Part shown: positions 1-56,190 of the stretch, piece after piece
Layout: every line of letters starts with the position of its first letter
Position numbering within the stretch: position 1 is the first letter of the stretch
Virus record (IMG/VR): IMGVR_UViG_3300024999_000126
Location: 1-56,190 of that record
Length of the DNA stretch: 56,190 nt
Strand: one strand, 5' to 3'
Source of the DNA: a virus
Notes under the pieces: generated by a model
What the model was told of the DNA's origin: nothing
The model's database searches: none
What the model saw: only the letters and a program-made list of their open reading frames with translations
Position numbers and translations under genes: made by a program

Positions 1-226
1 GACGTTTATTTATCTCTCCAAGCCTCTTATATAACCTATTCATTTCAGACTTAGATAGCTCTTTTATCTCAAAAGCATCCAAAGCTTTCCTATATTCTTC
101 AGCATATGTCTTTAACAATTTAGTAATGCTTTTTTCTAGCTTTGGATAATAAGAATTTTGTACTCGTCTTAAAACCTTAACTAATTTAGGATTAAGCTTC
201 TTAGCGTTCTTTTTAGAAGCTGCCAT
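1..226 (-). CDS. MuF-type minor head protein, N-terminal part cut by window edge
   Basis: An ATG at 226 lies two bases after the portal stop codon and opens a frame of 75 codons that runs off the window. Bases 1-204 match 54907-55110 with a single synonymous difference, so this is a second copy of the start of the MuF head gene at 54329-55132. The first ten or so codons differ between copies. Head morphogenesis proteins of this family normally follow the portal, which is the context here. Whether this copy is complete, truncated, or an assembly-edge artefact cannot be decided from the window. If the window is circular, its frame would run into the methyltransferase gene at 56179. Confidence 0.8.
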   Translation of the reverse strand, partial: MAASKKNAKKLNPKLVKVLRRVQNSYYPKLEKSITKLLKTYAEEYRKALDAFEIKELSKSEMNRLYKRLGEINKR

Positions 227-228
227 TT

Positions 229-1521
229 TTATTCCTCTTCTGCTTTACCAGGCTTATTGTCAGGCTCTCCAACTGGCTCAGTATCTATCTCTTCAAAATC
301 GTCACCCATCACTGGTATTTCATTCATTGGCATATAGACTACATTCCCACCCTCTATTGCCTCTTTGCCAACAAGCTCTCTTTGCTCGTTAACTAGTAAA
401 TACCCTTTTCCTTTCACAGCTCTTTCATATTTCTTATCAATATCCTCTTGCAAAGCTTTAACGTCATCGAAGTTTGGAACGATGTTATACTCGTCACTGT
501 TCAAACCAAAGTCTGGAAACAAACTATGAGCAAGAGTGTTGCCTATCATTGCACATTCTGGAACAACCATTTCGTCATAGTAACTTTCTTTAGCTTGAGC
601 ATAGTTACTATATGTTGCTGCGTCCATCCCTGCTTTAGAACCAACAATAATTGGAGGAATACTAAAGGCCATACAAACACGTGTCTCTAACCTGGGCCAC
701 AGATTACCAAAATCAAGCTCATTCAAGCTTAGTCCCATTTTAGTCCAAGTAGCTCCACCTTCAAGCAACCCTGGTAGACCGGCATTTACTGCTCCACTCC
801 ACATTGCCGTCATTTCTTGCTTAGCTCTTTTAAACTCATCATCTGTTAGATTTTCACCTATTGAAAAGATACCAGATACTACTGCCATATTTGCAAGCAA
901 GTACTTTATGTATTTGTCAGTCTCATTATCAGCATCAACGGACATTGAAGCTGCCAACAAGGGAGGGAAACCATAATAATCATTAGCTGGGTCTGTGTAT
1001 AAAAACTGAATCATATCTTCAGCAGGACATGGATACCAGATACCGCCTACTTTAATTTCCCATCCAGAAATATATTCTTTAGAGTCAGCTATCGGCCTTA
1101 CATCATTAGGTTTTCTATTCCATAATTCTACTACTTGACCACTTCCAGAACGTACCTTATGTAGATATGCAGTACCAGTCCCATCAAGATGATATTGTAA
1201 TTTCTCTATTACCTGCTCCCTACTCCTATAAGGATTCGGTCGCGATAAGAGCTTTGAGATAGGATTACCTTCTACTTCTGAGCCATCCTTCTTTACTAGC
1301 CTAAATGGAGGTTCTTTTACTGATGTTGCATTCTGTCGCATACATGCATATACTAATCCATTACCCTTAAATCCCTCATTTATTAAAGTTTCAAAGTCAT
1401 GAGGCATATCCTGTCCACGACTCGATTGAGAGGGTGAGATTAGAGCTACTTTCCTGTTAGGTTGAGGAGCCGTATCTACTCTAGCTTTCAGCTCTCGTAT
1501 AAATAATTGAATAAAGCTCAC
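229..1521 (-). CDS. Portal protein (HK97-type)
   Basis: This is a 430-residue portal protein, the dodecameric ring at one capsid vertex through which DNA is packaged and to which the neck attaches. The length and sequence fit phage portal proteins of the HK97 class. It has an N-terminal region with 'NGLVYACMRQNA', a central stem-like part with 'YYGFPPLLAA', a 'FSIPPIIVG' segment typical of the family, and an acidic tail rich in Glu/Asp. It sits between the large terminase (with one small gene between) and the MuF head gene, the usual order in this class. The start follows the stop of the upstream membrane-protein gene directly. Confidence 0.93.
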   Translation of the reverse strand: MSFIQLFIRELKARVDTAPQPNRKVALISPSQSSRGQDMPHDFETLINEGFKGNGLVYACMRQNATSVKEPPFRLVKKDGSEVEGNPISKLLSRPNPYRSREQVIEKLQYHLDGTGTAYLHKVRSGSGQVVELWNRKPNDVRPIADSKEYISGWEIKVGGIWYPCPAEDMIQFLYTDPANDYYGFPPLLAASMSVDADNETDKYIKYLLANMAVVSGIFSIGENLTDDEFKRAKQEMTAMWSGAVNAGLPGLLEGGATWTKMGLSLNELDFGNLWPRLETRVCMAFSIPPIIVGSKAGMDAATYSNYAQAKESYYDEMVVPECAMIGNTLAHSLFPDFGLNSDEYNIVPNFDDVKALQEDIDKKYERAVKGKGYLLVNEQRELVGKEAIEGGNVVYMPMNEIPVMGDDFEEIDTEPVGEPDNKPGKAEEE

Positions 1522-1674
1522 TTAAGTCTCCCCTCCCTGCAATAAGTATCCAATAACAGCAAATAATATCCCTATAACGAGTAAAGCTAATGAAACACTT
1601 ATAGTCCACAATGAACAAATAATGATGATAAATCCAACCAGCTCTAGAGCATTACTAATAAATTGTTTTGTCAT
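1522..1674 (-). CDS. Small membrane protein of the packaging operon
   Basis: This 50-residue protein starts 'MTKQFISNALE'. Two hydrophobic stretches (roughly residues 10-26 and 28-45) predict one or two membrane segments. I chose the ATG at 1674, just after the terminase stop at 1676-1678, rather than the longer frame starting inside the terminase gene. It lies between large terminase and portal. The first residues resemble those of another small membrane protein at 3730-3885 (both contain KQFISN). The function is unknown. Confidence 0.6.
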   Translation of the reverse strand: MTKQFISNALELVGFIIIICSLWTISVSLALLVIGILFAVIGYLLQGGET

Positions 1675-1675
1675 G

Positions 1676-2926
1676 TTAACCCGCCATACTCCTAAATCGT
1701 ACTTTTGGCTTATCACTTGCCATCTCATCTTCATAAGCGTATCTCAATGCATCTATCAAATGGTTATCTTTATCAACTGGAACTCTCATTGCATTGCCAT
1801 TTTTATCTTCTTTCCACTTATACTTCTGTAGTTCATTCTTAGTATTCTGGCAACTTATATCAATTACGATATCTTGCCGCTGTAACCACTGAATACCATA
1901 GTTAACGGAATCAGGTCCCTTAACTGCACCTGTTGCATTAACGCCGAAAGACTTCAATTCTGCTATCGACTTTGGCTCTGCACTATCCCAAACAACAAGC
2001 TGTCTACCTACTATCTCTAATGTTGCTTCAGCCAACCTGTCGTTAGTTAAGCCGGTTTCATATAGCTCGTCAAGAACATATATCCTGCTTCTCTTCTTAT
2101 CATATGCAGTATGTATTAAGCCGGCAGGATGTGAAGAGAATCCAAAGTCTCCACCATTCTTTAGTTTATCAAGCTTATCTCTAATCTCTGATAAGTCTTC
2201 TGTTCTCCAATTAGTAAAGATGACGTGCCCTAAAATGCCCCAGTTTCCTAATGTGTAGACGTCGTAATAATATTTATCAGTTTCACTCTCAAGAGCTTCA
2301 ATATCGTCTTCCTCGAGGAATTTATTATCTTTATACGTAGTTTTAACGATAAGAAGATTATCTTGATGATAAACAGCCTTACTATCATCCCAACCACCAA
2401 AGAAAGTATCATATATCCAATGGTCTTGCAAAATTGGATTAAATGACAGTATAAGACGTTTCTTGTTTTTAGATTTACCTCTAAGGCGCTTTCCTAACTG
2501 TTTAATGTCTCTCTTAATTGTCTCAGTAGCTTCCTCTATCCATACATCTGTAATTACACCGAGTTCAGGAGTAATTGATTTGATTTTCTCAGTATCATCA
2601 AGGCCACAAAATATTATTTGATAGCCATTAACGCATGTGATAACTAAATCAGTTTTGTTGATTGAAAACAAGTCTTGAAGCTTGAATCGTTTAATAGCTT
2701 TAGTTATCTCATTAAATACAGATTTACGTATAGTTTTCTGTACGTTTCTAGCTATAAGGTAATTACGCCCTCCCTTTACAATATCAAGCACACATCTTTG
2801 CGCTAAAAATACTGACTTTCCAGATGACGCACCACCAAAGAATATTTGTGTTCTTGTTTCATCATATAAGTAAGGAAAGTAGACTTCATTGAATACCTTC
2901 TTACTTATTTTAATATCAATCAACAT
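1676..2926 (-). CDS. terL: Terminase large subunit (PBSX/SPP1-like)
   Basis: This packaging motor ATPase/nuclease has 416 residues. The N-terminal ATPase domain shows Walker A 'GGASSGKS' near residue 32 and a Walker B-like segment 'VWIEEATE' near 128. The C-terminal nuclease domain shows 'GGDFGFSSHP' with its acidic residue near 238 and a terminal 'DNHLIDALRY' motif near 388, both typical of RNase-H-fold terminase nucleases. Its start overlaps the small terminase gene by 11 bases, which implies translational coupling. It cuts concatemers and pumps DNA through the portal encoded downstream. Confidence 0.95.
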   Translation of the reverse strand: MLIDIKISKKVFNEVYFPYLYDETRTQIFFGGASSGKSVFLAQRCVLDIVKGGRNYLIARNVQKTIRKSVFNEITKAIKRFKLQDLFSINKTDLVITCVNGYQIIFCGLDDTEKIKSITPELGVITDVWIEEATETIKRDIKQLGKRLRGKSKNKKRLILSFNPILQDHWIYDTFFGGWDDSKAVYHQDNLLIVKTTYKDNKFLEEDDIEALESETDKYYYDVYTLGNWGILGHVIFTNWRTEDLSEIRDKLDKLKNGGDFGFSSHPAGLIHTAYDKKRSRIYVLDELYETGLTNDRLAEATLEIVGRQLVVWDSAEPKSIAELKSFGVNATGAVKGPDSVNYGIQWLQRQDIVIDISCQNTKNELQKYKWKEDKNGNAMRVPVDKDNHLIDALRYAYEDEMASDKPKVRFRSMAG

Positions 2927-3383
2927 CGTCTTCTACTGCCACTCTAATAGTAATATCAGTTTTACCTATTTGCTCGAAACGCTTCTTATACTTATCGGGC
3001 TTAGTGCCCTCGAGTAACTGCTTCATTAAATAGTCTGAGTAGTTGCGTTTATGACCAACAAGGATTCCTCCCTGATATATTGGTTCAAGGACTCCATCGT
3101 TTGCTCTACGCATTGCCTCGCCTTCAAGAATATCTCCTGCTAATTCTTCTGCATCCTCAAAAGCTTTAGCGTAATTTTCGTCTTTAGCTTTCCAACGATA
3201 GTGGTCTTGACGCGGTACGCCGCTATCTATTGCAGCGTATGTTAGTATGCCGCGTATTATATAGGCTGCCAAGAATCTTCTTTGGTCTCTCTGTTTTATT
3301 CCATGACTTACCATAAAATCTTTGATAAATTGCTTGTGCGTTGGGTTGTTAGGCTGTAACAACGTGCTCTTGACTGCACACAC
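2916..3383 (-). CDS. terS: Terminase small subunit
   Basis: This 155-residue protein sits directly upstream of, and overlaps, the large terminase. That position and size are typical of the DNA-recognition subunit that selects the packaging start. The N-terminal half contains a helix-turn-helix-like stretch ('RRFLAAYIIRGILTYAA' followed by 'SGVPRQDHYRWK'), matching the fold used by small terminases to read pac/cos sites. The start codon is GTG, preceded by a G-rich stretch. The assignment rests on position and this motif rather than on an obvious family signature. Confidence 0.82.
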   Translation of the reverse strand: MCAVKSTLLQPNNPTHKQFIKDFMVSHGIKQRDQRRFLAAYIIRGILTYAAIDSGVPRQDHYRWKAKDENYAKAFEDAEELAGDILEGEAMRRANDGVLEPIYQGGILVGHKRNYSDYLMKQLLEGTKPDKYKKRFEQIGKTDITIRVAVEDDVD

Positions 3384-3455
3384 TTATTTTTACCCCCTTT
3401 TACTGCATTTAAGTAGCACCTTACTAAGTGCCCCTCTATTCGTACTGTTATATTT

Positions 3456-3704
3456 TTATTCTTTATGTATATTTTCTTTTTCTACTAGTTTTTCATATTC
3501 GCACAACATAACGTCGAACTCTGGATTTACATCGTAGCATTTAACGATTACATCGCATCTAGCGCATGAGTCAGTATCTACTACCATACAGTCTATTCCC
3601 TCTGCGATTGATTCTAGAATTTTAAATATAACGTTGCTTTCTAATGGGTGACCGAGCTTATCAACATACTTTTGTTCTTTTAGTCTATCGGTTAACTCGC
3701 GCAC
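3456..3704 (-). CDS. Hypothetical Cys-containing small protein
   Basis: This 82-residue protein is read from a GTG start with a strong AGGAGG site seven bases upstream. It contains a C-x2-C pair and a third and fourth Cys nearby ('CARCDVIVKC'), a pattern compatible with metal binding, followed by an acidic C-terminal helix. No family is recognised. It starts the run of tiny Cys-rich genes that precedes the terminase genes in transcription order. Confidence 0.6.
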   Translation of the reverse strand: MRELTDRLKEQKYVDKLGHPLESNVIFKILESIAEGIDCMVVDTDSCARCDVIVKCYDVNPEFDVMLCEYEKLVEKENIHKE

Positions 3705-3729
3705 TTTATCCTCCTATGCCGTTTCTTTT

Positions 3730-3885
3730 CTAATACCCTGATTGCTCTTTAAAGTACTTAGCCATCCGCTCAGCTCCATTAGCAATTAAGTTTAAAGCGA
3801 TAAGCGGTGTAAATAAAATACATTGCCCAACAGCGATTAAGAGACGCTTATGGTCATACCACAGATTGCTAATAAATTGTTTCAT
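3730..3885 (-). CDS. Small membrane protein
   Basis: This 51-residue protein begins 'MKQFISNLWYDHKR' and has one long hydrophobic segment ('LIAVGQCILFTPLIALNLIA') followed by a charged tail. A single membrane helix is likely. The stop of the next upstream gene lies three bases before its ATG, so it belongs to the operon. No function can be assigned. Confidence 0.55.
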   Translation of the reverse strand: MKQFISNLWYDHKRLLIAVGQCILFTPLIALNLIANGAERMAKYFKEQSGY

Positions 3886-3887
3886 GA

Positions 3888-4067
3888 CTATTGTCTCCCA
3901 GCTTGTTCTTCTTCACGTAGCACTTTACATTGAAACTTACCTGTATTGTGCTTCCCTTTGCCCCTAGTTTCGCAGTTTAACAAATGATAAAAATACTGTT
4001 TTTCTCTGCAAAAGCAAGTATTTTTATGCTCTCCGTGGCAAGGCCTGCCTTTACATTTATCAACCAT
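3888..4067 (-). CDS. Cys-rich mini-protein
   Basis: This 59-residue basic protein has six Cys (including 'CKGRPC' and 'CFCREK'), suggesting a zinc-binding knuckle. Its ATG overlaps the end of the upstream gene (stop at 4060-4062), a typical coupled junction. The function is unknown. Confidence 0.55.
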   Translation of the reverse strand: MVDKCKGRPCHGEHKNTCFCREKQYFYHLLNCETRGKGKHNTGKFQCKVLREEEQAGRQ

Positions 4068-4236
4068 TACTCGGCCCTTCTACCGCTAACAAACAATATT
4101 TATCGGGATTTTCATTTACACAGCGTTTCTGTTTATCACAAGCAATACATTTGATTGATGATTGAACGTGTATTTCTCCTCCAGATGATGATTCATCCGA
4201 TATAACTGGGCAGCCATATAATCTTTTTTCTTTCAT
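4060..4236 (-). CDS. Cys-rich mini-protein
   Basis: This 58-residue protein carries 'CIACDKQKRC' plus two more Cys, resembling a small zinc ribbon. It overlaps the next gene by eight bases. No family is recognised. It is part of a cluster of similar-sized C-x2-C proteins between 3.4 and 5.0 kb. Confidence 0.55.
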   Translation of the reverse strand: MKEKRLYGCPVISDESSSGGEIHVQSSIKCIACDKQKRCVNENPDKYCLLAVEGPSNG

Positions 4237-4241
4237 GTCAA

Positions 4242-4472
4242 TTATTCCCCTCTAATTTCAATCCTTATTACTTGATAAACAGCTGGATAAGTAGTATCTT
4301 TATCATATTCAAACCACATACAATCAACACAACTTCTTTCAGTTGGAGGATTCAAATTACACCCACTACATGCCGTATTTCTAGCTATCATAAAATCTAC
4401 TTCAATACTCAAATCTAACCGCTGTTCTTTTCTTGTCATTATTTTCATCTCTTTTCTGTCCTTTATTCTCAA
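4242..4472 (-). CDS. Cys-rich small protein
   Basis: This protein is up to 76 residues long. The start may be the internal Met at 4436 ('MTRKEQ'). The core 'CSGCNLNPPTERSCVDC' is a C-x2-C ... C-x2-C arrangement that looks like a four-Cys zinc site. No catalytic motif is visible. The function is unknown. Confidence 0.6.
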   Translation of the reverse strand: MRIKDRKEMKIMTRKEQRLDLSIEVDFMIARNTACSGCNLNPPTERSCVDCMWFEYDKDTTYPAVYQVIRIEIRGE

Positions 4473-4539
4473 TTCACCAGCTTGACTCTGTGAATACTTC
4501 TTAAAGCTAATGATAATCTATATTACTTACTTATTTTAC

Positions 4540-4719
4540 TTATGATTTAACCTCATAGCTAACGTGAGATATTTTTCTTATTTGAGATTTAATGAGCACT
4601 ATCTCTAAACACTCATTATGCTCATTAGACCACATCTTACAAGCAGAATATATACAAGATGCCGAAGACAGAATGTTATTGTCATCAACTGAAGCTTGTA
4701 CTGTTCTATGGCAATTCAT
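4540..4719 (-). CDS. Hypothetical small protein
   Basis: This 59-residue frame starts at an ATG preceded by AAGGAGAT eight bases upstream, a strong ribosome binding site. It contains four scattered Cys and ends in a charged segment. It lies downstream of a putative 27-residue Cys protein. No function is visible. Confidence 0.5.
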   Translation of the reverse strand: MNCHRTVQASVDDNNILSSASCIYSACKMWSNEHNECLEIVLIKSQIRKISHVSYEVKS

Positions 4720-4724
4720 ACAAC

Positions 4725-4808
4725 TTATCTCCTTTTTACTACTTTCCTACAAAGTCCTGGATTTTCAAAGCATTTCTTTTTCAATTTACAGTTTTTACAC
4801 TTTTTCAA
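4725..4808 (-). CDS. Possible 27-residue zinc-knuckle peptide (TTG start)
   Basis: A TTG at 4808 would give a 27-residue basic peptide with 'CKNCKLKKKC' and a fourth Cys seven residues later, a compact C-x2-C-x5-C-x6-C pattern. It overlaps the end of the preceding gene. The spacing of Cys resembles neighbouring mini-proteins, which is the main reason to call it. The start codon and expression are uncertain. Confidence 0.35.
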   Translation of the reverse strand: MKKCKNCKLKKKCFENPGLCRKVVKRR

Positions 4809-5046
4809 GCGCCTCTAAAGCCTCTCTTCCTTCTACTAAATAATCAAGACCACACTCAAAAATAAAGTTTCCAGGTCTTCCTTCATCAAATTCGAGCATA
4901 ACCCCGTCTCTAGTTCTATTCAATACTTTTGCAATATCTCCACGTTTAAACTGCTTTATAGCGTATTCATCGTCTTTTGCCATAGTAAGGGTTTCTTTTT
5001 TAGCTAGTTCATCATATATTTCAGCTACTTGTTTATTAGAAGCCAT
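4795..5046 (-). CDS. Hypothetical small protein, possible SH3-like beta barrel
   Basis: This 83-residue protein has an N-terminal helix, then 'KQFKRGDIAKVLNRTRDGVMLEFDEG', which reads like the first strands of an SH3/KOW-like barrel. A short helix follows. It follows the transcription terminator at 5077-5103. The function is unknown; the fold suggestion is an inference from pattern only. Confidence 0.6.
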   Translation of the reverse strand: MASNKQVAEIYDELAKKETLTMAKDDEYAIKQFKRGDIAKVLNRTRDGVMLEFDEGRPGNFIFECGLDYLVEGREALEALEKV

Positions 5047-5076
5047 TCAAACCTCTCTTATTAACAATGATAATGA

Positions 5077-5103
5077 TAGCACCCTAGAAAAAGTAGGGTG
5101 CTA
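5077..5103 (-). terminator. Hairpin terminator after the lysin-like gene
   Basis: Ten-base arms TAGCACCCTA/TAGGGTGCTA enclose a seven-base loop between the gene at 5122-5685 and the next gene. The following bases are only moderately T-rich, so strength is uncertain. Confidence 0.6.
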
Positions 5104-5121
5104 CCACCATCTCAATTAACG

Positions 5122-5685
5122 TTAATACCATCTATGTGACAGCCAAAACTGTTTAGCTTCGACTGGAGTTCTGTATCTACCAACAATGTATTCACAACCA
5201 GCTTTAGTTTCGCTTTCAGCATCACCTAATATCATCCATTTAGGGGAATTACCAAGCTGAAATAATCCCTTATATTTCCCTGACTTGCTAAGTCCTCCCG
5301 GCTTAATACATTCATGAGCCGATATCCAAACAAGAGCATCAAGATTTGCGTTATCTGTCCAATATTTTCTTCCTACGCTTCTTATTACTGAAGCATACGG
5401 GTGAGACCTATCTGTTCCGCGGCTTACAGTCTGTTTTCGCTTAAGTTCATTCAAAACAATTTGTGCTTTTAAGCTAATAGTATTTGCATTCTTTTCAATA
5501 GAGGGTGACGGCTTACCACCTACTATTTTCCCAGTAACATTGTTTAGCCATTTTCCACTTAAGCACGTATAGCCATAAATGCTATTACTAGATGCGAATG
5601 CTGAAGTAGGTAATAAATCTAACAACATCACTATTGCCAACATGACTACGATTGAAACAAAGGGTCTTTTCTTAATATAGCTCAC
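5122..5685 (-). CDS. Secreted lytic transglycosylase-like / aggregation-promoting-factor-like protein
   Basis: This 187-residue protein has a classical signal peptide: basic start 'MSYIKKR', hydrophobic core, and a likely cleavage after 'SAFA' near residue 32. The C-terminal ~80 residues contain 'ISAHECIKPGG', a candidate catalytic Glu, a 'GLFQLG' segment, and the closing 'YGxxxxA..FW..H.WY'-like pattern ('RYRTPVEAKQFWLSHRWY'). These are familiar from transglycosylase SLT / APF-like surface proteins of Gram-positive bacteria. It probably acts on peptidoglycan outside the membrane. It lies far from the holin-amidase cassette and is bounded by terminators on both sides, so it may act separately from late lysis. 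Confidence 0.7.
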   Translation of the reverse strand: MSYIKKRPFVSIVVMLAIVMLLDLLPTSAFASSNSIYGYTCLSGKWLNNVTGKIVGGKPSPSIEKNANTISLKAQIVLNELKRKQTVSRGTDRSHPYASVIRSVGRKYWTDNANLDALVWISAHECIKPGGLSKSGKYKGLFQLGNSPKWMILGDAESETKAGCEYIVGRYRTPVEAKQFWLSHRWY

Positions 5686-5715
5686 CTCCTACGACAAAAG
5701 GTTTCTATAATAAAA

Positions 5716-5733
5716 GGGAGCCTTTCAGCTCCC
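5716..5733 (-). terminator. Rho-independent terminator
   Basis: Read on the minus strand, GGGAGC-TGAAAG-GCTCCC is followed by TTTTATTAT. It is a textbook intrinsic terminator between the gene at 5753 and the lysin-like gene. Confidence 0.9.
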
Positions 5734-5752
5734 TGTATTTTAGCTTTCAATC

Positions 5753-6094
5753 TTAGCTCAATCTTAACGGATAAGCTCCACCAGTTTCACTTTTTACAAA
5801 CCATTCTCCATTACCTTCATGCCACTTAATCTTCATGAGCTTATCATCTTTTTCAATAATCGCCCATATTACGTTGAATCCATCTAGCCAACCATCTGAG
5901 CCCCACCATACTCTATGAACTTGTACTGTTGGGTCATCTTCGTGCATTTTTATGATTGAGATTATAGCTTTGTGCCTTGAATCCGACATCTTGGCATCCA
6001 TCTCACTGAATACTGAAAGTGGAATGCTTCCAATTCGTCTGATGCTCTCACCTACATGTGCTTCGTGCAAATAATCTCTTTTTCTCTTAGACAT
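5753..6094 (-). CDS. Hypothetical protein from a class I promoter
   Basis: This 113-residue protein starts 'MSKRKRDYLHE'. A longer frame reaches 6166, but the conserved promoter at 6137-6165 puts the transcript start inside that extension, and the leader ends in GGGGGAACC just before the ATG at 6094. No family is recognised. The C-terminal half is Trp-rich ('VWWGSDGWLDGFNVIW'), suggesting a compact beta fold. It is a single-gene transcription unit ending at the terminator near 5716. Confidence 0.75.
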   Translation of the reverse strand: MSKRKRDYLHEAHVGESIRRIGSIPLSVFSEMDAKMSDSRHKAIISIIKMHEDDPTVQVHRVWWGSDGWLDGFNVIWAIIEKDDKLMKIKWHEGNGEWFVKSETGGAYPLRLS

Positions 6095-6136
6095 TTTCGG
6101 TTCCCCCTTAGAGTAGCTATCATTTACCTTGATTCC

Positions 6137-6165
6137 AGTATATCTCGTGGGAGAACCATTGTACA
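6137..6165 (-). promoter_or_regulatory. Class I phage promoter
   Basis: TGTACA (6160-6165), a 17-base spacer and TATACT (6137-6142). It is preceded by AAAAAAGTA and followed by an AAGGTAAA leader and GGGGGAACC ahead of the gene start at 6094. Five other sites share this layout. Confidence 0.85.
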
Positions 6166-6189
6166 TACTTTTTTAAAAAATATTCTCAT

Positions 6190-6240
6190 AAAAATAGGGA
6201 GAAAAGAGAACCTTCCCAAATCCCCCAACTCCCTATTTTT
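6190..6240 (-). terminator. Hairpin terminator, possibly bidirectional
   Basis: Perfect 12-base arms AAAAATAGGGAG / CTCCCTATTTTT with A/T-rich outer ends lie between the gene at 6247-6477 and the class I promoter. This would insulate that promoter from read-through. Confidence 0.75.
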
Positions 6241-6246
6241 ATGCAA

Positions 6247-6477
6247 CTATCTTTCAAGAAATTCTTCAAGGCCTTCAATAATCTTCTTGAGCGTTATGCA
6301 TTCTTCTCGCCAATAATTCTTCATAATCTCTGTATAGCTTACTGTATATGAATCTAAATATTCTTTAGTTCTTGGTCTATTTGAATCATGCTTTTTCCAT
6401 ATTTTGTATTCTTTGTAAGCATACCTGAGATGTTCTTTAAGAATTTTGACTTGTTTCCGTAGTTCACTTCTCTTCAT
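6247..6477 (-). CDS. Hypothetical basic coiled-coil protein
   Basis: This 76-residue protein is highly charged and has heptad-like spacing of Leu/Ile, suggesting a helical hairpin. No family is recognised. About 210 bases upstream hold no gene longer than a few codons. An AAGGAGG there is followed by ATG-TAG, a start-stop mini-ORF. Confidence 0.6.
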   Translation of the reverse strand: MKRSELRKQVKILKEHLRYAYKEYKIWKKHDSNRPRTKEYLDSYTVSYTEIMKNYWREECITLKKIIEGLEEFLER

Positions 6478-6686
6478 GCCATTTCTCGCTTAATTCTCTA
6501 GTTAACCAGATGTCGCGTACTTGACTTTCTATTAAACCTTATATATAAACATTAAGCCTACATATAAACCTCCTTAGATGTCATTTAACAAATCAAGACA
6601 TGTTACCTACTTTTCGTTAATATCATTATATACCATTAAGTACTTTAGATTTTATCAAGTTTCAAGCTTTTATCTTTCATCAATAT

Positions 6687-7319
6687 TTAGACTTGGATAT
6701 CGTCAACTATGACAGGCATAACTTCTTTAAACCAATCGTATATCATTATTGCAATCTCTCTCATCTGAGGATGAGCTTTTGTTGAAGTCCTTAGCTTGAG
6801 GAAGTGTCTCCACTCTCTCAAGTTCATTGTTATGACAATCTCTGTCTTAAGAGAATTTGGAAGAACAGAACGAGCTTCTTGAGCTGTAGCCTGTTTTTCA
6901 ATAAGCGTTAAGTAATGATACTCAGCATCCTGCATTGCCATTTTCCAAAACTCATATTGCTTACTATCCTCATTCCAGAAACATGGCTTGATGAACGTTA
7001 ACTCTCTACCAAATTTATCTTTCGAATAATTACAGTAGCGGGTACTTTCTTGCGAATAAGATGCAATTCTGTGGCGTACTATCTCGTGTGTAACCCCTCT
7101 ATCACAAACCACTTTAAACGTTACATAGCCATGCTCAATGACGCTCTCATGACCAGATGCAATCACTCTTCTGACAAAATCCTCTGCAGAGTTAGTCGTG
7201 ATTTTGTCTTCTGATTTATAACATGTTCTTCCAGCTTGTTCGATTTTTTTTAAAATCTGGTCTTCACTAAAGAACATCATGTCATTTTGTATTTCAATAT
7301 ACGGCTTGATAATTTTCAC
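6687..7319 (-). CDS. thyX: Flavin-dependent thymidylate synthase (ThyX)
   Basis: ThyX methylates dUMP to dTMP using FAD, NADPH and methylene-tetrahydrofolate. The 210 residues are the usual length. The signature RHR-x7-S is intact ('RHRIASYSQES'), followed by R-Y, and the C-terminal 'WRHFLKLRTSTKAHPQMREIA' matches the substrate/FAD-binding region. The start is GTG with an AAGGAG site six bases upstream. It lies next to regulator genes and away from the main nucleotide cluster, where a second, divergent ThyX-like protein is encoded (18785-19756). Confidence 0.95.
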   Translation of the reverse strand: MKIIKPYIEIQNDMMFFSEDQILKKIEQAGRTCYKSEDKITTNSAEDFVRRVIASGHESVIEHGYVTFKVVCDRGVTHEIVRHRIASYSQESTRYCNYSKDKFGRELTFIKPCFWNEDSKQYEFWKMAMQDAEYHYLTLIEKQATAQEARSVLPNSLKTEIVITMNLREWRHFLKLRTSTKAHPQMREIAIMIYDWFKEVMPVIVDDIQV

Positions 7320-7332
7320 AACATTCTCCTTA

Positions 7333-7752
7333 CTATAGCGATATTATTCCCAATGATATGCCAACCGAGATTGTTATATCTTTTCGTATCCTGAAAAACT
7401 CTGCTTGCGAAATATACATTTCGTTGTGAACTCTTCTATAATGCATTTTCTTAACAAAGAATTTTTCAAATACTTCTCTATGCTTGTCTTCCAAAAGCAA
7501 TAAAGATTTGTCAATTGCCGAAATATTCTCTTTCCATCTCTCAAGCATTCGATAATCTATCAACTGAAATACTTTATTCATTACTACATTTGAATATCCA
7601 GTAGGAGCTATACATACTTCTCTAATTGGAGTTTCAGCAATAATAGATTCTTCTACCTCTTTAATCATTTTCTTTCTTATTTCATAATGTCTTAATTCTC
7701 CTTCAATGTAAATCTTTTCATGCTCCAACATTTGAATACTGTGTGATGACAA
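7333..7752 (-). CDS. ArpU/RinA-like late transcription regulator (putative)
   Basis: This 139-residue helical protein has a C-terminal helix-turn-helix-like segment ('YRRVHNEMYISQAEFFRIRKDI') preceded by 'LEDKHREVFEKFFVKKM'. That arrangement resembles sigma region 4 and is found in phage ArpU/RinA-type activators of late genes. The start is TTG, which may keep levels low. It is adjacent to a sigma-like gene, consistent with a transcription-control pair. The assignment is by pattern only. Confidence 0.6.
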   Translation of the reverse strand: MSSHSIQMLEHEKIYIEGELRHYEIRKKMIKEVEESIIAETPIREVCIAPTGYSNVVMNKVFQLIDYRMLERWKENISAIDKSLLLLEDKHREVFEKFFVKKMHYRRVHNEMYISQAEFFRIRKDITISVGISLGIISL

Positions 7753-7770
7753 CTATTACCACCCCTCAAC

Positions 7771-8232
7771 TTAGAATACTAGCATAGCTCTTACGTCGTT
7801 TAGCCTTCTATGTACTGTAGCTTGAGATGTTTTCATCCTAGTTGCACATTCATGCTGAGACAAACCTTTTAAACGAAGCTGAACTAATAGCTTTTCATCA
7901 GCTGACAACTTTTTAATGACCTTTTTGTACTCTACTCTGAACTCAACTTCACTAAAACCATTCAACCTCGCAGCTTCACTTATACTTATGTCACATGGAA
8001 TAGGCTGCCTAATTTCTTTATTGAACATTCTCTTAAGCCTATTCATGATAACTTGTGTTGCATAAGCTGCAAATCTCCCTTTGTCAACGTCATACTCGTT
8101 AGCAGCTATCACTAATCCCAAAAAAGCCTCTTGTTCCCTATCTTGCCTATTAAGAGTTTGAAATTTAGATGATAAAGATTTTGCTAGTGGCATGTAATTG
8201 ACAATTAAAGCTTCTTTTAACGAATGATTCAA
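7771..8232 (-). CDS. RNA polymerase sigma-70-like factor
   Basis: This 153-residue protein contains a region-2-like N-terminus ('YMPLAKSLSSKF', 'DREQEAFLGLVIAANEYDVDKG', 'FAAYATQVIMNRLKR'), a short linker, and a region-4-like C-terminal helix-turn-helix ('LSQHECATRMKTSQATVHRRL'). This is the minimal two-domain layout of small alternative sigma factors. The start is TTG with an AAGGAG seven bases upstream. It is a natural candidate to recognise one of the two non-host-like promoter classes in this genome. Confidence 0.85.
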   Translation of the reverse strand: MNHSLKEALIVNYMPLAKSLSSKFQTLNRQDREQEAFLGLVIAANEYDVDKGRFAAYATQVIMNRLKRMFNKEIRQPIPCDISISEAARLNGFSEVEFRVEYKKVIKKLSADEKLLVQLRLKGLSQHECATRMKTSQATVHRRLNDVRAMLVF

Positions 8233-8276
8233 CTCAATGCTCCTTAAGATAGTGCTTGCTTAAATGTCAAAAAAAT

Positions 8277-8325
8277 AAAGGTACGCCAAGCTAAATTGGG
8301 GGAACCAAACGCTCAGCGTACCTTT
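8277..8325. terminator. Long hairpin, likely transcription terminator
   Basis: Ten-base perfect arms AAAGGTACGC / GCGTACCTTT are separated by 29 bases, with A/T-rich flanks on both sides. It lies between the acidic protein gene (8372) and the sigma gene. The loop contains GGGGGAACC, the same string that ends class I leaders, here on the plus strand. Confidence 0.6.
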
Positions 8326-8371
8326 AATTACATCAAATTTATGTAGCAATTTCTTACAAGAGACTTAGAAT

Positions 8372-8788
8372 CTAGTCATCCTCATCTTCATCATCTAGCA
8401 AGTCATCCAAGTCATCCAAGTCGTCGTCATCCTCGTCTTCGTCTTCTTCATCTTTCTTGGATTTCTTCTTAGTAGCCTTTTTATCTTCTTTCTTCTTGTC
8501 TTTCTTCTTGCTCTTCTTAGCCGGCTTCTCTTCCTTCTTTGCTTTCTTTGCTTTCTTTGGTTTTTCCTCTTCTACCTCATCATCGTCGTCTACATCAACG
8601 TTTTTGTGACCATCACGTATGATTCTTTCGATTTGACGAGCCGAAATGTGCTGAGGAACAGAGTTAATTATCTCTTCCGGAGTGGCTGTCGCAAAAAGCG
8701 GAAACCTTCCCCCAATATCAGCTCTGTCCTCTTTACTTCCGCTTTTGAGAGCTTCAAAAGCTTCGCCAACTGTCCATCTTTTTGCCAT
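8372..8788 (-). CDS. Lys/Asp-rich low-complexity protein with small N-terminal domain
   Basis: This 138-residue protein starts 'MAKRWTVGEA'. AGGAGG sits directly against an earlier ATG, so the second ATG at 8788 is better spaced. Residues 1-65 form a small folded domain. From about 70 it is a Lys-rich block, then a long Asp/Glu tail ending 'DDEDEDD'. Such charge-segregated tails occur in DNA mimics and SSB-like proteins; here the role is unknown. It follows the structured RNA locus and could share its transcript. Confidence 0.75.
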   Translation of the reverse strand: MAKRWTVGEAFEALKSGSKEDRADIGGRFPLFATATPEEIINSVPQHISARQIERIIRDGHKNVDVDDDDEVEEEKPKKAKKAKKEEKPAKKSKKKDKKKEDKKATKKKSKKDEEDEDEDDDDLDDLDDLLDDEDEDD

Positions 8789-8853
8789 TTTCTTCATCCT
8801 CCTAGTAGTTGTTTTCTTACATAACTTTTTACTTTTTATCCCCCATTTTTAAA

Positions 8854-8887
8854 TTGTCAAAGAGCATGCTTGCGATTTCTATCTTTG
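8854..8887 (-). repeat. Promoter-like repeat, downstream copy
   Basis: On the minus strand it reads CAAAGATAGAAAT, 12 bases, then CTTTGACAA. The same two blocks recur with similar spacing at 9233-9265. TTGACA here could serve as a -35 for the gene at 8788, though no clear -10 is seen. Confidence 0.65.
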
Positions 8888-9204
8888 TATTGCTCCAACT
8901 CTAGGGATTGAACCTAGCAAGGACTGCGCGCACAGTTCTTCGAGCACCTCAAGAGAATAAATCTCTTCCACTCAGTTGGAATATTGGTCTTTTACAAGTT
9001 TCCACCGTGATTAGCGCTGTTATCAAGCTCGCTCGCCGGAGAGATTCCGTATTTACTGATTTTACAGCGCCACGGCTGGCATCCGGTCTGCACAGTGCTC
9101 ATCCTGCCAGTTTGTTCGCTATCTCATTTAAGAGGACCAATACGCCCGTTAGAGCTATGGCAACTATTCACTATTAAAACTTTCCAATGAGTTGCGCGTC
9201 TTGT
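8881..9204 (-). ncRNA. Structured non-coding RNA with tRNA-like 3' end
   Basis: No minus-strand gene fits this 0.5-kb gap (8798-9308), yet it is GC-richer than its surroundings and dense in complementary segments. These include TATTGGTC (9135-9142) with GACCAATA (8982-8989), CTCATTGGAA (9182-9191) with TTCCAACTGAG (8971-8981), a CTGGCA/TGCCAG hairpin, and a CCGTG-GCGCTGT / ACAGCGC-CACGG stem. The 3' 87 bases mimic a tRNA: a 7-bp acceptor TCCAACT/AGTTGGA directly abuts a perfect T arm CTAGG-TTCAATC-CCTAG (8901-8917), but no D arm can be drawn. A promoter lies just upstream at 9211-9239. Transcript ends are estimates. Confidence 0.6.
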
Positions 9205-9210
9205 TTTCCG

Positions 9211-9239
9211 TCTAAACTCAGTTTATGTTTCCTTGTCAA
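9211..9239 (-). promoter_or_regulatory. Sigma-70-like promoter for the structured RNA
   Basis: TTGACA (9234-9239), a 17-base spacer and TTTAGA (9211-9216). It sits at the end of the conserved CAAAGATAGAAAT...CTTTGACAA repeat, pointing into the RNA locus. Confidence 0.65.
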
Positions 9240-9265
9240 AGACCAATTTGATATTTCTATCTTTG
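9233..9265 (-). repeat. Promoter-like repeat, upstream copy
   Basis: CAAAGATAGAAAT and CTTTGACAA blocks are shared with 8854-8887. The two copies bracket the structured RNA. Between the blocks the sequences differ, so the blocks themselves look functional. Confidence 0.7.
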
Positions 9266-9308
9266 CTTTACCCTTCCCCCGTCTAAAGAAGAAGGATACT
9301 GCCTAGAC

Positions 9309-9530
9309 TTACCTAACTTCTACAATAGAACCTTCTTTGACGCACATTTCGTAATCATCTATATACTCAATACAACTTTCAATTTGATAATCTTCTATTT
9401 GCCACCATTGACGATGAGTAGTTACTTCTGGTTTGAGATTGAGCTTACATGGGCTTTTCAATCCTAACCTACATTGCTTACAAAGTCTGTGTTCACCCGT
9501 AAACTTTAATTCTCCTGGATGCTTGCTCAT
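9309..9530 (-). CDS. Hypothetical Cys-containing protein
   Basis: This 73-residue protein has 'CKQCRLGLKSPC' near the N-terminus and two further Cys. The Cys spacing resembles the mini-proteins at 3.4-4.8 kb. It has its own class I promoter and GGGGGAACC leader. The function is unknown. Confidence 0.7.
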   Translation of the reverse strand: MSKHPGELKFTGEHRLCKQCRLGLKSPCKLNLKPEVTTHRQWWQIEDYQIESCIEYIDDYEMCVKEGSIVEVR

Positions 9531-9571
9531 CTTTGGTTCCCCCTCAAAATCGCGTTTTACCTTATGATACG

Positions 9572-9600
9572 ATAATAATGGGACTTACTTTGCTTGTACA
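9572..9600 (-). promoter_or_regulatory. Class I phage promoter
   Basis: TGTACA (9595-9600), a 17-base spacer and TATTAT (9572-9577), then AAGGTAAA and GGGGGAACC ahead of the ATG at 9530. Confidence 0.85.
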
Positions 9601-9655
9601 TACTTTTTTTAAAAATTTTTTGGAAGCCCTCAGATGTCATTTAAGCATATTTGTT

Positions 9656-9937
9656 TTAATCAATGATGATATTATCCCCAAGTTCTTGTTCGTTCATCTC
9701 GGGTTCACTCATTGTTTCTGTAAGTGACCTCCTGGCCATAACCAAAGTATCGATGATATTGTCTAACCCTTTAGCATCAACTACAATAGCATTTTTGATA
9801 AAGAACTCTGTTTTAACGCCATCAATAGTAACTTCAGCTTTTTGAGCTATTGATACCATACCATTATATTTTTGACTAACGACAAGCTGCTTATCACCCG
9901 TTATTTTACATGCAGCTAAATGACTAAACTTGTTCAA
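9656..9937 (-). CDS. Hypothetical protein
   Basis: This 93-residue protein has alternating hydrophobic beta-like stretches in the first half, a helix, then an acidic tail ('SEPEMNEQELGDN'). It overlaps the upstream gene by 14 bases. No family is recognised. Confidence 0.6.
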   Translation of the reverse strand: MNKFSHLAACKITGDKQLVVSQKYNGMVSIAQKAEVTIDGVKTEFFIKNAIVVDAKGLDNIIDTLVMARRSLTETMSEPEMNEQELGDNIIID

Positions 9938-10106
9938 TTTTTACTCCTTCTTTTTGTAGTATCTCAAATACCTTCTCATAGACCATTGCTTTATGAGTTT
10001 TAATCATATCAGCATTTACTATGCCTTTACCTTCTTCGAATTTTGCTATTTCACTTGATGCTTTACTAATTACAGCTATAACTTTTTTACATACACATTT
10101 ACTCAT
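9924..10106 (-). CDS. Hypothetical small protein
   Basis: This 60-residue helical protein starts 'MSKCVCKKV'. I chose the ATG at 10106 because AGAGGTAG is correctly spaced for it but touches the earlier ATG. It overlaps both neighbours, indicating coupled translation. The function is unknown. Confidence 0.55.
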   Translation of the reverse strand: MSKCVCKKVIAVISKASSEIAKFEEGKGIVNADMIKTHKAMVYEKVFEILQKEGVKIEQV

Positions 10107-10434
10107 CAGTATCATCTACCTCTATCTTAAGAACGAATACCAAGTTTACCAATCCTTCAAGATTGCTTGTAAGGTCGTCAATAATCTCGTCTGATTCAAA
10201 TACTACTTTACACTCCCCATCTCTATCAAACCGAAGTCCATGGATTTTTGCACCATCCATTACTGAAATCTCTTCACCTGCAAAATCAATATCTACTATA
10301 CAATCAGACCCTATCATCATTCCTAGTCTAAGCGTTTTCTTAAGCTCAGTGTGAGACGCTTTAAATGTTATCTTCGAAAATCCTTTTCTATCAACGTTGT
10401 GACCCTCGAAACTTGCTTCAAATTTACTCTTCAT
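10099..10434 (-). CDS. Hypothetical protein
   Basis: This 111-residue beta-rich protein opens 'MKSKFEASFEGHNVDRKGFSK', with regular alternation of charged and hydrophobic residues and an acidic C-terminus. The pattern resembles small phage proteins of unknown role encoded near recombination genes. No motif is identified. Confidence 0.6.
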   Translation of the reverse strand: MKSKFEASFEGHNVDRKGFSKITFKASHTELKKTLRLGMMIGSDCIVDIDFAGEEISVMDGAKIHGLRFDRDGECKVVFESDEIIDDLTSNLEGLVNLVFVLKIEVDDTDE

Positions 10435-11032
10435 TTGCGTACACCTCTTTCAATCCATTTATTAGTGTTTGCTTTGGATTAGCTCTAATCTCTGATTCCC
10501 AGAGAAATATTATTTTATAACCATGGCAATTTGCATAATTTTTGAGTAACTTATCTCGTTCAACGCTATCAGGAAGATTATGCCAATAATCTCCATTACA
10601 TTCGATAATAAGTTTTTTATGTGGAATATAAATATCTACAAACCAGAAACCTATTGGTTCTTGAGTTAAGTATTTAACACTATATTTATCAAGAACATCT
10701 CTTATCATAAACTCTATTGAAGAAATTGTAACCATCTTAGAAGCTTGCTGACCAGCTTTAATCCACTTATCTAAGTGTTTTAATTTATCTTCTTTAGACA
10801 TTTTAGAAAATCTTTCTTTAGTAATAACCCCTTGTTTCAAACATGCTTCTTTTGAGCGTTTTCTGCCCCTTAACTTCGTGCTAATTCTTTCCCTTAAGCA
10901 CTTATCTTCCATTGCAATTTTCATAGATTCACTTATTTTCTTTTTGTGTTCTTCACTCAACTTTCTTCCTCTGCGTCTTTGACCTATTTTAGTATTATGT
11001 TCTTCTGTTCTCTGATATACGCCAGATGTCAC
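10424..11032 (-). CDS. Homing endonuclease (NUMOD3 repeats plus Vsr/DUF559-like nuclease)
   Basis: This 202-residue free-standing endonuclease starts with GTG directly after the upstream stop. The N-terminus 'SGVYQRTEEHN' and the repeats 'GRKLSEEHKKKISES' are NUMOD3-type DNA-binding modules. The C-terminal ~95 residues contain 'KKLIIECNGDYWHNLPD' and 'GYKIIFLWESEIRANP', the Vsr/DUF559-like PD-(D/E)XK nuclease core. It probably promotes its own spread by cutting DNA lacking the insertion. Its C-terminal coding sequence is nearly identical over ~110 bases to that of the gene at 17110-17799. Confidence 0.88.
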   Translation of the reverse strand: MTSGVYQRTEEHNTKIGQRRRGRKLSEEHKKKISESMKIAMEDKCLRERISTKLRGRKRSKEACLKQGVITKERFSKMSKEDKLKHLDKWIKAGQQASKMVTISSIEFMIRDVLDKYSVKYLTQEPIGFWFVDIYIPHKKLIIECNGDYWHNLPDSVERDKLLKNYANCHGYKIIFLWESEIRANPKQTLINGLKEVYANEE

Positions 11033-11359
11033 CTAAATATCACCACTTTCATATAAGCATTTTAGCCATTCATAGATTTCTTTATAATTTTCTGGACTAA
11101 ACGCTACTAACAAATAAGATGGCATTAAATCAATAACAAAAACTGGAATTTTATGACTAACAGCTGCATTGTAGAATAAACTCTTAACATCATCTCTTCG
11201 AACAGTTATTCCCTTCCCTTCTGTAGACTTTAATTGTGCGATTATTTCTTCTCCATGCCCGTCTTCTTTTTCAAGCCACCCAGCCCCAGATTGCTTAGTA
11301 GGCTTTAATCCCAATTCTATCATTACTTCATCTTCACGTTTAGACCACTTTTTTGGCAT
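11033..11359 (-). CDS. Small PD-(D/E)XK nuclease, Holliday-junction-resolvase-like
   Basis: This 108-residue protein carries 'GAGWLEKEDGHGEEIIAQLKST', which fits the D...(E/Q)-x-K signature of the PD-(D/E)XK fold. It is followed by 'DDVKSLFYNAAVSHKIPVFVI', a second conserved block in small phage resolvase/endonuclease proteins. It likely processes branched DNA during replication or packaging. It lies with RuvC and RecA-like genes. The homing endonuclease begins immediately at its stop codon. Confidence 0.65.
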   Translation of the reverse strand: MPKKWSKREDEVMIELGLKPTKQSGAGWLEKEDGHGEEIIAQLKSTEGKGITVRRDDVKSLFYNAAVSHKIPVFVIDLMPSYLLVAFSPENYKEIYEWLKCLYESGDI

Positions 11360-11367
11360 TTATAATC

Positions 11368-11586
11368 CTATCTAACTTCTATTACTGCAGTTTTTAATAC
11401 CGATTGAACTTTTACTCCCAATTTGTTATTTACGAGATGCCAATAATTATCAGATTCATACCATGTAGTTTTTGAAGTCTTAACAAACTGTTTTCTTGCA
11501 GTGATAACTTCATTTACTTCAGGTCTTTCTACTTTACTTGGTTCTTTTCTGTTAAGTCTATCAAGCTTCATTTCTCCCATATCCAC
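11368..11586 (-). CDS. Hypothetical small protein
   Basis: This 72-residue basic protein has no recognisable domain. It lies between a tiny membrane protein gene and the resolvase-like gene with almost no spacing, so it is probably co-translated. Confidence 0.55.
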   Translation of the reverse strand: MDMGEMKLDRLNRKEPSKVERPEVNEVITARKQFVKTSKTTWYESDNYWHLVNNKLGVKVQSVLKTAVIEVR

Positions 11587-11700
11587 CTACCTAAAATAAA
11601 AATATGCCAAAAACACGCCTAAAATGATAATAAAGTAAGAAACTGCAATTATAAGACAACCATACTGTTTTCCTTGATTAAAACGATGCCCTGTTCTCAT
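11587..11700 (-). CDS. Tiny single-pass membrane protein
   Basis: This 37-residue protein has a short basic N-terminus ('MRTGHRFNQGK') followed by a hydrophobic helix ending in 'FYFR'. The ATG overlaps the RuvC stop (TAATG), with GAGGAG upstream. The function is unknown. Confidence 0.55.
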   Translation of the reverse strand: MRTGHRFNQGKQYGCLIIAVSYFIIILGVFLAYFYFR

Positions 11701-12170
11701 TATTTCTCCTCTTTTAGCGATGCGCCAGTTTTAAACGGATACAAGCTCATACAAGCTGCATCTGCTGCGTCGTGGTCAACATCAAAACCTAGTTTTGAAA
11801 CAAATTTAACTGCATCTTCTTTATCAGACTTTGCCGAACCTAGCACTTTTGACTTCCAACTTCTTGTGTCTACCGAATAAACTAGCTTTGGATACGATGC
11901 ATCAACAATTGTAGAAACTAATCCTCCTAAGGCAATAACTGTCGCTTGAGATAAAAACTTTTGTGAAAACAATCTAGTTCGTTCAACGATTACAAAATCA
12001 ACTCGATACTTAACTATTGCCAAAGCCACTGACTTAGAGATATATTTTCTCTTAGTAGTCTTTTTTTTAAACTTTGATAAATTAACAGACCAGCATGTAA
12101 TTAACTGATTATCTTCAGAAATTCCAAAGCCAATATTTTGATAACTTTGGTCAATAGCTAAGTATCTCAT
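11700..12170 (-). CDS. RuvC-like Holliday junction resolvase
   Basis: This 156-residue protein has an RNase-H fold. The first strand 'MRYLAIDQSYQNIGFG' supplies the initial Asp, 'VDFVIVERTR' supplies the Glu, and 'VDHDAADAACMSLY' supplies the C-terminal acidic pair, all typical of RuvC. It would resolve recombination or replication branches, possibly to prepare DNA for the terminase. It sits in the recombination block with the RecA-like ATPase and Cas4-like nuclease. Confidence 0.88.
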   Translation of the reverse strand: MRYLAIDQSYQNIGFGISEDNQLITCWSVNLSKFKKKTTKRKYISKSVALAIVKYRVDFVIVERTRLFSQKFLSQATVIALGGLVSTIVDASYPKLVYSVDTRSWKSKVLGSAKSDKEDAVKFVSKLGFDVDHDAADAACMSLYPFKTGASLKEEK

Positions 12171-12174
12171 TTGC

Positions 12175-12336
12175 CTATTCTCTCTTTTTAATAACTACTA
12201 CTACTTCATCAAGACCTTTTGTTTTTATCTTAATTACCGTAGTAGGTCCCATTAGTGTAAGCTTTACAGGCCTAGAGTCTTCCTCAAATACTGCATGTAA
12301 TGCTGCAATAAATGCTCTAGCCTCTTCTTTCTTCAT
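12175..12336 (-). CDS. Hypothetical small protein
   Basis: This 53-residue protein ('MKKEEARAFIAALHAV...') has a helix followed by two beta-like strands. Its ATG overlaps the stop of the upstream gene and it ends four bases before RuvC. The function is unknown. Confidence 0.55.
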   Translation of the reverse strand: MKKEEARAFIAALHAVFEEDSRPVKLTLMGPTTVIKIKTKGLDEVVVVIKKRE

Positions 12337-12542
12337 TACAATCTTCCTTGCCTGTAATCAGCCAGCATTCTTGTCATTTCCATACTTGCCCTTCTAACTG
12401 CTGCAGTTTCCTTAGTGCAATATGTATGTTCTTCTTTTGCAGTATCACTATTTATTCTAGCAATTGCCCCTTCTACAGCTCTTAAAAGTATCTTGCATTC
12501 TTTTTTAAGCTTTTGATACTTAACTAACTCTACCTCATTCAT
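12336..12542 (-). CDS. Hypothetical helical protein
   Basis: This 68-residue, almost entirely helical and charged protein overlaps the Cas4-like gene by four bases (ATGA-type coupling). No family is recognised. Confidence 0.55.
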   Translation of the reverse strand: MNEVELVKYQKLKKECKILLRAVEGAIARINSDTAKEEHTYCTKETAAVRRASMEMTRMLADYRQGRL

Positions 12543-13264
12543 TGCTTTACCCCTTTCAATTTTTCTCGTTTAGTTCCAAAGCAAGCCTCTCGCATTGGAC
12601 ACGACTTAACTCTTCCCACTGCCTTACTCACGCATTTAGGATGCTTTCTAGGAATTTTTCTATCTTCTTCAAATAACTCTGCATACTTTTTAATTTTATG
12701 CAATCTATTTACAAACTCCCAAGCTACCCCTGCATCATACTCAACTACAAAAACTCTAAATTGCTGAGTATTTTTATCTTCAACTAAAATAATACCATTA
12801 GGGATGCCAGTTAAGTGCATATAAAACTGTACCTGTCTTACAGCATTTAGCGGTGGTGCTTTCCTTAACATTACGAACTGTTTAGTGCTCATAGACTTGA
12901 TTTCAACTACATATCTTTTGTTGAATAATCTCACTATTGCATCAGGGGTAAAAAATATTCTTAGTTGCTTAGAGCCTCTAGTTCTCTCAACATGCTCTGC
13001 AATTCCTCCTTGCTCAAAAAGACTTTGCCACTTTTCATGAACGCTCCACCCATTAAGAAATATTCTCTTTACAAATGGATTTATGTACTCTACAGACCTC
13101 TTATAGAATAGCGACAATACTTGCTCTCTATAACAAAACTCTTTATCTCCAACTATAAGAGCTGAAGCATGAAGACCTACTCTCTCATTACGATTTTCAG
13201 CTTCTATGTAGAATAAATCGTCAAACTTTTTAGTTATCATCTCGCTTAAAATTTCATTTGACAT
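12539..13264 (-). CDS. Cas4/RecB-like exonuclease with Fe-S cysteines
   Basis: This 241-residue PD-(D/E)XK nuclease shows the ordered motifs 'WSVHEKWQ' (His), 'FTPDAIVRL' (Asp), 'VVEIKSM' (E-x-K) and 'VRQVQFYMHL' (Gln/Tyr). One Cys near residue 44 and three near the C-terminus ('CVSKAVGRVKSCPMREAC') could hold a 4Fe-4S cluster as in Cas4/AddB. It is likely a 5'-3' or bidirectional DNA end-processing enzyme working with the RecA-like protein. There are no CRISPR repeats or other cas genes nearby. Confidence 0.82.
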   Translation of the reverse strand: MSNEILSEMITKKFDDLFYIEAENRNERVGLHASALIVGDKEFCYREQVLSLFYKRSVEYINPFVKRIFLNGWSVHEKWQSLFEQGGIAEHVERTRGSKQLRIFFTPDAIVRLFNKRYVVEIKSMSTKQFVMLRKAPPLNAVRQVQFYMHLTGIPNGIILVEDKNTQQFRVFVVEYDAGVAWEFVNRLHKIKKYAELFEEDRKIPRKHPKCVSKAVGRVKSCPMREACFGTKREKLKGVKQ

Positions 13265-13556
13265 CAGGTTTTTCTACCCCTCTAGCTTTCATTACTTCTT
13301 CTATCTCTTCCAAAACTTCAAATGGAAACTTTAAACCAATTGCATTACAAATATCACTTTTATCTAATGGGCATTCATAACTACTATTAGCACAACCTTT
13401 ATAGCCTATATTTTTAGTTGTTGTATAGCAACACGCACAATTTTTACTACCTCTATCAATTAGTTTCCCTTCTAAAATTCTTGACCATTTAATCCAAGTT
13501 ACTTGTAATTGGTCATATCCTTTTTCTAATAATTCAATCATTTCATTTCTGTCCAT
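13254..13556 (-). CDS. Cys-rich hypothetical protein
   Basis: This 100-residue protein has a central Cys block 'CACCYTTTKNIGYKGC...C...C' of six Cys, compatible with a zinc ribbon, flanked by helical segments. It overlaps the Cas4-like gene by 11 bases, so a shared role in DNA end processing is possible but unproven. Confidence 0.6.
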   Translation of the reverse strand: MDRNEMIELLEKGYDQLQVTWIKWSRILEGKLIDRGSKNCACCYTTTKNIGYKGCANSSYECPLDKSDICNAIGLKFPFEVLEEIEEVMKARGVEKPDVK

Positions 13557-13636
13557 TTTACCTCTTTGTGATTCTGATATTTTTTCTTAGTTTCTTCTGA
13601 ATGCTTTTTAATTCTAGCGTATACTCCCGTTGGCAC
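13538..13636 (-). pseudogene. Homing-endonuclease N-terminal remnant (NUMOD3-like)
   Basis: A GTG at 13636, with GGAGG seven bases upstream inside the RecA-like gene's end, opens 32 codons reading 'PTGVYARIKKHSEETKKKY'. This matches the start of free-standing phage homing endonucleases such as that at 10424-11032 (GTG, then 'SGVY.R'). The rest of the endonuclease is missing. The frame overlaps the next gene. I read it as a relic of a former insertion. Confidence 0.5.
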
Positions 13637-13637
13637 C

Positions 13638-14486
13638 TTATTCCTCCACTTTAAGCTGCTTGCGAATTTCTTTCAACTCTTCATGAGCAACAAACCCCCT
13701 GTCGAAAAGAAATGGAATTTCGCATTCCCCTTGAGGAGCAGAGACTTTTGATTTTATTATCTTAAGCTTTATTAACTGACCAATCTTCTTCCCTCTCTTT
13801 CCCTCTATCCAGCCGCGACGGCCGACTTTTATTCTAAGAGAACAGCAATGTTTAAATGCATGACCTCCGGGAGTATCTGTTTTATCTCCAAACATAATCA
13901 CAGACCCCATCTTGTCTCTTACTTGATTGATAAAAATAGCAGTAGTTCCCGACTTACTCATGTGATTTTGTAAAGTAAATACTTTTTGACTGAGATACCC
14001 TGAGATTCCCCCTACTCTACCTGATTTTTCCATATTGGTTTCCTCAAATTGAGACCTTTGAACTAAAGCAGGGATTGAATCGATAACTATCAGAGGTATT
14101 CCTGCATCAACCATGTTAAACATCATTTCAAAGTATTGTTCGGCCCAATCTAGTCTCGAAACTATAAGCCTACCTTTTTTATTTCCAAACAACTTAGCTC
14201 TATTTTTATCAAACGTATTTTCAGCATCGAAGAAATTTGACATTCTTACTTGTGCACACAAATGATAAGCTAATGTTGTTTTACCTGCAGATTCATTTCC
14301 CGATATTTCTATTATCCTCCCTTTCGGGATTCCTCCCCCTATTATTTCATCGAGCTCTGGTAATCCTGAAGACCACCTAGGAATTTCAACATCTTCAGAA
14401 CCAAGTGTGTATAATGCGTGCTTACCAAACTTTTTCTGTGCCTTTTTGATGATAATTGCTAACTGCTCTTTGTCAATATTGCTCAT
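13638..14486 (-). CDS. RecA/UvsX-like recombinase ATPase
   Basis: This 282-residue RecA-fold ATPase has Walker A 'GNESAGKTT' near residue 64, Walker B 'IPLIVIDSIPAL' near 135, and the L1/L2-like segment 'FINQVRDKMGSV' followed by 'DTPGGHAFKH', all RecA hallmarks. It lacks the long C-terminal domain of bacterial RecA. It probably drives strand exchange for recombination-dependent replication. I use the ATG at 14486, which overlaps the polymerase stop (TAATG), rather than an in-frame GTG six bases earlier. Confidence 0.9.
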   Translation of the reverse strand: MSNIDKEQLAIIIKKAQKKFGKHALYTLGSEDVEIPRWSSGLPELDEIIGGGIPKGRIIEISGNESAGKTTLAYHLCAQVRMSNFFDAENTFDKNRAKLFGNKKGRLIVSRLDWAEQYFEMMFNMVDAGIPLIVIDSIPALVQRSQFEETNMEKSGRVGGISGYLSQKVFTLQNHMSKSGTTAIFINQVRDKMGSVIMFGDKTDTPGGHAFKHCCSLRIKVGRRGWIEGKRGKKIGQLIKLKIIKSKVSAPQGECEIPFLFDRGFVAHEELKEIRKQLKVEE

Positions 14487-17099
14487 TACCACACCTTCAT
14501 CTTTTCTGCTTTTGAATATAATGTACTGTTGTACCTTACCACTCTATCATAGTATCTTTCCATATTAAATTCTATTGCTCCTGATTCCTCCAAAGCTCTT
14601 ACTACTTTTGCATTAAGTTGTCTTTTGGGAACTCTATCTTGCAATAAATCTAACGAATTATAAGGTCTGCTTTCTTCAATCAATTCGGCCGTTTTCATGC
14701 CAATTCCTTTAATTGTAGAAATTCCCTCCTGGATAACTCTCTCTCCATCAAGCTCTTGCAAACTAAAATCAGCCGTTGCATTTACGTGAGGAAGCAATAC
14801 TACAATTCCTTGTTTGATAGCGTTTGCTTTGTATACTTCTCTTTTGTATTCATTTTCTTCATTAAGCATTAGAGCATACCAGAACTCTGTAGGGTAGTAC
14901 ATCTTAAGCCACATCATATAGAATGAGATTAAAGTGTACCCTACCCCATGACCCTTATTAAATAGATAGTTTGTCATTGAGTCATACAGCTCTTCAGCTT
15001 GTCGCTTAGGAAGATTAGAATACTTCTTTGAGCCTTCAACAAATTTTTTCTTCAACAAACTATCGTCTTTATCTCCCTTTCGCAACCTAAGATATTTCAT
15101 AATTTTATCAATATCAGGCCATTCCATGTGAGCCAACCCTCTACAAATTTTCATGACCTGCTCTTGATAAACGAGAACCCCATAAGTATCATCTGTGTAT
15201 TTAAACCAGGGAGTATTTTTATCTACTCTGCCCTCTTTACCATCCAAGAAAGCAGAATGGAGACCCAATGTGATGGGAGCTGGACGATTAAGGGCTGTAA
15301 CAGCGACAAGGTCTTGGAAATTATCCGGTTTGATAGCTGTGAGGAGCGAGATAGCTCCCGCTTTTTCAAATTGAAAGATGCCAACAGTATTACCCTTTGC
15401 AAACTCTCCATACACTCTTGAATCCTCAAGCATATCATATCTAAAATCAACATTTGTTAACTCCTCTACTTTTGATATTACAGATTGAGTAGAAAGACCT
15501 AAAGCATCTATCTTAAGAACACTTATCATTCCAAGACTTCTCAAATCATAAGAAGTTACTAGCTCACCCCTTACTCTTTGCAACGCTACCATGTCATCTA
15601 TTCTACCATCTGTTACGGCAATTCCTGCTGCATGACGACCAATAAATCTAACTTGGCCATACAACTTCATGAAATGTTTAATGATACCTTTGTACTTGTT
15701 ATTGAATATCCTCACATGTTCATTCTTAAGGACCCCAGATACATCGTGTGGGTCTTTAATCATAGCATTGAGTCTATCCTTAATAGCCTTTAAGTCGTCA
15801 TCCAGAACCTCCCACAGCTTACCAAGTTCATTCATAAGGTTATCTATTTTATAGTATCCAAAAGTGCATATTGGTGCCGAACGACCTTTATTTTTTTCAA
15901 GTATATATTGAAGGACTTCATCTCGTCTTCTAGCATCAAAATCAATATCGATATCTGGCATTGCATTCTTATCGGGCCTTAAAAATCTTTCGAAATGAGT
16001 TCCAAGGATTATCGGGTCTACTTCAGTTATCCCTAAAGCATAAGCTACTAAACTTCCACAAACCGAACCTCGTCCCGGTCCAACACCAATATCTTTAGAT
16101 TTAGCATAATTGATTAAGTCCCAAATTAACAAGAAATACTCTTCAAAAGATTTACCTTCAATTACTTTTAATTCGTGCTTCGCTTGCTTGACGTATTCTT
16201 CGCTAGTTTTGCCTTCTGCTTTCAACCCTTTGATTACTAACTTTCTTAACTTTTCTTTTGGAGCAATACCCCAATTATAATGTGGTACTACCTCTTTGAA
16301 TGTTAAATCGACGTCACATTTATCAGCAAAATAACAAGCATTTTCAACATACTCTCTCGGATTAACCCCATGAATATCTCTAAATTGCCTCGAAATATCT
16401 TTCGCTGAGGGCATGTACAAAGTTTTATATGCATCTCCTATAGTACTTTTTGCTAGTTTGTGCATTACCTGATACGTATCAAAATCTTCAGGTGAAGGAT
16501 AGTGAGAATCATGAGTAAGAACCGCTTTTATTCCAAGCTTTTTAGACATTTTCATATTAAATACATTTGAAGCTAATTGTGCAGGTAGTTCATTGGGCAT
16601 CATTTCTAAGAAAAAATCATCCTCGAAAATATTATAAAAAGCTCTAATAAACTTCTTAGCCAAGTTAGTTTTCTTAGCATAGACAAGCTGAGCGTTTAAT
16701 CCTATCATACAACCTGAACCACAGATTATCCCCTCATGACATTCTTTGAGCATATTAAACGTTACTATAGGAGTTCTATAAAAATTATTCGTACTTGCTT
16801 CTGTCATCAACCTCATTATGTTCGAGTATCCTGTTAAGTTTTTGGCAAGAAGCGTTAAATGAAACCGTGAGCTTTTCTTGTTAAACTTTGGTTGAAAATA
16901 AGCTTCGACTCCTAGTATCGGTTTAATGCCAACTTTGTTACATTCTTGATAATGTTCTACTAATCCACTAACATTGCCATGATTGGTTAAACTTAACGCT
17001 TCTTGACCAAGTTCTACTGCTCGTTCTGCAGACTGCCTTGCCGTTCCAAAACCGTCAAAAATGAGAAAACATATCATGACGATGCAAGTTGCACCACAT
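14486..17099 (-). CDS. dnaE: DNA polymerase III alpha subunit (DnaE-type), apparent 5' frameshift
   Basis: This is a phage replicative C-family polymerase of about 870 residues. It has an N-terminal PHP domain ('LTNHGNVSGLVEHY', 'GVEAYFQP'), the palm with 'GVGPGRGSVCGSLVAYALG', 'NAMPDIDIDFD' holding the catalytic Asp residues, 'FGYYKI', and 'YQEQVM' with 'GHGVGYTLISFYMMWLK' in the fingers. The uninterrupted frame starts at 17077, but upstream bases 17099-17062 encode 'MWCNLHRHDMFSHF' in another frame. That is the expected PHP start with its His motif, and the two frames join if one base of the T-run (A-run at 17057-17061 on plus) is skipped. The gene lies 10 bases after a homing endonuclease. 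Confidence 0.93.
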
Positions 17100-17109
17100 T
17101 TCAGTCACC

Positions 17110-17799
17110 CTAAACCACCCCCTTTAGTCCATATATTAGAGCTCTTTTTGGATTTTCTCTAATACTAGACTCCCAAAGAAACACTGTTTTATATCCATTT
17201 TCTCTAGCATATCTTTTTAACCGTTTGTCTCTTTTCTTTCTTTCAGGAAGATTATGCCAATAATCTCCATTACACTCAATAATAAGTTTTTTATGTGGAA
17301 TATAAATATCTACAAACCAGAAGCCTATTAGTTCTTGAGTTACATATTTAATACCAACTTCATCCAAAATGTCTCGTATCATTAACTCAATTGACGATAC
17401 AGAATAACTATTTTTGCATGATGCAATCATTGCTGGCTTCATGTGACTTGCTCTTTCACTTTTTGTCATTTTAGCAAATCTTGCAGAATTTGCTTTACTT
17501 ATCTTTTTACCAAAACCATCTGGCTTTTTTACTCCCCTACTAGCCTCTATAGCTTTAAAAGTTATAGCTTTTCTCTTTTCTGCAGACAAACTCTTATAAT
17601 ATTTTTTTATCCCTTCTTTGTTTCTACTACTTAAAGGCTTCCCTTTTCTTGCCTCACTCATCTTTCTCTTTGATTCTTCTGAAAAAACACGACCCTTCAT
17701 TTTTTCAGATAAAATAATATACCAACATTCAGGACAACAATATTTCAATCCCTTTCTTTTAACTTTATTATTACAACTTTCTCTTTGACAAATTTCCAT
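17110..17799 (-). CDS. Homing endonuclease (zinc finger, NUMOD3, Vsr/DUF559-like nuclease)
   Basis: This protein of about 229 residues starts 'MEICQRESC'. The N-terminal C-x4-C...C-x3-C zinc finger ('CQRESC', 'CCPEC') is followed by NUMOD3-like 'GRVFSEESKRKMSEARKGK' and a C-terminal nuclease core 'KKLIIECNGDYWHNLPE' / 'GYKTVFLWESSI'. I place the start at 17799, after the ThyA-family stop at 17810. A longer frame overlaps that gene. It is inserted between the ThyA-family and polymerase genes, common homes for such elements, and it is a close paralogue of 10424-11032. Confidence 0.87.
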   Translation of the reverse strand: MEICQRESCNNKVKRKGLKYCCPECWYIILSEKMKGRVFSEESKRKMSEARKGKPLSSRNKEGIKKYYKSLSAEKRKAITFKAIEASRGVKKPDGFGKKISKANSARFAKMTKSERASHMKPAMIASCKNSYSVSSIELMIRDILDEVGIKYVTQELIGFWFVDIYIPHKKLIIECNGDYWHNLPERKKRDKRLKRYARENGYKTVFLWESSIRENPKRALIYGLKGVV

Positions 17800-17809
17800 A
17801 TCAACCCAA

Positions 17810-18718
17810 TTAGACAAGATTATCACTCCAATGTTGAACATAAGGTCTAGCCCAAGCAGAGTTTCTAACATTAGCTACAAAATACTTAAGACCACTAGAG
17901 TGGTAATTATGCTCTTTCATTAACAAGCCACCAAATGGGTCAAACTTGGCAAGCATAGCATAGCTAAAATCACTATTGTCTACCATCTTTTGATAAAGAT
18001 TTGCCAATAAGAAAGCATCGTCTAGAGTATAGGATACTGAGAAATTAACAGGACGAATATCTTTAATCAACCTCAATGTTTCCCAATCTTTTTCATATAC
18101 ATGCATGCTAGTAGCAGTATGATAATATTTCCCTATATTGAGATTAAGCTCATTAGCGATTACTTCTTGAACAAAAGTGAAGATAAAAACATCATATAGC
18201 AATTTGCCAATAAAATCATTAGACCTCATATACACGTGACATTCTAGCTTTCCATTACGAACAAGAAGATTTATTGTGTTAATACATGGAAAGTTTTTTG
18301 TCTTAACAACACTATCTCTATTTGTTAAAATAGGAATAGACGCTTGTCTTGTCGTAACGTCTTGCCTTATTTTGTCAACAACATCATTGATAAAAGGGGT
18401 GACTCTTGCTCCATAAGCTCCATAAAGTGAAACTCCATCATCAGAAAAATATTGCCAATCTTCATTTAGCCACTTGTAATATTTAAGTTCTGAAGTAGGA
18501 GAAAACATTAAAACAGATTCACCAATTGCTTGAATTAAATCAAAGTTAATAACTGAAGGGAGAATTAACCTTGATTGAGGATTCCTAATGCAAAATGAAA
18601 AATTTGTAAGCTCTCTTACCCTTGTATCTTGAGAAGATACTATTGGAGCTTCTCTTAAAGCGTCTTTCCCTAGTAAAACTATTTCCGCTAAAGTGTTAGC
18701 TGTTATCGAATATGACAT
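17810..18718 (-). CDS. Thymidylate-synthase-fold enzyme, candidate dCMP (hydroxy)methylase
   Basis: This 302-residue ThyA-family protein has 'YGAYGAR' near residue 99, the catalytic Cys in 'KNFPCINTINLLV' near 149, 'CHVYMRSNDFIGKLLYD' near 163-180, and 'TATSMHVYEKDWE' near 210. The active-site Cys and the phosphate-binding Arg-Ser are kept. The position of E. coli ThyA Asn177, which selects dUMP, is Asp here, as in T4-type dCMP hydroxymethylases. So dCMP is the likelier substrate. This is inference from one aligned residue. The phage also has ThyX for dTMP. It is driven by the class II promoter at 18754-18783. Confidence 0.85.
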   Translation of the reverse strand: MSYSITANTLAEIVLLGKDALREAPIVSSQDTRVRELTNFSFCIRNPQSRLILPSVINFDLIQAIGESVLMFSPTSELKYYKWLNEDWQYFSDDGVSLYGAYGARVTPFINDVVDKIRQDVTTRQASIPILTNRDSVVKTKNFPCINTINLLVRNGKLECHVYMRSNDFIGKLLYDVFIFTFVQEVIANELNLNIGKYYHTATSMHVYEKDWETLRLIKDIRPVNFSVSYTLDDAFLLANLYQKMVDNSDFSYAMLAKFDPFGGLLMKEHNYHSSGLKYFVANVRNSAWARPYVQHWSDNLV

Positions 18719-18753
18719 TATTTCATCCTTTTGTTGTTTTGTTATTTTATTAG

Positions 18754-18783
18754 TATATATTACAGTTATTTGAGATTATTCAA
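18754..18783 (-). promoter_or_regulatory. Class II promoter before the ThyA-family gene
   Basis: TTGAAT (18778-18783), an 18-base spacer starting AATCTCAAAT, then TATATA (18754-18759). It shares layout and spacer bases with 23111-23140 and 24527-24556. Confidence 0.75.
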
Positions 18784-18784
18784 A

Positions 18785-19756
18785 CTAATCTAAACTATCT
18801 TCATGCTCAGCCAATAATGATATTTCATTATATGCTTCCTGCGCTGCAATAAAGCCTTCATATTCTCTCATTATTTCTGTAAATAAATTTGTTGCTTCTG
18901 GATTTGTTCCGTTCATCTCATCTCTTCTACACTGATAAATAAAATCATCTTCGTTCCAATCAAACTTATCACTATCTTCATCTGGGAAATACAGGTTTGT
19001 CGCTCGTCCACTTCTAGACATTGACATATAGAACTTTGATGGTTGATGAATATCTATCATGCCGTTCATCACAGCAAACCTCTCAAGAAGATTTAAATAC
19101 ATTTGGTATGCAATTATGTTGTCAGTCTCGGGTTGAATCTGTTTGTCAATTCTTTGAATAATGAAATGAATACAATCCTTAAGACTCATTCTCATAAAGT
19201 AAAATGTAGACAAGCAACGAGGTAGAATATACCTAGCATCCATAATTGAAATTCTCTTAGAGTCAATCATATCGCAATATAGCTGCTTAGATTGCTCAAC
19301 AAGACTTTCATATCTTTCATTGAACTCATCTGATTTCTGTATTGAATTTGGGACAAGAGCATCTTTATGCGTCCACCATTTATCTCCAGAACAATCAGCT
19401 GCAAAACTAGCATTTCTATATCTGAGAATATGAGTTACTTCTTGAAGAGAAATTCCTGAGATTGAAAATACTAGATTTACCGTTTCAAGTGCAGTGGGGA
19501 GAGCTCTTCCTTTTAAACACTCTATTATTTTTGCATCCTTTTCTTGAATTGTCATAAACCTACTATCAAACATATTGTCAGACCACGTTGCTTCAAGAAA
19601 AGGAACCAAATAATTTCTTAAGTCATTAAGCGTTGGAGATTCAATAAGCTGAACATCTATCGATTCTAAGTTATTTAAGAATCTAGTTGTTGGTCTTTCG
19701 TTAAATCTGATAGTCATTGGTAACTTTACTGGTTCTAAACTGTTGTCTTTTGGCAT
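18785..19756 (-). CDS. Divergent ThyX-like protein
   Basis: This 323-residue protein, about 100 longer than ThyX, keeps the ThyX outline. 'LQEVTHILRYRNASFAADCS' replaces the R-H-R-x7-S signature with R-Y-R-x7-C. The downstream 'ARYILPRCLSTFYFMRMSLKDCIHFIIQRI' matches the ThyX 'AR.LP' helix and the 'hF...R' segment. Loss of the signature His and Ser suggests altered chemistry or substrate. It sits between the ThyA-family enzyme and the HD nucleotidase, so a role in a modified pyrimidine pathway is plausible. The family link is by motif alignment by eye. Confidence 0.7.
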   Translation of the reverse strand: MPKDNSLEPVKLPMTIRFNERPTTRFLNNLESIDVQLIESPTLNDLRNYLVPFLEATWSDNMFDSRFMTIQEKDAKIIECLKGRALPTALETVNLVFSISGISLQEVTHILRYRNASFAADCSGDKWWTHKDALVPNSIQKSDEFNERYESLVEQSKQLYCDMIDSKRISIMDARYILPRCLSTFYFMRMSLKDCIHFIIQRIDKQIQPETDNIIAYQMYLNLLERFAVMNGMIDIHQPSKFYMSMSRSGRATNLYFPDEDSDKFDWNEDDFIYQCRRDEMNGTNPEATNLFTEIMREYEGFIAAQEAYNEISLLAEHEDSLD

Positions 19757-19769
19757 TTTATTCTCCTTG

Positions 19770-20303
19770 TTATATTATTGCTTTATCTAGAACTTCTTCT
19801 AGCTTTTTCTGAAAGAAAGCTTTGTCCTGTAATGCTTCATTTAGCAAAGGTTCTAGAGACACATTACCAAGCTTCTTTTCATTAGTACAATACTGAATTA
19901 CAGATAGAATGTCTGCAATCTTTACTACCAATCTTGCTAAGAAAATATTATCATCAAATTTTCCAAGAGTGACGTTAAAAATATCTAATTGCTCTGGGAA
20001 ATGCTCTTGAATGAACATATTTTCAAAGGGAACAAGTATGTCATTTAGCTCAGGAATTAACTGCTTTGCATCATGAGTAATGTCATTTGTAATAATTTCG
20101 GGTACATCGTGTATCATTGAATATTGCATTGCAATTAGCTTTATTTCATCTGATAACTGCAACTTATCGCATATCATCATTGTAAATAATGAAGTAAAGT
20201 AAGAATGAGCTGCCACCGTCTCATCTTTTATCTTTGCTCTGTTATTGTACCTAACAAGACTATTTAGCCTATAGAGCAATCCAAGTTCTTCATCGTCTAT
20301 CAT
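19770..20303 (-). CDS. HD-domain 5'-deoxynucleotidase (YfbR-like)
   Basis: This 177-residue protein has HD-fold motifs 'ETVAAHSYFTSLF' (His), 'MIHDVPEIITNDI' (His-Asp and Glu) and a later 'VVKIADIL' Asp, the ordering seen in YfbR/YfdR-type dNMP phosphatases and relatives such as phage dATPases. It likely trims particular deoxynucleotides in the pool. Its start overlaps the next upstream gene by four bases, so it is co-translated with the deoxyribosyltransferase. Confidence 0.8.
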   Translation of the reverse strand: MIDDEELGLLYRLNSLVRYNNRAKIKDETVAAHSYFTSLFTMMICDKLQLSDEIKLIAMQYSMIHDVPEIITNDITHDAKQLIPELNDILVPFENMFIQEHFPEQLDIFNVTLGKFDDNIFLARLVVKIADILSVIQYCTNEKKLGNVSLEPLLNEALQDKAFFQKKLEEVLDKAII

Positions 20304-20743
20304 TCTATGTCTCCACTAAAGTCATCAAATACGTATAACTTAAACACACTTTCTTTTGTGACGTTTTTAATAACTTCTTCCCTAGACTTAAAAACTCTTC
20401 TTCCAGATGCAGCAAGCATTAAATTAAAAGGATTATCTCCTAATGTCTCTGCAAAATACACAATTGGAATACTGCTACTAAAAGCAACCCCGGCTTCAAA
20501 AATTGTTCCAACATCTTTTCCATCAGTTATTGCAAAAACCATCTTTGAGTTAAAAATAGCATCAGTATTTTCCTTGAATACTCTCTGCCTATCTTCCGCC
20601 GTAGACTTAGCAGGCAAAAAACAATTCTCTTTTGGACTAAAAACCGTGAATCCTGCATCTCTTAGTATCTTTTTTATTGCTTCTTCTCGTTCGACCTGTT
20701 CTTCATTAAAGAATGGAGATGCTAAGTAAAAATCGTTTTTCAT
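20300..20743 (-). CDS. Nucleoside 2-deoxyribosyltransferase
   Basis: This 147-residue protein has 'FYLASPFFNEEQ' at the start and 'DVGTIFEAGVAFSSSIPIVYF' near 85-105, the two hallmark segments of the family. The conserved Asp and catalytic Glu are visible in 'D.GT.FE.G'. It swaps bases on deoxyribose, salvaging or removing nucleosides. Together with the HD nucleotidase it could remove unwanted nucleotides while modified ones accumulate. Confidence 0.85.
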   Translation of the reverse strand: MKNDFYLASPFFNEEQVEREEAIKKILRDAGFTVFSPKENCFLPAKSTAEDRQRVFKENTDAIFNSKMVFAITDGKDVGTIFEAGVAFSSSIPIVYFAETLGDNPFNLMLAASGRRVFKSREEVIKNVTKESVFKLYVFDDFSGDIE

Positions 20744-20744
20744 G

Positions 20745-21461
20745 TTACTTCATCCTCTCAACTTTTTTAGTGATAATTTTAACATCTAAATCAACATCTT
20801 TTTCAAACCTAACGCTGTAAGAAGGATGCCTTATCGATACACTGTCTATCAGCTTAGAATAATTCATTTCCTCAAACATTTCAGTAACATGATTTCCCAA
20901 TAAAATTGCAATCTCTGGCTTTAGTAGCTTTATTTGAGCCGTAAGAAACTTACTACATTGGCTGCATTCTTTCCTAGTACTCAACCTGTTTATTTTAGAC
21001 GTTGTACAACAGATTAGATTTGTAAACCAGCAATCGTTGTAGATTCCTGCCTTGTGCAATACTTTTTTAAGATACTTAGAGCTTTTACCATCACTCCACA
21101 TTCTTGCATAGTTTTCATGATACTTTGATGAAGCACTGCTGGGTGCATCTCCGATGACAATAAACCTTGGATGCATATTACCATAAGGAACTACCTTCCG
21201 ATGTAGTACGCTTTCACACAGCTTACATCCGTTCATATCCCATATAAGCTCTAGTCTAGTTCTTGGCTTCGAGTTAATAACCCAGGGAATTGTAGTTAAC
21301 TGTAGATATTTTCTGTAGATTTTCGTAAGCTTATCTATTTTAGTTACTACAAATTCTTCAACCAAGTCATCTTCTATATCATTTAACACTTCTTTATCTT
21401 CATAGCTTTTTATGCTATTCGATAAGACTAACAGAGCTTCTATGTTGCTGTTGTTTCTCAT
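20745..21461 (-). CDS. Uracil-DNA-glycosylase-superfamily protein (family 4/5-like, Fe-S)
   Basis: This 238-residue protein has 'CKLCESV' near 76, 'RFIVIGDAP' (motif I, usually GEAPG), 'CWFTNLICCTTSK' with 'ECSQCSKFL', 'PEIAILLGNHV' and a late 'SIRHPSY' (the family's HPS). Paired Cys suggest a 4Fe-4S cluster as in family 4. The motif I residues differ (GDAPSS), so it may excise another base or have a scaffold role. An N-terminal extension of about 70 residues is unusual. It overlaps the kinase gene by 47 bases. Confidence 0.78.
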   Translation of the reverse strand: MRNNSNIEALLVLSNSIKSYEDKEVLNDIEDDLVEEFVVTKIDKLTKIYRKYLQLTTIPWVINSKPRTRLELIWDMNGCKLCESVLHRKVVPYGNMHPRFIVIGDAPSSASSKYHENYARMWSDGKSSKYLKKVLHKAGIYNDCWFTNLICCTTSKINRLSTRKECSQCSKFLTAQIKLLKPEIAILLGNHVTEMFEEMNYSKLIDSVSIRHPSYSVRFEKDVDLDVKIITKKVERMK

Positions 21462-21939
21462 CCTGAATCCACCCTAACACTTCTGATACTGGATTTTTTA
21501 AGTTATATCTCATTTTATCGAGCATGCTTTGATTGTAAACTGTTTCAAAAAGCTCTTGATGCATCTTTAAATCTCGACCAGCTCTTTCATTGACACTTTC
21601 TAAATCATCTTCCATATAAAGAAGCTTTGCTCCCATTTTAAAGAGCTGGTCATCAATGTCAAATACCCAACTAGAGTAGTACCCTCTTTCAATCATTCCA
21701 TAGACAAACTCTGATAAATGAAATCTGTCAAAAATAACATTGAATGAATCTGGGCATTTCATTAAAATGTTAGTATAAGCTAACAAAACTGCTTTAGAAT
21801 GAATGCCAAAAGCATGTTTGTCGTGAGAATATTCTTTGTTAGTATCGTCGTTAATGCTGTGATAACCAAGAGAAGATTCTAAGAAGTTAATAAGCGTACT
21901 TTTACCAGTATTGTTAACTCCTTCTACTATTAGAATCAT
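21415..21939 (-). CDS. P-loop deoxynucleotide kinase (thymidylate-kinase-like)
   Basis: This 174-residue protein has P-loop 'GVNNTGKST' at residues 7-15 and 'VIFDRFHLSEFVYG' near 70, the D-R motif of dTMP/dNMP kinases, then a lid-like 'NERAGRD' Arg segment near 117. It probably phosphorylates a dNMP, possibly the product of the ThyA-family enzyme. The long overlap with the UDG-like gene means its C-terminus and the next start share DNA. Confidence 0.78.
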   Translation of the reverse strand: MILIVEGVNNTGKSTLINFLESSLGYHSINDDTNKEYSHDKHAFGIHSKAVLLAYTNILMKCPDSFNVIFDRFHLSEFVYGMIERGYYSSWVFDIDDQLFKMGAKLLYMEDDLESVNERAGRDLKMHQELFETVYNQSMLDKMRYNLKNPVSEVLGWIQDEKQQQHRSSVSLIE

Positions 21940-21941
21940 CG

Positions 21942-22280
21942 TTATTTATCCTCTTCCTGTCTTCTATGATTTTCTTTATCTTTTTCTACAGATACTCTAT
22001 AAATGTCATCAGCATCAAATCCACAAAATAAAGTGATGTTGGTTAGAAACTTAAATGCATCAACTATCTCTTCTAACAAATACTCATCACTTTCGTCGGT
22101 TTGCTCTCTCCATGTTTTCCACTTCTTGTTAACATTAAGTACTTCACCGATTTCAGCTATCAAACCAGTAACGTGGAGAGGGATTAACTCTGGATGTTTC
22201 TCGGGTAATTCAACATTATGTATTAAAAGTTGAAGCTCTTTTTGTAACTCAAATAATGTTGCTAACCTGTCTTTATTCAT
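21942..22280 (-). CDS. All-alpha dNTP pyrophosphatase (dimeric dUTPase/MazG-like)
   Basis: This protein of about 112 residues starts at the ATG at 22280, which overlaps the SSB stop. It carries 'GLIAEIGEVLNVNKKWKTW' and 'LLEEIVDAFKFL', matching the E-x2-E and E-x2-D metal-binding helices and the W-K-x-W of dimeric dUTPases. T4 dCTPase belongs to the same all-alpha superfamily, so the substrate could be dUTP or dCTP. It would supply dUMP or dCMP to the synthase-type enzymes downstream. Confidence 0.78.
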   Translation of the reverse strand: MNKDRLATLFELQKELQLLIHNVELPEKHPELIPLHVTGLIAEIGEVLNVNKKWKTWREQTDESDEYLLEEIVDAFKFLTNITLFCGFDADDIYRVSVEKDKENHRRQEEDK

Positions 22281-23073
22281 CGTCGTCGTCTTCATCCTCT
22301 TCATATTTTTCTACCAATGCCGTCTTAAGAGCTTTTCTCAGCTTCTTAGGCTTTTCACGGTCATCATCGTCAATATACTCGTCGAGGTCGATGTCTTCTT
22401 CATCGGCAAGCTCTTCCATTTCATCGACATCTAACTCGTCTAAGCTATCCATAAGCTCTTCAAGCTTTGAAACTTTTGGAGCCTTCTTAGACTTCTTAGA
22501 CTTTTTAGGCTTCTCTTCTTCGTCTTCAAAGTCATCATCTTCTTCGTCAACCTCAAAGATTACTTTAAGAAGCGCGAATACTTGTTTCTCAGTAAACGGC
22601 TTAATCTTGCTTGCACCCTTAAATTTTGACTTGTCCATTGACACTATAGAATACTGCGTTTCAAGCTTTTCACCAACCCTAGAAACTACAATATCTCTAT
22701 CCATAATCGTACCAATAGTTTCGTATAAGTTAATCAAGTGTGGAACAGGAGAGTTTTGAGCCGCTTTGAACATAAACATCTGGACTTTCTTATCATCATA
22801 ACAATATACAGACCAGATAAATTGCTCTTTTGTCCGCACATCATCTCTTTCGCAATATGGGCATTCCATCCCAAAATGTGTTAAACAAGGAGTGTTTACT
22901 TCTCCCCATTTATCGTGCATTGTAACCACTGTTGCTTCTTCAAGGTCAGTCAAAAACCGAACTCTTTTCTTAGAATCGGCTTTTAAATAAAACTGGCCTT
23001 CTTTGCTTTGTCCACTTTTCTTGATGCGATTCTTCAGTAAATCTAACATTGAACCGCCTTGTTCTTTAGCCAT
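22273..23073 (-). CDS. Single-stranded DNA-binding protein (gp32-like)
   Basis: This 266-residue protein has a basic N-terminal helix, a core with a zinc-type pair 'CPYCERDD' near 68, aromatic strands ('FIWSVYCYDD'), and a long acidic C-terminal tail ('DEDDDDE') of the kind used by phage SSBs to recruit replication partners. It lies right behind a class II promoter and next to the primase, fitting a replication role. The acidic tail makes the plus strand read as a spurious Ser-rich frame. Confidence 0.85.
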   Translation of the reverse strand: MAKEQGGSMLDLLKNRIKKSGQSKEGQFYLKADSKKRVRFLTDLEEATVVTMHDKWGEVNTPCLTHFGMECPYCERDDVRTKEQFIWSVYCYDDKKVQMFMFKAAQNSPVPHLINLYETIGTIMDRDIVVSRVGEKLETQYSIVSMDKSKFKGASKIKPFTEKQVFALLKVIFEVDEEDDDFEDEEEKPKKSKKSKKAPKVSKLEELMDSLDELDVDEMEELADEEDIDLDEYIDDDDREKPKKLRKALKTALVEKYEEDEDDDDE

Positions 23074-23110
23074 TTGCTACCTCCATAGATGTAAATGATT
23101 GTTTAATAAG

Positions 23111-23140
23111 TATATATTCGAAAGATTCAAAATTATTCAA
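23111..23140 (-). promoter_or_regulatory. Class II promoter before the SSB gene
   Basis: TTGAAT (23135-23140), an 18-base spacer containing TCTTTCGAA, then TATATA (23111-23116), 37 bases ahead of the SSB start at 23073. Confidence 0.78.
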
Positions 23141-23511
23141 ATTTTATTTATATTTTCTCTAACATCACCCCACATTAGAAATAGCAAACAGCATATAGCA
23201 TGCGCTAAATGATTCAATCCTGTTTCTTTATCAAGCTTTTCACCGCAAATCCAAGCTTTAAAATGTCTCATACCAGCAGCAATATATCTTTTTCTTGCAT
23301 TTGGTACTGTTTTCCAATTATCATCAGTATACTTACCTGACTGGACAACACTCGTTAATACTTTTACTACCTCTTCTACTTGTTCAAAAGGAAGTAAATC
23401 CCATCGAGGTTTTCCACTGTCATACTTAACTCCTGCTGGCTCTAGTGGTTCGAGTGAACCTAGGTCATGCTCATTAGAAAAACGTTCATCAGAGAATAAC
23501 TTTACTGTCAT
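23137..23511 (-). CDS. dATP/dGTP diphosphohydrolase N-terminal-type protein (DUF5664)
   Basis: This 124-residue protein contains 'GVKYDSGKPRWDLLPF', 'WKTVPNARKRYIAAGMRHF' and 'LNHLAHAICCLLFL', a strongly conserved block series of the phage DUF5664 family, which is linked to dNTP diphosphohydrolases. Paired acidic residues and the all-helical pattern fit a MazG-like nucleotide hydrolase. It probably tunes dNTP pools. It overlaps the primase gene by four bases. Confidence 0.78.
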   Translation of the reverse strand: MTVKLFSDERFSNEHDLGSLEPLEPAGVKYDSGKPRWDLLPFEQVEEVVKVLTSVVQSGKYTDDNWKTVPNARKRYIAAGMRHFKAWICGEKLDKETGLNHLAHAICCLLFLMWGDVRENINKI

Positions 23512-24473
23512 ACTAACCTCTTTTCAAGTATTTTTTTTAACTTTAACTGTGTTTCAAACCATGCCCTTTTCCACTGATATTCTGATAAATCTCCTATGTC
23601 TTTAGCCAGCGGTGGAAATTTAAATCTAATAACTTTCTTAAAGTGTTTACGTAAAATTCTAGTTCCTTCTCTCCCTGTTGGAGTATTGTCCAAAGCAGAA
23701 ATTACAACATCAGTATATTCTTTCAATTTTTCAATTTGGTAAGGGGTTATCTTCCAACCAAGAATAGCTACTGAATTTTTAGCTCCATATTGCCATGCTT
23801 TCATTAAATCCAAAGAACCCTCTGTAATCAACACTGGAGCTTCTACTACTGTACCCATGTACGTTAATTTCCTCTTAAATCCCTCTGAATATAAGTACTT
23901 ACGTTCATCATCATTGCCATCTATCCTTCGACATATACTACCTTTAAATTCCTGTTGCTCGTATATTGGGATTAAAACTGGGTATATATCGTTAGGATTC
24001 AGTTTAACGCCAAAGTTTACTAATGTTTCTTTTGAATAACCTCGTTTCTTTAAGTATTTTAAAGCTAGCTTATTTTCTTTAGTGTAAAATCTCCACTTAA
24101 TCTGAGGTAATGAATCGTAGTACAACTGAGAATGAAATAACAATTCTTCGCTTGTCAATTTTTCTTTATCAAATCTTTCTTTCATCATCCCTTCTAGTTC
24201 ATTATCATTAAAATCCCCCGTTTTCATCCTCTTTATTAGTTGCATTGCTTTTAATTCGTTAACACCTTCTATTTGTGCTACCATCTTAATAGCATTACCG
24301 CTAATTCCACATCCAAAACAAAAATAAGTTCCTTTTTCTATATTGATAGATAAGCTAGGATTATGTTCACCATGGAAAGGACAAGGGATTTTTATATCAT
24401 AATCTATAGATACATTAGATTCAAGAAGTTTATAATGTTCTAATACCAACAATAAGTCTATATTGTAATCCAT
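23508..24473 (-). CDS. DNA primase (CHC2 zinc finger and TOPRIM)
   Basis: This 321-residue DnaG-type primase has an N-terminal zinc site 'CPFHGEHNPSLS' ... 'FCFGCGISG' (residues 31-58). Its TOPRIM core has 'VLITEGSLDLMKAW' (catalytic Glu near 214) and 'VISALDNTPTG' (Asp near 257). It lacks a helicase-binding domain of normal size and I find no DnaB-type helicase in the window. It would make primers for the DnaE-type polymerase. It is transcribed from the class II promoter at 24527-24556. Confidence 0.9.
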   Translation of the reverse strand: MDYNIDLLLVLEHYKLLESNVSIDYDIKIPCPFHGEHNPSLSINIEKGTYFCFGCGISGNAIKMVAQIEGVNELKAMQLIKRMKTGDFNDNELEGMMKERFDKEKLTSEELLFHSQLYYDSLPQIKWRFYTKENKLALKYLKKRGYSKETLVNFGVKLNPNDIYPVLIPIYEQQEFKGSICRRIDGNDDERKYLYSEGFKRKLTYMGTVVEAPVLITEGSLDLMKAWQYGAKNSVAILGWKITPYQIEKLKEYTDVVISALDNTPTGREGTRILRKHFKKVIRFKFPPLAKDIGDLSEYQWKRAWFETQLKLKKILEKRLV

Positions 24474-24526
24474 TATATATTTTCTTCTCTCTCTTATTCC
24501 CTCTCTTAATCCCTAATTTATACTAA

Positions 24527-24556
24527 ATATATTCGGAAGATTTGAGATTATTCAAA
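24527..24556 (-). promoter_or_regulatory. Class II promoter before the primase gene
   Basis: TTGAAT (24551-24556), an 18-base spacer AATCTCAAAT-CTTCCGAA and TATATT (24527-24532). The spacer is almost the same as in the SSB promoter. Confidence 0.78.
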
Positions 24557-24604
24557 ATACTTTTAATAAATTTTTAAATATTTTGACATTAAAAATGGGA
24601 CCCC

Positions 24605-24685
24605 CAGCTACCTCTCAGATGAACCTTTAGCTAAGTCTAATATATTTCCATATCGACCTATCTAACGTTTATCTGAGGGTCACTG
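24605..24685 (-). repeat. 81-nt CAG...CTG inverted-repeat element (copy d)
   Basis: Outer arms CAGTGACC / GGTAGCTG and inner arms CTCAGAT / ATCTGAG pair around an AT-rich centre containing AAATATATTAG. The length equals copies at 44361 and 51641. It lies between the small gene at 24713 and the class II promoter of the primase. Confidence 0.7.
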
Positions 24686-24712
24686 AGAACCCCAAGATTA
24701 AAGCAGCCCTTT

Positions 24713-24880
24713 TTACTTAAATATTCGCCGTTTGCGTTGTTTGCAGTAAAAGTCTTTCTCTTTTTCAGTAAGAGTATTGTCTACCATATGTTGCTCGTCA
24801 TTACAATCATCACAATCATTACAAGTGCACCGATATTGTTTTGCAAGTATTTTTAAAAATCGCTTAGCGTTGTCTTGCAT
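24713..24880 (-). CDS. Small Cys/Asp-rich protein from a class I promoter
   Basis: This 55-residue protein has 'CTCNDCDDC', a dense Cys cluster that could bind metal, then a basic tail 'CKQRKRRIFK'. It has its own class I promoter and a leader ending GGGGGAAC. The function is unknown. Confidence 0.65.
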   Translation of the reverse strand: MQDNAKRFLKILAKQYRCTCNDCDDCNDEQHMVDNTLTEKEKDFYCKQRKRRIFK

Positions 24881-24919
24881 TTTGTTCCCCCTTTATAGTA
24901 GGTGTTACCTTGAAGTTCT

Positions 24920-24948
24920 ACTATAAAAAGCTTCTCTTGCATCGTACA
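24920..24948 (-). promoter_or_regulatory. Class I phage promoter
   Basis: TGTACG (24943-24948), a 17-base spacer and TATAGT (24920-24925), then AAGGTAA and GGGGGAAC before the ATG at 24880. Confidence 0.85.
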
Positions 24949-24970
24949 TACTTTTTTATAATTGTTTTTT

Positions 24971-25090
24971 TTAACTTAGTTCTTTCCCCATGTACAACAC
25001 TAAAGCTATTATTGCTATGATTATTGCAAAGTATGCGAAGTCTGGTAGCTCTGCTGCCCAATCCCCTAGTTCGATAAAAGCTAAAAACAT
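24971..25090 (-). CDS. Small membrane protein
   Basis: This 39-residue protein has a hydrophobic helix ('AYFAIIIAIIALVLYMG'). I chose the ATG at 25090 because AGGAG is six bases upstream, whereas the ATG at 25096 touches it. The function is unknown. Confidence 0.55.
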   Translation of the reverse strand: MFLAFIELGDWAAELPDFAYFAIIIAIIALVLYMGKELS

Positions 25091-25099
25091 TGTCATCTC

Positions 25100-25372
25100 C
25101 TATTTAAAAATATCTACCATGTTGTTCATTACATAAAGTAAGTGAATTAACGACTTACCAAAAACTGGAGTTCCTTGAGCTTTAAATACTTCTCTAAGAT
25201 GTATCGCTGCATCTTTAAAAGAATCTAAAATTACTTCACAACCATCGACTTTAACAAAAACAACTTTAGATTCTGAAAACGTACAAACGAGTACTTCAAT
25301 TTCAGCTTCTTCGTCTTTTACTAGTATTTCGAGTTTATTATTGGTCGTTTTCAAGTTAACCACTGCTAACAC
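25100..25372 (-). CDS. Hypothetical protein
   Basis: This protein of up to 90 residues has beta-rich alternation ('NNKLEILVKDEEAEIEVLVC') then a helix. Two GTG starts are possible; the second, at 25363, is better spaced from AGGAGG. It overlaps the upstream gene by a few codons. No family is recognised. Confidence 0.58.
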   Translation of the reverse strand: MLAVVNLKTTNNKLEILVKDEEAEIEVLVCTFSESKVVFVKVDGCEVILDSFKDAAIHLREVFKAQGTPVFGKSLIHLLYVMNNMVDIFK

Positions 25373-25568
25373 CTCCTATCGAGTTAATTTTATTAGCAAA
25401 AAATTCATAATCAGTCTGATTTGACCATTCGATTTCCCACCTACAATTGCTCTCTGGCATCGTTTGAACTCTAGTAATCTTACCATTACAAAACTTAACG
25501 AGCCGAGCTAAAGCTTCACGATAGCTCTTACTTGCATCTTTTGAAAAGATTATTTCTGACCTAATCAA
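25356..25568 (-). CDS. Hypothetical protein
   Basis: This 70-residue alpha/beta protein ('MIRSEIIFSKDASKSYREALARLVKF...') has no motif I can name. It overlaps the next gene, suggesting paired expression. The function is unknown. Confidence 0.58.
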   Translation of the reverse strand: MIRSEIIFSKDASKSYREALARLVKFCNGKITRVQTMPESNCRWEIEWSNQTDYEFFANKINSIGGVSSG

Positions 25569-25634
25569 TTTAACAACCTCCTTAATATTTTGTTCCTGCC
25601 TTTATAGAACTTTTTTTTATTATATAACTCGTTT

Positions 25635-25802
25635 TTATCGGTCTTTAAATAGAATACCTTTTTCTTCAACATGACCTTCGTAATACTCTTTAGCCATTTT
25701 CTCTGCATCAGCTTTGTCCGCATGTATAGATACTAATTCGGGTCGCTGACATTCACATTGTACCTCGCATTCGCAAGGGTCTTGGCAAAATACAACATAC
25801 AC
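25635..25802 (-). CDS. Small Cys-rich protein with uncertain start
   Basis: From a GTG at 25802 the frame encodes 55 residues with 'CQDPCECEVQCEC' followed by a helical tail. The better-placed ATG (with GGGGAAC upstream) is followed by seven A bases and leads into a different frame that stops after 19 codons. Either GTG is used, ribosomes slip on the A-run, or one A is a sequencing error. Confidence 0.5.
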   Translation of the reverse strand: MYVVFCQDPCECEVQCECQRPELVSIHADKADAEKMAKEYYEGHVEEKGILFKDR

Positions 25803-25839
25803 TTTTTTTCATTACTGTTCCCCTTTTTAATATTCTACT

Positions 25840-26289
25840 TTAATATTTTGAACTAGTTTCATTCAACAGACGATTTGTGATATACGTTATAAATGCAACG
25901 CGTTGTGACCGCGGGGTGCTTCTAGTTAAGTTGATTATTTGCTGTATTATAATTTCTAGCTTGTCATTCTTTTTAGCAGCACGTTCTTGTGTTATAAGAG
26001 AAAGTGTTGCCAGAGATGCACGATTATTAGCTGATAGTTTATTAACTAAGTCTTTATCGTCAGAAGCTATTCCAGTGAATCGTGGAGTGCCAAGTAGAAA
26101 AACTTTTTCGCCTTCTTGCCTCTCAACTTTTGCTTCATAAATATAACCTACAGAGTAAGAGCTACTTGCTTTAAATAAAAGTTCATTGCCGTTTTTATCA
26201 ATCCACAAATGTATGCGCTTGTTAGTTTTTGAAACTCGAGTACCTCCAAAAATCCAACTTTCAATAGTTACATTATCTTTCTTGTCCAT
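25840..26289 (-). CDS. Hypothetical protein
   Basis: This 149-residue protein starts 'MDKKDNVTIESW'. The ATG at 26289 has GGGGGAGCC upstream, so I prefer it over a longer frame reaching 26388. The first half is beta-rich ('RIHLWIDKNGNELLFKASSSY'), the second helical. No family is recognised. It is downstream of the class I promoter at 26572-26600. Confidence 0.6.
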   Translation of the reverse strand: MDKKDNVTIESWIFGGTRVSKTNKRIHLWIDKNGNELLFKASSSYSVGYIYEAKVERQEGEKVFLLGTPRFTGIASDDKDLVNKLSANNRASLATLSLITQERAAKKNDKLEIIIQQIINLTRSTPRSQRVAFITYITNRLLNETSSKY

Positions 26290-26308
26290 TATGGCTCCCC
26301 CTAGCTTA

Positions 26309-26530
26309 TTATATAAATTTCTCATTCTCGCCAAGAATATGATATTGACTAAGAAACTCTGCATCATTCTCAAAAACTCTTGAAACACATCTTGTTCCTC
26401 TGTGTAAATTCATTGTCACTCTAAGAAAATATGTTTTTCCACTAAGTATGTCTCTTTTAATGTCTGTTATGATACCTTTGTGAGCAGTCTTAAGCTCTTT
26501 AACGTGTGTGCCAACAACAAACTTTTTCAT
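26309..26530 (-). CDS. Hypothetical small protein, KOW/SH3-like pattern
   Basis: This 73-residue protein opens 'MKKFVVGTHVKELKTAHKGIITDIKRD', a pattern like a KOW or SH3-type barrel. It is expressed from a class I promoter. The function is unknown. Confidence 0.62.
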   Translation of the reverse strand: MKKFVVGTHVKELKTAHKGIITDIKRDILSGKTYFLRVTMNLHRGTRCVSRVFENDAEFLSQYHILGENEKFI

Positions 26531-26571
26531 TTTTTAGTTCCCCCTAAAGCTGACATTTATATTGTGATTCC

Positions 26572-26600
26572 AATATACTACGGCTAAGCAGACACGTACA
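26572..26600 (-). promoter_or_regulatory. Class I phage promoter
   Basis: TGTACG (26595-26600), a 17-base spacer and TATATT (26572-26577), with GGGGGAAC near the ATG at 26530. The AAGGTAAA leader block is not conserved in this copy. Confidence 0.78.
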
Positions 26601-26729
26601 CTACTTTTTTTATTTTTTTATAAATATTCAGTGTTCATCAGATGAAGCCTAAGCAACCTACAGAATATTGACATATGTTTTATCATCTATAGTTTTTACA
26701 TTAAGCATGCTTTAACTGAATATAAAAGA

Positions 26730-26747
26730 GAAGGACCGAAGCCCTTC
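26730..26747 (-). terminator. Rho-independent terminator
   Basis: On the minus strand, GAAGG-GCTTCGGT-CCTTC is followed by TCTTTTATATT. It ends the transcript of the gene at 26781 and shields the class I promoter downstream. Confidence 0.75.
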
Positions 26748-26780
26748 CCATAATAAGATAATAAGGGGGTATTATCTTAG

Positions 26781-26981
26781 TTATCTCTTGCCCATTATGT
26801 TTTTCATCGATTTAAGAAGCTCTATCAATTCATCAGCTTGTTCCATAGCATCTGGCATTCTTGATATTTTACCTTCCATTACTTTTGTGAAGTTTTTGAC
26901 AAACTCTTTAGATGTTTCATTAAAAGTAAATGCCGCATTTTTTACTTTAGCTTCTTTAATTGCCTCTTTAGCTGATTTCAT
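26781..26981 (-). CDS. Hypothetical helical protein
   Basis: This 66-residue, Lys/Glu-rich, all-helical protein ends 'LKSMKNIMGKR' and has no known motif. It is followed by a hairpin terminator, so it is the last gene of its unit, which begins at 27398. Confidence 0.6.
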   Translation of the reverse strand: MKSAKEAIKEAKVKNAAFTFNETSKEFVKNFTKVMEGKISRMPDAMEQADELIELLKSMKNIMGKR

Positions 26982-27053
26982 TTTAGTCCTCTCATGATAG
27001 TTAGTTTACTATTCAATTGAGCTCTCTGAGATGAGAGCTCTCAGAATGTTAAA

Positions 27054-27398
27054 CTACTTTTTCTTTTTAGCCATAATTTCTTCACATTCTTCTTTGCGTT
27101 GAATTAAGCGTTCTTCTCTTTCTTGAACTTTTTTAAGCTCTTCTTGATATTTATCTAAAAGCCATTGCTTTGTGTTTACTATGCCTTGCATCTCTTTGTC
27201 AAAATTCTTTAGAGTTTCGTTAGCAAAATATCTTTCATCTGCGTATATACTGTAACCACCGCTATCTGATTTAACCCAAACTGCCTTACATCCATCTTTC
27301 TTAATTTCAGCCATTCTTGCTTCAATAGCTTCATCTTTCCATCTGCTGTAAATTCCTGTAAATTGATAATCTCTGTTTCTTGCTTCTCTCTCGTTCAT
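27054..27398 (-). CDS. Hypothetical charged coiled-coil protein
   Basis: This 114-residue protein has an alpha/beta N-terminal half ('AVWVKSDSGGYSIYADE') and then a long Lys/Glu-rich coiled-coil ending in KKKK. It is driven by a class I promoter with a full AAGGTAAA/GGGGGAACC leader. The function is unknown. Confidence 0.65.
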   Translation of the reverse strand: MNEREARNRDYQFTGIYSRWKDEAIEARMAEIKKDGCKAVWVKSDSGGYSIYADERYFANETLKNFDKEMQGIVNTKQWLLDKYQEELKKVQEREERLIQRKEECEEIMAKKKK

Positions 27399-27440
27399 TC
27401 CCGGTTCCCCCTTAAATCCTAGCGTTTACCTTATAGTCTT

Positions 27441-27469
27441 AGTATAAACCACTGTGCGCTATTCGTACA
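27441..27469 (-). promoter_or_regulatory. Class I phage promoter
   Basis: TGTACG (27464-27469), a 17-base spacer and TATACT (27441-27446), then AAGGTAAA and GGGGGAACC before the ATG at 27398. Confidence 0.87.
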
Positions 27470-27496
27470 TACTTTCTTAAAAAAATAATAAAATAA

Positions 27497-27522
27497 GAGA
27501 GAGGCTATGGTGGGCCCCTCTC
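27497..27522 (-). terminator. Rho-independent terminator
   Basis: On the minus strand, GAGAGGGGC / GCCTCTCTC (nine pairs, one wobble) is followed by TTATTTTATTATTTTTTT, placed after the gene at 27537. Confidence 0.88.
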
Positions 27523-27536
27523 CAAGTTTATCGACC

Positions 27537-27827
27537 TTATGCTGTTTTTAATTTAACTTTGTCCTCTCTTTTAATCCATTCATCTCTCAGAGCATCTAAT
27601 CCTAATGGCATATTTTTGAACTTTTTACGAGACATCTTGAAAAAGCCTTCTAAGTATATAACCATGTCTCTAGGATTTAAGAACGTATGCTCCATTTCAT
27701 GGCCTGAATAACCTCCCTTCACTTTAGTTTCTCCGTCGCTTTCAACAACGATATCAAATTGTGCATGCATATCTTTGCCAAAAGCCATTAACGTGTAATG
27801 TATCTTTTTCTCTAACAAACTAAACAC
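27537..27827 (-). CDS. Hypothetical protein
   Basis: This 96-residue protein ('MFSLLEKKIHYTLMAFGKD...') has alternating strands in the first 50 residues and a helical C-terminus. No family is recognised. It is the last gene before a strong terminator. Confidence 0.62.
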   Translation of the reverse strand: MFSLLEKKIHYTLMAFGKDMHAQFDIVVESDGETKVKGGYSGHEMEHTFLNPRDMVIYLEGFFKMSRKKFKNMPLGLDALRDEWIKREDKVKLKTA

Positions 27828-27835
27828 CTCCTTTA

Positions 27836-27949
27836 CTAATCCCTGGCTCTGTACTTTCGACCTTTACCTCCTAGCTTATCGAGAAATGCCATAGCTATGA
27901 ATCCGTAAGCTAAGATTGTCTGTAAATCTAATCCGTCGATGCCTTCCAT
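27836..27949 (-). CDS. Tiny amphipathic/membrane protein
   Basis: This 37-residue protein has a hydrophobic middle ('TILAYGFIAMAFL') and basic tail. The ATG has AAAGGAGG seven bases upstream, an excellent site, which is the main support. The function is unknown. Confidence 0.58.
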   Translation of the reverse strand: MEGIDGLDLQTILAYGFIAMAFLDKLGGKGRKYRARD

Positions 27950-28065
27950 TTGAATCCTCCTTTCCGATAATTTGTTTCATATTAGTATTATCGGCTTCAG
28001 ATGTCAAAAGGTTTAATGTTTTTTTAATTTATTTTAATTAAGATGTAAGAAATGTTGTAAGAGTA

Positions 28066-28094
28066 TGTACGACATACGTGCAACCCTTTATAAT
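28066..28094 (+). promoter_or_regulatory. Class I phage promoter on the plus strand
   Basis: TGTACG (28066-28071), a 17-base spacer and a perfect TATAAT (28089-28094), then AAGGTAAA and GGGGAACC before the ATG at 28137. Confidence 0.9.
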
Positions 28095-28136
28095 AGAACT
28101 GTAAGGTAAAACATTTAAGAGAGAGGGGAACCAACA

Positions 28137-28340
28137 ATGAGTAAGCCAAGTATTGGAACCATCAGGCTTGCAGAACCAGAAGGAAATGCTTTTACTATCA
28201 TGAGTCGTACGCAGAATGCTCTTAAGAAAGCGGGGTATACTGTAGAACACGTTCAAGAGTATTTGACTAAAGCTACTTCTGGTGATTACGAGAACTTGAA
28301 GAAAGTTACAGAAGAATACGTAGACGTAACTTGGCTGTAA
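28137..28340 (+). CDS. Conserved small phage protein, only plus-strand gene
   Basis: This 67-residue protein has 'GNAFTIMSRTQNALKKAG' followed by 'KATSGDYENLKKVTEEYVDV'. The 'NAF.I......AL..AG' plus 'ATSGDY..L' pattern is one I recognise from many short phage and plasmid proteins of unknown function. It has a perfect class I promoter, and a terminator right after the stop. Transcription opposes the holin-amidase genes across a bidirectional terminator at 28410-28432. Confidence 0.85.
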   Translation: MSKPSIGTIRLAEPEGNAFTIMSRTQNALKKAGYTVEHVQEYLTKATSGDYENLKKVTEEYVDVTWL

Positions 28341-28352
28341 GCTAAACTTAAG

Positions 28353-28373
28353 GGGAGGGAAACCTCCCTTTTT
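28353..28373 (+). terminator. Rho-independent terminator of the plus-strand gene
   Basis: GGGAGG-GAAA-CCTCCC followed by TTTTT, 12 bases after the stop codon at 28340. Confidence 0.92.
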
Positions 28374-28409
28374 GTTGTTTAAAAATAATTGTAGCAGAAA
28401 ACAAATAAA

Positions 28410-28432
28410 CTGGAGGGAATTTAACCCTCCAG
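28410..28432. terminator. Bidirectional terminator between converging units
   Basis: CTGGAGGG-AATTTAA-CCCTCCAG has TTTTTAT on the plus side and TTTATTTGT on the minus side. It separates the plus-strand gene from the minus-strand lysis genes. Confidence 0.9.
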
Positions 28433-28460
28433 TTTTTATATGCACGTGTTTCAAAGTATA

Positions 28461-28748
28461 TTATGTTTTAGATGGCTTGTATGAACCAAAGAAGTCACTA
28501 ACATAGTTGGGACCACGAGCTAGAATAATTGTACCCATGAAATATCCAAACCACAGTGTTAACTGAGGATACTGACCTTCTACCCCCAACATTGTAAGAG
28601 GATTAAATCCTGTTGCAATAGTAGCTATAGTTGAGATAATAAGAGAAGCCCATACCCATGTGCTTTTACGATATTCAGCTTTGAACCACTGAACTAGCCC
28701 TTCAACGAAAACAGCTATCATTAGTATCATAACAATATCTTGCATCAT
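28461..28748 (-). CDS. Holin-like membrane protein
   Basis: This 95-residue protein has three hydrophobic segments (about residues 2-18, 31-48 and 66-80) and a short charged C-terminus. Its position is downstream of the amidase and before a strong terminator. Size and topology fit a class I-type phage holin that permeabilises the membrane for endolysin release. No specific family signature is visible. Confidence 0.75.
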   Translation of the reverse strand: MMQDIVMILMIAVFVEGLVQWFKAEYRKSTWVWASLIISTIATIATGFNPLTMLGVEGQYPQLTLWFGYFMGTIILARGPNYVSDFFGSYKPSKT

Positions 28749-28783
28749 ATTTTTTCACCTCCTTTAGTTAGACTAAGATTACT

Positions 28784-29011
28784 TTATGCAGATATGCCCT
28801 CAGCTATATCGTTATTTTCTTTTTCTTCGTAGCTTGTACAATCGAAAATAACAGTACCATTACTCCATGTTGGCATACCACTATCAACCGCATGAAGAAT
28901 CTGCGTTATAGGATATGCCATCTTACCGGCTGCGCATGGCGACTTAGCACAAGTTACACATTTGCCCTCATCATTTTGTTTGATTTTTGCACCCCAAGTC
29001 AAACTGTTCAC
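28784..29011 (-). CDS. Hypothetical Cys-containing protein
   Basis: This 75-residue protein has 'CVTCAKSPCAAGK' and one more Cys. Its context between amidase and holin could suggest a lysis accessory, but no membrane segment or signal peptide is seen. An 80-nt inverted-repeat element lies 27 bases upstream of its start. Confidence 0.6.
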   Translation of the reverse strand: MNSLTWGAKIKQNDEGKCVTCAKSPCAAGKMAYPITQILHAVDSGMPTWSNGTVIFDCTSYEEKENNDIAEGISA

Positions 29012-29038
29012 CTCCTTAAGCTATATATTTGAATCACT

Positions 29039-29118
29039 CAGATTCATTCTTAGCATAGTAAGATTGTCGTCATATACTATTATTATAAGCATAATTAAGT
29101 CCTAACAGGATGAATCTG
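29039..29118 (-). repeat. 80-nt CAG...CTG inverted-repeat element (copy c)
   Basis: Arms CAGATTCAT / ATGAATCTG (nine perfect pairs plus two after a mismatch) flank an AT-rich centre with AATAGTATATGAC. It lies between the amidase stop and the gene at 29011. Confidence 0.72.
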
Positions 29119-29159
29119 GTAAACCATGAAATAACCTTGATAAGTCTATCGACTATGTA

Positions 29160-29879
29160 CTAAGGAGTATTTCTTTCAACATGATAGCTTGCTTTATAAT
29201 ATCTGGCTGCCTCTTCTATGACCAAGAGAGAGCTTAATGTTGCAATTACACTAAGAGTTTTATCGTCATCAGAGGGATATAGGGAAAACCCAGACCCATT
29301 GTTTATAAGAGCTATCTTTTTTTCAATAGCTGGTTTGAAGTCTTTTATTTGACCTCTAACAAATATTGTTATTTTAAAAGTTGGTTCAGTAATAGTCACT
29401 TTAGTTCCCCCTCCATAACATACGGACCAGAACTTTTCCCATGGGAAGTTAGAAGCTAAGTCGCTTTTTCTTCCAACAGGAATTGCTATAGCTTTGTGGT
29501 CTTTAATTCCTTCTTTGGGTATCTTGTACATGCTTAACAGGTAAGCAATAGTCTTTATTTGAGCATCGGTAAACGAGTCTTTTCCGTTACCTAAGTTTTC
29601 AAATTCAAAGCCTATTGTGTCATTATTTCCCCAACCAGCAATAGCTCTTCCAGTATGATAAGCTGCATGCATAGGGTGGACAAGCATATAAGCATCACCA
29701 TTCTTGGCTATTTCATAATGACACGATACGTAATTATCGTCTTTAGCTGTAAGTGTTGCTATGTCTCCTGCAAGCCTACCAGCACTATGATGTAATACTG
29801 CTTTCTTGGGTATAGGTCTGATAACTCTGTTAAAATCGGGGCTTTTATAAGTTGTTATAATTTTAATTCCTTCTGACAC
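29160..29879 (-). CDS. Endolysin: N-acetylmuramoyl-L-alanine amidase (Amidase_2/PGRP)
   Basis: This 239-residue enzyme cleaves the bond between muramic acid and the stem peptide. Amidase_2 landmarks are visible: 'KKAVLHHSAGR' (zinc His), 'VSCHYEIAKNGDAYMLV', 'AYHTGRA' (second His), 'TIGFEFEN', and 'IKDHKAIAIPVGRKSD' with the last His and the catalytic Lys/Asp area. The C-terminal ~60 residues are a separate, unrecognised domain, possibly wall binding. The start is GTG. No signal peptide is present, so release depends on the holin. Confidence 0.9.
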   Translation of the reverse strand: MSEGIKIITTYKSPDFNRVIRPIPKKAVLHHSAGRLAGDIATLTAKDDNYVSCHYEIAKNGDAYMLVHPMHAAYHTGRAIAGWGNNDTIGFEFENLGNGKDSFTDAQIKTIAYLLSMYKIPKEGIKDHKAIAIPVGRKSDLASNFPWEKFWSVCYGGGTKVTITEPTFKITIFVRGQIKDFKPAIEKKIALINNGSGFSLYPSDDDKTLSVIATLSSLLVIEEAARYYKASYHVERNTP

Positions 29880-29881
29880 TA

Positions 29882-30055
29882 TTACTCACCCTTCCCATTA
29901 GTTCCTTTTTTAAGGTAGATACCAAAAGCTAGCCCGAATACTGAACCAATTATCCCAGCTATGAAAGGGTCTGTTTTTGTTCCTGCAATACACCCGTATA
30001 TTGCTAAAAAAACAAAGATTCCCAATGTTACATATATTACCCATAGCTGAGCCAT
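29882..30055 (-). CDS. Small membrane protein of the lysis module
   Basis: This 57-residue protein has two hydrophobic helices ('WVIYVTLGIFVFLAIYGCIAG' region and 'FIAGIIGSVFGLAFGIYL') and a short basic tail. The topology is holin-like, and it sits directly upstream of the amidase, so it may be a second holin or antiholin. Confidence 0.6.
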   Translation of the reverse strand: MAQLWVIYVTLGIFVFLAIYGCIAGTKTDPFIAGIIGSVFGLAFGIYLKKGTNGKGE

Positions 30056-30057
30056 TT

Positions 30058-30171
30058 TCATTGTTTAGCTTCTTTCTCGAAAAATTGTAGTTTATCGCTC
30101 ATACATTTCAAAATAAATCCAATGGGTATTCCGCCAATTACTCCAAGCATAAAAGCAGTTGCTGAATCCAT
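30058..30171 (-). CDS. Tiny membrane protein of the lysis module
   Basis: This 37-residue protein ('MDSATAFMLGVIGGIPIGFIL...') has one membrane helix and a charged C-terminus. It ends two bases before the next start. It could belong to a holin-regulator pair with the 57-residue protein. Confidence 0.55.
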   Translation of the reverse strand: MDSATAFMLGVIGGIPIGFILKCMSDKLQFFEKEAKQ

Positions 30172-30194
30172 AGCTCTCCTCTCTACAAAAAAAA

Positions 30195-30548
30195 CTAAAC
30201 ATTATCAGGGACAGGAACAATTCCTCGCTCTACAGTCAACTTTCCTGGCTCCATTTTATGCACAAGACTAGACAATCTTACACCAGTTGCATCTATTACT
30301 GATTGCCAACTATAATCACCAGGAACACTAAATTCTGTGCCATCCATATCTCTACGAATCAAGTTATTCTCTTCATCAACAATCTCAAAGTCTAATACTA
30401 CAGTTGTTTTAAGACACTTAAAACCAACCGAAATAGGCCCTTCATAAGTAGTTAAGTCAGAGCCATCACTTAACACAAGTTCAATAATAAATGGAACTCC
30501 TTTGTCTCCTACATAGAGATAAAATTCGTCTTTCTCCGTTAAAATCAT
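30195..30548 (-). CDS. Baseplate upper protein-like N-terminal-domain protein
   Basis: This 117-residue beta-rich protein has 'FYLYVGDKGVPFIIELVLSDGSDLTTYEG', resembling the first domain of BppU-type baseplate proteins. It follows the receptor-binding genes and overlaps the repeat protein by four bases. The assignment is by pattern and position. Confidence 0.5.
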   Translation of the reverse strand: MILTEKDEFYLYVGDKGVPFIIELVLSDGSDLTTYEGPISVGFKCLKTTVVLDFEIVDEENNLIRRDMDGTEFSVPGDYSWQSVIDATGVRLSSLVHKMEPGKLTVERGIVPVPDNV

Positions 30549-31648
30549 TTTTTCACCCTTGCTTTCAAGTCGTTAGATATTGTAGTCTTGGCAGCTAAAG
30601 TTTTCTGAATTTGTGTCTGAGCTTTTAAATCTACAGTTGCACTTGTTAAAGCGTTTAACTCATTTATTATCTCTGTTCTAGATAGCAGCTCAACACTAAT
30701 ATACGTTCTAGCAAATAAACGTCTAATAACCAATATTAGTGTTTTTTTACTCATATGCTCATGTGCACAACTACTTACAATAAGAAAGTGTTTTTGAGTA
30801 AGCGACACAATATCAGACGCTTGAGAATGTTCACAACCTACGATAATTAGCGTTGATTTTTCTTCAAGCTTTAATGAATCAGTAGTTAATTCGTGCGCTG
30901 AGTCTTCAATGATAAGCGTTTTATGTTCTATCAATACTAATACTTGTGCTTCATGTGAGCTCTCACAACCATCGACGTATATTGTGTGCGCCTGCGTTAA
31001 ATTTAAGTTGTCCGACTCGACGATGTGGATTGTGCTCTTAGCTGGTATCGGGTTTCTTGATAATTTAACGCTTTCAGTATTGTGTACGTGCTCACAATCG
31101 TCTAACGTAATATAGTGTTTTTGCGCAAGTACTATTTCATCCGACTCAATTTCATGGTCTGATTCATCAACCATCAACGGTAACAAAACGATAATGTCAT
31201 AGACTTCGTAGTCTTGCAGTCTCAAGTTATCAGATTCTATTGCGTGATTGTTATCACTAATTCCGGAGCGCAGTATGTACGGCCAGCTTAAGATTTGTGA
31301 GAGAACGACACTGTCAGACTCAATTAAGTGCAAAGAATCTTGGATGTCTAAAATACTTTGTCTTAATATTACCGGCCAATATTGAGTAGTTATCTGAATA
31401 TTTACGCTTGTTGACTCAGCGTTGTGTTCGCCGTTGTCTATACTTAAAGTTTGATTTTGGGTAAGAGTAATATTCTCTGCCTGGTGCGCGTGTTGAGTAT
31501 CTGATATAGCTATCTCAAGCGTCGCGTTGAGTAGTGTTGGCCAGTATTGAGTTTGAGACATCGTGATTGTCTGAGAATAGAGAGTGTGACTGCAATCATC
31601 AATACTCAAGACTAGTCTCGCTAATATTACAGGCCAGTATTGAGTCAT
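30545..31648 (-). CDS. Tail fibre-like protein with 12 His-containing repeats
   Basis: This 367-residue protein has about 12 tandem units of 25-35 residues with the core I-x-D-x2-(C/A/S)-x-H-x3-(S/T)-x-(S/T)-(V/L)-x-L-x-Q, for example 'IDDCSHTLYSQTITMSQ' and 'VDESDHEIESDEIVLAQ'. Similar 'H.H..(S/D)..L.Q' repeats occur in phage tail and appendage proteins. The regular His, sometimes paired as H-x-H, could line up in a fibrous trimer. A helical, Thr/Lys-rich tail ends the protein. It overlaps both neighbours by four bases, so it belongs to the receptor-binding operon. Confidence 0.7.
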   Translation of the reverse strand: MTQYWPVILARLVLSIDDCSHTLYSQTITMSQTQYWPTLLNATLEIAISDTQHAHQAENITLTQNQTLSIDNGEHNAESTSVNIQITTQYWPVILRQSILDIQDSLHLIESDSVVLSQILSWPYILRSGISDNNHAIESDNLRLQDYEVYDIIVLLPLMVDESDHEIESDEIVLAQKHYITLDDCEHVHNTESVKLSRNPIPAKSTIHIVESDNLNLTQAHTIYVDGCESSHEAQVLVLIEHKTLIIEDSAHELTTDSLKLEEKSTLIIVGCEHSQASDIVSLTQKHFLIVSSCAHEHMSKKTLILVIRRLFARTYISVELLSRTEIINELNALTSATVDLKAQTQIQKTLAAKTTISNDLKARVKK

Positions 31649-34425
31649 CTTGGTATCCTTAATCTCACATTAACATTTGTATCTTGCTCCCCTGGAGTTA
31701 TACCGAGATAAAATGTCTGCATCCCTTCCGATATCTCAATCTCTGAGTACCAGTTCTCGCTATCAAGAGATAAGTCAAATTTATCTGAGTGCTCGCCCGT
31801 AAAATTCACTATTCCACCAGGAGAGAAAACACTACACTCAGCTATTGTTCGTAAACCTCTTACCACTGGTACTTTTAATGCGTTAGCTTCTCTAATATGC
31901 GAATAAAGCATGATTAACTTGTTGGCGAGTATCGGTTCGCTCTCCTCGCTCCAATACCAAACCCCATCACGCTCTACCCCGGCAATCCCCACCACGCTAT
32001 CCGGCATGGTTCCCACAATTGCCTCAAGCACCGTAAAAGTATCGCCAGCCTGGACAAGACTATCATCCATGTCAAACCATACGCTTTGGCCTACTGTGTC
32101 CGGTTTGGTGCTCGTGACAGTGTCGGAATCTCGATAATAGGCGGCTTTGGTGTCGCCGTCGAGCAGTTGTGTGATGTCGCAATCTATCCTGATGTCAGTG
32201 CCGACTCGGGTCAGCGTTGGGGTGGCGAGGATTGGCCCATAGACAGGCGCTTTGATTTTGTAGTATCCCAGCACCCCCGCGACTTGCGCGAAGTGTATAT
32301 ACGGCCAGTCGCCCTCGATGTAGGTTAAATCGCCGTTGCTCTCTTCCTGGTGGTGCTCATGGTATGAGTGCTTAAGCTCGTTGACAATTTCCAGATAGTC
32401 ATAATCGGTATCGGGGTCGAGGTTGCAGATTCCAACCCATAGCTGTTTATTACTGACATCGCTATCTGCGCTTCGCCCTGTTACCCAAAGCTGGTTTTTA
32501 ATAACTGTTGCCCTGATGCGCCCGTTTTTGTAGCCCCACAAATCCAGCAGGCTAACAAGCGACCCCCATGTAGCGCCGCCATCTGGTGATACTCTGTACG
32601 CCTGATGCGCACCTGTCCATGTCACATAGTTGTCATAACGGATGAGCGCAACCAGATATCCGGTGTAGGGGTCTTGGAATATCTCAACCTCTGACGGGAA
32701 GCGACCGGCAATATCGTCATACGCAGCGATTGTCGCCCCGACACTAAACGAGCCGGTCGCTATATTATATGTGGCGAATTTAACATTGGTCGCGGCGAGG
32801 TTGCCTGAATCATAATACCGCGCCGAGCCGATTACTTTGCCATCGGTTGTCAAGCGCGACATCTGGAACACATAACTGTCTTGTGTTGCAACAGATGTAT
32901 ATTCATCCCCGTCCGCAGAGCTATATACGGTCGTGCGCCGGTTCTGCGTGCCGTCCGCATAAGGGCAGCGGGTGTGGAAGTACCGCAAATCGCTTCCTAC
33001 GTCGATGATACCGCCATCGTGCGGCATGTCGTCATAGCTCGGCGTGTCGATGGTCGGTGTAGTCGCTGCAAGGGTAAAGCTACTTTTGTTGGTGCTCTTT
33101 ATCATCTTGGCGAGGCCGTCAGCGTTTGCGGCGTGTTGATACGCCAGCCTTGCCGCTATCGCAAACTCGCCATCGGTGGTCTGCTCGATTGAGGCGCGAC
33201 GCAGTATTCCGCCGTGGTACAAAAAGAAGTCATCGACATAAAACTCGGAGTTTAACGAACCGAGCGAGGTTGTGACTTTGCCGATTACCGCCTTGTTGGG
33301 GAAATACCCTACCAGGCTCGCCCCGTCCATCTGCGCCACGGCCTGCGCCCCGACATACACTGTCACCGAGGTTTGGTTCCCGCCGGTGCCGTGATTTCCC
33401 ACAAGCTGCACGTATTGTTTTGTGTTAAGGCTTGCCCGATGGTTTGCCGACTCGATAAGCGTCCAGGTGGAGCCGTTATACCACGCCAGTCCCCACTTGT
33501 ACGAGCTACCTGTTCTCTTGCAGACCGCCACGACCCACCTGTATGATGAGCCGTTGTAGAGACGAATGGCAAATAGTTGTGCGTTGTGCCCATCGGCGAT
33601 TGAGGCAAGATTGACATACCCCGATGCGATATACGCCTCGTTCGTTCCCTGGGCACTGAGGGTCTGTTCCAGGCTCGGCGCATCCGTCCCGTCGCTTTTA
33701 CCGGCTAGGCGCAGGCTATAATCCCCGGCATTAGACCAGGCGTTTGACTGCTCAAGCACTGTGCCGCTCGGCGCTGTCGGCGTCCATCCGTTTGGGTAGG
33801 TCTCAAAGTCGTGGCTGGCATGAGCTGGCAATACCCGCATCAGGTCGGCGTACTCGGCTATCTCAAAAGTATAGATGTGCACATTTTCAACAGAAAACGA
33901 TATGGTCTGTGTGCTCGCGCTGTTCTCGGAGCAGACAGCAAAGATGTTTTTGAACCTGGCGTTGTCGGCCACATCAATAAGTAGTAAGGTGTCCACCAGG
34001 GCTGTGCACGCGCTGTCGGAGTAAATAAGCGCTTTTACGCGCATGCCCGCCCGGTGAAACTTGATGTAATAAGGTGTGCTTACCGAAACCGCAACAGAGG
34101 TATCGCTCGTGCCGGTCGCCTCGTTGACGATGCGAAACTTGAAACTGCCATCATATACGAGGTCGAAATGTATCCCGCTCGACCACGCGTTGTAGCCTCC
34201 AATGGTATCCCCGATGCCGATAACGGCGGCTTCAGCCCCGCTTGCCGACGCCTGCTCCGGTGTGACGGTGAAAAGGGTATCCCAGCCGGTAAAATAGTCG
34301 GCGCCCTTGTAGAGGTAATTGTAGGCGTTCTCATCTCGCGCCAGGTTGACGGCATCTATCCTACGGTCGGTGAGAGTAAAGCGCCCGTTGGGGTCATTCG
34401 ATGTGTAGGCGGTGAGTGTCTCCAC
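31645..34425 (-). CDS. Large receptor-binding/tailspike-like protein with LamG-like and sialidase-like regions
   Basis: This 926-residue protein has two concanavalin/LamG-like segments in the first ~410 residues (for example 'VLEQSNAWSNAGDYSLRLAG'). From ~470 a beta-propeller-like region follows, with an Asp-box 'SPDGGATW' near 611 and neighbours 'WVGICNLDPD', reminiscent of sialidase/BNR proteins. The C-terminal ~95 residues are AT-rich in codon use, unlike the GC-rich body (about 31.9-34.4 kb). It probably binds, and may cleave, host surface glycans. Catalytic residues of true sialidases cannot be confirmed by eye. Confidence 0.68.
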   Translation of the reverse strand: METLTAYTSNDPNGRFTLTDRRIDAVNLARDENAYNYLYKGADYFTGWDTLFTVTPEQASASGAEAAVIGIGDTIGGYNAWSSGIHFDLVYDGSFKFRIVNEATGTSDTSVAVSVSTPYYIKFHRAGMRVKALIYSDSACTALVDTLLLIDVADNARFKNIFAVCSENSASTQTISFSVENVHIYTFEIAEYADLMRVLPAHASHDFETYPNGWTPTAPSGTVLEQSNAWSNAGDYSLRLAGKSDGTDAPSLEQTLSAQGTNEAYIASGYVNLASIADGHNAQLFAIRLYNGSSYRWVVAVCKRTGSSYKWGLAWYNGSTWTLIESANHRASLNTKQYVQLVGNHGTGGNQTSVTVYVGAQAVAQMDGASLVGYFPNKAVIGKVTTSLGSLNSEFYVDDFFLYHGGILRRASIEQTTDGEFAIAARLAYQHAANADGLAKMIKSTNKSSFTLAATTPTIDTPSYDDMPHDGGIIDVGSDLRYFHTRCPYADGTQNRRTTVYSSADGDEYTSVATQDSYVFQMSRLTTDGKVIGSARYYDSGNLAATNVKFATYNIATGSFSVGATIAAYDDIAGRFPSEVEIFQDPYTGYLVALIRYDNYVTWTGAHQAYRVSPDGGATWGSLVSLLDLWGYKNGRIRATVIKNQLWVTGRSADSDVSNKQLWVGICNLDPDTDYDYLEIVNELKHSYHEHHQEESNGDLTYIEGDWPYIHFAQVAGVLGYYKIKAPVYGPILATPTLTRVGTDIRIDCDITQLLDGDTKAAYYRDSDTVTSTKPDTVGQSVWFDMDDSLVQAGDTFTVLEAIVGTMPDSVVGIAGVERDGVWYWSEESEPILANKLIMLYSHIREANALKVPVVRGLRTIAECSVFSPGGIVNFTGEHSDKFDLSLDSENWYSEIEISEGMQTFYLGITPGEQDTNVNVRLRIPR

Positions 34426-34433
34426 ATAATCAC

Positions 34434-36035
34434 CTACTGAGCCTGTTGTATTTGGAAATCGTAGTCATGCTGTCCATAAATAGTTTCCAAAATATGGTCG
34501 CCTATTACAACGTAATCATCAGTTGCCGAACCCCTTATAGCTGATTTAGCCCTTACGGTCGGCTGATTGGTAAGTGCAGCGGTTACACCATCGGCCTTGT
34601 AGACACGGATAGTATAATTTGTAGCGTCTTTTTGTACCTCAGCGATTACTATATCTACATTGTCTACCACCGAATACCAAACAACATTAGAGTCCCATTG
34701 ATTAGCAGTAGGGTTCCAATATGTAGCCACACTACTGTCGTCGAATGTAGCGATATACACTTCTCTCGTTCCAGCGTTATCCCTGAACCACACAGCAATC
34801 TTACGCTGTCCTATGAAATCAGCATTAGCTGTTTCATTGGTAGGAACACGCACATTATCAGTGATGCTTATAAGTCGTGCACTTGCTGTACCTAAGTCGG
34901 CAACATTTGAAGCTTTTGCTCTAAATGTGTAGGTGCTAAGAGCGCTTTGCGAGCGCAATGCAGCTGTTTTATCCGTCCCGCCATCCGTATAGGTGTCCAA
35001 TGTAAACGTGTCCACCGCCGTCTGAGTAAGTGTACCAGCGCTTACCAGTGCAACCATATTGCCTCCAGTGAGCGAGACTACATCGCTATTGTTTAGGGTG
35101 ATGAGATAGGGGTCAGTAACCGTCGCAGCCGTCGCCGCAACCTCAACCCCCGCCGTAGTCCCGCGCGTGGCGACCGGAGTTACCTCACCTGTGACGTATT
35201 TGTTTCCGTCCGCTGATACTTGGGTGTAGAGATTAGCGGTTGCACCGCTAATCTCTACCGCGTCCGAGCCGTCAGCCAAGTCGCCCCGATACCATTTGAA
35301 GGTTGAAGTACCTTCCGCGCCGTAGCTGTTCGCATTGTAGGTGTAGTTGAGTGTTAAGACCTCCCCGACATAGGTGGTGCCGGTGACGGAAACACTTGTG
35401 GCGGTGGGTAGGGTGAAGGGAAATACCACAGGCGTTGACCATGCCCCAGCTGCATCAACAGCCGAGACCCTTGCCCAGTGGACGTCGACTGATAAGTCGT
35501 TGATATCGCGATAGAGGGCGGTTATGTCGTCAGCGATAGTTGTTGCGTTTTGGTCAAACTCATCAGTCGAAACTTCGAGCTTGTACTCTACGACCCCCAC
35601 ATTGTCGGTCGTAGCGTCCCAGCTTGCCCGATGGACGCTTTCGGAAGTCATCACGACGTTGATGTTTTCGACTTGCGCAGGTGGAGTAGCCGCGCCGAAC
35701 GCTCCGGCGGTTGTAAAGTCGCCCGACGATTGCGCCGATATCTGCGTCTGCCGTATCTTAATCGGGATATTTACCGGCCCGATAGATGGTGCTGCCGTTG
35801 GCGCGTCTGCTGAGCCGTACCAAGTGAAGCCTCCGTCAAACGATACCTGCAGCTCCCCATATCCTGAAGGCATAGAAAAAGTGGTATCATCTGATTCTTC
35901 ACTCGCTACCGACCCACGCATGTGCATATTGATAGCGGTATTTAAAGACAGCGAAGAGAAGTCCAGTTTATTATTGTTATCTACAAGCGTGCCATTCAGC
36001 AAGCCCGTAGTCCCACCGGTTACTAATTGCAACAT
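34434..36035 (-). CDS. Tail fibre/baseplate protein with FN3-like and Ig-like domains
   Basis: This 533-residue protein starts 'MLQLVTGGTTGLLNGTLVDNN', with a fibronectin-III-like domain around 130-200 ('VVEYKLEVSTDEFD', 'WARVSAVDAAGAWS'). A bacterial Ig-like unit follows at about 210-305 ('YVGEVLTLNYTYN', 'STFKWYRG'), then a jelly-roll-like C-terminal domain. The Ig-type adhesive modules fit a host-binding tail appendage. Codon use is GC-rich in the middle and more AT-rich at both ends. Confidence 0.68.
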   Translation of the reverse strand: MLQLVTGGTTGLLNGTLVDNNNKLDFSSLSLNTAINMHMRGSVASEESDDTTFSMPSGYGELQVSFDGGFTWYGSADAPTAAPSIGPVNIPIKIRQTQISAQSSGDFTTAGAFGAATPPAQVENINVVMTSESVHRASWDATTDNVGVVEYKLEVSTDEFDQNATTIADDITALYRDINDLSVDVHWARVSAVDAAGAWSTPVVFPFTLPTATSVSVTGTTYVGEVLTLNYTYNANSYGAEGTSTFKWYRGDLADGSDAVEISGATANLYTQVSADGNKYVTGEVTPVATRGTTAGVEVAATAATVTDPYLITLNNSDVVSLTGGNMVALVSAGTLTQTAVDTFTLDTYTDGGTDKTAALRSQSALSTYTFRAKASNVADLGTASARLISITDNVRVPTNETANADFIGQRKIAVWFRDNAGTREVYIATFDDSSVATYWNPTANQWDSNVVWYSVVDNVDIVIAEVQKDATNYTIRVYKADGVTAALTNQPTVRAKSAIRGSATDDYVVIGDHILETIYGQHDYDFQIQQAQ

Positions 36036-36044
36036 CTATATCAC

Positions 36045-36098
36045 CTACCCTGAGCCTAGTTGGCCGTCTTGGATTTCTAAAGTCTTTTTATCTTCCAT
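36045..36098 (-). CDS. Possible 17-residue peptide
   Basis: The ATG at 36098 has AGGGG six bases upstream and encodes 'MEDKKTLEIQDGQLGSG'. It fills the gap between two tail genes. It may simply be a leader that positions ribosomes for the next gene. Confidence 0.3.
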   Translation of the reverse strand: MEDKKTLEIQDGQLGSG

Positions 36099-36107
36099 TT
36101 TATACCC

Positions 36108-36512
36108 CTATGCTGGATTACCAATTGATATAGTCCAAGATGGAAACGTTACAGTATTGCCTAGAGTTAATTCTTGCTGCGTACAAGTAGTCACGTAAAG
36201 CAGCTTTTCATTTAAGACATCAACCAATGCTACGTGTGCAGCAGTTCCAGTTGCATCAACGGCTTCATCAGCCATCTCTGCTACCGTTAACTTACGGCCA
36301 ACTTTTGTAACATCTATTTTGTCGGTTATAAGCATATCGGTGGCGGCCAACGTAGCATCCGCCAAAGCATACCCGGCAGGAGTAGCACCTACAAGGTCAG
36401 TAGCTTCAGCGTAAGTAGTTGGCTCGGATGTACAAGCAACCATCTTAGTTACATTGTTCTTAAGTACTAACAAACCTCCGTCAAGCATATCATCGTGTGC
36501 CGCTTTTCCCAT
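36108..36512 (-). CDS. Conserved phage structural protein of unknown role
   Basis: This 134-residue protein contains 'MGKAAHDDMLDGGLLVLKNNVTKMVACTSEPTTYAEA' at the start (three motifs of a family I recognise from siphovirus tail loci) and 'GTAAHVALVDVLNEKLLYVT' near 95. The family is usually annotated as hypothetical and lies next to fibre genes. It is probably a minor tail or appendage component. Confidence 0.65.
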   Translation of the reverse strand: MGKAAHDDMLDGGLLVLKNNVTKMVACTSEPTTYAEATDLVGATPAGYALADATLAATDMLITDKIDVTKVGRKLTVAEMADEAVDATGTAAHVALVDVLNEKLLYVTTCTQQELTLGNTVTFPSWTISIGNPA

Positions 36513-36537
36513 TTCTTAGCCATCCTCTCTAAAAAAA

Positions 36538-36783
36538 CTAAATAATTACTTTACTAACAACTACAATTACGCTTCCTTTTTGTAAGCACATTATTCTATC
36601 ATTAGCAACTGGAGTATACGATGACAAATAAGGATATGCTTTTGTGCTTACCGCATCTTCGCCATCGAATAATACTTTCGGCTTTCCAGTTGTATAATTT
36701 TCGTCAATGTAACCAAACTTAATATCAACTACTAATGATTTTTCTTTAGCCCCAACTATCTCTAAGAACTCATAAGCGTCCAT
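36538..36783 (-). CDS. Hypothetical tail-region protein, small beta-barrel pattern
   Basis: This 81-residue protein is mostly beta ('SLVVDIKFGYIDEN', 'VANDRIMCLQKGSVIVVVSKV'), similar in look to small OB/KOW-type proteins encoded beside phage baseplate genes. No firm family is recognised. Confidence 0.6.
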   Translation of the reverse strand: MDAYEFLEIVGAKEKSLVVDIKFGYIDENYTTGKPKVLFDGEDAVSTKAYPYLSSYTPVANDRIMCLQKGSVIVVVSKVII

Positions 36784-36788
36784 TTACG

Positions 36789-37967
36789 CTACACCTCTAC
36801 AATCTTACGACAAGAATGCTTCATTAACGCATCTGCTTTAAGCTCCATGCTCCATGATGTCTCAGATACTTTTTCACTAAAGCCAAGCTCATCTATCTCT
36901 AACGTGTAAACATCGAAGTGCGAATGCATTGGCATAATCAAGCTCTCCCACTCAAATTTACGATAAATCTGAGATGCTTCTTGCTTCATTCTCTCAGCTT
37001 TAGCATCAAGTACTTCTTGAGTTGCTGCCTCTACTTGCTCAAATCTAGTAATCCATCGATTCCCTCTTGATTGATAACTTGTAGGAGAATCAACGTTTTC
37101 GTTTGTTGTAGTTGAAGTTAAGGGAGTTTGCTCTGGATTCGATACAGTTAAAACCCATTTATTAGGAACATCAACTAAGTCAAAATGGTCAATTGCTTCA
37201 GGCATAACAACGCTTTTTAAGTCAGTAGCATATGTGTATTCACTAGCACGAATAGTAGGAGAAGTATACGATTGCGCAATTGCAACGCCGTTTTCATCAA
37301 AATATATCGCTAAATAATTTATAGCTTCAAGTAAATCATTTATAATAGCGAGCTTAGTTTTTCCAGGCTCCCAATCTCTTGTTAGGGGGAGCGTATTAGC
37401 TATAGGAGCTAGATTTTGATTTGTAACTCCTGCACTGTCTAGTAACGCTTTAATTGCCGTAATATAGTTTGTACCCGTCTCTATTGTATACCTCGATGCA
37501 ATTATATCATCAACCAGTACTTGCGTTTGGTCGTAAGCCGCTACTTTTCGTTCAATTACTCCCCCTTTACCCGCTTTGCGCAACGGAGTTGAAAGTAAAA
37601 ACACTCCAAGCGGCCACTCAACGTACACTGTACCTGTTGCAAGTAATACTGGCCAACTCTGATTTCCTTGATAAACTTGACTGACAGTACTCGATACCCC
37701 TCTCATTACTAATCTAACATACGGCTTAATTCGGTCGGATAAAAAGTCAATTGTTTCATCGTCAATTATGTCAAAGCTTGCCGTGCGCTTTGTTTGAGAT
37801 AGTGCTTGATGACCAACACTTGCTGAAAGAATTTTATTCGTAATGTCTGCTTTGTATAAGTTATTTGAATCTAAGAGTTCGTAGCGAAACGAGACATGGC
37901 GATTGCCCGCATGTAAAGCATCAATAATATTCTGACGAGTAAATCCTACTTGTGCCAAGTTTTGCAT
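36789..37967 (-). CDS. Tail-associated (Tal/baseplate hub-like) protein
   Basis: This 392-residue protein lies right after the large distal-tail-type gene. 'SFRYELLDSNNLYKADITN' at the start and 'RTASFDIIDDETIDFL' near 60 are typical of siphovirus minor tail proteins that follow the distal tail protein. 'YATDLKSVVMPEAIDHF' and a long second half follow. It probably forms part of the tail tip hub. No cell-wall hydrolase motif is seen. Confidence 0.7.
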   Translation of the reverse strand: MQNLAQVGFTRQNIIDALHAGNRHVSFRYELLDSNNLYKADITNKILSASVGHQALSQTKRTASFDIIDDETIDFLSDRIKPYVRLVMRGVSSTVSQVYQGNQSWPVLLATGTVYVEWPLGVFLLSTPLRKAGKGGVIERKVAAYDQTQVLVDDIIASRYTIETGTNYITAIKALLDSAGVTNQNLAPIANTLPLTRDWEPGKTKLAIINDLLEAINYLAIYFDENGVAIAQSYTSPTIRASEYTYATDLKSVVMPEAIDHFDLVDVPNKWVLTVSNPEQTPLTSTTTNENVDSPTSYQSRGNRWITRFEQVEAATQEVLDAKAERMKQEASQIYRKFEWESLIMPMHSHFDVYTLEIDELGFSEKVSETSWSMELKADALMKHSCRKIVEV

Positions 37968-37969
37968 CG

Positions 37970-40882
37970 CTACACCTCCTCGTCGAAGTCAACTTGTATA
38001 AAGTTTAAATCGACTGTTACTCCGTAAAACAATTCTTCAACAGGCAAGCGAGTAAGAACACAAAATATCTTCTTACCTCGTTTATCTCGTACGCACAATG
38101 TTGCTTCTCTATTATAAAGAGTTTTTAGTGTTTCAAAATCAGTATTTGAACTAAACAAAGCTGAAACAATTGAAAAAGTATATTCTTTCGCGTCTCCAAA
38201 GACAGCTACTGGATACTGCCTTCCAGCAGGTTTCAAGAAACGTACATCATGTTCAAACATTTCTTTTGGTTGAGAATCTGCAAGAGCTAAAATCTTTAAA
38301 GCTGTCAATTCTGGGTCTTCAGTATCATGCAGCCACACTCCAGTAAGCGTAATTTCTGCCAATTGAATAGTGCTAGCAGCAGTGCCGTAAGTAACTGCTA
38401 CTGCTACTACCTTATAATCATAGTCAATGTCGCTTGCAACCGCGTAATCATAGTAAGTAGCATTTACAGCAAGCTCAGTTGCGATACGCTCCCAGGCGGC
38501 GGGCGAGATTCGCCGGTACAGGTTGTTATACAAAAGCTCGGCTACAACTGGAATATCAAACGCATCTACGTATACGTTATAGCCACTTGCTGATGCATTC
38601 TTGGTGCCCGCAACCTCGACCTTAATCGTGTGTTCGCTGGCGCTGAGCCCCGTCTTAGTATATACGGCTTCCTGGTTCAATACTTCAAGGCTGTACAGGT
38701 CGACATCCTGCTGGTAAACATCATCTATATAGACTTTGGCGATGCCGGCGCTTACCGACTTGCGAGAAATCCATGTTACCGCGGTGCCGTTAAATGTGAA
38801 AATAGCAGTGCTGCTAGTCATGGCCGAATATTCGGCTGAGTTCCCACTTAGGCTTGAGCCCGATGCTGTTTCCCAAGTCCCGGCATAGACAACGGCTGTA
38901 TCGTCTTGTTCGTAGCGTCCGTCCGCATCCCACGCCGGGTTAGTTATCTCAAGCTTTATCCGCCCTTGAGAGGCCTGCTCAGTAATCGCCAGTGTCGGCG
39001 TAGCAGGCTCTATAAAGTCGGTCGCAAAAGCCACCTCGTCGGTGTCGGATTGCCCGTATGTGTCCCATGCCGTCACCTCGACGACATAGGCCGTGTTGTT
39101 TTCCAGAAGCGTGGCAAAAGTATATGTCCCATCGGTACCGGATACCTCGCCGCTTGATTCCAATAAGCTTGATTTGCTTGCTGTATAAAGCTTGGCTTGA
39201 TATTTTGATTGAGCCTGGGATTCCGGGTCTGAGTAATCCCACTCTACCGTTACGATTCCTTGCGTGTAGTCGGTAATAGCCGATGGAGAAGTGATGGCCA
39301 CGGTTGGAGGTGTGCCGCACTTGAACGCGGCGAGCTGTGAGTATGGTCCCCACCCACCATACGTATCTTTAGTCCTAACTTTCCACTGATACGCCACGCC
39401 GTTGACGAAGGTGGCGGCTGTAACATCCCGGTATTGGGTGGATGTCGCAACCTCGCCAGTATCGAGAATAGTCGCGCCATCTGCCACCCGGTAAAATATC
39501 GCCTGATACGATACCTGCGCGTCGCCCTCGGGGTCGTTGTGTGTCCAGGAAAAGCGCTTGGTATCGCCCGCGTCGAATATCTCGTTTGAGTCGGGAGATA
39601 GCGCAGTCGGCGCAGTAGGCACCGTACCGTAATTGACGACGAGCTTAGGGCGCAAGCTCGTGTCGCTGGCGTAGTTGTTTGAGCAAAATCCCGCCCAGTA
39701 AAACTGGCTACTTGAGCCTTGATAGGCGTTGAGATACACGCCGTAATTAGAGTATGTCCCGGCTTTCCACGCCGCAACCAGAGCGGTGATACTGACCGTT
39801 CGCCAGGTGCCAAACGTTGCCTGGCTCGTCTGCATCGTCGTGCTGGTCGCCCCATCGTTTGCCGGTTTATTGTTCCAAGTGACGGTACCTTCCGCCCAGT
39901 CTGCGGTAATGCGCTGGACGTAGTAATCAAGTGTAACCGAGTTGTTGTTCCAGTTGTGATACAGGCTCAAATCAGCCGAGTTGATAGTCTGCCCCGCCGG
40001 GATGCTTGAGAGGTCAAACTTGATAAGACCATGGCCGCAATAACCAGCATGCGAGCACATAAAAAGGTCAACCGTGCTCCCGTAGTTCGAGTTCACATAG
40101 ATATCCTGCTCTAGTACATAGGCGTCCGCGCTCGACGGCTGTATCGTCGCGGTCGTCGGGTCGATTACAACCGGGTATGCCCTATCACTTGCCTTTAACC
40201 AGGCCTCATCTACTGCTAAAGTTAGCTCATAAGCCTCCCCCGCTTTGGTGAGCGTTGAGACTAACGGGCCCCTTACCCCAGCTGCATCCTCTACAAACGG
40301 AGCCTGGATAATAAAGCTGTGCTCGCCCTCAATACCTTCTGCTGTAATTGAACTGTCCGGGTTCTCGGTTAGAGTTGTATTGTTTTCGGGGATAATCTCA
40401 AAAGTGTAGTTTTTTGGCGCGTTCTTGTTTGTGAGTATAAGTTCTTCTTTTATCCCATCAGGTAAGCTGTAGTAATTGACGTCAACCATCGGGAAAGGCT
40501 TAATATACTTTATCATACTACCAATTCGATTAGCTGAGATTGAAGCTGGTGAATTGATAGCTTTCTTTAAACGCCACAATATTCTTGCAGCATGCGCCTC
40601 TCCAACTTCAAAGACGTGATAGCCATCTGATTTTTCCGCCGCCATCCATTTGTAAGGAGCTTTTTCTACCGCAAAAGCTAACGCGATATCAGCTTTTCCG
40701 CTCCTCTTAAACGCTTGTGCCTTAGCTTGAATAGCTGTATTGATAGGCTGAAACTTACCTGCCTTGTCTTTGTAGTTTACTGCATGAGAAAATATCTCAG
40801 CTTCAATACTTCCATTATCCAATAGGTAATGACGGCTAGTCTCTGTTCTTTTGTTAGCAAGCTCCATTATTCGTTTTGCCAT
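37970..40882 (-). CDS. Large tail protein: DNRLRE-like and FN3 modules fused to a distal-tail-type C-terminus
   Basis: This 970-residue mosaic has four parts. Residues 1-220 resemble the N-terminus of Gram-positive wall-associated/RHS proteins ('HAVNYKDKAGKFQPINTAI'). Residues 240-420 are a DNRLRE-like carbohydrate module ('GLIKFDLSSIPAG', 'VTWNNKPAND'). Residues 420-640 hold two FN3-like units with W-x-V-x-T-x-D. The last ~120 residues look like a distal tail protein ('LYNREATLCVRDKRGKKIFCVLTRL'). The middle is GC-rich, the ends AT-rich. It likely caps the tail tube and exposes glycan-binding modules. Confidence 0.72.
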   Translation of the reverse strand: MAKRIMELANKRTETSRHYLLDNGSIEAEIFSHAVNYKDKAGKFQPINTAIQAKAQAFKRSGKADIALAFAVEKAPYKWMAAEKSDGYHVFEVGEAHAARILWRLKKAINSPASISANRIGSMIKYIKPFPMVDVNYYSLPDGIKEELILTNKNAPKNYTFEIIPENNTTLTENPDSSITAEGIEGEHSFIIQAPFVEDAAGVRGPLVSTLTKAGEAYELTLAVDEAWLKASDRAYPVVIDPTTATIQPSSADAYVLEQDIYVNSNYGSTVDLFMCSHAGYCGHGLIKFDLSSIPAGQTINSADLSLYHNWNNNSVTLDYYVQRITADWAEGTVTWNNKPANDGATSTTMQTSQATFGTWRTVSITALVAAWKAGTYSNYGVYLNAYQGSSSQFYWAGFCSNNYASDTSLRPKLVVNYGTVPTAPTALSPDSNEIFDAGDTKRFSWTHNDPEGDAQVSYQAIFYRVADGATILDTGEVATSTQYRDVTAATFVNGVAYQWKVRTKDTYGGWGPYSQLAAFKCGTPPTVAITSPSAITDYTQGIVTVEWDYSDPESQAQSKYQAKLYTASKSSLLESSGEVSGTDGTYTFATLLENNTAYVVEVTAWDTYGQSDTDEVAFATDFIEPATPTLAITEQASQGRIKLEITNPAWDADGRYEQDDTAVVYAGTWETASGSSLSGNSAEYSAMTSSTAIFTFNGTAVTWISRKSVSAGIAKVYIDDVYQQDVDLYSLEVLNQEAVYTKTGLSASEHTIKVEVAGTKNASASGYNVYVDAFDIPVVAELLYNNLYRRISPAAWERIATELAVNATYYDYAVASDIDYDYKVVAVAVTYGTAASTIQLAEITLTGVWLHDTEDPELTALKILALADSQPKEMFEHDVRFLKPAGRQYPVAVFGDAKEYTFSIVSALFSSNTDFETLKTLYNREATLCVRDKRGKKIFCVLTRLPVEELFYGVTVDLNFIQVDFDEEV

Positions 40883-43210
40883 TTAGAGACTCCTTTGGGC
40901 TTGAGGTAATTGTTCAAATAATCTAATCATATCTTGTAATGATTTAATATTATCAGCTTCAATCGTTACATTATAAACATCATTAGAAACCTTGTTATAA
41001 CTCGACGAAGAACCCGAAGAAGTACTCATTAAACTTGGAACTTGAATACTCATTCCCGAATATGCTTGCTCAATAGCTCTAATTCCACTTCTTACATTAT
41101 CAACTAGAGAAGGAGAGTGACGTGCCCAAGGATTTAACTTATTGATTAACGGTACAACATTAGCGTTAAACCAATCTTTAAGTCTAGAAAAAGTACTCTT
41201 CATTCCATCCCATAGCTCTTGAAAGATTGACTTACCCCATGAATAAGCTTTACCTGGCAAATCGGCTAAAGCTGAAACTATACTACTTATCTTAGCAACA
41301 GCTTCCGTCTTTATCTCTGAAGCTTTTGTAATAATTGAGCTCTTAATACTGTTCCAAGACTCTATAGCTTTTGCTTTTATGTTGCTCCATACTGCAAGAA
41401 GAGTTTCTGGAAGTTTCTGGAACCAAGCAATTATTCCGTTCACTAAATCAGGAATAATAGAATGCCCAACTAGCGTATTGTATAATGTTTTAAAGAAATC
41501 TATGATTCCCGTAACAAACCCACCTACAAGACCGATAACTGCATCTTTTATACCAGAAAAGAATGTCTTTACTCCAGTCCACAGAGCTTCCCAGCTTTTC
41601 TTTACTTGTTGCATATCTCCAGTAAACAAACCAATAATTATACCAACAAAACCAGAAAAAGCTGTAATTGCTCCAGACAGCATCTTTGCTATTCCACCAA
41701 TAGCGCTTACTACGCCTTTCCATAAGCCAAGGAAGATTCCAATTGCTACTGCTAAAACTCCTCCAAGCACTACAGCTAATACTTTTAATAGAGGCAATAC
41801 TGGTTCCAAAGCAAGCTTTAATGTTCCCCAGGCTTCAGATAATTGTTTTCCAAGACTTCCCCAGTCTATTCCAGCAAAGACGCTTAGTACTGCTTGAGCC
41901 AAAGCTAGTAAAATTGGACCAATAACTGCCCAAGCACTCGTCAAAGCATCTTTTACTATAGTAACGGTCTCACCGAATTTATAAAAATAATAAGACCAAG
42001 TTCCTACTACTGCTTCCGGGTCTCCCGTTCCCTTAATACCATCTATAAAGAAAGCCCAAGCTTCTCTTGCTATGCTTATTGCATTGGAAATAGCACTAAA
42101 AGCTTTTTCAATTGTTGCTTGAATTGCAGGCATATTTTTCTGGACAGTATCGGCAAACGAAGCAAGAACTGGTGCTAATTTCTCACCGAAATCAAGAAGC
42201 ATTACTTTTCCAGCAGCTTTAAGTTTGTCTAAAGAGCGCCCTACTCCCTCTTCCATTCTACCATAAGCAGCGTCAGTAGCTCCAGCAGAATTTTCCATTT
42301 CTTTGAGGTTAGCTGAAAACGTATCTGTTCCTTTTCCAGTTAATTGTAAAGCTGCTGCTCCAGCTTCAACACTACCAAACAAGTCGTTTATTCCTACTCC
42401 AGAATCTTTAGCATGCTTCTCTAATAGCTTCAAAGCATCTTGTGTGTTATTACCTTCAGCTATAAATTCTTTAAAGCTCTTACCCGCTATTTTTTCAAAC
42501 GTCTTAGAAGTCTCTCCTCCAGCTTTTGATAATTCATTGAGCATCTGTCTCATCTGTGTAGTTGCTACACTAGTTGGAGTTCCTTGTGCTGTCATTCCAG
42601 CTATAGCAGCTGTTACATCTTCAAACTTAACTCCCATAGCTGATGCAGTAGGAATTACCTGGAACAAAGATTGAGATAATTCCCCAAAAGTTGTCTTGCC
42701 TTTTTTAACAGCTGAAAACATTAGGTCTGATGCTTTGCCAGCACTAATTACATCAGAGCCATAAGCATTTACAACAGAAGAGATACCATCTACGGCTGTT
42801 TCTAACTCAGTAACTCCGCCAACCGCCGCTTTTTGAGCTACTTCTAAAAAACTAAACACATTATCGGGAGGAACTCCAGCAGAAATAGATTGATATAAAG
42901 CTGGCACTACTTTTTCGGGCAATACTCCAAATTCTTTAGCAAAGTCTTTTGTATCTTTTGTCATACCCTTCATTGCTTTGTTAGTAATGTCGGGCATGAG
43001 AGTAAAAACTTCATTCATTTGCCCTTCAAAATCTACAAATGCTTTAGTTCCAGCCACTCCAGCTCCAACAAAAGCAGCTCCAACCCCTAGAGCAGCACCC
43101 ATAGCAAGTTTACCAAATCCAAGAACTGTTGACTTGGCCATGTTTAGCTTTTCCGTAAAGCTATCTTTTAGTTCTAAAGGAATATACAACTCGCCAGCTT
43201 TTTCAGACAT
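40883..43210 (-). CDS. Tape measure protein (TP901-like)
   Basis: This 775-residue protein sets tail length and later helps DNA transit. It has a TP901-like N-terminal core ('FVDFEGQMNEVFTLMPD', 'KEFGVLPEKVVPALYQSISAG', 'TTQMRQMLNEL'), several Gly/Ala-rich hydrophobic segments (about 33-52, 425-450, 475-530), and a coiled C-terminal part. It is flanked by the tail chaperone with its frameshift and by the distal tail gene, the canonical order. Taking about 1.5 angstrom per residue, the tail would be roughly 110-120 nm (inference). Confidence 0.93.
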   Translation of the reverse strand: MSEKAGELYIPLELKDSFTEKLNMAKSTVLGFGKLAMGAALGVGAAFVGAGVAGTKAFVDFEGQMNEVFTLMPDITNKAMKGMTKDTKDFAKEFGVLPEKVVPALYQSISAGVPPDNVFSFLEVAQKAAVGGVTELETAVDGISSVVNAYGSDVISAGKASDLMFSAVKKGKTTFGELSQSLFQVIPTASAMGVKFEDVTAAIAGMTAQGTPTSVATTQMRQMLNELSKAGGETSKTFEKIAGKSFKEFIAEGNNTQDALKLLEKHAKDSGVGINDLFGSVEAGAAALQLTGKGTDTFSANLKEMENSAGATDAAYGRMEEGVGRSLDKLKAAGKVMLLDFGEKLAPVLASFADTVQKNMPAIQATIEKAFSAISNAISIAREAWAFFIDGIKGTGDPEAVVGTWSYYFYKFGETVTIVKDALTSAWAVIGPILLALAQAVLSVFAGIDWGSLGKQLSEAWGTLKLALEPVLPLLKVLAVVLGGVLAVAIGIFLGLWKGVVSAIGGIAKMLSGAITAFSGFVGIIIGLFTGDMQQVKKSWEALWTGVKTFFSGIKDAVIGLVGGFVTGIIDFFKTLYNTLVGHSIIPDLVNGIIAWFQKLPETLLAVWSNIKAKAIESWNSIKSSIITKASEIKTEAVAKISSIVSALADLPGKAYSWGKSIFQELWDGMKSTFSRLKDWFNANVVPLINKLNPWARHSPSLVDNVRSGIRAIEQAYSGMSIQVPSLMSTSSGSSSSYNKVSNDVYNVTIEADNIKSLQDMIRLFEQLPQAQRSL

Positions 43211-43896
43211 CTATTTCTCACCTGCCTTTCTCTTTAGCTCCATTGCTCTTGCGTGCATCTTTTCAAAGTTTGCAATCATCTCAATAGAACTCATCTGTCG
43301 CCCCTGACCTTTAATAAGTTTGTCAGGACTAATTATCTTCTTCGACCTTGACTGTACTGCTACCCATGTTGCATGTAATGCTAAAAGCGGTATCTCTTCT
43401 TTTCGTTGGTATTCTCTCCAACATTTAATGTCATCGTTTATTTCTCTTAAAGTTAGACTTAAGAACTCGTCGTCTGAGCTAACTCCTGACTTTCCGACTG
43501 CTCTACCCCAGAGATATCTGAGATATTTCCAGTCGATTTGGGCACGTTTCCCTGACCATCCCCTTTACCCTCGGGCATAGATTCTGAAAGTGCTTCAAAT
43601 AACTGAATCGTTACAGGTTGCAAGTTGCTTAAATCAAGCATTGCTCCAGTATCTTCTAACGTAATTTCTGGATGATTAGACTTAAGCCCTATATAAAACA
43701 GAAACTTTACATCTGAAATACTAGGAGACTTTCCTTCTGCCGTCCAAATAGATAGGGCATCTTCAAAGTTACCGTATTTTTCTTCTAGCAATTCCATTGA
43801 ATTTAAGTCATATCTTAAGAAAAACTGTTCACCATCGATATCAACAGGATAGCTTTTCTTTCTTTTTAATTCTGATATTTTACTGTTCACAAACAA
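43211..43896 (-). CDS. Tail assembly chaperone, -1 frameshift product (G-T type)
   Basis: The gene at 43459-43896 contains the slippery heptamer GGGAAAC (43552-43546 on the minus strand), in phase as G-GGA-AAC. A -1 shift there continues as 'RAQIDWKYLRYLWGRAVGKSG' and runs 111 codons to a TAG adjoining the tape measure start. The product would be 228 residues. This matches the lambda G/GT arrangement in which the extended form loads tape measure protein for tail tube assembly. There is no other gene in 43211-43458 with its own start, which supports recoding. Confidence 0.88.
43459..43896 (-). CDS. Tail assembly chaperone, unshifted product (G type)
   Basis: This 145-residue protein lies between major tail protein and tape measure. 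The 'YDLNSMELLEEKYGNFEDAL' segment is characteristic of short tail chaperones in siphoviruses. The last 28 residues past the slippery site are low-complexity and serve only the unshifted product. Confidence 0.85.
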   Translation of the reverse strand: MFVNSKISELKRKKSYPVDIDGEQFFLRYDLNSMELLEEKYGNFEDALSIWTAEGKSPSISDVKFLFYIGLKSNHPEITLEDTGAMLDLSNLQPVTIQLFEALSESMPEGKGDGQGNVPKSTGNISDISGVEQSESQELAQTTSS

Positions 43897-43907
43897 TCAT
43901 TCCTCTC

Positions 43908-44324
43908 TTATGATGCCGGCTCGTCGTATGTAATTGCACCAGATACAACAAATGCAACTTCAAACGTTACCTTGTCATCAACTTCAGCTGAACCAGGCTG
44001 GAATGTCTTTACAAACCCATCACATGTAAATCCATAGCCATCAGGATACACAATTACAATCTCGTCAACTGTTTGGTTTTGCATAGCAGTTCTGAGACTC
44101 TTTTGACCGAGGTCACTAGGAATATAATTTCCAGAACAGCTAAACTCTCCCGGATCGATAATCCCTGGTATCTTCTCGCGATATGCTCCTGAATCGTGAG
44201 ACGTAACATCTACTACTTCTGATTCCGAACTTGGTGCACCGATAGATGCTAATTCTGCAATAACCACTCCTGCAAAGCTAAGAGAAGTTCCTCTTGGGAC
44301 TGCTGCTAACGACAATTTAATCAC
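43908..44324 (-). CDS. Major tail protein
   Basis: This 138-residue protein has 'SLSFAGVVIAELASIGAPSSESEVVDVTSHDSG', 'IPGIIDPGEFSCSGNY' and a closing 'VTFEVAFVVSGAI'. This is the pattern of siphovirus tail-tube proteins with the gpV-like fold. Its position just before the tail chaperone is canonical. An 81-nt inverted-repeat element lies 36 bases upstream, perhaps boosting or shaping its expression. Confidence 0.85.
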   Translation of the reverse strand: MIKLSLAAVPRGTSLSFAGVVIAELASIGAPSSESEVVDVTSHDSGAYREKIPGIIDPGEFSCSGNYIPSDLGQKSLRTAMQNQTVDEIVIVYPDGYGFTCDGFVKTFQPGSAEVDDKVTFEVAFVVSGAITYDEPAS

Positions 44325-44360
44325 CCTTTCAAGTAAACTACATATATGTCTCGAGGTTGT

Positions 44361-44441
44361 CAGGTTAACTCTGAGCTACGTTCTTATGTTAAGTAATCCA
44401 TCTATATACTAAGCTTATCTATGTCCTCCAGAGTTAACCTG
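44361..44441 (-). repeat. 81-nt CAG...CTG inverted-repeat element (copy a)
   Basis: Perfect 13-base arms CAGGTTAACTCTG / CAGAGTTAACCTG enclose 55 AT-rich bases with CTTAGTATATAGATG. It lies upstream of the major tail protein gene. Confidence 0.8.
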
Positions 44442-44451
44442 GTGAATTGTA

Positions 44452-44727
44452 TTACTTACTAAGCACTTCAACATTACCCCGCTTAAGCTCCTCTCTGTCT
44501 CTCTTGTTCAAACTAGAGAACTTTTGCAGAGCTTTAAGCTTAATGTATACTGCCGTATTTCCAATCTCTCTTCTTTCATCATCTGTCAATGTTGCTAATT
44601 TTGCTTGCCTGTCTTCTTCAGTTAAACAACCCTCAAATAATCCAGCATACTTATTTACAATTTCATTTACATACTCTTCATTCGAGACTTGCTTAGCTTC
44701 TTTTATCTTCTTATCTAACTTCCCCAC
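44452..44727 (-). CDS. Hypothetical helical protein in tail module
   Basis: This 91-residue, charged, all-helical protein ('MGKLDKKIKEAKQVSNEEYVNEIV...') is placed between tail terminator and major tail protein. No family is recognised. Position suggests a virion or assembly role. Confidence 0.6.
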   Translation of the reverse strand: MGKLDKKIKEAKQVSNEEYVNEIVNKYAGLFEGCLTEEDRQAKLATLTDDERREIGNTAVYIKLKALQKFSSLNKRDREELKRGNVEVLSK

Positions 44728-44738
44728 TTAGACCTCCT

Positions 44739-45152
44739 TTAAAGTTTCTGTGTCAGTACTTTATAATCTGCATGTCTGTGATAGTTTACATTTTCACTAA
44801 CAATAATGTCAGGGTCCGATACTGGACCTCGTACTCTAGTTATCATTAAGCAAGTATCATTGTCTAAAGCTATAATCTTGCCATGAAGAACTAAATCTAT
44901 TTCATCAAATATCTCTTCAGCATCATAATAGCTATTAGCATAGACTGACACTTGCCTTACTACATCTTCGTATCTAGAAGCATGAGTATCACTAGGAATA
45001 CTTGATACGTCAAAAATACAAATATAAGGCTTTATTGCTCCTTTCGGTGCCGAACCAACAAAGACAGATGGGTCACTTAAAAACTCAGTTATTAAAGAAG
45101 TAACCCCACTATCACCAGCCAAAGCCGCTTGTAGTCCTTTAGAAATTGACAC
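44739..45152 (-). CDS. Tail terminator/completion protein
   Basis: This 137-residue protein has 'VTSLITEFLSDPSVFVGSAPKGAIKPYICI' and 'RQVSVYANSYYDAEEIFDEID', typical of the DUF3168/gpU-like family that caps the tail tube and joins it to the neck. It lies after the HK97 gp10-like gene with no gap. Confidence 0.8.
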   Translation of the reverse strand: MSISKGLQAALAGDSGVTSLITEFLSDPSVFVGSAPKGAIKPYICIFDVSSIPSDTHASRYEDVVRQVSVYANSYYDAEEIFDEIDLVLHGKIIALDNDTCLMITRVRGPVSDPDIIVSENVNYHRHADYKVLTQKL

Positions 45153-45572
45153 TTAAATCAAGTCCTTTCCTAGCTCCTTCACAATCTCTGCCTTCTTATT
45201 AGCAATAGCTGGTCTAAGAGTTGGTCTAGGAGCAATATGCCCATCTGATGTGCCAAACTCTAGCCAATAAAACCTCTTATCTTTACCACCAATATAGCCC
45301 TTAGTCGTTAGCCCTATCCCTTGTTCAACTTTGTTTGTTATTCTACTTCGTAACGAGCCAGTATCTGATGCAAAAGGACTACCAGGAGAAGACGCTTGAT
45401 GAACAACTCTTCTACGATGATAAATTTTACCAGTGCCTTTTTGAGAAGATAATCGCTTAGCTTCAGTAACAGCAATTAACGTTGCTCTTTTCATATTAGC
45501 TAATGCGTTTATTTTCATTTTTACAAGTATAGATTTTCCGTGCCACTTAAAATCAAAGTCTTTATTTGCCAT
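45153..45572 (-). CDS. HK97 gp10-like neck/tail-joining protein
   Basis: This 139-residue basic protein has 'HQASSPGSPFASDTGSLRSRI', 'YWLEFGT' and 'IAPRPTLRPAI', the three signature blocks of the HK97 gp10 family. It acts in joining head and tail. Spacing in the operon is tight. Confidence 0.88.
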   Translation of the reverse strand: MANKDFDFKWHGKSILVKMKINALANMKRATLIAVTEAKRLSSQKGTGKIYHRRRVVHQASSPGSPFASDTGSLRSRITNKVEQGIGLTTKGYIGGKDKRFYWLEFGTSDGHIAPRPTLRPAIANKKAEIVKELGKDLI

Positions 45573-45580
45573 AACACCAC

Positions 45581-45928
45581 CTACAAAGCTAATATTGTAT
45601 TTGTAGCATTAGAATCTCTAGTACAGCTTGCCTCAAAAATAGTGTCTAGTACTTTTTCTGGAACATCTACCCTGTATGCGCTCGTTCCGTCAAAGACAAT
45701 ATCTCTAAATTGCAAATCAAAGTAACTAGAACAAAAAAACTTTTTATCAGGAAAATTATCAGGTCTGTTACCTGAAATAAACTGTAAAGCTTTTGCAAAA
45801 TTAAAAGCCTTATCTAGTCTTCCCCAAATTCTACCAACGAGAGTTAATGTACGAGTTATTTCACCATCAACAAGGACTTCTACCTCACGATAAATAGAAT
45901 ATTTATTTCTAAACGTGTTCGAACTCAT
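45581..45928 (-). CDS. Head-tail adaptor/stopper protein
   Basis: This 115-residue beta-rich protein, with 'FDGTSAYRVDVPEKV' near the C-terminus, sits between connector and gp10-like genes, where head closure proteins of the gp16/SPP1 type are encoded. The assignment is mainly positional. Confidence 0.7.
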   Translation of the reverse strand: MSSNTFRNKYSIYREVEVLVDGEITRTLTLVGRIWGRLDKAFNFAKALQFISGNRPDNFPDKKFFCSSYFDLQFRDIVFDGTSAYRVDVPEKVLDTIFEASCTRDSNATNTILAL

Positions 45929-45939
45929 ACTATCACCCC

Positions 45940-46503
45940 CTAAAACTTTGGTCGTCTAAATAACGCTAATATTGCTGCTACTTGTCGAGGAACAGCTATT
46001 CCTTCTAAATTAACAGAAGAATCTCCTGCTTTTTCTGAAAGCACTCTAGGGTCTCTGTGATAATAAGTATCTGAAGCCCACAGTTTAACCGCTCTCTTAA
46101 GCGAAGGAAGAATCCTTGTTAAATAGTTGTACTCAATATCCATACCGCCAGTATAAGTAACTTCATACTTATTAGTTCCTGTTCCCCACTCAGAGTCATG
46201 AGTAAGTATGCCTAAAATATAATCAATTTTGTAGTCATACGAACTTACTACTATCTCATTAACGCTGTCATAAACCTCAAAATCAGCTTCTTCATCGATG
46301 GGATAATGTGATAAAAATAACTTAGTTCTATTCCCTTGAGCAGTTTGTTTCTCTACTAGTTCTTCAGAAACAACATTTCGCTTTAGAATTAACGAGAGCA
46401 ACCCTTCTATTTCCTCAAGAATTTCAACCAAAGTAGAGTCTTCGTCAGAATGCTCAATCCTTAAATATCGCTTAAATTCTGCTAGACCCAAGATATTTGC
46501 CAT
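45940..46503 (-). CDS. Head-tail connector protein (gp6/gp8-like)
   Basis: This 187-residue protein has 'LAEFKRYLRIEHSDEDSTLVEILEEIEGLLS', matching the N-terminal helix pair of phiE125 gp8/HK97 gp6-type connectors. 'YEVTYTGGMD', 'PSLKRAVKLWASDTYYHRD' and 'GIAVPRQVAAILALFRR' follow. It forms the ring below the portal. It directly follows a glycosyltransferase gene, overlapping it by one base. Confidence 0.85.
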   Translation of the reverse strand: MANILGLAEFKRYLRIEHSDEDSTLVEILEEIEGLLSLILKRNVVSEELVEKQTAQGNRTKLFLSHYPIDEEADFEVYDSVNEIVVSSYDYKIDYILGILTHDSEWGTGTNKYEVTYTGGMDIEYNYLTRILPSLKRAVKLWASDTYYHRDPRVLSEKAGDSSVNLEGIAVPRQVAAILALFRRPKF

Positions 46504-47945
46504 TATTCTTCTCCCTCAACTCTTTTCTTGAGCTCTTCTATCGACATATCAGCTGGCTTACTTTCGCCCTCTCTAACAAACGGCATTTCTTGCCCTTTTG
46601 GCTCTTCCTTTTTTGCTTCTTTTCGTTCCTTCATTTCCTTCTTAATAGCATCACATACGGCTTTTTCATCCGTCATTTGCTCTTCTGTAAGATGCTTGCT
46701 CAAGTCTATCTCTTTCTTGCCAACAATAACTATGAGTTCTTCAAGGCTTAAGCTATTTAAACTCTTCTTTTTAGGCTTTGTTTTTGGCTTACTCAAAGCG
46801 TCTTCTTTAGTGATAACAGTTTCTGCTTTAAGCTCTTTAACTAATCCCAACCTTATAGCTTCTACCATTGGAAGCCTTCTGTTCCTCCCGTATAATAGCC
46901 TACCAGTTACCGGGTCAATAACTCTCTTTTTAGTAACAAACCACTTTGACTCAGACATGCTGATTAACTCCCTCCTAAGTTTAACTTTAATTGCTCTATC
47001 TATTAGCTCATCAAACAAAGGTTTATCGCTATCAATTGTTTCTAGCAATCTCATATCCTCTGTTATAATGGGTAGTTTATCTTTAAGGCTTTTTAAATAC
47101 TCCACTTCAAAGCTTTCAGCTACTATCCCCCATTTCCCTTCGTACATTTTTCTCGTGTTACCAGGATTAACTCCAATTACTGGAATGCCAGCAGCTAAAT
47201 AATCCCATGTTTTATTCTGCCTTCCAGTTTGAGTATAGTCAAATGATGCCTTTGGCACATCTTCTTTGTTATATCCCTGAATCCCTGCAGTGTACTGACT
47301 TAAATCAACTAGGAGTTCGTTATAGGGTAATGGGTTATGACAAATACAACCTATCTCGATGTATTCTGGATAACAGCTTGTCGAATTGTGAGAATAAATA
47401 TGAACATTCCATCCTGCTGCTATAAAGGACTTAAAGATATTTCTAAAAGACCTATATCCATACAATCCATTTCTTCTACTCCAGAAGTTAATCCCTCCTG
47501 CATAAACCAAATTTAGTCCCTCTAGCTTAGGCTTTAATTCAAAGCTTATATCTTTCTTAAGCGGTCTCAAATGAATCACTTTTGAGAGAGGAACTTTATA
47601 ACCTAAGCTAGTAAAATAGTCTAAGTGGTCTTCAGTTACAAATACTAAACCAGCTGCATTCTCAACCATCTCTTTTTCAAAAGGATGTTGTTTACCCTGC
47701 CTCATTGAATAAATATCGCTTGCTATTAAGATGTAGGGAATACCTAGAGATAAGGGAATACGATAATGGTCTGCCGAATCACCTCGTACAAATACTAAAT
47801 CTGGTTTATACTTGGCTAATCGTAAAGCAACATTGTCTTCGTTAGTATTTATTATCAATCCACCGTACGTCTCTTGCAAGAACGTGTAGTACTTGTAAAC
47901 GCTGCCAACCATCATTTTTAAGTTGTGAATATATGCTAGTTTCAT
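46503..47945 (-). CDS. Glycosyltransferase fused to plectin-like repeat and charged structural tail
   Basis: This 480-residue protein is a GT-B-type transferase up to about 320, with 'LVYAGGINFWSRRN', 'GRQNKTWDYLAAGIPVIGVNPG' and the donor-site acidic end 'YEGKWGIVAES'. Then comes '[20 protein letters not shown]' with 'EAIRLGLV' near 338-370, a unit resembling plectin repeats and shared with the neighbouring glycosyltransferase. A Lys/Glu-rich tail with 'SLEELIVIVGKKEIDLSKHLTEEQ' is like small virion proteins encoded after capsid genes. The fusion hints that it acts on, or is built into, the particle. Confidence 0.78.
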   Translation of the reverse strand: MKLAYIHNLKMMVGSVYKYYTFLQETYGGLIINTNEDNVALRLAKYKPDLVFVRGDSADHYRIPLSLGIPYILIASDIYSMRQGKQHPFEKEMVENAAGLVFVTEDHLDYFTSLGYKVPLSKVIHLRPLKKDISFELKPKLEGLNLVYAGGINFWSRRNGLYGYRSFRNIFKSFIAAGWNVHIYSHNSTSCYPEYIEIGCICHNPLPYNELLVDLSQYTAGIQGYNKEDVPKASFDYTQTGRQNKTWDYLAAGIPVIGVNPGNTRKMYEGKWGIVAESFEVEYLKSLKDKLPIITEDMRLLETIDSDKPLFDELIDRAIKVKLRRELISMSESKWFVTKKRVIDPVTGRLLYGRNRRLPMVEAIRLGLVKELKAETVITKEDALSKPKTKPKKKSLNSLSLEELIVIVGKKEIDLSKHLTEEQMTDEKAVCDAIKKEMKERKEAKKEEPKGQEMPFVREGESKPADMSIEELKKRVEGEE

Positions 47946-49780
47946 TTCTTCACTAATCCCAGCCTAATTGCTTCAGTCATTGGCATTCTTCTATTGCGTC
48001 CGTACAACAACCGCCCATCTGGTCCGACTACTCTCTTTCTTGTTACGTACCATAAATCGTCTTGAGGAAAAACTTGCTCAACTTGCTTTTTATCTTTAAC
48101 TCCTAACTTAGCTAAATCTTGAACCGAAACAACAGCTCCCCTTCCGTAAAGCAACCTTCCCGTTGAAGGGTCTACAACTTTTTCTTTAAGCTTTACGAAA
48201 TCATTATCTTCTTTACAAACAACTTTACTAGCTACATTGGGAACGTATCCAGCATCTATTATCTCTAAGTACTTCTTAGCAACCGAACTTAAGTCGTGAT
48301 ATTTAAGTACGTAGTTCTTCACTCTAGTTGCTTCATCTTTATAGTACACTGGGTCGTCAATTAACTGTTTTATAGTATTTTCTAAAGTAACGGCATTTAC
48401 GTAAGTATAGGGTATTTGTCCTAACCATTCCAGATACTGCTTAGCTACGTATTCGTCACCAGCTAAAACAGGTAACCCCATACAAGCACCCTCAAGACCT
48501 GACACTTGCAATCCCAACCAAAAACTATCGAATACAGCATCACACGTAGCTTTTATTTGCATTGCCTCTACATGTGTTTTTCTCTCTATTAAAACAGCTT
48601 CAACAGAATATCCTTTACGTTTTAAGTTTGATACAGCAGTTAAGAATAATTCAGTTCCCTTAAAAGCTCTATTTGTAGGAGAATGAGCTATTCTAAACTT
48701 CTTTCCTGCAACCCTACCTTTAGTCATTAAGCTATATTTTTTAAAAGGGACAGGATTTGGGAGGAACTGTAAATTGTTTGAATACCTCGTTAGTTCAAGA
48801 TTTGAAACCAACCTAATGCAACTCTGAGCATTATCATCGATATTATGCCTACCAATAAGCTTCCTAAAAAGAGAACCGTGATGATGAACTACTTTTGTTG
48901 CTCCCCGCTTTACTACTCCAGCTTGAGGTATTACTTGAGCTCTTAAATGCGCGTGAACTACATCTGCATCTCTCAAATGTTTCCTAAGCATGCTTTTATC
49001 ACGCATTGGATACTGATATGGATAATCAAACTCAGTATTCTTATTCCTAAAGTATGCAGATTCGTGTAACGTGTACCCATCAATTGCTTGGTGTAAATTC
49101 CAAGCAACACAAGCTAAATCTCTACCGGCAAGAAAAACTATCTTCTTTGGTTGAACTTTCTTTAGCCTCTTTATGCCTTCTTTATTATTTTGAACTACTC
49201 CATACTGTTGCTTTTGTTTCATTCGTTCATCGGTACGACCATCATTTCTTCTATGGTCCAACATTAAAGGAACAGATACTGATATTTGACCAATACCTGT
49301 TTCTTGGTGTGAAGCTACTAAATCTCCCTTTGAATCATAAATCCAATGATGACGTCCTGCATAATGCAGTCCTTTATCATAAGCAAATAATCTTGGCTCT
49401 TTATAGATTCCCTTGTATAGAGGACTTTTTATTGCTACCCAACCAACATCGAAACTACCAAGACTTTTAAGCACTTCAGGATTTTCAACGTATTCATCGG
49501 CATCAACAATAAAGAAGATGTCTCCCTGTTTCCCATGCTTAAAGTATTCTGACCTTTTAATGCATTGGTCTTCCCAAAATGTTTCAGTTGTGATTAACTT
49601 TACTTTACCTAATGATTCTAGATATTGAATACTACCATCTGTAGAATAGGGTTTATCAACTGGAAACCCATCGTATGCCCCATCGATTGCCACTATTTTA
49701 TCTACATAATCATAATACGTGGGGACACTCTGCTTTAACGCGCTTACATCATTAAAAAAATTAAGGCACGCTATTAGCAT
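47942..49780 (-). CDS. Bifunctional glycosyltransferase (GT2-like plus GT4-like) with repeat tail
   Basis: This 612-residue protein has three parts. Residues 1-180 are GT-A/GT2-like with '[15 protein letters not shown]' and the metal-binding '[13 protein letters not shown]'. Residues 215-520 are a GT-B/GT4-like domain with 'VVHAHLRAQ', '[18 protein letters not shown]' and '[15 protein letters not shown]'. The C-terminal ~85 residues hold two plectin-like repeats ('[14 protein letters not shown]' and '[17 protein letters not shown]...EAIRLGLV'). It overlaps both neighbours. Likely targets are virion protein or modified DNA; I cannot tell which. Confidence 0.85.
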
Positions 49781-50171
49781 CTGAATTATTCCCCTTTATA
49801 TCTTTTATTATTTTTGCAGGAACGCCCCCAACTACTACGTTTGACGGAACGTCTTTTGTTACTACTGCACCTGCTGCTATGTATGAACCCTGACCAATTT
49901 CTTGAACTGATTCTAATATGATTGCACGAGCTCCAACAAAAGCATCTCGTCTTATAATCAAAGGAGATATTCTTATATTTCTAACATCTCCAGGGGGATG
50001 GTCGTGGGTTAGTATCATTACGTCTTCAGATAGCACTACATTATCTTCTAAAACTACATTAGCTGAAGTATCTATCGAAGAACCCCTACCAGTAGCAACG
50101 TTTTCTCCAATGAACAATTTTCCCTTACCTAAGTGATGCCTATCTATCATCTCATGTTTTAATCCCATCAT
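49761..50171 (-). CDS. Hexapeptide-repeat O-acetyltransferase
   Basis: This 136-residue left-handed beta-helix protein has '[24 protein letters not shown]', the catalytic His region '[10 protein letters not shown]' and the closing '[23 protein letters not shown]', the signature of maltose/serine-type acetyltransferases. It probably O-acetylates a sugar laid down by the flanking glycosyltransferases. It overlaps the genes on both sides. Confidence 0.9.
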
Positions 50172-51076
50172 CCCATAAACCTTTCATAAATTCCTACAGC
50201 TTTTTTAGCTACAACAGGATAATCATGATAATTTTCTACGTACTGTCTACCAAGCCTTGCATATTTCAAAAAGTGTTCTCTATCAACAAGTAGTCGTATT
50301 AGTTCTTGTTTAACAGTTTCTCGACTTGTCCTTACATAAGGAGCATACCCTACTATCTCAATTATTCGTTTATGAGTATCATCTGGCAAACCAACTAAAA
50401 CTGGCTGTCTCAGTGCCATCCCTTCAAGACCAGAGTTACCATACTGTAAATGTAACTGGTCAAAAGCAATATCACACCGAGCTTTCATCGCCAAGCATTC
50501 TAAATATGAAGTCTTCTCTATAAGAACTAATTCAACGGGATAACCCTCTCTTTTTAGTTCATTGACAGCCAATACCAGGGCATCTGTACCCTTATAATCA
50601 CGCCTTGTAGGAGAATGTGCAATTCTAAGAATATCATCATCGACGTGATACCTCTTCCTCAATTCATCAAACTTTGCTACGTTTATTGGAGTAGGAAACC
50701 ATCTGTCTTCTTCATCAGGAACGTTATATCCCAATAAATTGATAGTAGATACTACTTGAAAAGCCGTTTCTCTATTGTATATTTTTGAATTATCTTTTTG
50801 CCTACCGTGGTAATGAAAAATCTTTATAGCATCTTTATTGGGTTTCCAGCAGCTGGCATAAGTGAGGTTATTATGAATATGTGCAATATCAAGTTTACCT
50901 AGAAACTCTCTTATGCTTATCGGTACTTCAGGATACTGAAATTCACGAGGAAAGTCTAAATAATCGTTCTTAGTTCTAAAAGCATGAGCATCACAACTAG
51001 AATAAAGACGTAACATTTCAGCACATTTAAACGTTTGACCTCCAGTATCGGGTCCACAAAAATGAGCTATCCGCAT
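50168..51076 (-). CDS. GT4-like glycosyltransferase
   Basis: This 302-residue protein starts '[14 protein letters not shown]'. The ATG at 51076 follows the upstream stop by one base, so a longer frame is not used. 'HIHNNLTYA', '[17 protein letters not shown]', '[15 protein letters not shown]' and '[17 protein letters not shown]' match the GT4-like half of the 47942-49780 protein, so the two are paralogues. It has no plectin-like tail. It starts the sugar cassette. Confidence 0.85.
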
Positions 51077-51077
51077 G

Positions 51078-51425
51078 TCACATCGTATTCCCATCAGAAT
51101 CCAGCTTATACACCCCATTGCAATGACCACAGAGAAACACTTTGAATCTATCATCAGCGGTCGTTATATCAGTATCTGGCTCATACATAGCTTTTAGTGT
51201 GTTGTATATCTGCCTACCAATCTCTTGTGTTAAGGGAATAGCATCTATCATTACAATGCCCTCTCCCTCAACAACAATTGGTTTAGTTAACAACACGTCA
51301 AGCTTACATTCTGGAGCTGACTTCATATCTTGAGTAAACTCAATACTTCTAACCCCTGTTATTTCATTACCACCAATAAAGATTTTTGTATCCCCTGGCT
51401 TTGCATCAATTTTAAAACTTGCCAT
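51078..51425 (-). CDS. Hypothetical protein upstream of the sugar cassette
   Basis: This 115-residue protein has beta-rich N-terminal half ('GDTKIFIGGNEITGVRSIEF') and a C-terminal 'CGHCNGVY' pair. The first half resembles small phage virion decoration domains in pattern only. It is translationally coupled to the glycosyltransferase that follows. Confidence 0.6.
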   Translation of the reverse strand: MASFKIDAKPGDTKIFIGGNEITGVRSIEFTQDMKSAPECKLDVLLTKPIVVEGEGIVMIDAIPLTQEIGRQIYNTLKAMYEPDTDITTADDRFKVFLCGHCNGVYKLDSDGNTM

Positions 51426-51431
51426 TCCTAA

Positions 51432-51605
51432 CTACCTCCCTTTATACCCTTTTACTAAATAACTTTTATTGGTTTTCTTCAAACGTTTCTTAGTCGTATA
51501 TAAATGAGGGCATCCCGTTCTAAGACAAATATTGCAAGCCTTACCGATAGTAATCATGCAATTATATTTTGAACATGAATAATGTTTAAGCGTAACCCTC
51601 CTCAT
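51432..51605 (-). CDS. Cys-rich small basic protein
   Basis: This 57-residue protein has five Cys ('CSKYNC', 'CNICLRTGCPH') compatible with a zinc site. The ATG has GAGGAG seven bases upstream and lies 35 bases after an 81-nt inverted-repeat element. The function is unknown. Confidence 0.6.
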   Translation of the reverse strand: MRRVTLKHYSCSKYNCMITIGKACNICLRTGCPHLYTTKKRLKKTNKSYLVKGYKGR

Positions 51606-51640
51606 AATATGCTCCTCATTATATTCATTTCTGGATTTAC

Positions 51641-51721
51641 CAGTAACCTCTAGATTAACGTTAACATACCTTAATATATATTCTTATAGTTAATTATGTG
51701 AAGTTGCTCAGAAGGTCACTG
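51641..51721 (-). repeat. 81-nt CAG...CTG inverted-repeat element (copy b)
   Basis: Arms CAGTGACCTT / AGGTTACTG pair with G-T wobbles, and pairing extends outward by TTTAC/GTAAA. The AT-rich centre has GAATATATATTAAG. It lies just after the capsid terminator and before the small Cys-rich gene. Confidence 0.78.
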
Positions 51722-51735
51722 GTAAACTCAAATAT

Positions 51736-51777
51736 AATAGGGGCCGGCTTTTGGTCCTAAGGTGACCGGCCCCTATT
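51736..51777 (-). terminator. Strong GC-rich hairpin after the major capsid gene
   Basis: Perfect 12-base arms AATAGGGGCCGG / CCGGCCCCTATT with an 18-base loop, followed on the minus strand by TATATTT. It probably limits read-through into the sugar cassette and protects capsid mRNA. Confidence 0.82.
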
Positions 51778-51805
51778 AACTGTTATACGTGGTAGAAACT
51801 AGCTA

Positions 51806-53197
51806 TTACGATGAAGCTGCTGCTGTTTCGATATCAACAAATACGTTCGGACGCCAGATTGGGAAGATAACTCTCTTCTCAGCCCTTATCCTCTTGTAGT
51901 TTGTGATAAAGTCGTCGTTGGCATAACCAATTTCAATAGCAGCTGCGTCAACATCAAATAGAGCAGCACCCATCTTAAAGCTACCAACGATACAGTGACG
52001 TTCGTCTGCATCAGCTGGATTCTGCATAGCAACAGTCTCAACTACCGGGAGACGCCATACACGCTCTTTGTTCTCACCGGAAACAACAACCCAGATATAA
52101 TGCTCATCTGAGCCTTTAAGAAGCTCAATCTCTTCCCAATCAATTGGGTGAAGCACACAACCATCAGCCGGGAAGTACTGAAGAGCAACATTAGTACGAG
52201 CTCTACGTATTTTGTCAAGTAGAGTATCACTAGCAGAGCCACGAATTGCATGGATAGCCGCAGCATAGTCCTGGATACCTGCTTTGTTAAGGATACCAGT
52301 AAGGTTGTCACCAGTACCATCGCCCCAAATAAGCTGGTCATCTTCGCGAAGGTCAAGGCCATAAATAAGCTGAGAATCGAGATAGGTTGAAAGCTGGCCG
52401 GCATCTTTAAGCATCTGATTAGAAACTCTAACCCAATGAGCAATCATTCTAGCAGTCTCTGTACGTTTAGTTGCACTGTGTGATGCTTCAGGTTTTGTTC
52501 CACCCTCAGCTACTTCAACGGCACCTGAAACAAATGCTTCCTCTACGTACTCGAGCGTTGGAGAGCCAGAAGTACCAGTTGTCAACAAACCACGAATCCT
52601 TAGCGGCCTATCTCCATCTTTAAGAGTTTCAGACAACCGATACGGAGCAATAAGGTCTCCAGAGGTTGCCGACGTGATAGCTTTTGTCTCAATTAGTTGT
52701 ATAAGTCGTTTGTAATCTTCGCCCTCGAAAATAACATGCCTGCCATCAGGTGTCATCTTCAACTGAGCAGGAGCATTAGAAGCTCCCTGGAAGCTATTTA
52801 GCAATCCGGCTTTGTAGCAATCACTAGCTACAAACGCTTTACCCATCGACAAAGCAACTGCAGGTCCTTGCAAGTTTAAATCTCTGCTCTTACCATCAAC
52901 ATCGAGATTAACATCAGCAACGTTAAACGGAATTACCCTGTTAGGGTCATTAGCAAAGCTATGAAGAGCATCCATCCTGCCCCTACTCTTTTGTTCCATA
53001 GCAATAGCTTCATTGTGCTCTTTCAGCTCAGCTTGAATTGTTTCTGCCTCAGAACACTTAGTATCAAATTGAGCTGCAACATCTTCCGGCATAGCTTTAC
53101 CAGTATGCTCATCTTGGATACTCTTTGCTTCTTTGACAAGCTTATCAAGGTCACCTTGCTTCCTAACAAGCTCGTCTTTGGTTAACATTTTCGGCAT
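51806..53197 (-). CDS. Major capsid protein (HK97 fold)
   Basis: This 463-residue protein has a coiled-coil delta domain (residues 1-95), then a mature shell domain with 'AITSATSGDLIAPYRLSETL', 'VAEGGTKPEASHS', 'LIYGLDLREDDQLIWGDGTGDNLTGILN' and 'PIDWEEIELLKG', the standard HK97-type landmarks. The preceding protease gene and the length of the delta domain suggest proteolytic maturation. It is followed by a strong terminator. Confidence 0.95.
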   Translation of the reverse strand: MPKMLTKDELVRKQGDLDKLVKEAKSIQDEHTGKAMPEDVAAQFDTKCSEAETIQAELKEHNEAIAMEQKSRGRMDALHSFANDPNRVIPFNVADVNLDVDGKSRDLNLQGPAVALSMGKAFVASDCYKAGLLNSFQGASNAPAQLKMTPDGRHVIFEGEDYKRLIQLIETKAITSATSGDLIAPYRLSETLKDGDRPLRIRGLLTTGTSGSPTLEYVEEAFVSGAVEVAEGGTKPEASHSATKRTETARMIAHWVRVSNQMLKDAGQLSTYLDSQLIYGLDLREDDQLIWGDGTGDNLTGILNKAGIQDYAAAIHAIRGSASDTLLDKIRRARTNVALQYFPADGCVLHPIDWEEIELLKGSDEHYIWVVVSGENKERVWRLPVVETVAMQNPADADERHCIVGSFKMGAALFDVDAAAIEIGYANDDFITNYKRIRAEKRVIFPIWRPNVFVDIETAAASS

Positions 53198-53254
53198 TGT
53201 TCTTCTCCTTCTAAAATAAGTGTTTTACTTGCTACATCTCACAGTGTCGAGTTC

Positions 53255-54310
53255 TTAAGCAGAAGTGACGAGCTGTTCGAGTTGAAGATTCCTAAGCCTA
53301 TTATTAAGCTCAGCTACCTTCTCTGGATTGGCGAGTCCGTTAGCTTTTGCCAGTGCCTTTTCAGACGGTTGGGCAGCTTCACGAAGTGCCGTTAAAACAT
53401 CTATACATTCGCTAACTAGTTTCATGTTAGCAGCTGATAGCACCTTTCCTGCTTTTACTTCTTCTATCGTACCAATTGACTTGATAGCTTCCTCCAAGAA
53501 AACTAATCCTTGCCAAGGAGGAATTTTACCCGTTTTAGCGAACAAAACATCCAAAACAGATTTTAACTCAAGATACCGGTCTTTGTCGACATCATTACTT
53601 TCAACATGACAAGCTATAATATCGAGAGCTTTACCAACAATATGCGGCTTGCCATCTATTATATCTGCGTAGAGTAGTTCTAAAGAATCATTTAACTTAA
53701 TCGTAAAACCATTTACATCTTCCAAAGCTTTGATGTTTTCTAGAGCTTTATCTGCATCCCACTCATAATCGGCTGGAGCAACCTTGAGCTCGTCTATGCC
53801 TTCAATAGATTTAACGCTATTTGCATCAATGTAAGCCAACTCATTCATGCCAAAGATGACGGGAGATACTTCAAACAAAGCAACTTCTTTAAGCCTGCGA
53901 GCTATCTTATCCCCTACTTCTTGATATTCAAATTTAATAGCATTATACCCAAATGACAAAGCATCAAGAACTCCCTCTTTAATTTGAGTTAGTACTTGAT
54001 CGCCGAGAGGAGTTTCAGACACATAAGCTTTTATCCACAGGCCGAAATCATCTTCTTTGGCTTCAAGAAGCTTCCCTACTAAGTCTTTAACTGACCAACG
54101 ATTGTGGTGGTCTAGGAGCTTGACTTTGCCAGCTTTAACGTTCATACCAATAGTACGAGTGAACGCTCCCTTTTCTATAATATCGCCACCACGGTCAACA
54201 TTTTCAAATACTGCACAGTAGCCTTCAAACGTTCTTTCTTCCGTATTAACTGCTTTGACCTCAAACCTACCTATGATTCTATTGGGGTCAATTGTTCTTA
54301 TTTTAGGCAA
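53255..54310 (-). CDS. Prohead protease (S78/HK97 type) with C-terminal extension
   Basis: This 351-residue serine protease matures the capsid. 'RTFEGYCAVFENVDRGGDII' starts the fold, 'VKLLDHHNRW' gives the catalytic His, 'GVLDALSFGYNAI' gives the catalytic Ser, and 'EVSPVIFGMNE' closes the domain. The last ~180 residues form a separate helical region that may act as a scaffold. It lies directly before the capsid gene. Confidence 0.92.
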   Translation of the reverse strand: MPKIRTIDPNRIIGRFEVKAVNTEERTFEGYCAVFENVDRGGDIIEKGAFTRTIGMNVKAGKVKLLDHHNRWSVKDLVGKLLEAKEDDFGLWIKAYVSETPLGDQVLTQIKEGVLDALSFGYNAIKFEYQEVGDKIARRLKEVALFEVSPVIFGMNELAYIDANSVKSIEGIDELKVAPADYEWDADKALENIKALEDVNGFTIKLNDSLELLYADIIDGKPHIVGKALDIIACHVESNDVDKDRYLELKSVLDVLFAKTGKIPPWQGLVFLEEAIKSIGTIEEVKAGKVLSAANMKLVSECIDVLTALREAAQPSEKALAKANGLANPEKVAELNNRLRNLQLEQLVTSA

Positions 54311-54328
54311 ATTATGTCACCTCCAAGT

Positions 54329-55132
54329 CTAAAACTTTATACCTAAGCTACAACGACATCTAGGATGAAGAGGGGGAGAATCAACGTCTTCATATCCATG
54401 GTTAAGCTTAAAAATACTGCCATCTTCTGCAGCTATCGTTTGAATGTCTCCCTCTTTAAAATAGCTTTCATTCTTCTTTACTACTTTATTATCCATACTA
54501 TTACAAAACAAACAAAGTCGCTCATCTTCAGTTGTAATCCAAACTGAGCTACCGCCTACCTCCTCATAACTAAATCGAGCCCCTCTATTCGTCGACCTTA
54601 TTATCTCAGTCCTAGCAACTATTTCTGCCCTGATAGTATTCCAACCATAAAATTCTTGTTCAAGAGCTTCTCTAACGAGGTTAACCATCCATCCTTCTTT
54701 TTCGCCCTTCTTTATGATAGTTTTTACTTTTTTAACAGAAGTATCGCCTATCTTCTTAGCAAACTTAAATTGATAATTTCTAATAAACTTAATAACTTCA
54801 GGATTAGCCATATCAAAATCTAGCCCTAATGCTTTTCCAGTTTCAACTGCTGATTGCATTAAAGGGTCACCTAGAGGAACTTTCCCTACAACTTCGTATC
54901 TGGCAAGACGTTTATTTATCTCTCCAAGCCTCTTATATAACCTATTCATTTCAGACTTAGATAGCTCTTTTATCTCAAAAGCATCCAAAGCTTTCCTATA
55001 TTCTTCAGCATATGTCTTTAACAATTTAGTAATACTTTTTTCTAGCTTTGGATAATAAGAATTTTGTACTCGTCTTAAAACCTTAACTAATTTAGGATTA
55101 AGCTTCTTAGAACTTATTTTCTTTTTAATCAT
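54329..55132 (-). CDS. MuF/SPP1 gp7-like minor head protein
   Basis: This 267-residue protein has a basic helical N-terminus and central helices. A C-terminal MuF domain shows 'IVARTEIIRSTNRGA', 'TTEDERLCLFCNSMDN' and 'PPLHPRCRCSLG', the Cys/His pattern of the family. It assists head assembly and may travel with the DNA. Its first ~75 codons are duplicated at window position 1-226, where the portal precedes it. Here three extra genes precede it instead. Confidence 0.9.
   Translation of the reverse strand: MIKKKISSKKLNPKLVKVLRRVQNSYYPKLEKSITKLLKTYAEEYRKALDAFEIKELSKSEMNRLYKRLGEINKRLARYEVVGKVPLGDPLMQSAVETGKALGLDFDMANPEVIKFIRNYQFKFAKKIGDTSVKKVKTIIKKGEKEGWMVNLVREALEQEFYGWNTIRAEIVARTEIIRSTNRGARFSYEEVGGSSVWITTEDERLCLFCNSMDNKVVKKNESYFKEGDIQTIAAEDGSIFKLNHGYEDVDSPPLHPRCRCSLGIKF
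54907..55110. repeat. 204-bp direct repeat, second copy (first at 1-204)
   Basis: Bases 54907-55110 match 1-204 at all but one position (128 of the first copy), a synonymous change in the MuF frame. Identity ends abruptly at codon 8-10 of the gene. The first copy ends at the window edge, so its full extent is unknown. Confidence 0.95.
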
Positions 55133-55138
55133 CGCTAA

Positions 55139-55309
55139 TTACCTACATCCATGACAACTTGAGCACTGTCTACACGACAATTTGCTACTATAAGAGCTAA
55201 TCATGCGTAAGGGAAAACTCATGCCCTCAACTTTTCTAAAAAGAGGCTTAACATATTCTTCTTTAACTATTTCTGATGCTACCTGCTCTTTGAGGCTTAA
55301 TGAGGGCAC
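55139..55309 (-). CDS. Hypothetical small protein with Cys-rich C-terminus
   Basis: From a GTG at 55309 the frame gives 56 residues ending 'CRQCSSCHGCR'. A longer frame reaches 55354 but overlaps the upstream gene by 92 bases. It lies between the next Cys-rich gene and MuF. The true start is uncertain and the function unknown. Confidence 0.5.
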   Translation of the reverse strand: MPSLSLKEQVASEIVKEEYVKPLFRKVEGMSFPLRMISSYSSKLSCRQCSSCHGCR

Positions 55310-55571
55310 CAGAAGTCTTCGCTGTAATCTCTTTTCCACTACTTGAGTTAACAATGCCTAAACACCTTCCATTTGCATCTAAGTGTAAATCCATAGACTT
55401 GCAGCCATATCTACCAAAAGCTATCTCTATATTCCATTTACAATCCATATTATCGCAAGTTAGAGATACTTTTCCTAGCTTACACCCTCCGCCCTCTAAT
55501 CGATGAGGGCATTTCTTTGCCTGGCAAACCAACCTTCCATCAACATTTACCGGCTTACAAAATTCCCCCAC
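55263..55571 (-). CDS. Cys-rich hypothetical protein
   Basis: This 102-residue protein has eight Cys in the first ~70 residues ('CQAKKCPHR', 'CDNMDCKW', 'CKSMDLHLD', 'GRCLG'), consistent with one or two zinc-binding knuckles. It overlaps the methyltransferase stop by one base. It is part of the three-gene block inserted ahead of MuF. Confidence 0.62.
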   Translation of the reverse strand: MGEFCKPVNVDGRLVCQAKKCPHRLEGGGCKLGKVSLTCDNMDCKWNIEIAFGRYGCKSMDLHLDANGRCLGIVNSSSGKEITAKTSGALIKPQRAGSIRNS

Positions 55572-56179
55572 TATATTTTCCTTCCAATAACAACAATTAT
55601 TAAATGTTTCTCACCATAAGAGTCATATTCTTCTTCATCAAGCGTATAAAAATCTTCTATCTCATAATTATTTGATTTTAACAAATCAATAAAACTATCA
55701 ACCGTAATATACTCTTCTATCTCGCCGCCAATATGCTCAGTATTACCGTAAATGTACAACATCAACAGCCCATTTGCTTTTAAAACTCTAGCAATCTCAG
55801 GTATCGACTTACTTAAATCAGAAGAGTGTAACACTGACAAACTAAATACTGCATCAAAAGACTCATTATCAAAAGAAAGTTCTTCAGCATTCGCTTCTAA
55901 AACTTCAACTTTTACATCTGCATTTTCAATATTTTCTTTTGCTAGCTTTATAGCACTAGGAGAAACATCTATTGCAACTACATCTAAGCCCGCGTTAGCA
56001 AAGAAAATAGAATCCCTTCCATTACCGCAGCCTATTTCAAGAACTTTTGGTTTTATTTCATCATCAATCTCACTCAATATCTTTTCTGCAAACTGTTGAG
56101 CAAATCTTGATGGGTCCATATCTAATGCCCAATGAGGAGTACCATTAGCATAAGCTCTTTCCCAATCTTCCGGTGACAT
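55571..56179 (-). CDS. Class I SAM-dependent methyltransferase
   Basis: This 202-residue protein has motif I 'VLEIGCGNGRDSIFFA' near 47, 'VVAIDVSPSAIKLAK' near 70 and 'FDAVFSLSVLHSS' near 110, the Rossmann methyltransferase landmarks in the order of small-molecule (TehB/UbiE-like) enzymes. No DNA-methylase motif (NPPY) is seen. The ATG at 56179 lacks a clear ribosome binding site in the 11 bases available. If the ends of the window join, the truncated MuF frame would enter this gene in frame via four codons. Confidence 0.85.
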   Translation of the reverse strand: MSPEDWERAYANGTPHWALDMDPSRFAQQFAEKILSEIDDEIKPKVLEIGCGNGRDSIFFANAGLDVVAIDVSPSAIKLAKENIENADVKVEVLEANAEELSFDNESFDAVFSLSVLHSSDLSKSIPEIARVLKANGLLMLYIYGNTEHIGGEIEEYITVDSFIDLLKSNNYEIEDFYTLDEEEYDSYGEKHLIIVVIGRKI

Positions 56180-56190
56180 TTGCTTATATT

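Follow-up and report, generated by a model that had tools for sequence, protein, structure and literature searches.

What is encoded in a stretch of a phage genome that carries no gene on the strand from which all of its neighbors are read? The window analyzed here is an entire IMG/VR virus record (IMGVR_UViG_3300024999_000126, 56,190 bases), and between positions 8798 and 9308 it contains no minus-strand open reading frame (ORF) of at least 40 aa, while all genes near this gap, on both sides, lie on the minus strand (leftward). The gap is also richer in GC (0.45-0.47) than the DNA around it (0.31-0.42). An earlier note, made from the sequence alone, had remarked on both features and placed there, at 8881-9204, a structured RNA with a tRNA-like 3' end and two mutually exclusive pairings. 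Here, we report that the minus strand of the gap probably encodes a folded RNA of ∼357 bases with a tRNA-shaped end, a structure inferred from one sequence, and that the proposed switch is lost once the RNA is given its full length.

Genomic context of the gap

The window contains genes typical of a tailed phage, including terminase, portal, tape measure, DnaE-type polymerase and RecA-like protein, along with a primase, a ThyX-like protein and a small sigma factor; several of these names were assigned by reading the proteins. Relatives of the terminase are found in Marinitoga and Thermoanaerobacterium phages and in Aneurinibacillus and Thermoflavimicrobium genomes, pointing to a host that is probably a member of the Bacillota or a similar bacterium. 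By reading, the structural block also includes several genes related to sugars (46503-51154, minus strand), of glycosyltransferase-like and acetyltransferase-like types. Two putative homing endonucleases, at 10424-11032 and 17110-17871 (minus strand), are paralogous, with 77% identity over 282 nt of DNA, and the former has a DUF559/Vsr-like end. An identical 204-bp repeat is located near the ends of the record, at 1-204 and 54907-55110, after which the ends differ; a likely reading is that the genome is a circle of 54.9 kb and that the record also includes an alternative branch, with a methyltransferase-like ORF at 55571-56179.

Features in and around the gap are listed in Table 1. The 73-aa ORF upstream has no Pfam match and no relative in IMG/VR, and a simple scan of 8000-10600 detected no minus-strand terminator-like site. 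No protein-coding signature is detected in the RNA interval, translated seeds of which found no homologues. A plus-strand protein of 90 codons at 8905-9177 was considered and rejected, as it has no family and no relative.

Table 1. Coordinates of features in and around the candidate RNA element
Feature	Position	Strand	Remarks
Promoter-like site TGTACA-17-TATTAT	9572-9600	-	Could drive the unit; conserved in L003
73-aa ORF	9309-9530	-	Upstream of RNA; L003 has an unrelated 55-aa ORF in its place
Direct repeat, upstream copy (DR1)	9233-9269	-	35 of 38 positions identical in blastn between L002 and the window
Candidate RNA, full extent (357 nt)	8891-9247	-	Closing helix and cloverleaf both predicted when folded together
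Closing helix P1, 5' strand	9232-9247	-	Overlaps boxA-like motif TGGTCTTTGACAAGGAA (9245-9229)
GC-rich inner helices	9005-9075	-	Predicted CCGTG/CACGG (9075-9071 with 9009-9005), adjoining GCGCTGT/ACAGCGC (9070-9064 with 9020-9014)
Closing helix P1, 3' strand	8983-8998	-	Predicted to pair with 9247-9232
tRNA-like domain, 90 nt	8891-8980	-	MFE and centroid folds the same, -29.1 kcal/mol, z -1.6
5' acceptor strand TCCAACT	8974-8980	-	Predicted to pair with 8900-8894; p 0.88-1.0 in fold of 8885-9250
T arm CTAGG-TTCAATC-CCTAG	8901-8917	-	Carries tRNA T-loop consensus GTTCRANYC
Direct repeat, downstream copy (DR2)	8850-8888	-	L002/L003 has a single copy
boxA-type motif TGCTCTTTGACAATTTA	8850-8866	-	16/17 to rRNA boxA probe; L003 copy identical
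141-aa lysine/acid-rich protein gene	8372-8797	-	Downstream of RNA; 97% aa identity in L002

A predicted tRNA-like module at the 3' end

Just as had been noticed, a 7-bp acceptor formed by TCCAACT (8980-8974) and AGTTGGA (8900-8894) directly abuts the 5-bp T arm (8917-8901) on the minus strand. No second combination of this kind occurs in the window. Across ∼1.5 Mb of DNA from related phages, the majority of the other T arm and acceptor combinations are at tRNA spacing. The predicted domain consists, in order, of the acceptor, a GAGT/GCTC arm with an inner hairpin, a long arm and the T arm. The remark that a D arm is missing was roughly right, its place being taken by the 4-bp GAGT/GCTC stem that encloses the hairpin. 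Neither a D arm, an anticodon arm nor a 3' CCA is present in the predicted fold of 8891-8980; the 3' end is GCA rather than CCA, within a sequence that ends GCAATAC. The proposed check with ARAGORN returned no tRNA genes, and the tRNA model RF00005 had no match in the record at E <= 10. The closest comparison is with class II tRNAs, those with a long variable arm, with which the module shares the 7-bp acceptor, the 5-bp T arm and the T loop TTCAATC; its distance from the acceptor start to G53, 67 nt, is also close to the 61-63 nt of the class II tRNAs that we found. However, it lacks a tRNA-type D stem, a clear anticodon arm and CCA. At two other sites (L027 9199 and L028 5889, +), a tRNA-like T arm is matched by a 7-bp acceptor partner lying 49 nt ahead of G53, and ARAGORN makes no call; these are possibly tRNAs with a reduced D arm.

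The boundaries of the candidate RNA and the supposed switch

Upstream of the tRNA-like module, a repeat search detected a 16-nt inverted repeat, 15/16 complementary (9247-9232 with 8998-8983), which we refer to as P1. It would close a domain of 265 nt and stops 2 nt short of the tRNA-like acceptor strand. Most P1 pairs have probabilities of 0.9-1.0 in folds of 8885-9250 or longer, and in folds that start from 9250 or beyond P1 and the acceptor are predicted together at high probability. In minus-strand folds that cover their stretch, the inner helices appear in both the MFE and the centroid structure. The interval first assigned to the RNA, 8881-9204, was therefore too short, because it leaves out the 5' arm of P1; the predicted structure extends to 9247. 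This omission accounts for the switch. In the truncated fold of 8881-9204 the acceptor has a probability of only ∼0.01 and a rival partner at 9155-9148 has ∼0.8, whereas in the full-length fold the acceptor reaches 0.87-1.0 and the rival falls to 0.00 once the fold starts at 9250 or beyond. The strand that the earlier note had named as the competitor, 9191-9182, is mostly taken up by a local hairpin, and this is so in the truncated fold as well. A switch between two pairings is therefore rejected as an artefact of truncation, while a structured RNA with a tRNA-like 3' end survives as the best reading of what had been offered as a new tRNA-like RNA.

Chance and folding energy

Markov sequence that matches the window in dinucleotide content (40 Mb) gives an expectation of 0.007 per window for a T arm joined to a 7-bp acceptor if G-U pairs are allowed, and in it the Watson-Crick-only form did not occur at all. 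Shuffling the dinucleotides of the upstream 400 bases never placed a closing arm within 5 bases of its position by the acceptor (0/3000). Inverted repeats of P1 quality within 400 nt amount to four entries across the whole window, two of which are one hairpin, compared with 0-1 in Markov sequences. These tests were designed after the pattern had been seen, so that their raw numbers overstate the significance. We consider it unlikely that chance alone brought T arm, acceptor and P1 together.

Folding energies are modest, with z-scores of -1.6 for the tRNA-like part, -2.2 for the 265-nt domain and -1.85 for both (357 nt), and in a minus-strand folding scan most 110-nt windows across the element have z near 0. 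However, 18 ARAGORN tRNAs from the fetched loci, scored alike, span z from 0 to -3.1, and therefore energy neither supports nor refutes an RNA of tRNA size. Elsewhere in the window, at 24590-24720 (minus strand), a strong branched hairpin of ∼110 nt (z ∼-5) has a 55-aa ORF on one side and a T-rich tract on the other. It has no credible Rfam match and could be a large terminator or another RNA.

Searches for families and homologues

Membership of the GOLLD or ROOL families had been suggested. Both are, like the candidate, large structured RNAs known from phages, but they are much longer than 357 nt, and the Rfam check returned no family at gathering score; at E <= 10 only spurious snoRNA models match the RNA region. 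The tmRNA model RF00023 gave no match at E <= 10, and ARAGORN called no tmRNA. With neither Rfam nor ARAGORN giving a match, tRNA, tmRNA and other Rfam RNAs were rejected as the identity of the element. A tmRNA does share with it a tRNA-like 3' end with little D arm, joined to a larger structured RNA; the difference is that here the 5' acceptor strand adjoins the 3' module, whereas the RNA as a whole begins elsewhere.

No homologue of the element was found by blastn in phages and plasmids or at the loci of terminase and polymerase relatives, and exact and degenerate patterns yielded no credible homologue in IMG/VR and GTDB genomes. The single IMG/VR match to the core stem (L120) was rejected as a chance match inside a gene. 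A covariance model (R1), run without a positive control against 1.3 Mb of related phage DNA and 398 Bacillota genomes, found only itself credibly. Of the findings that the earlier note had said would refute the RNA, a protein-coding signature is absent; as for the other, no transcript together with no structural conservation in relatives, the searches yielded no conserved structure, and the close relative described below has no RNA. The 21-nt T-arm/acceptor sequence is absent from GTDB species genomes, and on this ground an attachment site copied from the end of a host tRNA was rejected for the hosts sampled there; it is disfavored also because copying the 3' end of a tRNA would leave the matching 5' acceptor strand behind.

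Direct repeats and a relative without the RNA

Only one close relative was found (IMGVR_UViG_3300025030_001675, L002/L003). It is ∼96% identical over both flanks and does not contain the RNA element. In the window the RNA is flanked by a repeat of ∼37 bp, and the two copies, DR1 and DR2, bound what the relative lacks. The single copy in the relative resembles DR1 in its left part and DR2 in its right part, as might be left by recombination between repeats or by cassette insertion. The RNA cassette thus looks like an accessory one, either gained or lost between two boxA repeats. At one place these nearly identical phages have exchanged unrelated small ORFs (9309-9530, minus strand, versus L003 1561-1728, plus strand).

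The downstream repeat contains the boxA-type motif, which agrees at 16 of 17 letters with the E. coli rrn boxA used as probe; the next-best match in the window is 14/17. The gamma-proteobacterial boxA core is GYTCTTTAANA (PMC5725501), from which GCTCTTTGACA at 8865 deviates at one position (A to G), in a consensus that may not be that of the host. Nine rrn leaders of one Bacillota genome have TTGA at the deviating position (TGTTCCTTGAAAACTRA). DR1 carries a weaker, boxA-like copy, which makes up most of the 5' strand of P1. The downstream motif, conserved in the relative (L003 1818-1834, plus strand), ends 53 nt before the ATG (8797) of the 141-aa gene in the window, an arrangement that makes Nus-factor control of this phage gene possible. 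In E. coli, suhB is an established case of a protein gene under boxA control (PMC5725501), and the E. coli rRNA operon has one boxA set at its start and one before 23S (PMC10250234). Some 500 genome searches, over two overlapping samples of Bacillota and Bacillota_A, gave two matches to the exact TGCTCTTTGACAATTTA pattern, both in Bacillota_A (L108, L109). In each it lies ∼1500 bases into the minus strand and ∼200-400 nt ahead of a possible gene start; no rRNA was found beside either match. Rfam detected no rRNA in the window.

Interpretation

We tentatively favor, as the best explanation, an accessory structured RNA that is embedded in the operon, carries a tRNA-like module and is flanked by boxA-type repeats. 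Arguing for this are the rare T arm, acceptor and P1, their joint folding, a high GC content in an AT-rich phage, and boxA; arguing against it are the missing homologues and with them any covariation, a folding energy close to that of shuffled sequence, a relative that lives without the RNA, the lack of CCA and of a standard D arm, and an upstream boxA-like copy that is weak and inside the closing helix. The RNA would sit between two small genes of the leftward operon, be transcribed from 9600-9572, and consist of two modules, a 265-nt domain closed by the 16-bp helix followed by the 90-nt tRNA-like cloverleaf. Host tRNA enzymes would recognize the latter, with a cut by RNase P at 8981/8980 and trimming of the 3' end, and this processing would free the upstream folded domain from the operon transcript and stabilize it; the tRNA-like 3' domain thus probably acts as a signal for processing and stability. 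At either end, Nus factors would be loaded by the boxA-type repeats, so that polymerase could pass the untranslated structured stretch, as in rRNA operons. We infer these steps, transcription, processing and antitermination alike, and with them any benefit to the phage.

Among the alternatives, a purely cis-acting leader of the 141-aa gene, with boxA repeats that recruit Nus factors and a fold that is a passive or attenuating spacer, seems to us rather unlikely. The position of the downstream boxA copy, its retention with the gene in the relative and the suhB precedent agree with it, but the tRNA-like cloverleaf has no obvious part in such a leader, and the relative has boxA and gene without the RNA, so the RNA is unnecessary for boxA control of the gene. 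Less likely again is a decayed phage tRNA gene, a functionless relic that has lost its D arm and CCA beside an unrelated leader. Phage tRNAs come and go between relatives, and absence from the relative fits such an origin, as do the canonical T arm and the acceptor TCC...GGA followed by G. However, a perfect 7-bp acceptor and 5-bp T arm would be unexpected had the rest decayed, the adjoining 16-bp helix is left unexplained, and the 21-nt T-arm/acceptor sequence occurs in no species genome searched. Distinctly unlikely is incidental pairing in foreign GC-rich DNA, noticed because many patterns were inspected, for although the overall z is only -1.5 to -1.9, no homologue is found and the relative lacks the element, the T arm, acceptor and adjoining closing helix are jointly rare and real tRNAs cover the same z range.

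The favored accessory RNA resembles known systems in layout. MALAT1 with mascRNA is a long non-coding domain followed by a tRNA-like 3' module that is cut by RNase P, the same layout as here, but it is eukaryotic and has no sequence relation, so the analogy concerns layout only. Pre-rRNA leaders and spacers, with boxA, a leader-trailer helix, a spacer tRNA and a second boxA, match the order seen here of a boxA-like element, a large domain closed end to end, a tRNA-like part and boxA. They differ in that there is no rRNA here and in where the first boxA lies: ahead of the helix in pre-16S, but within it in the candidate RNA. The likeness to an rRNA operon is an analogy only. It would be a long shot to propose a new class of accessory phage RNAs built like a miniature rRNA operon, with boxA ends, a closed domain, an enzyme-recruiting tRNA-like module and the form of a removable cassette.

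The main gain from this analysis is that the limits of the RNA have been corrected and the proposed switch removed. What emerges from the modeled fold is a credible and well-bounded RNA candidate, previously unclassified and belonging to no known family by the tests made. Should transcription and processing take place, the end of a larger folded phage RNA would be set by a tRNA mimic, and a phage might be using rRNA-type boxA signals for a non-coding RNA of its own.
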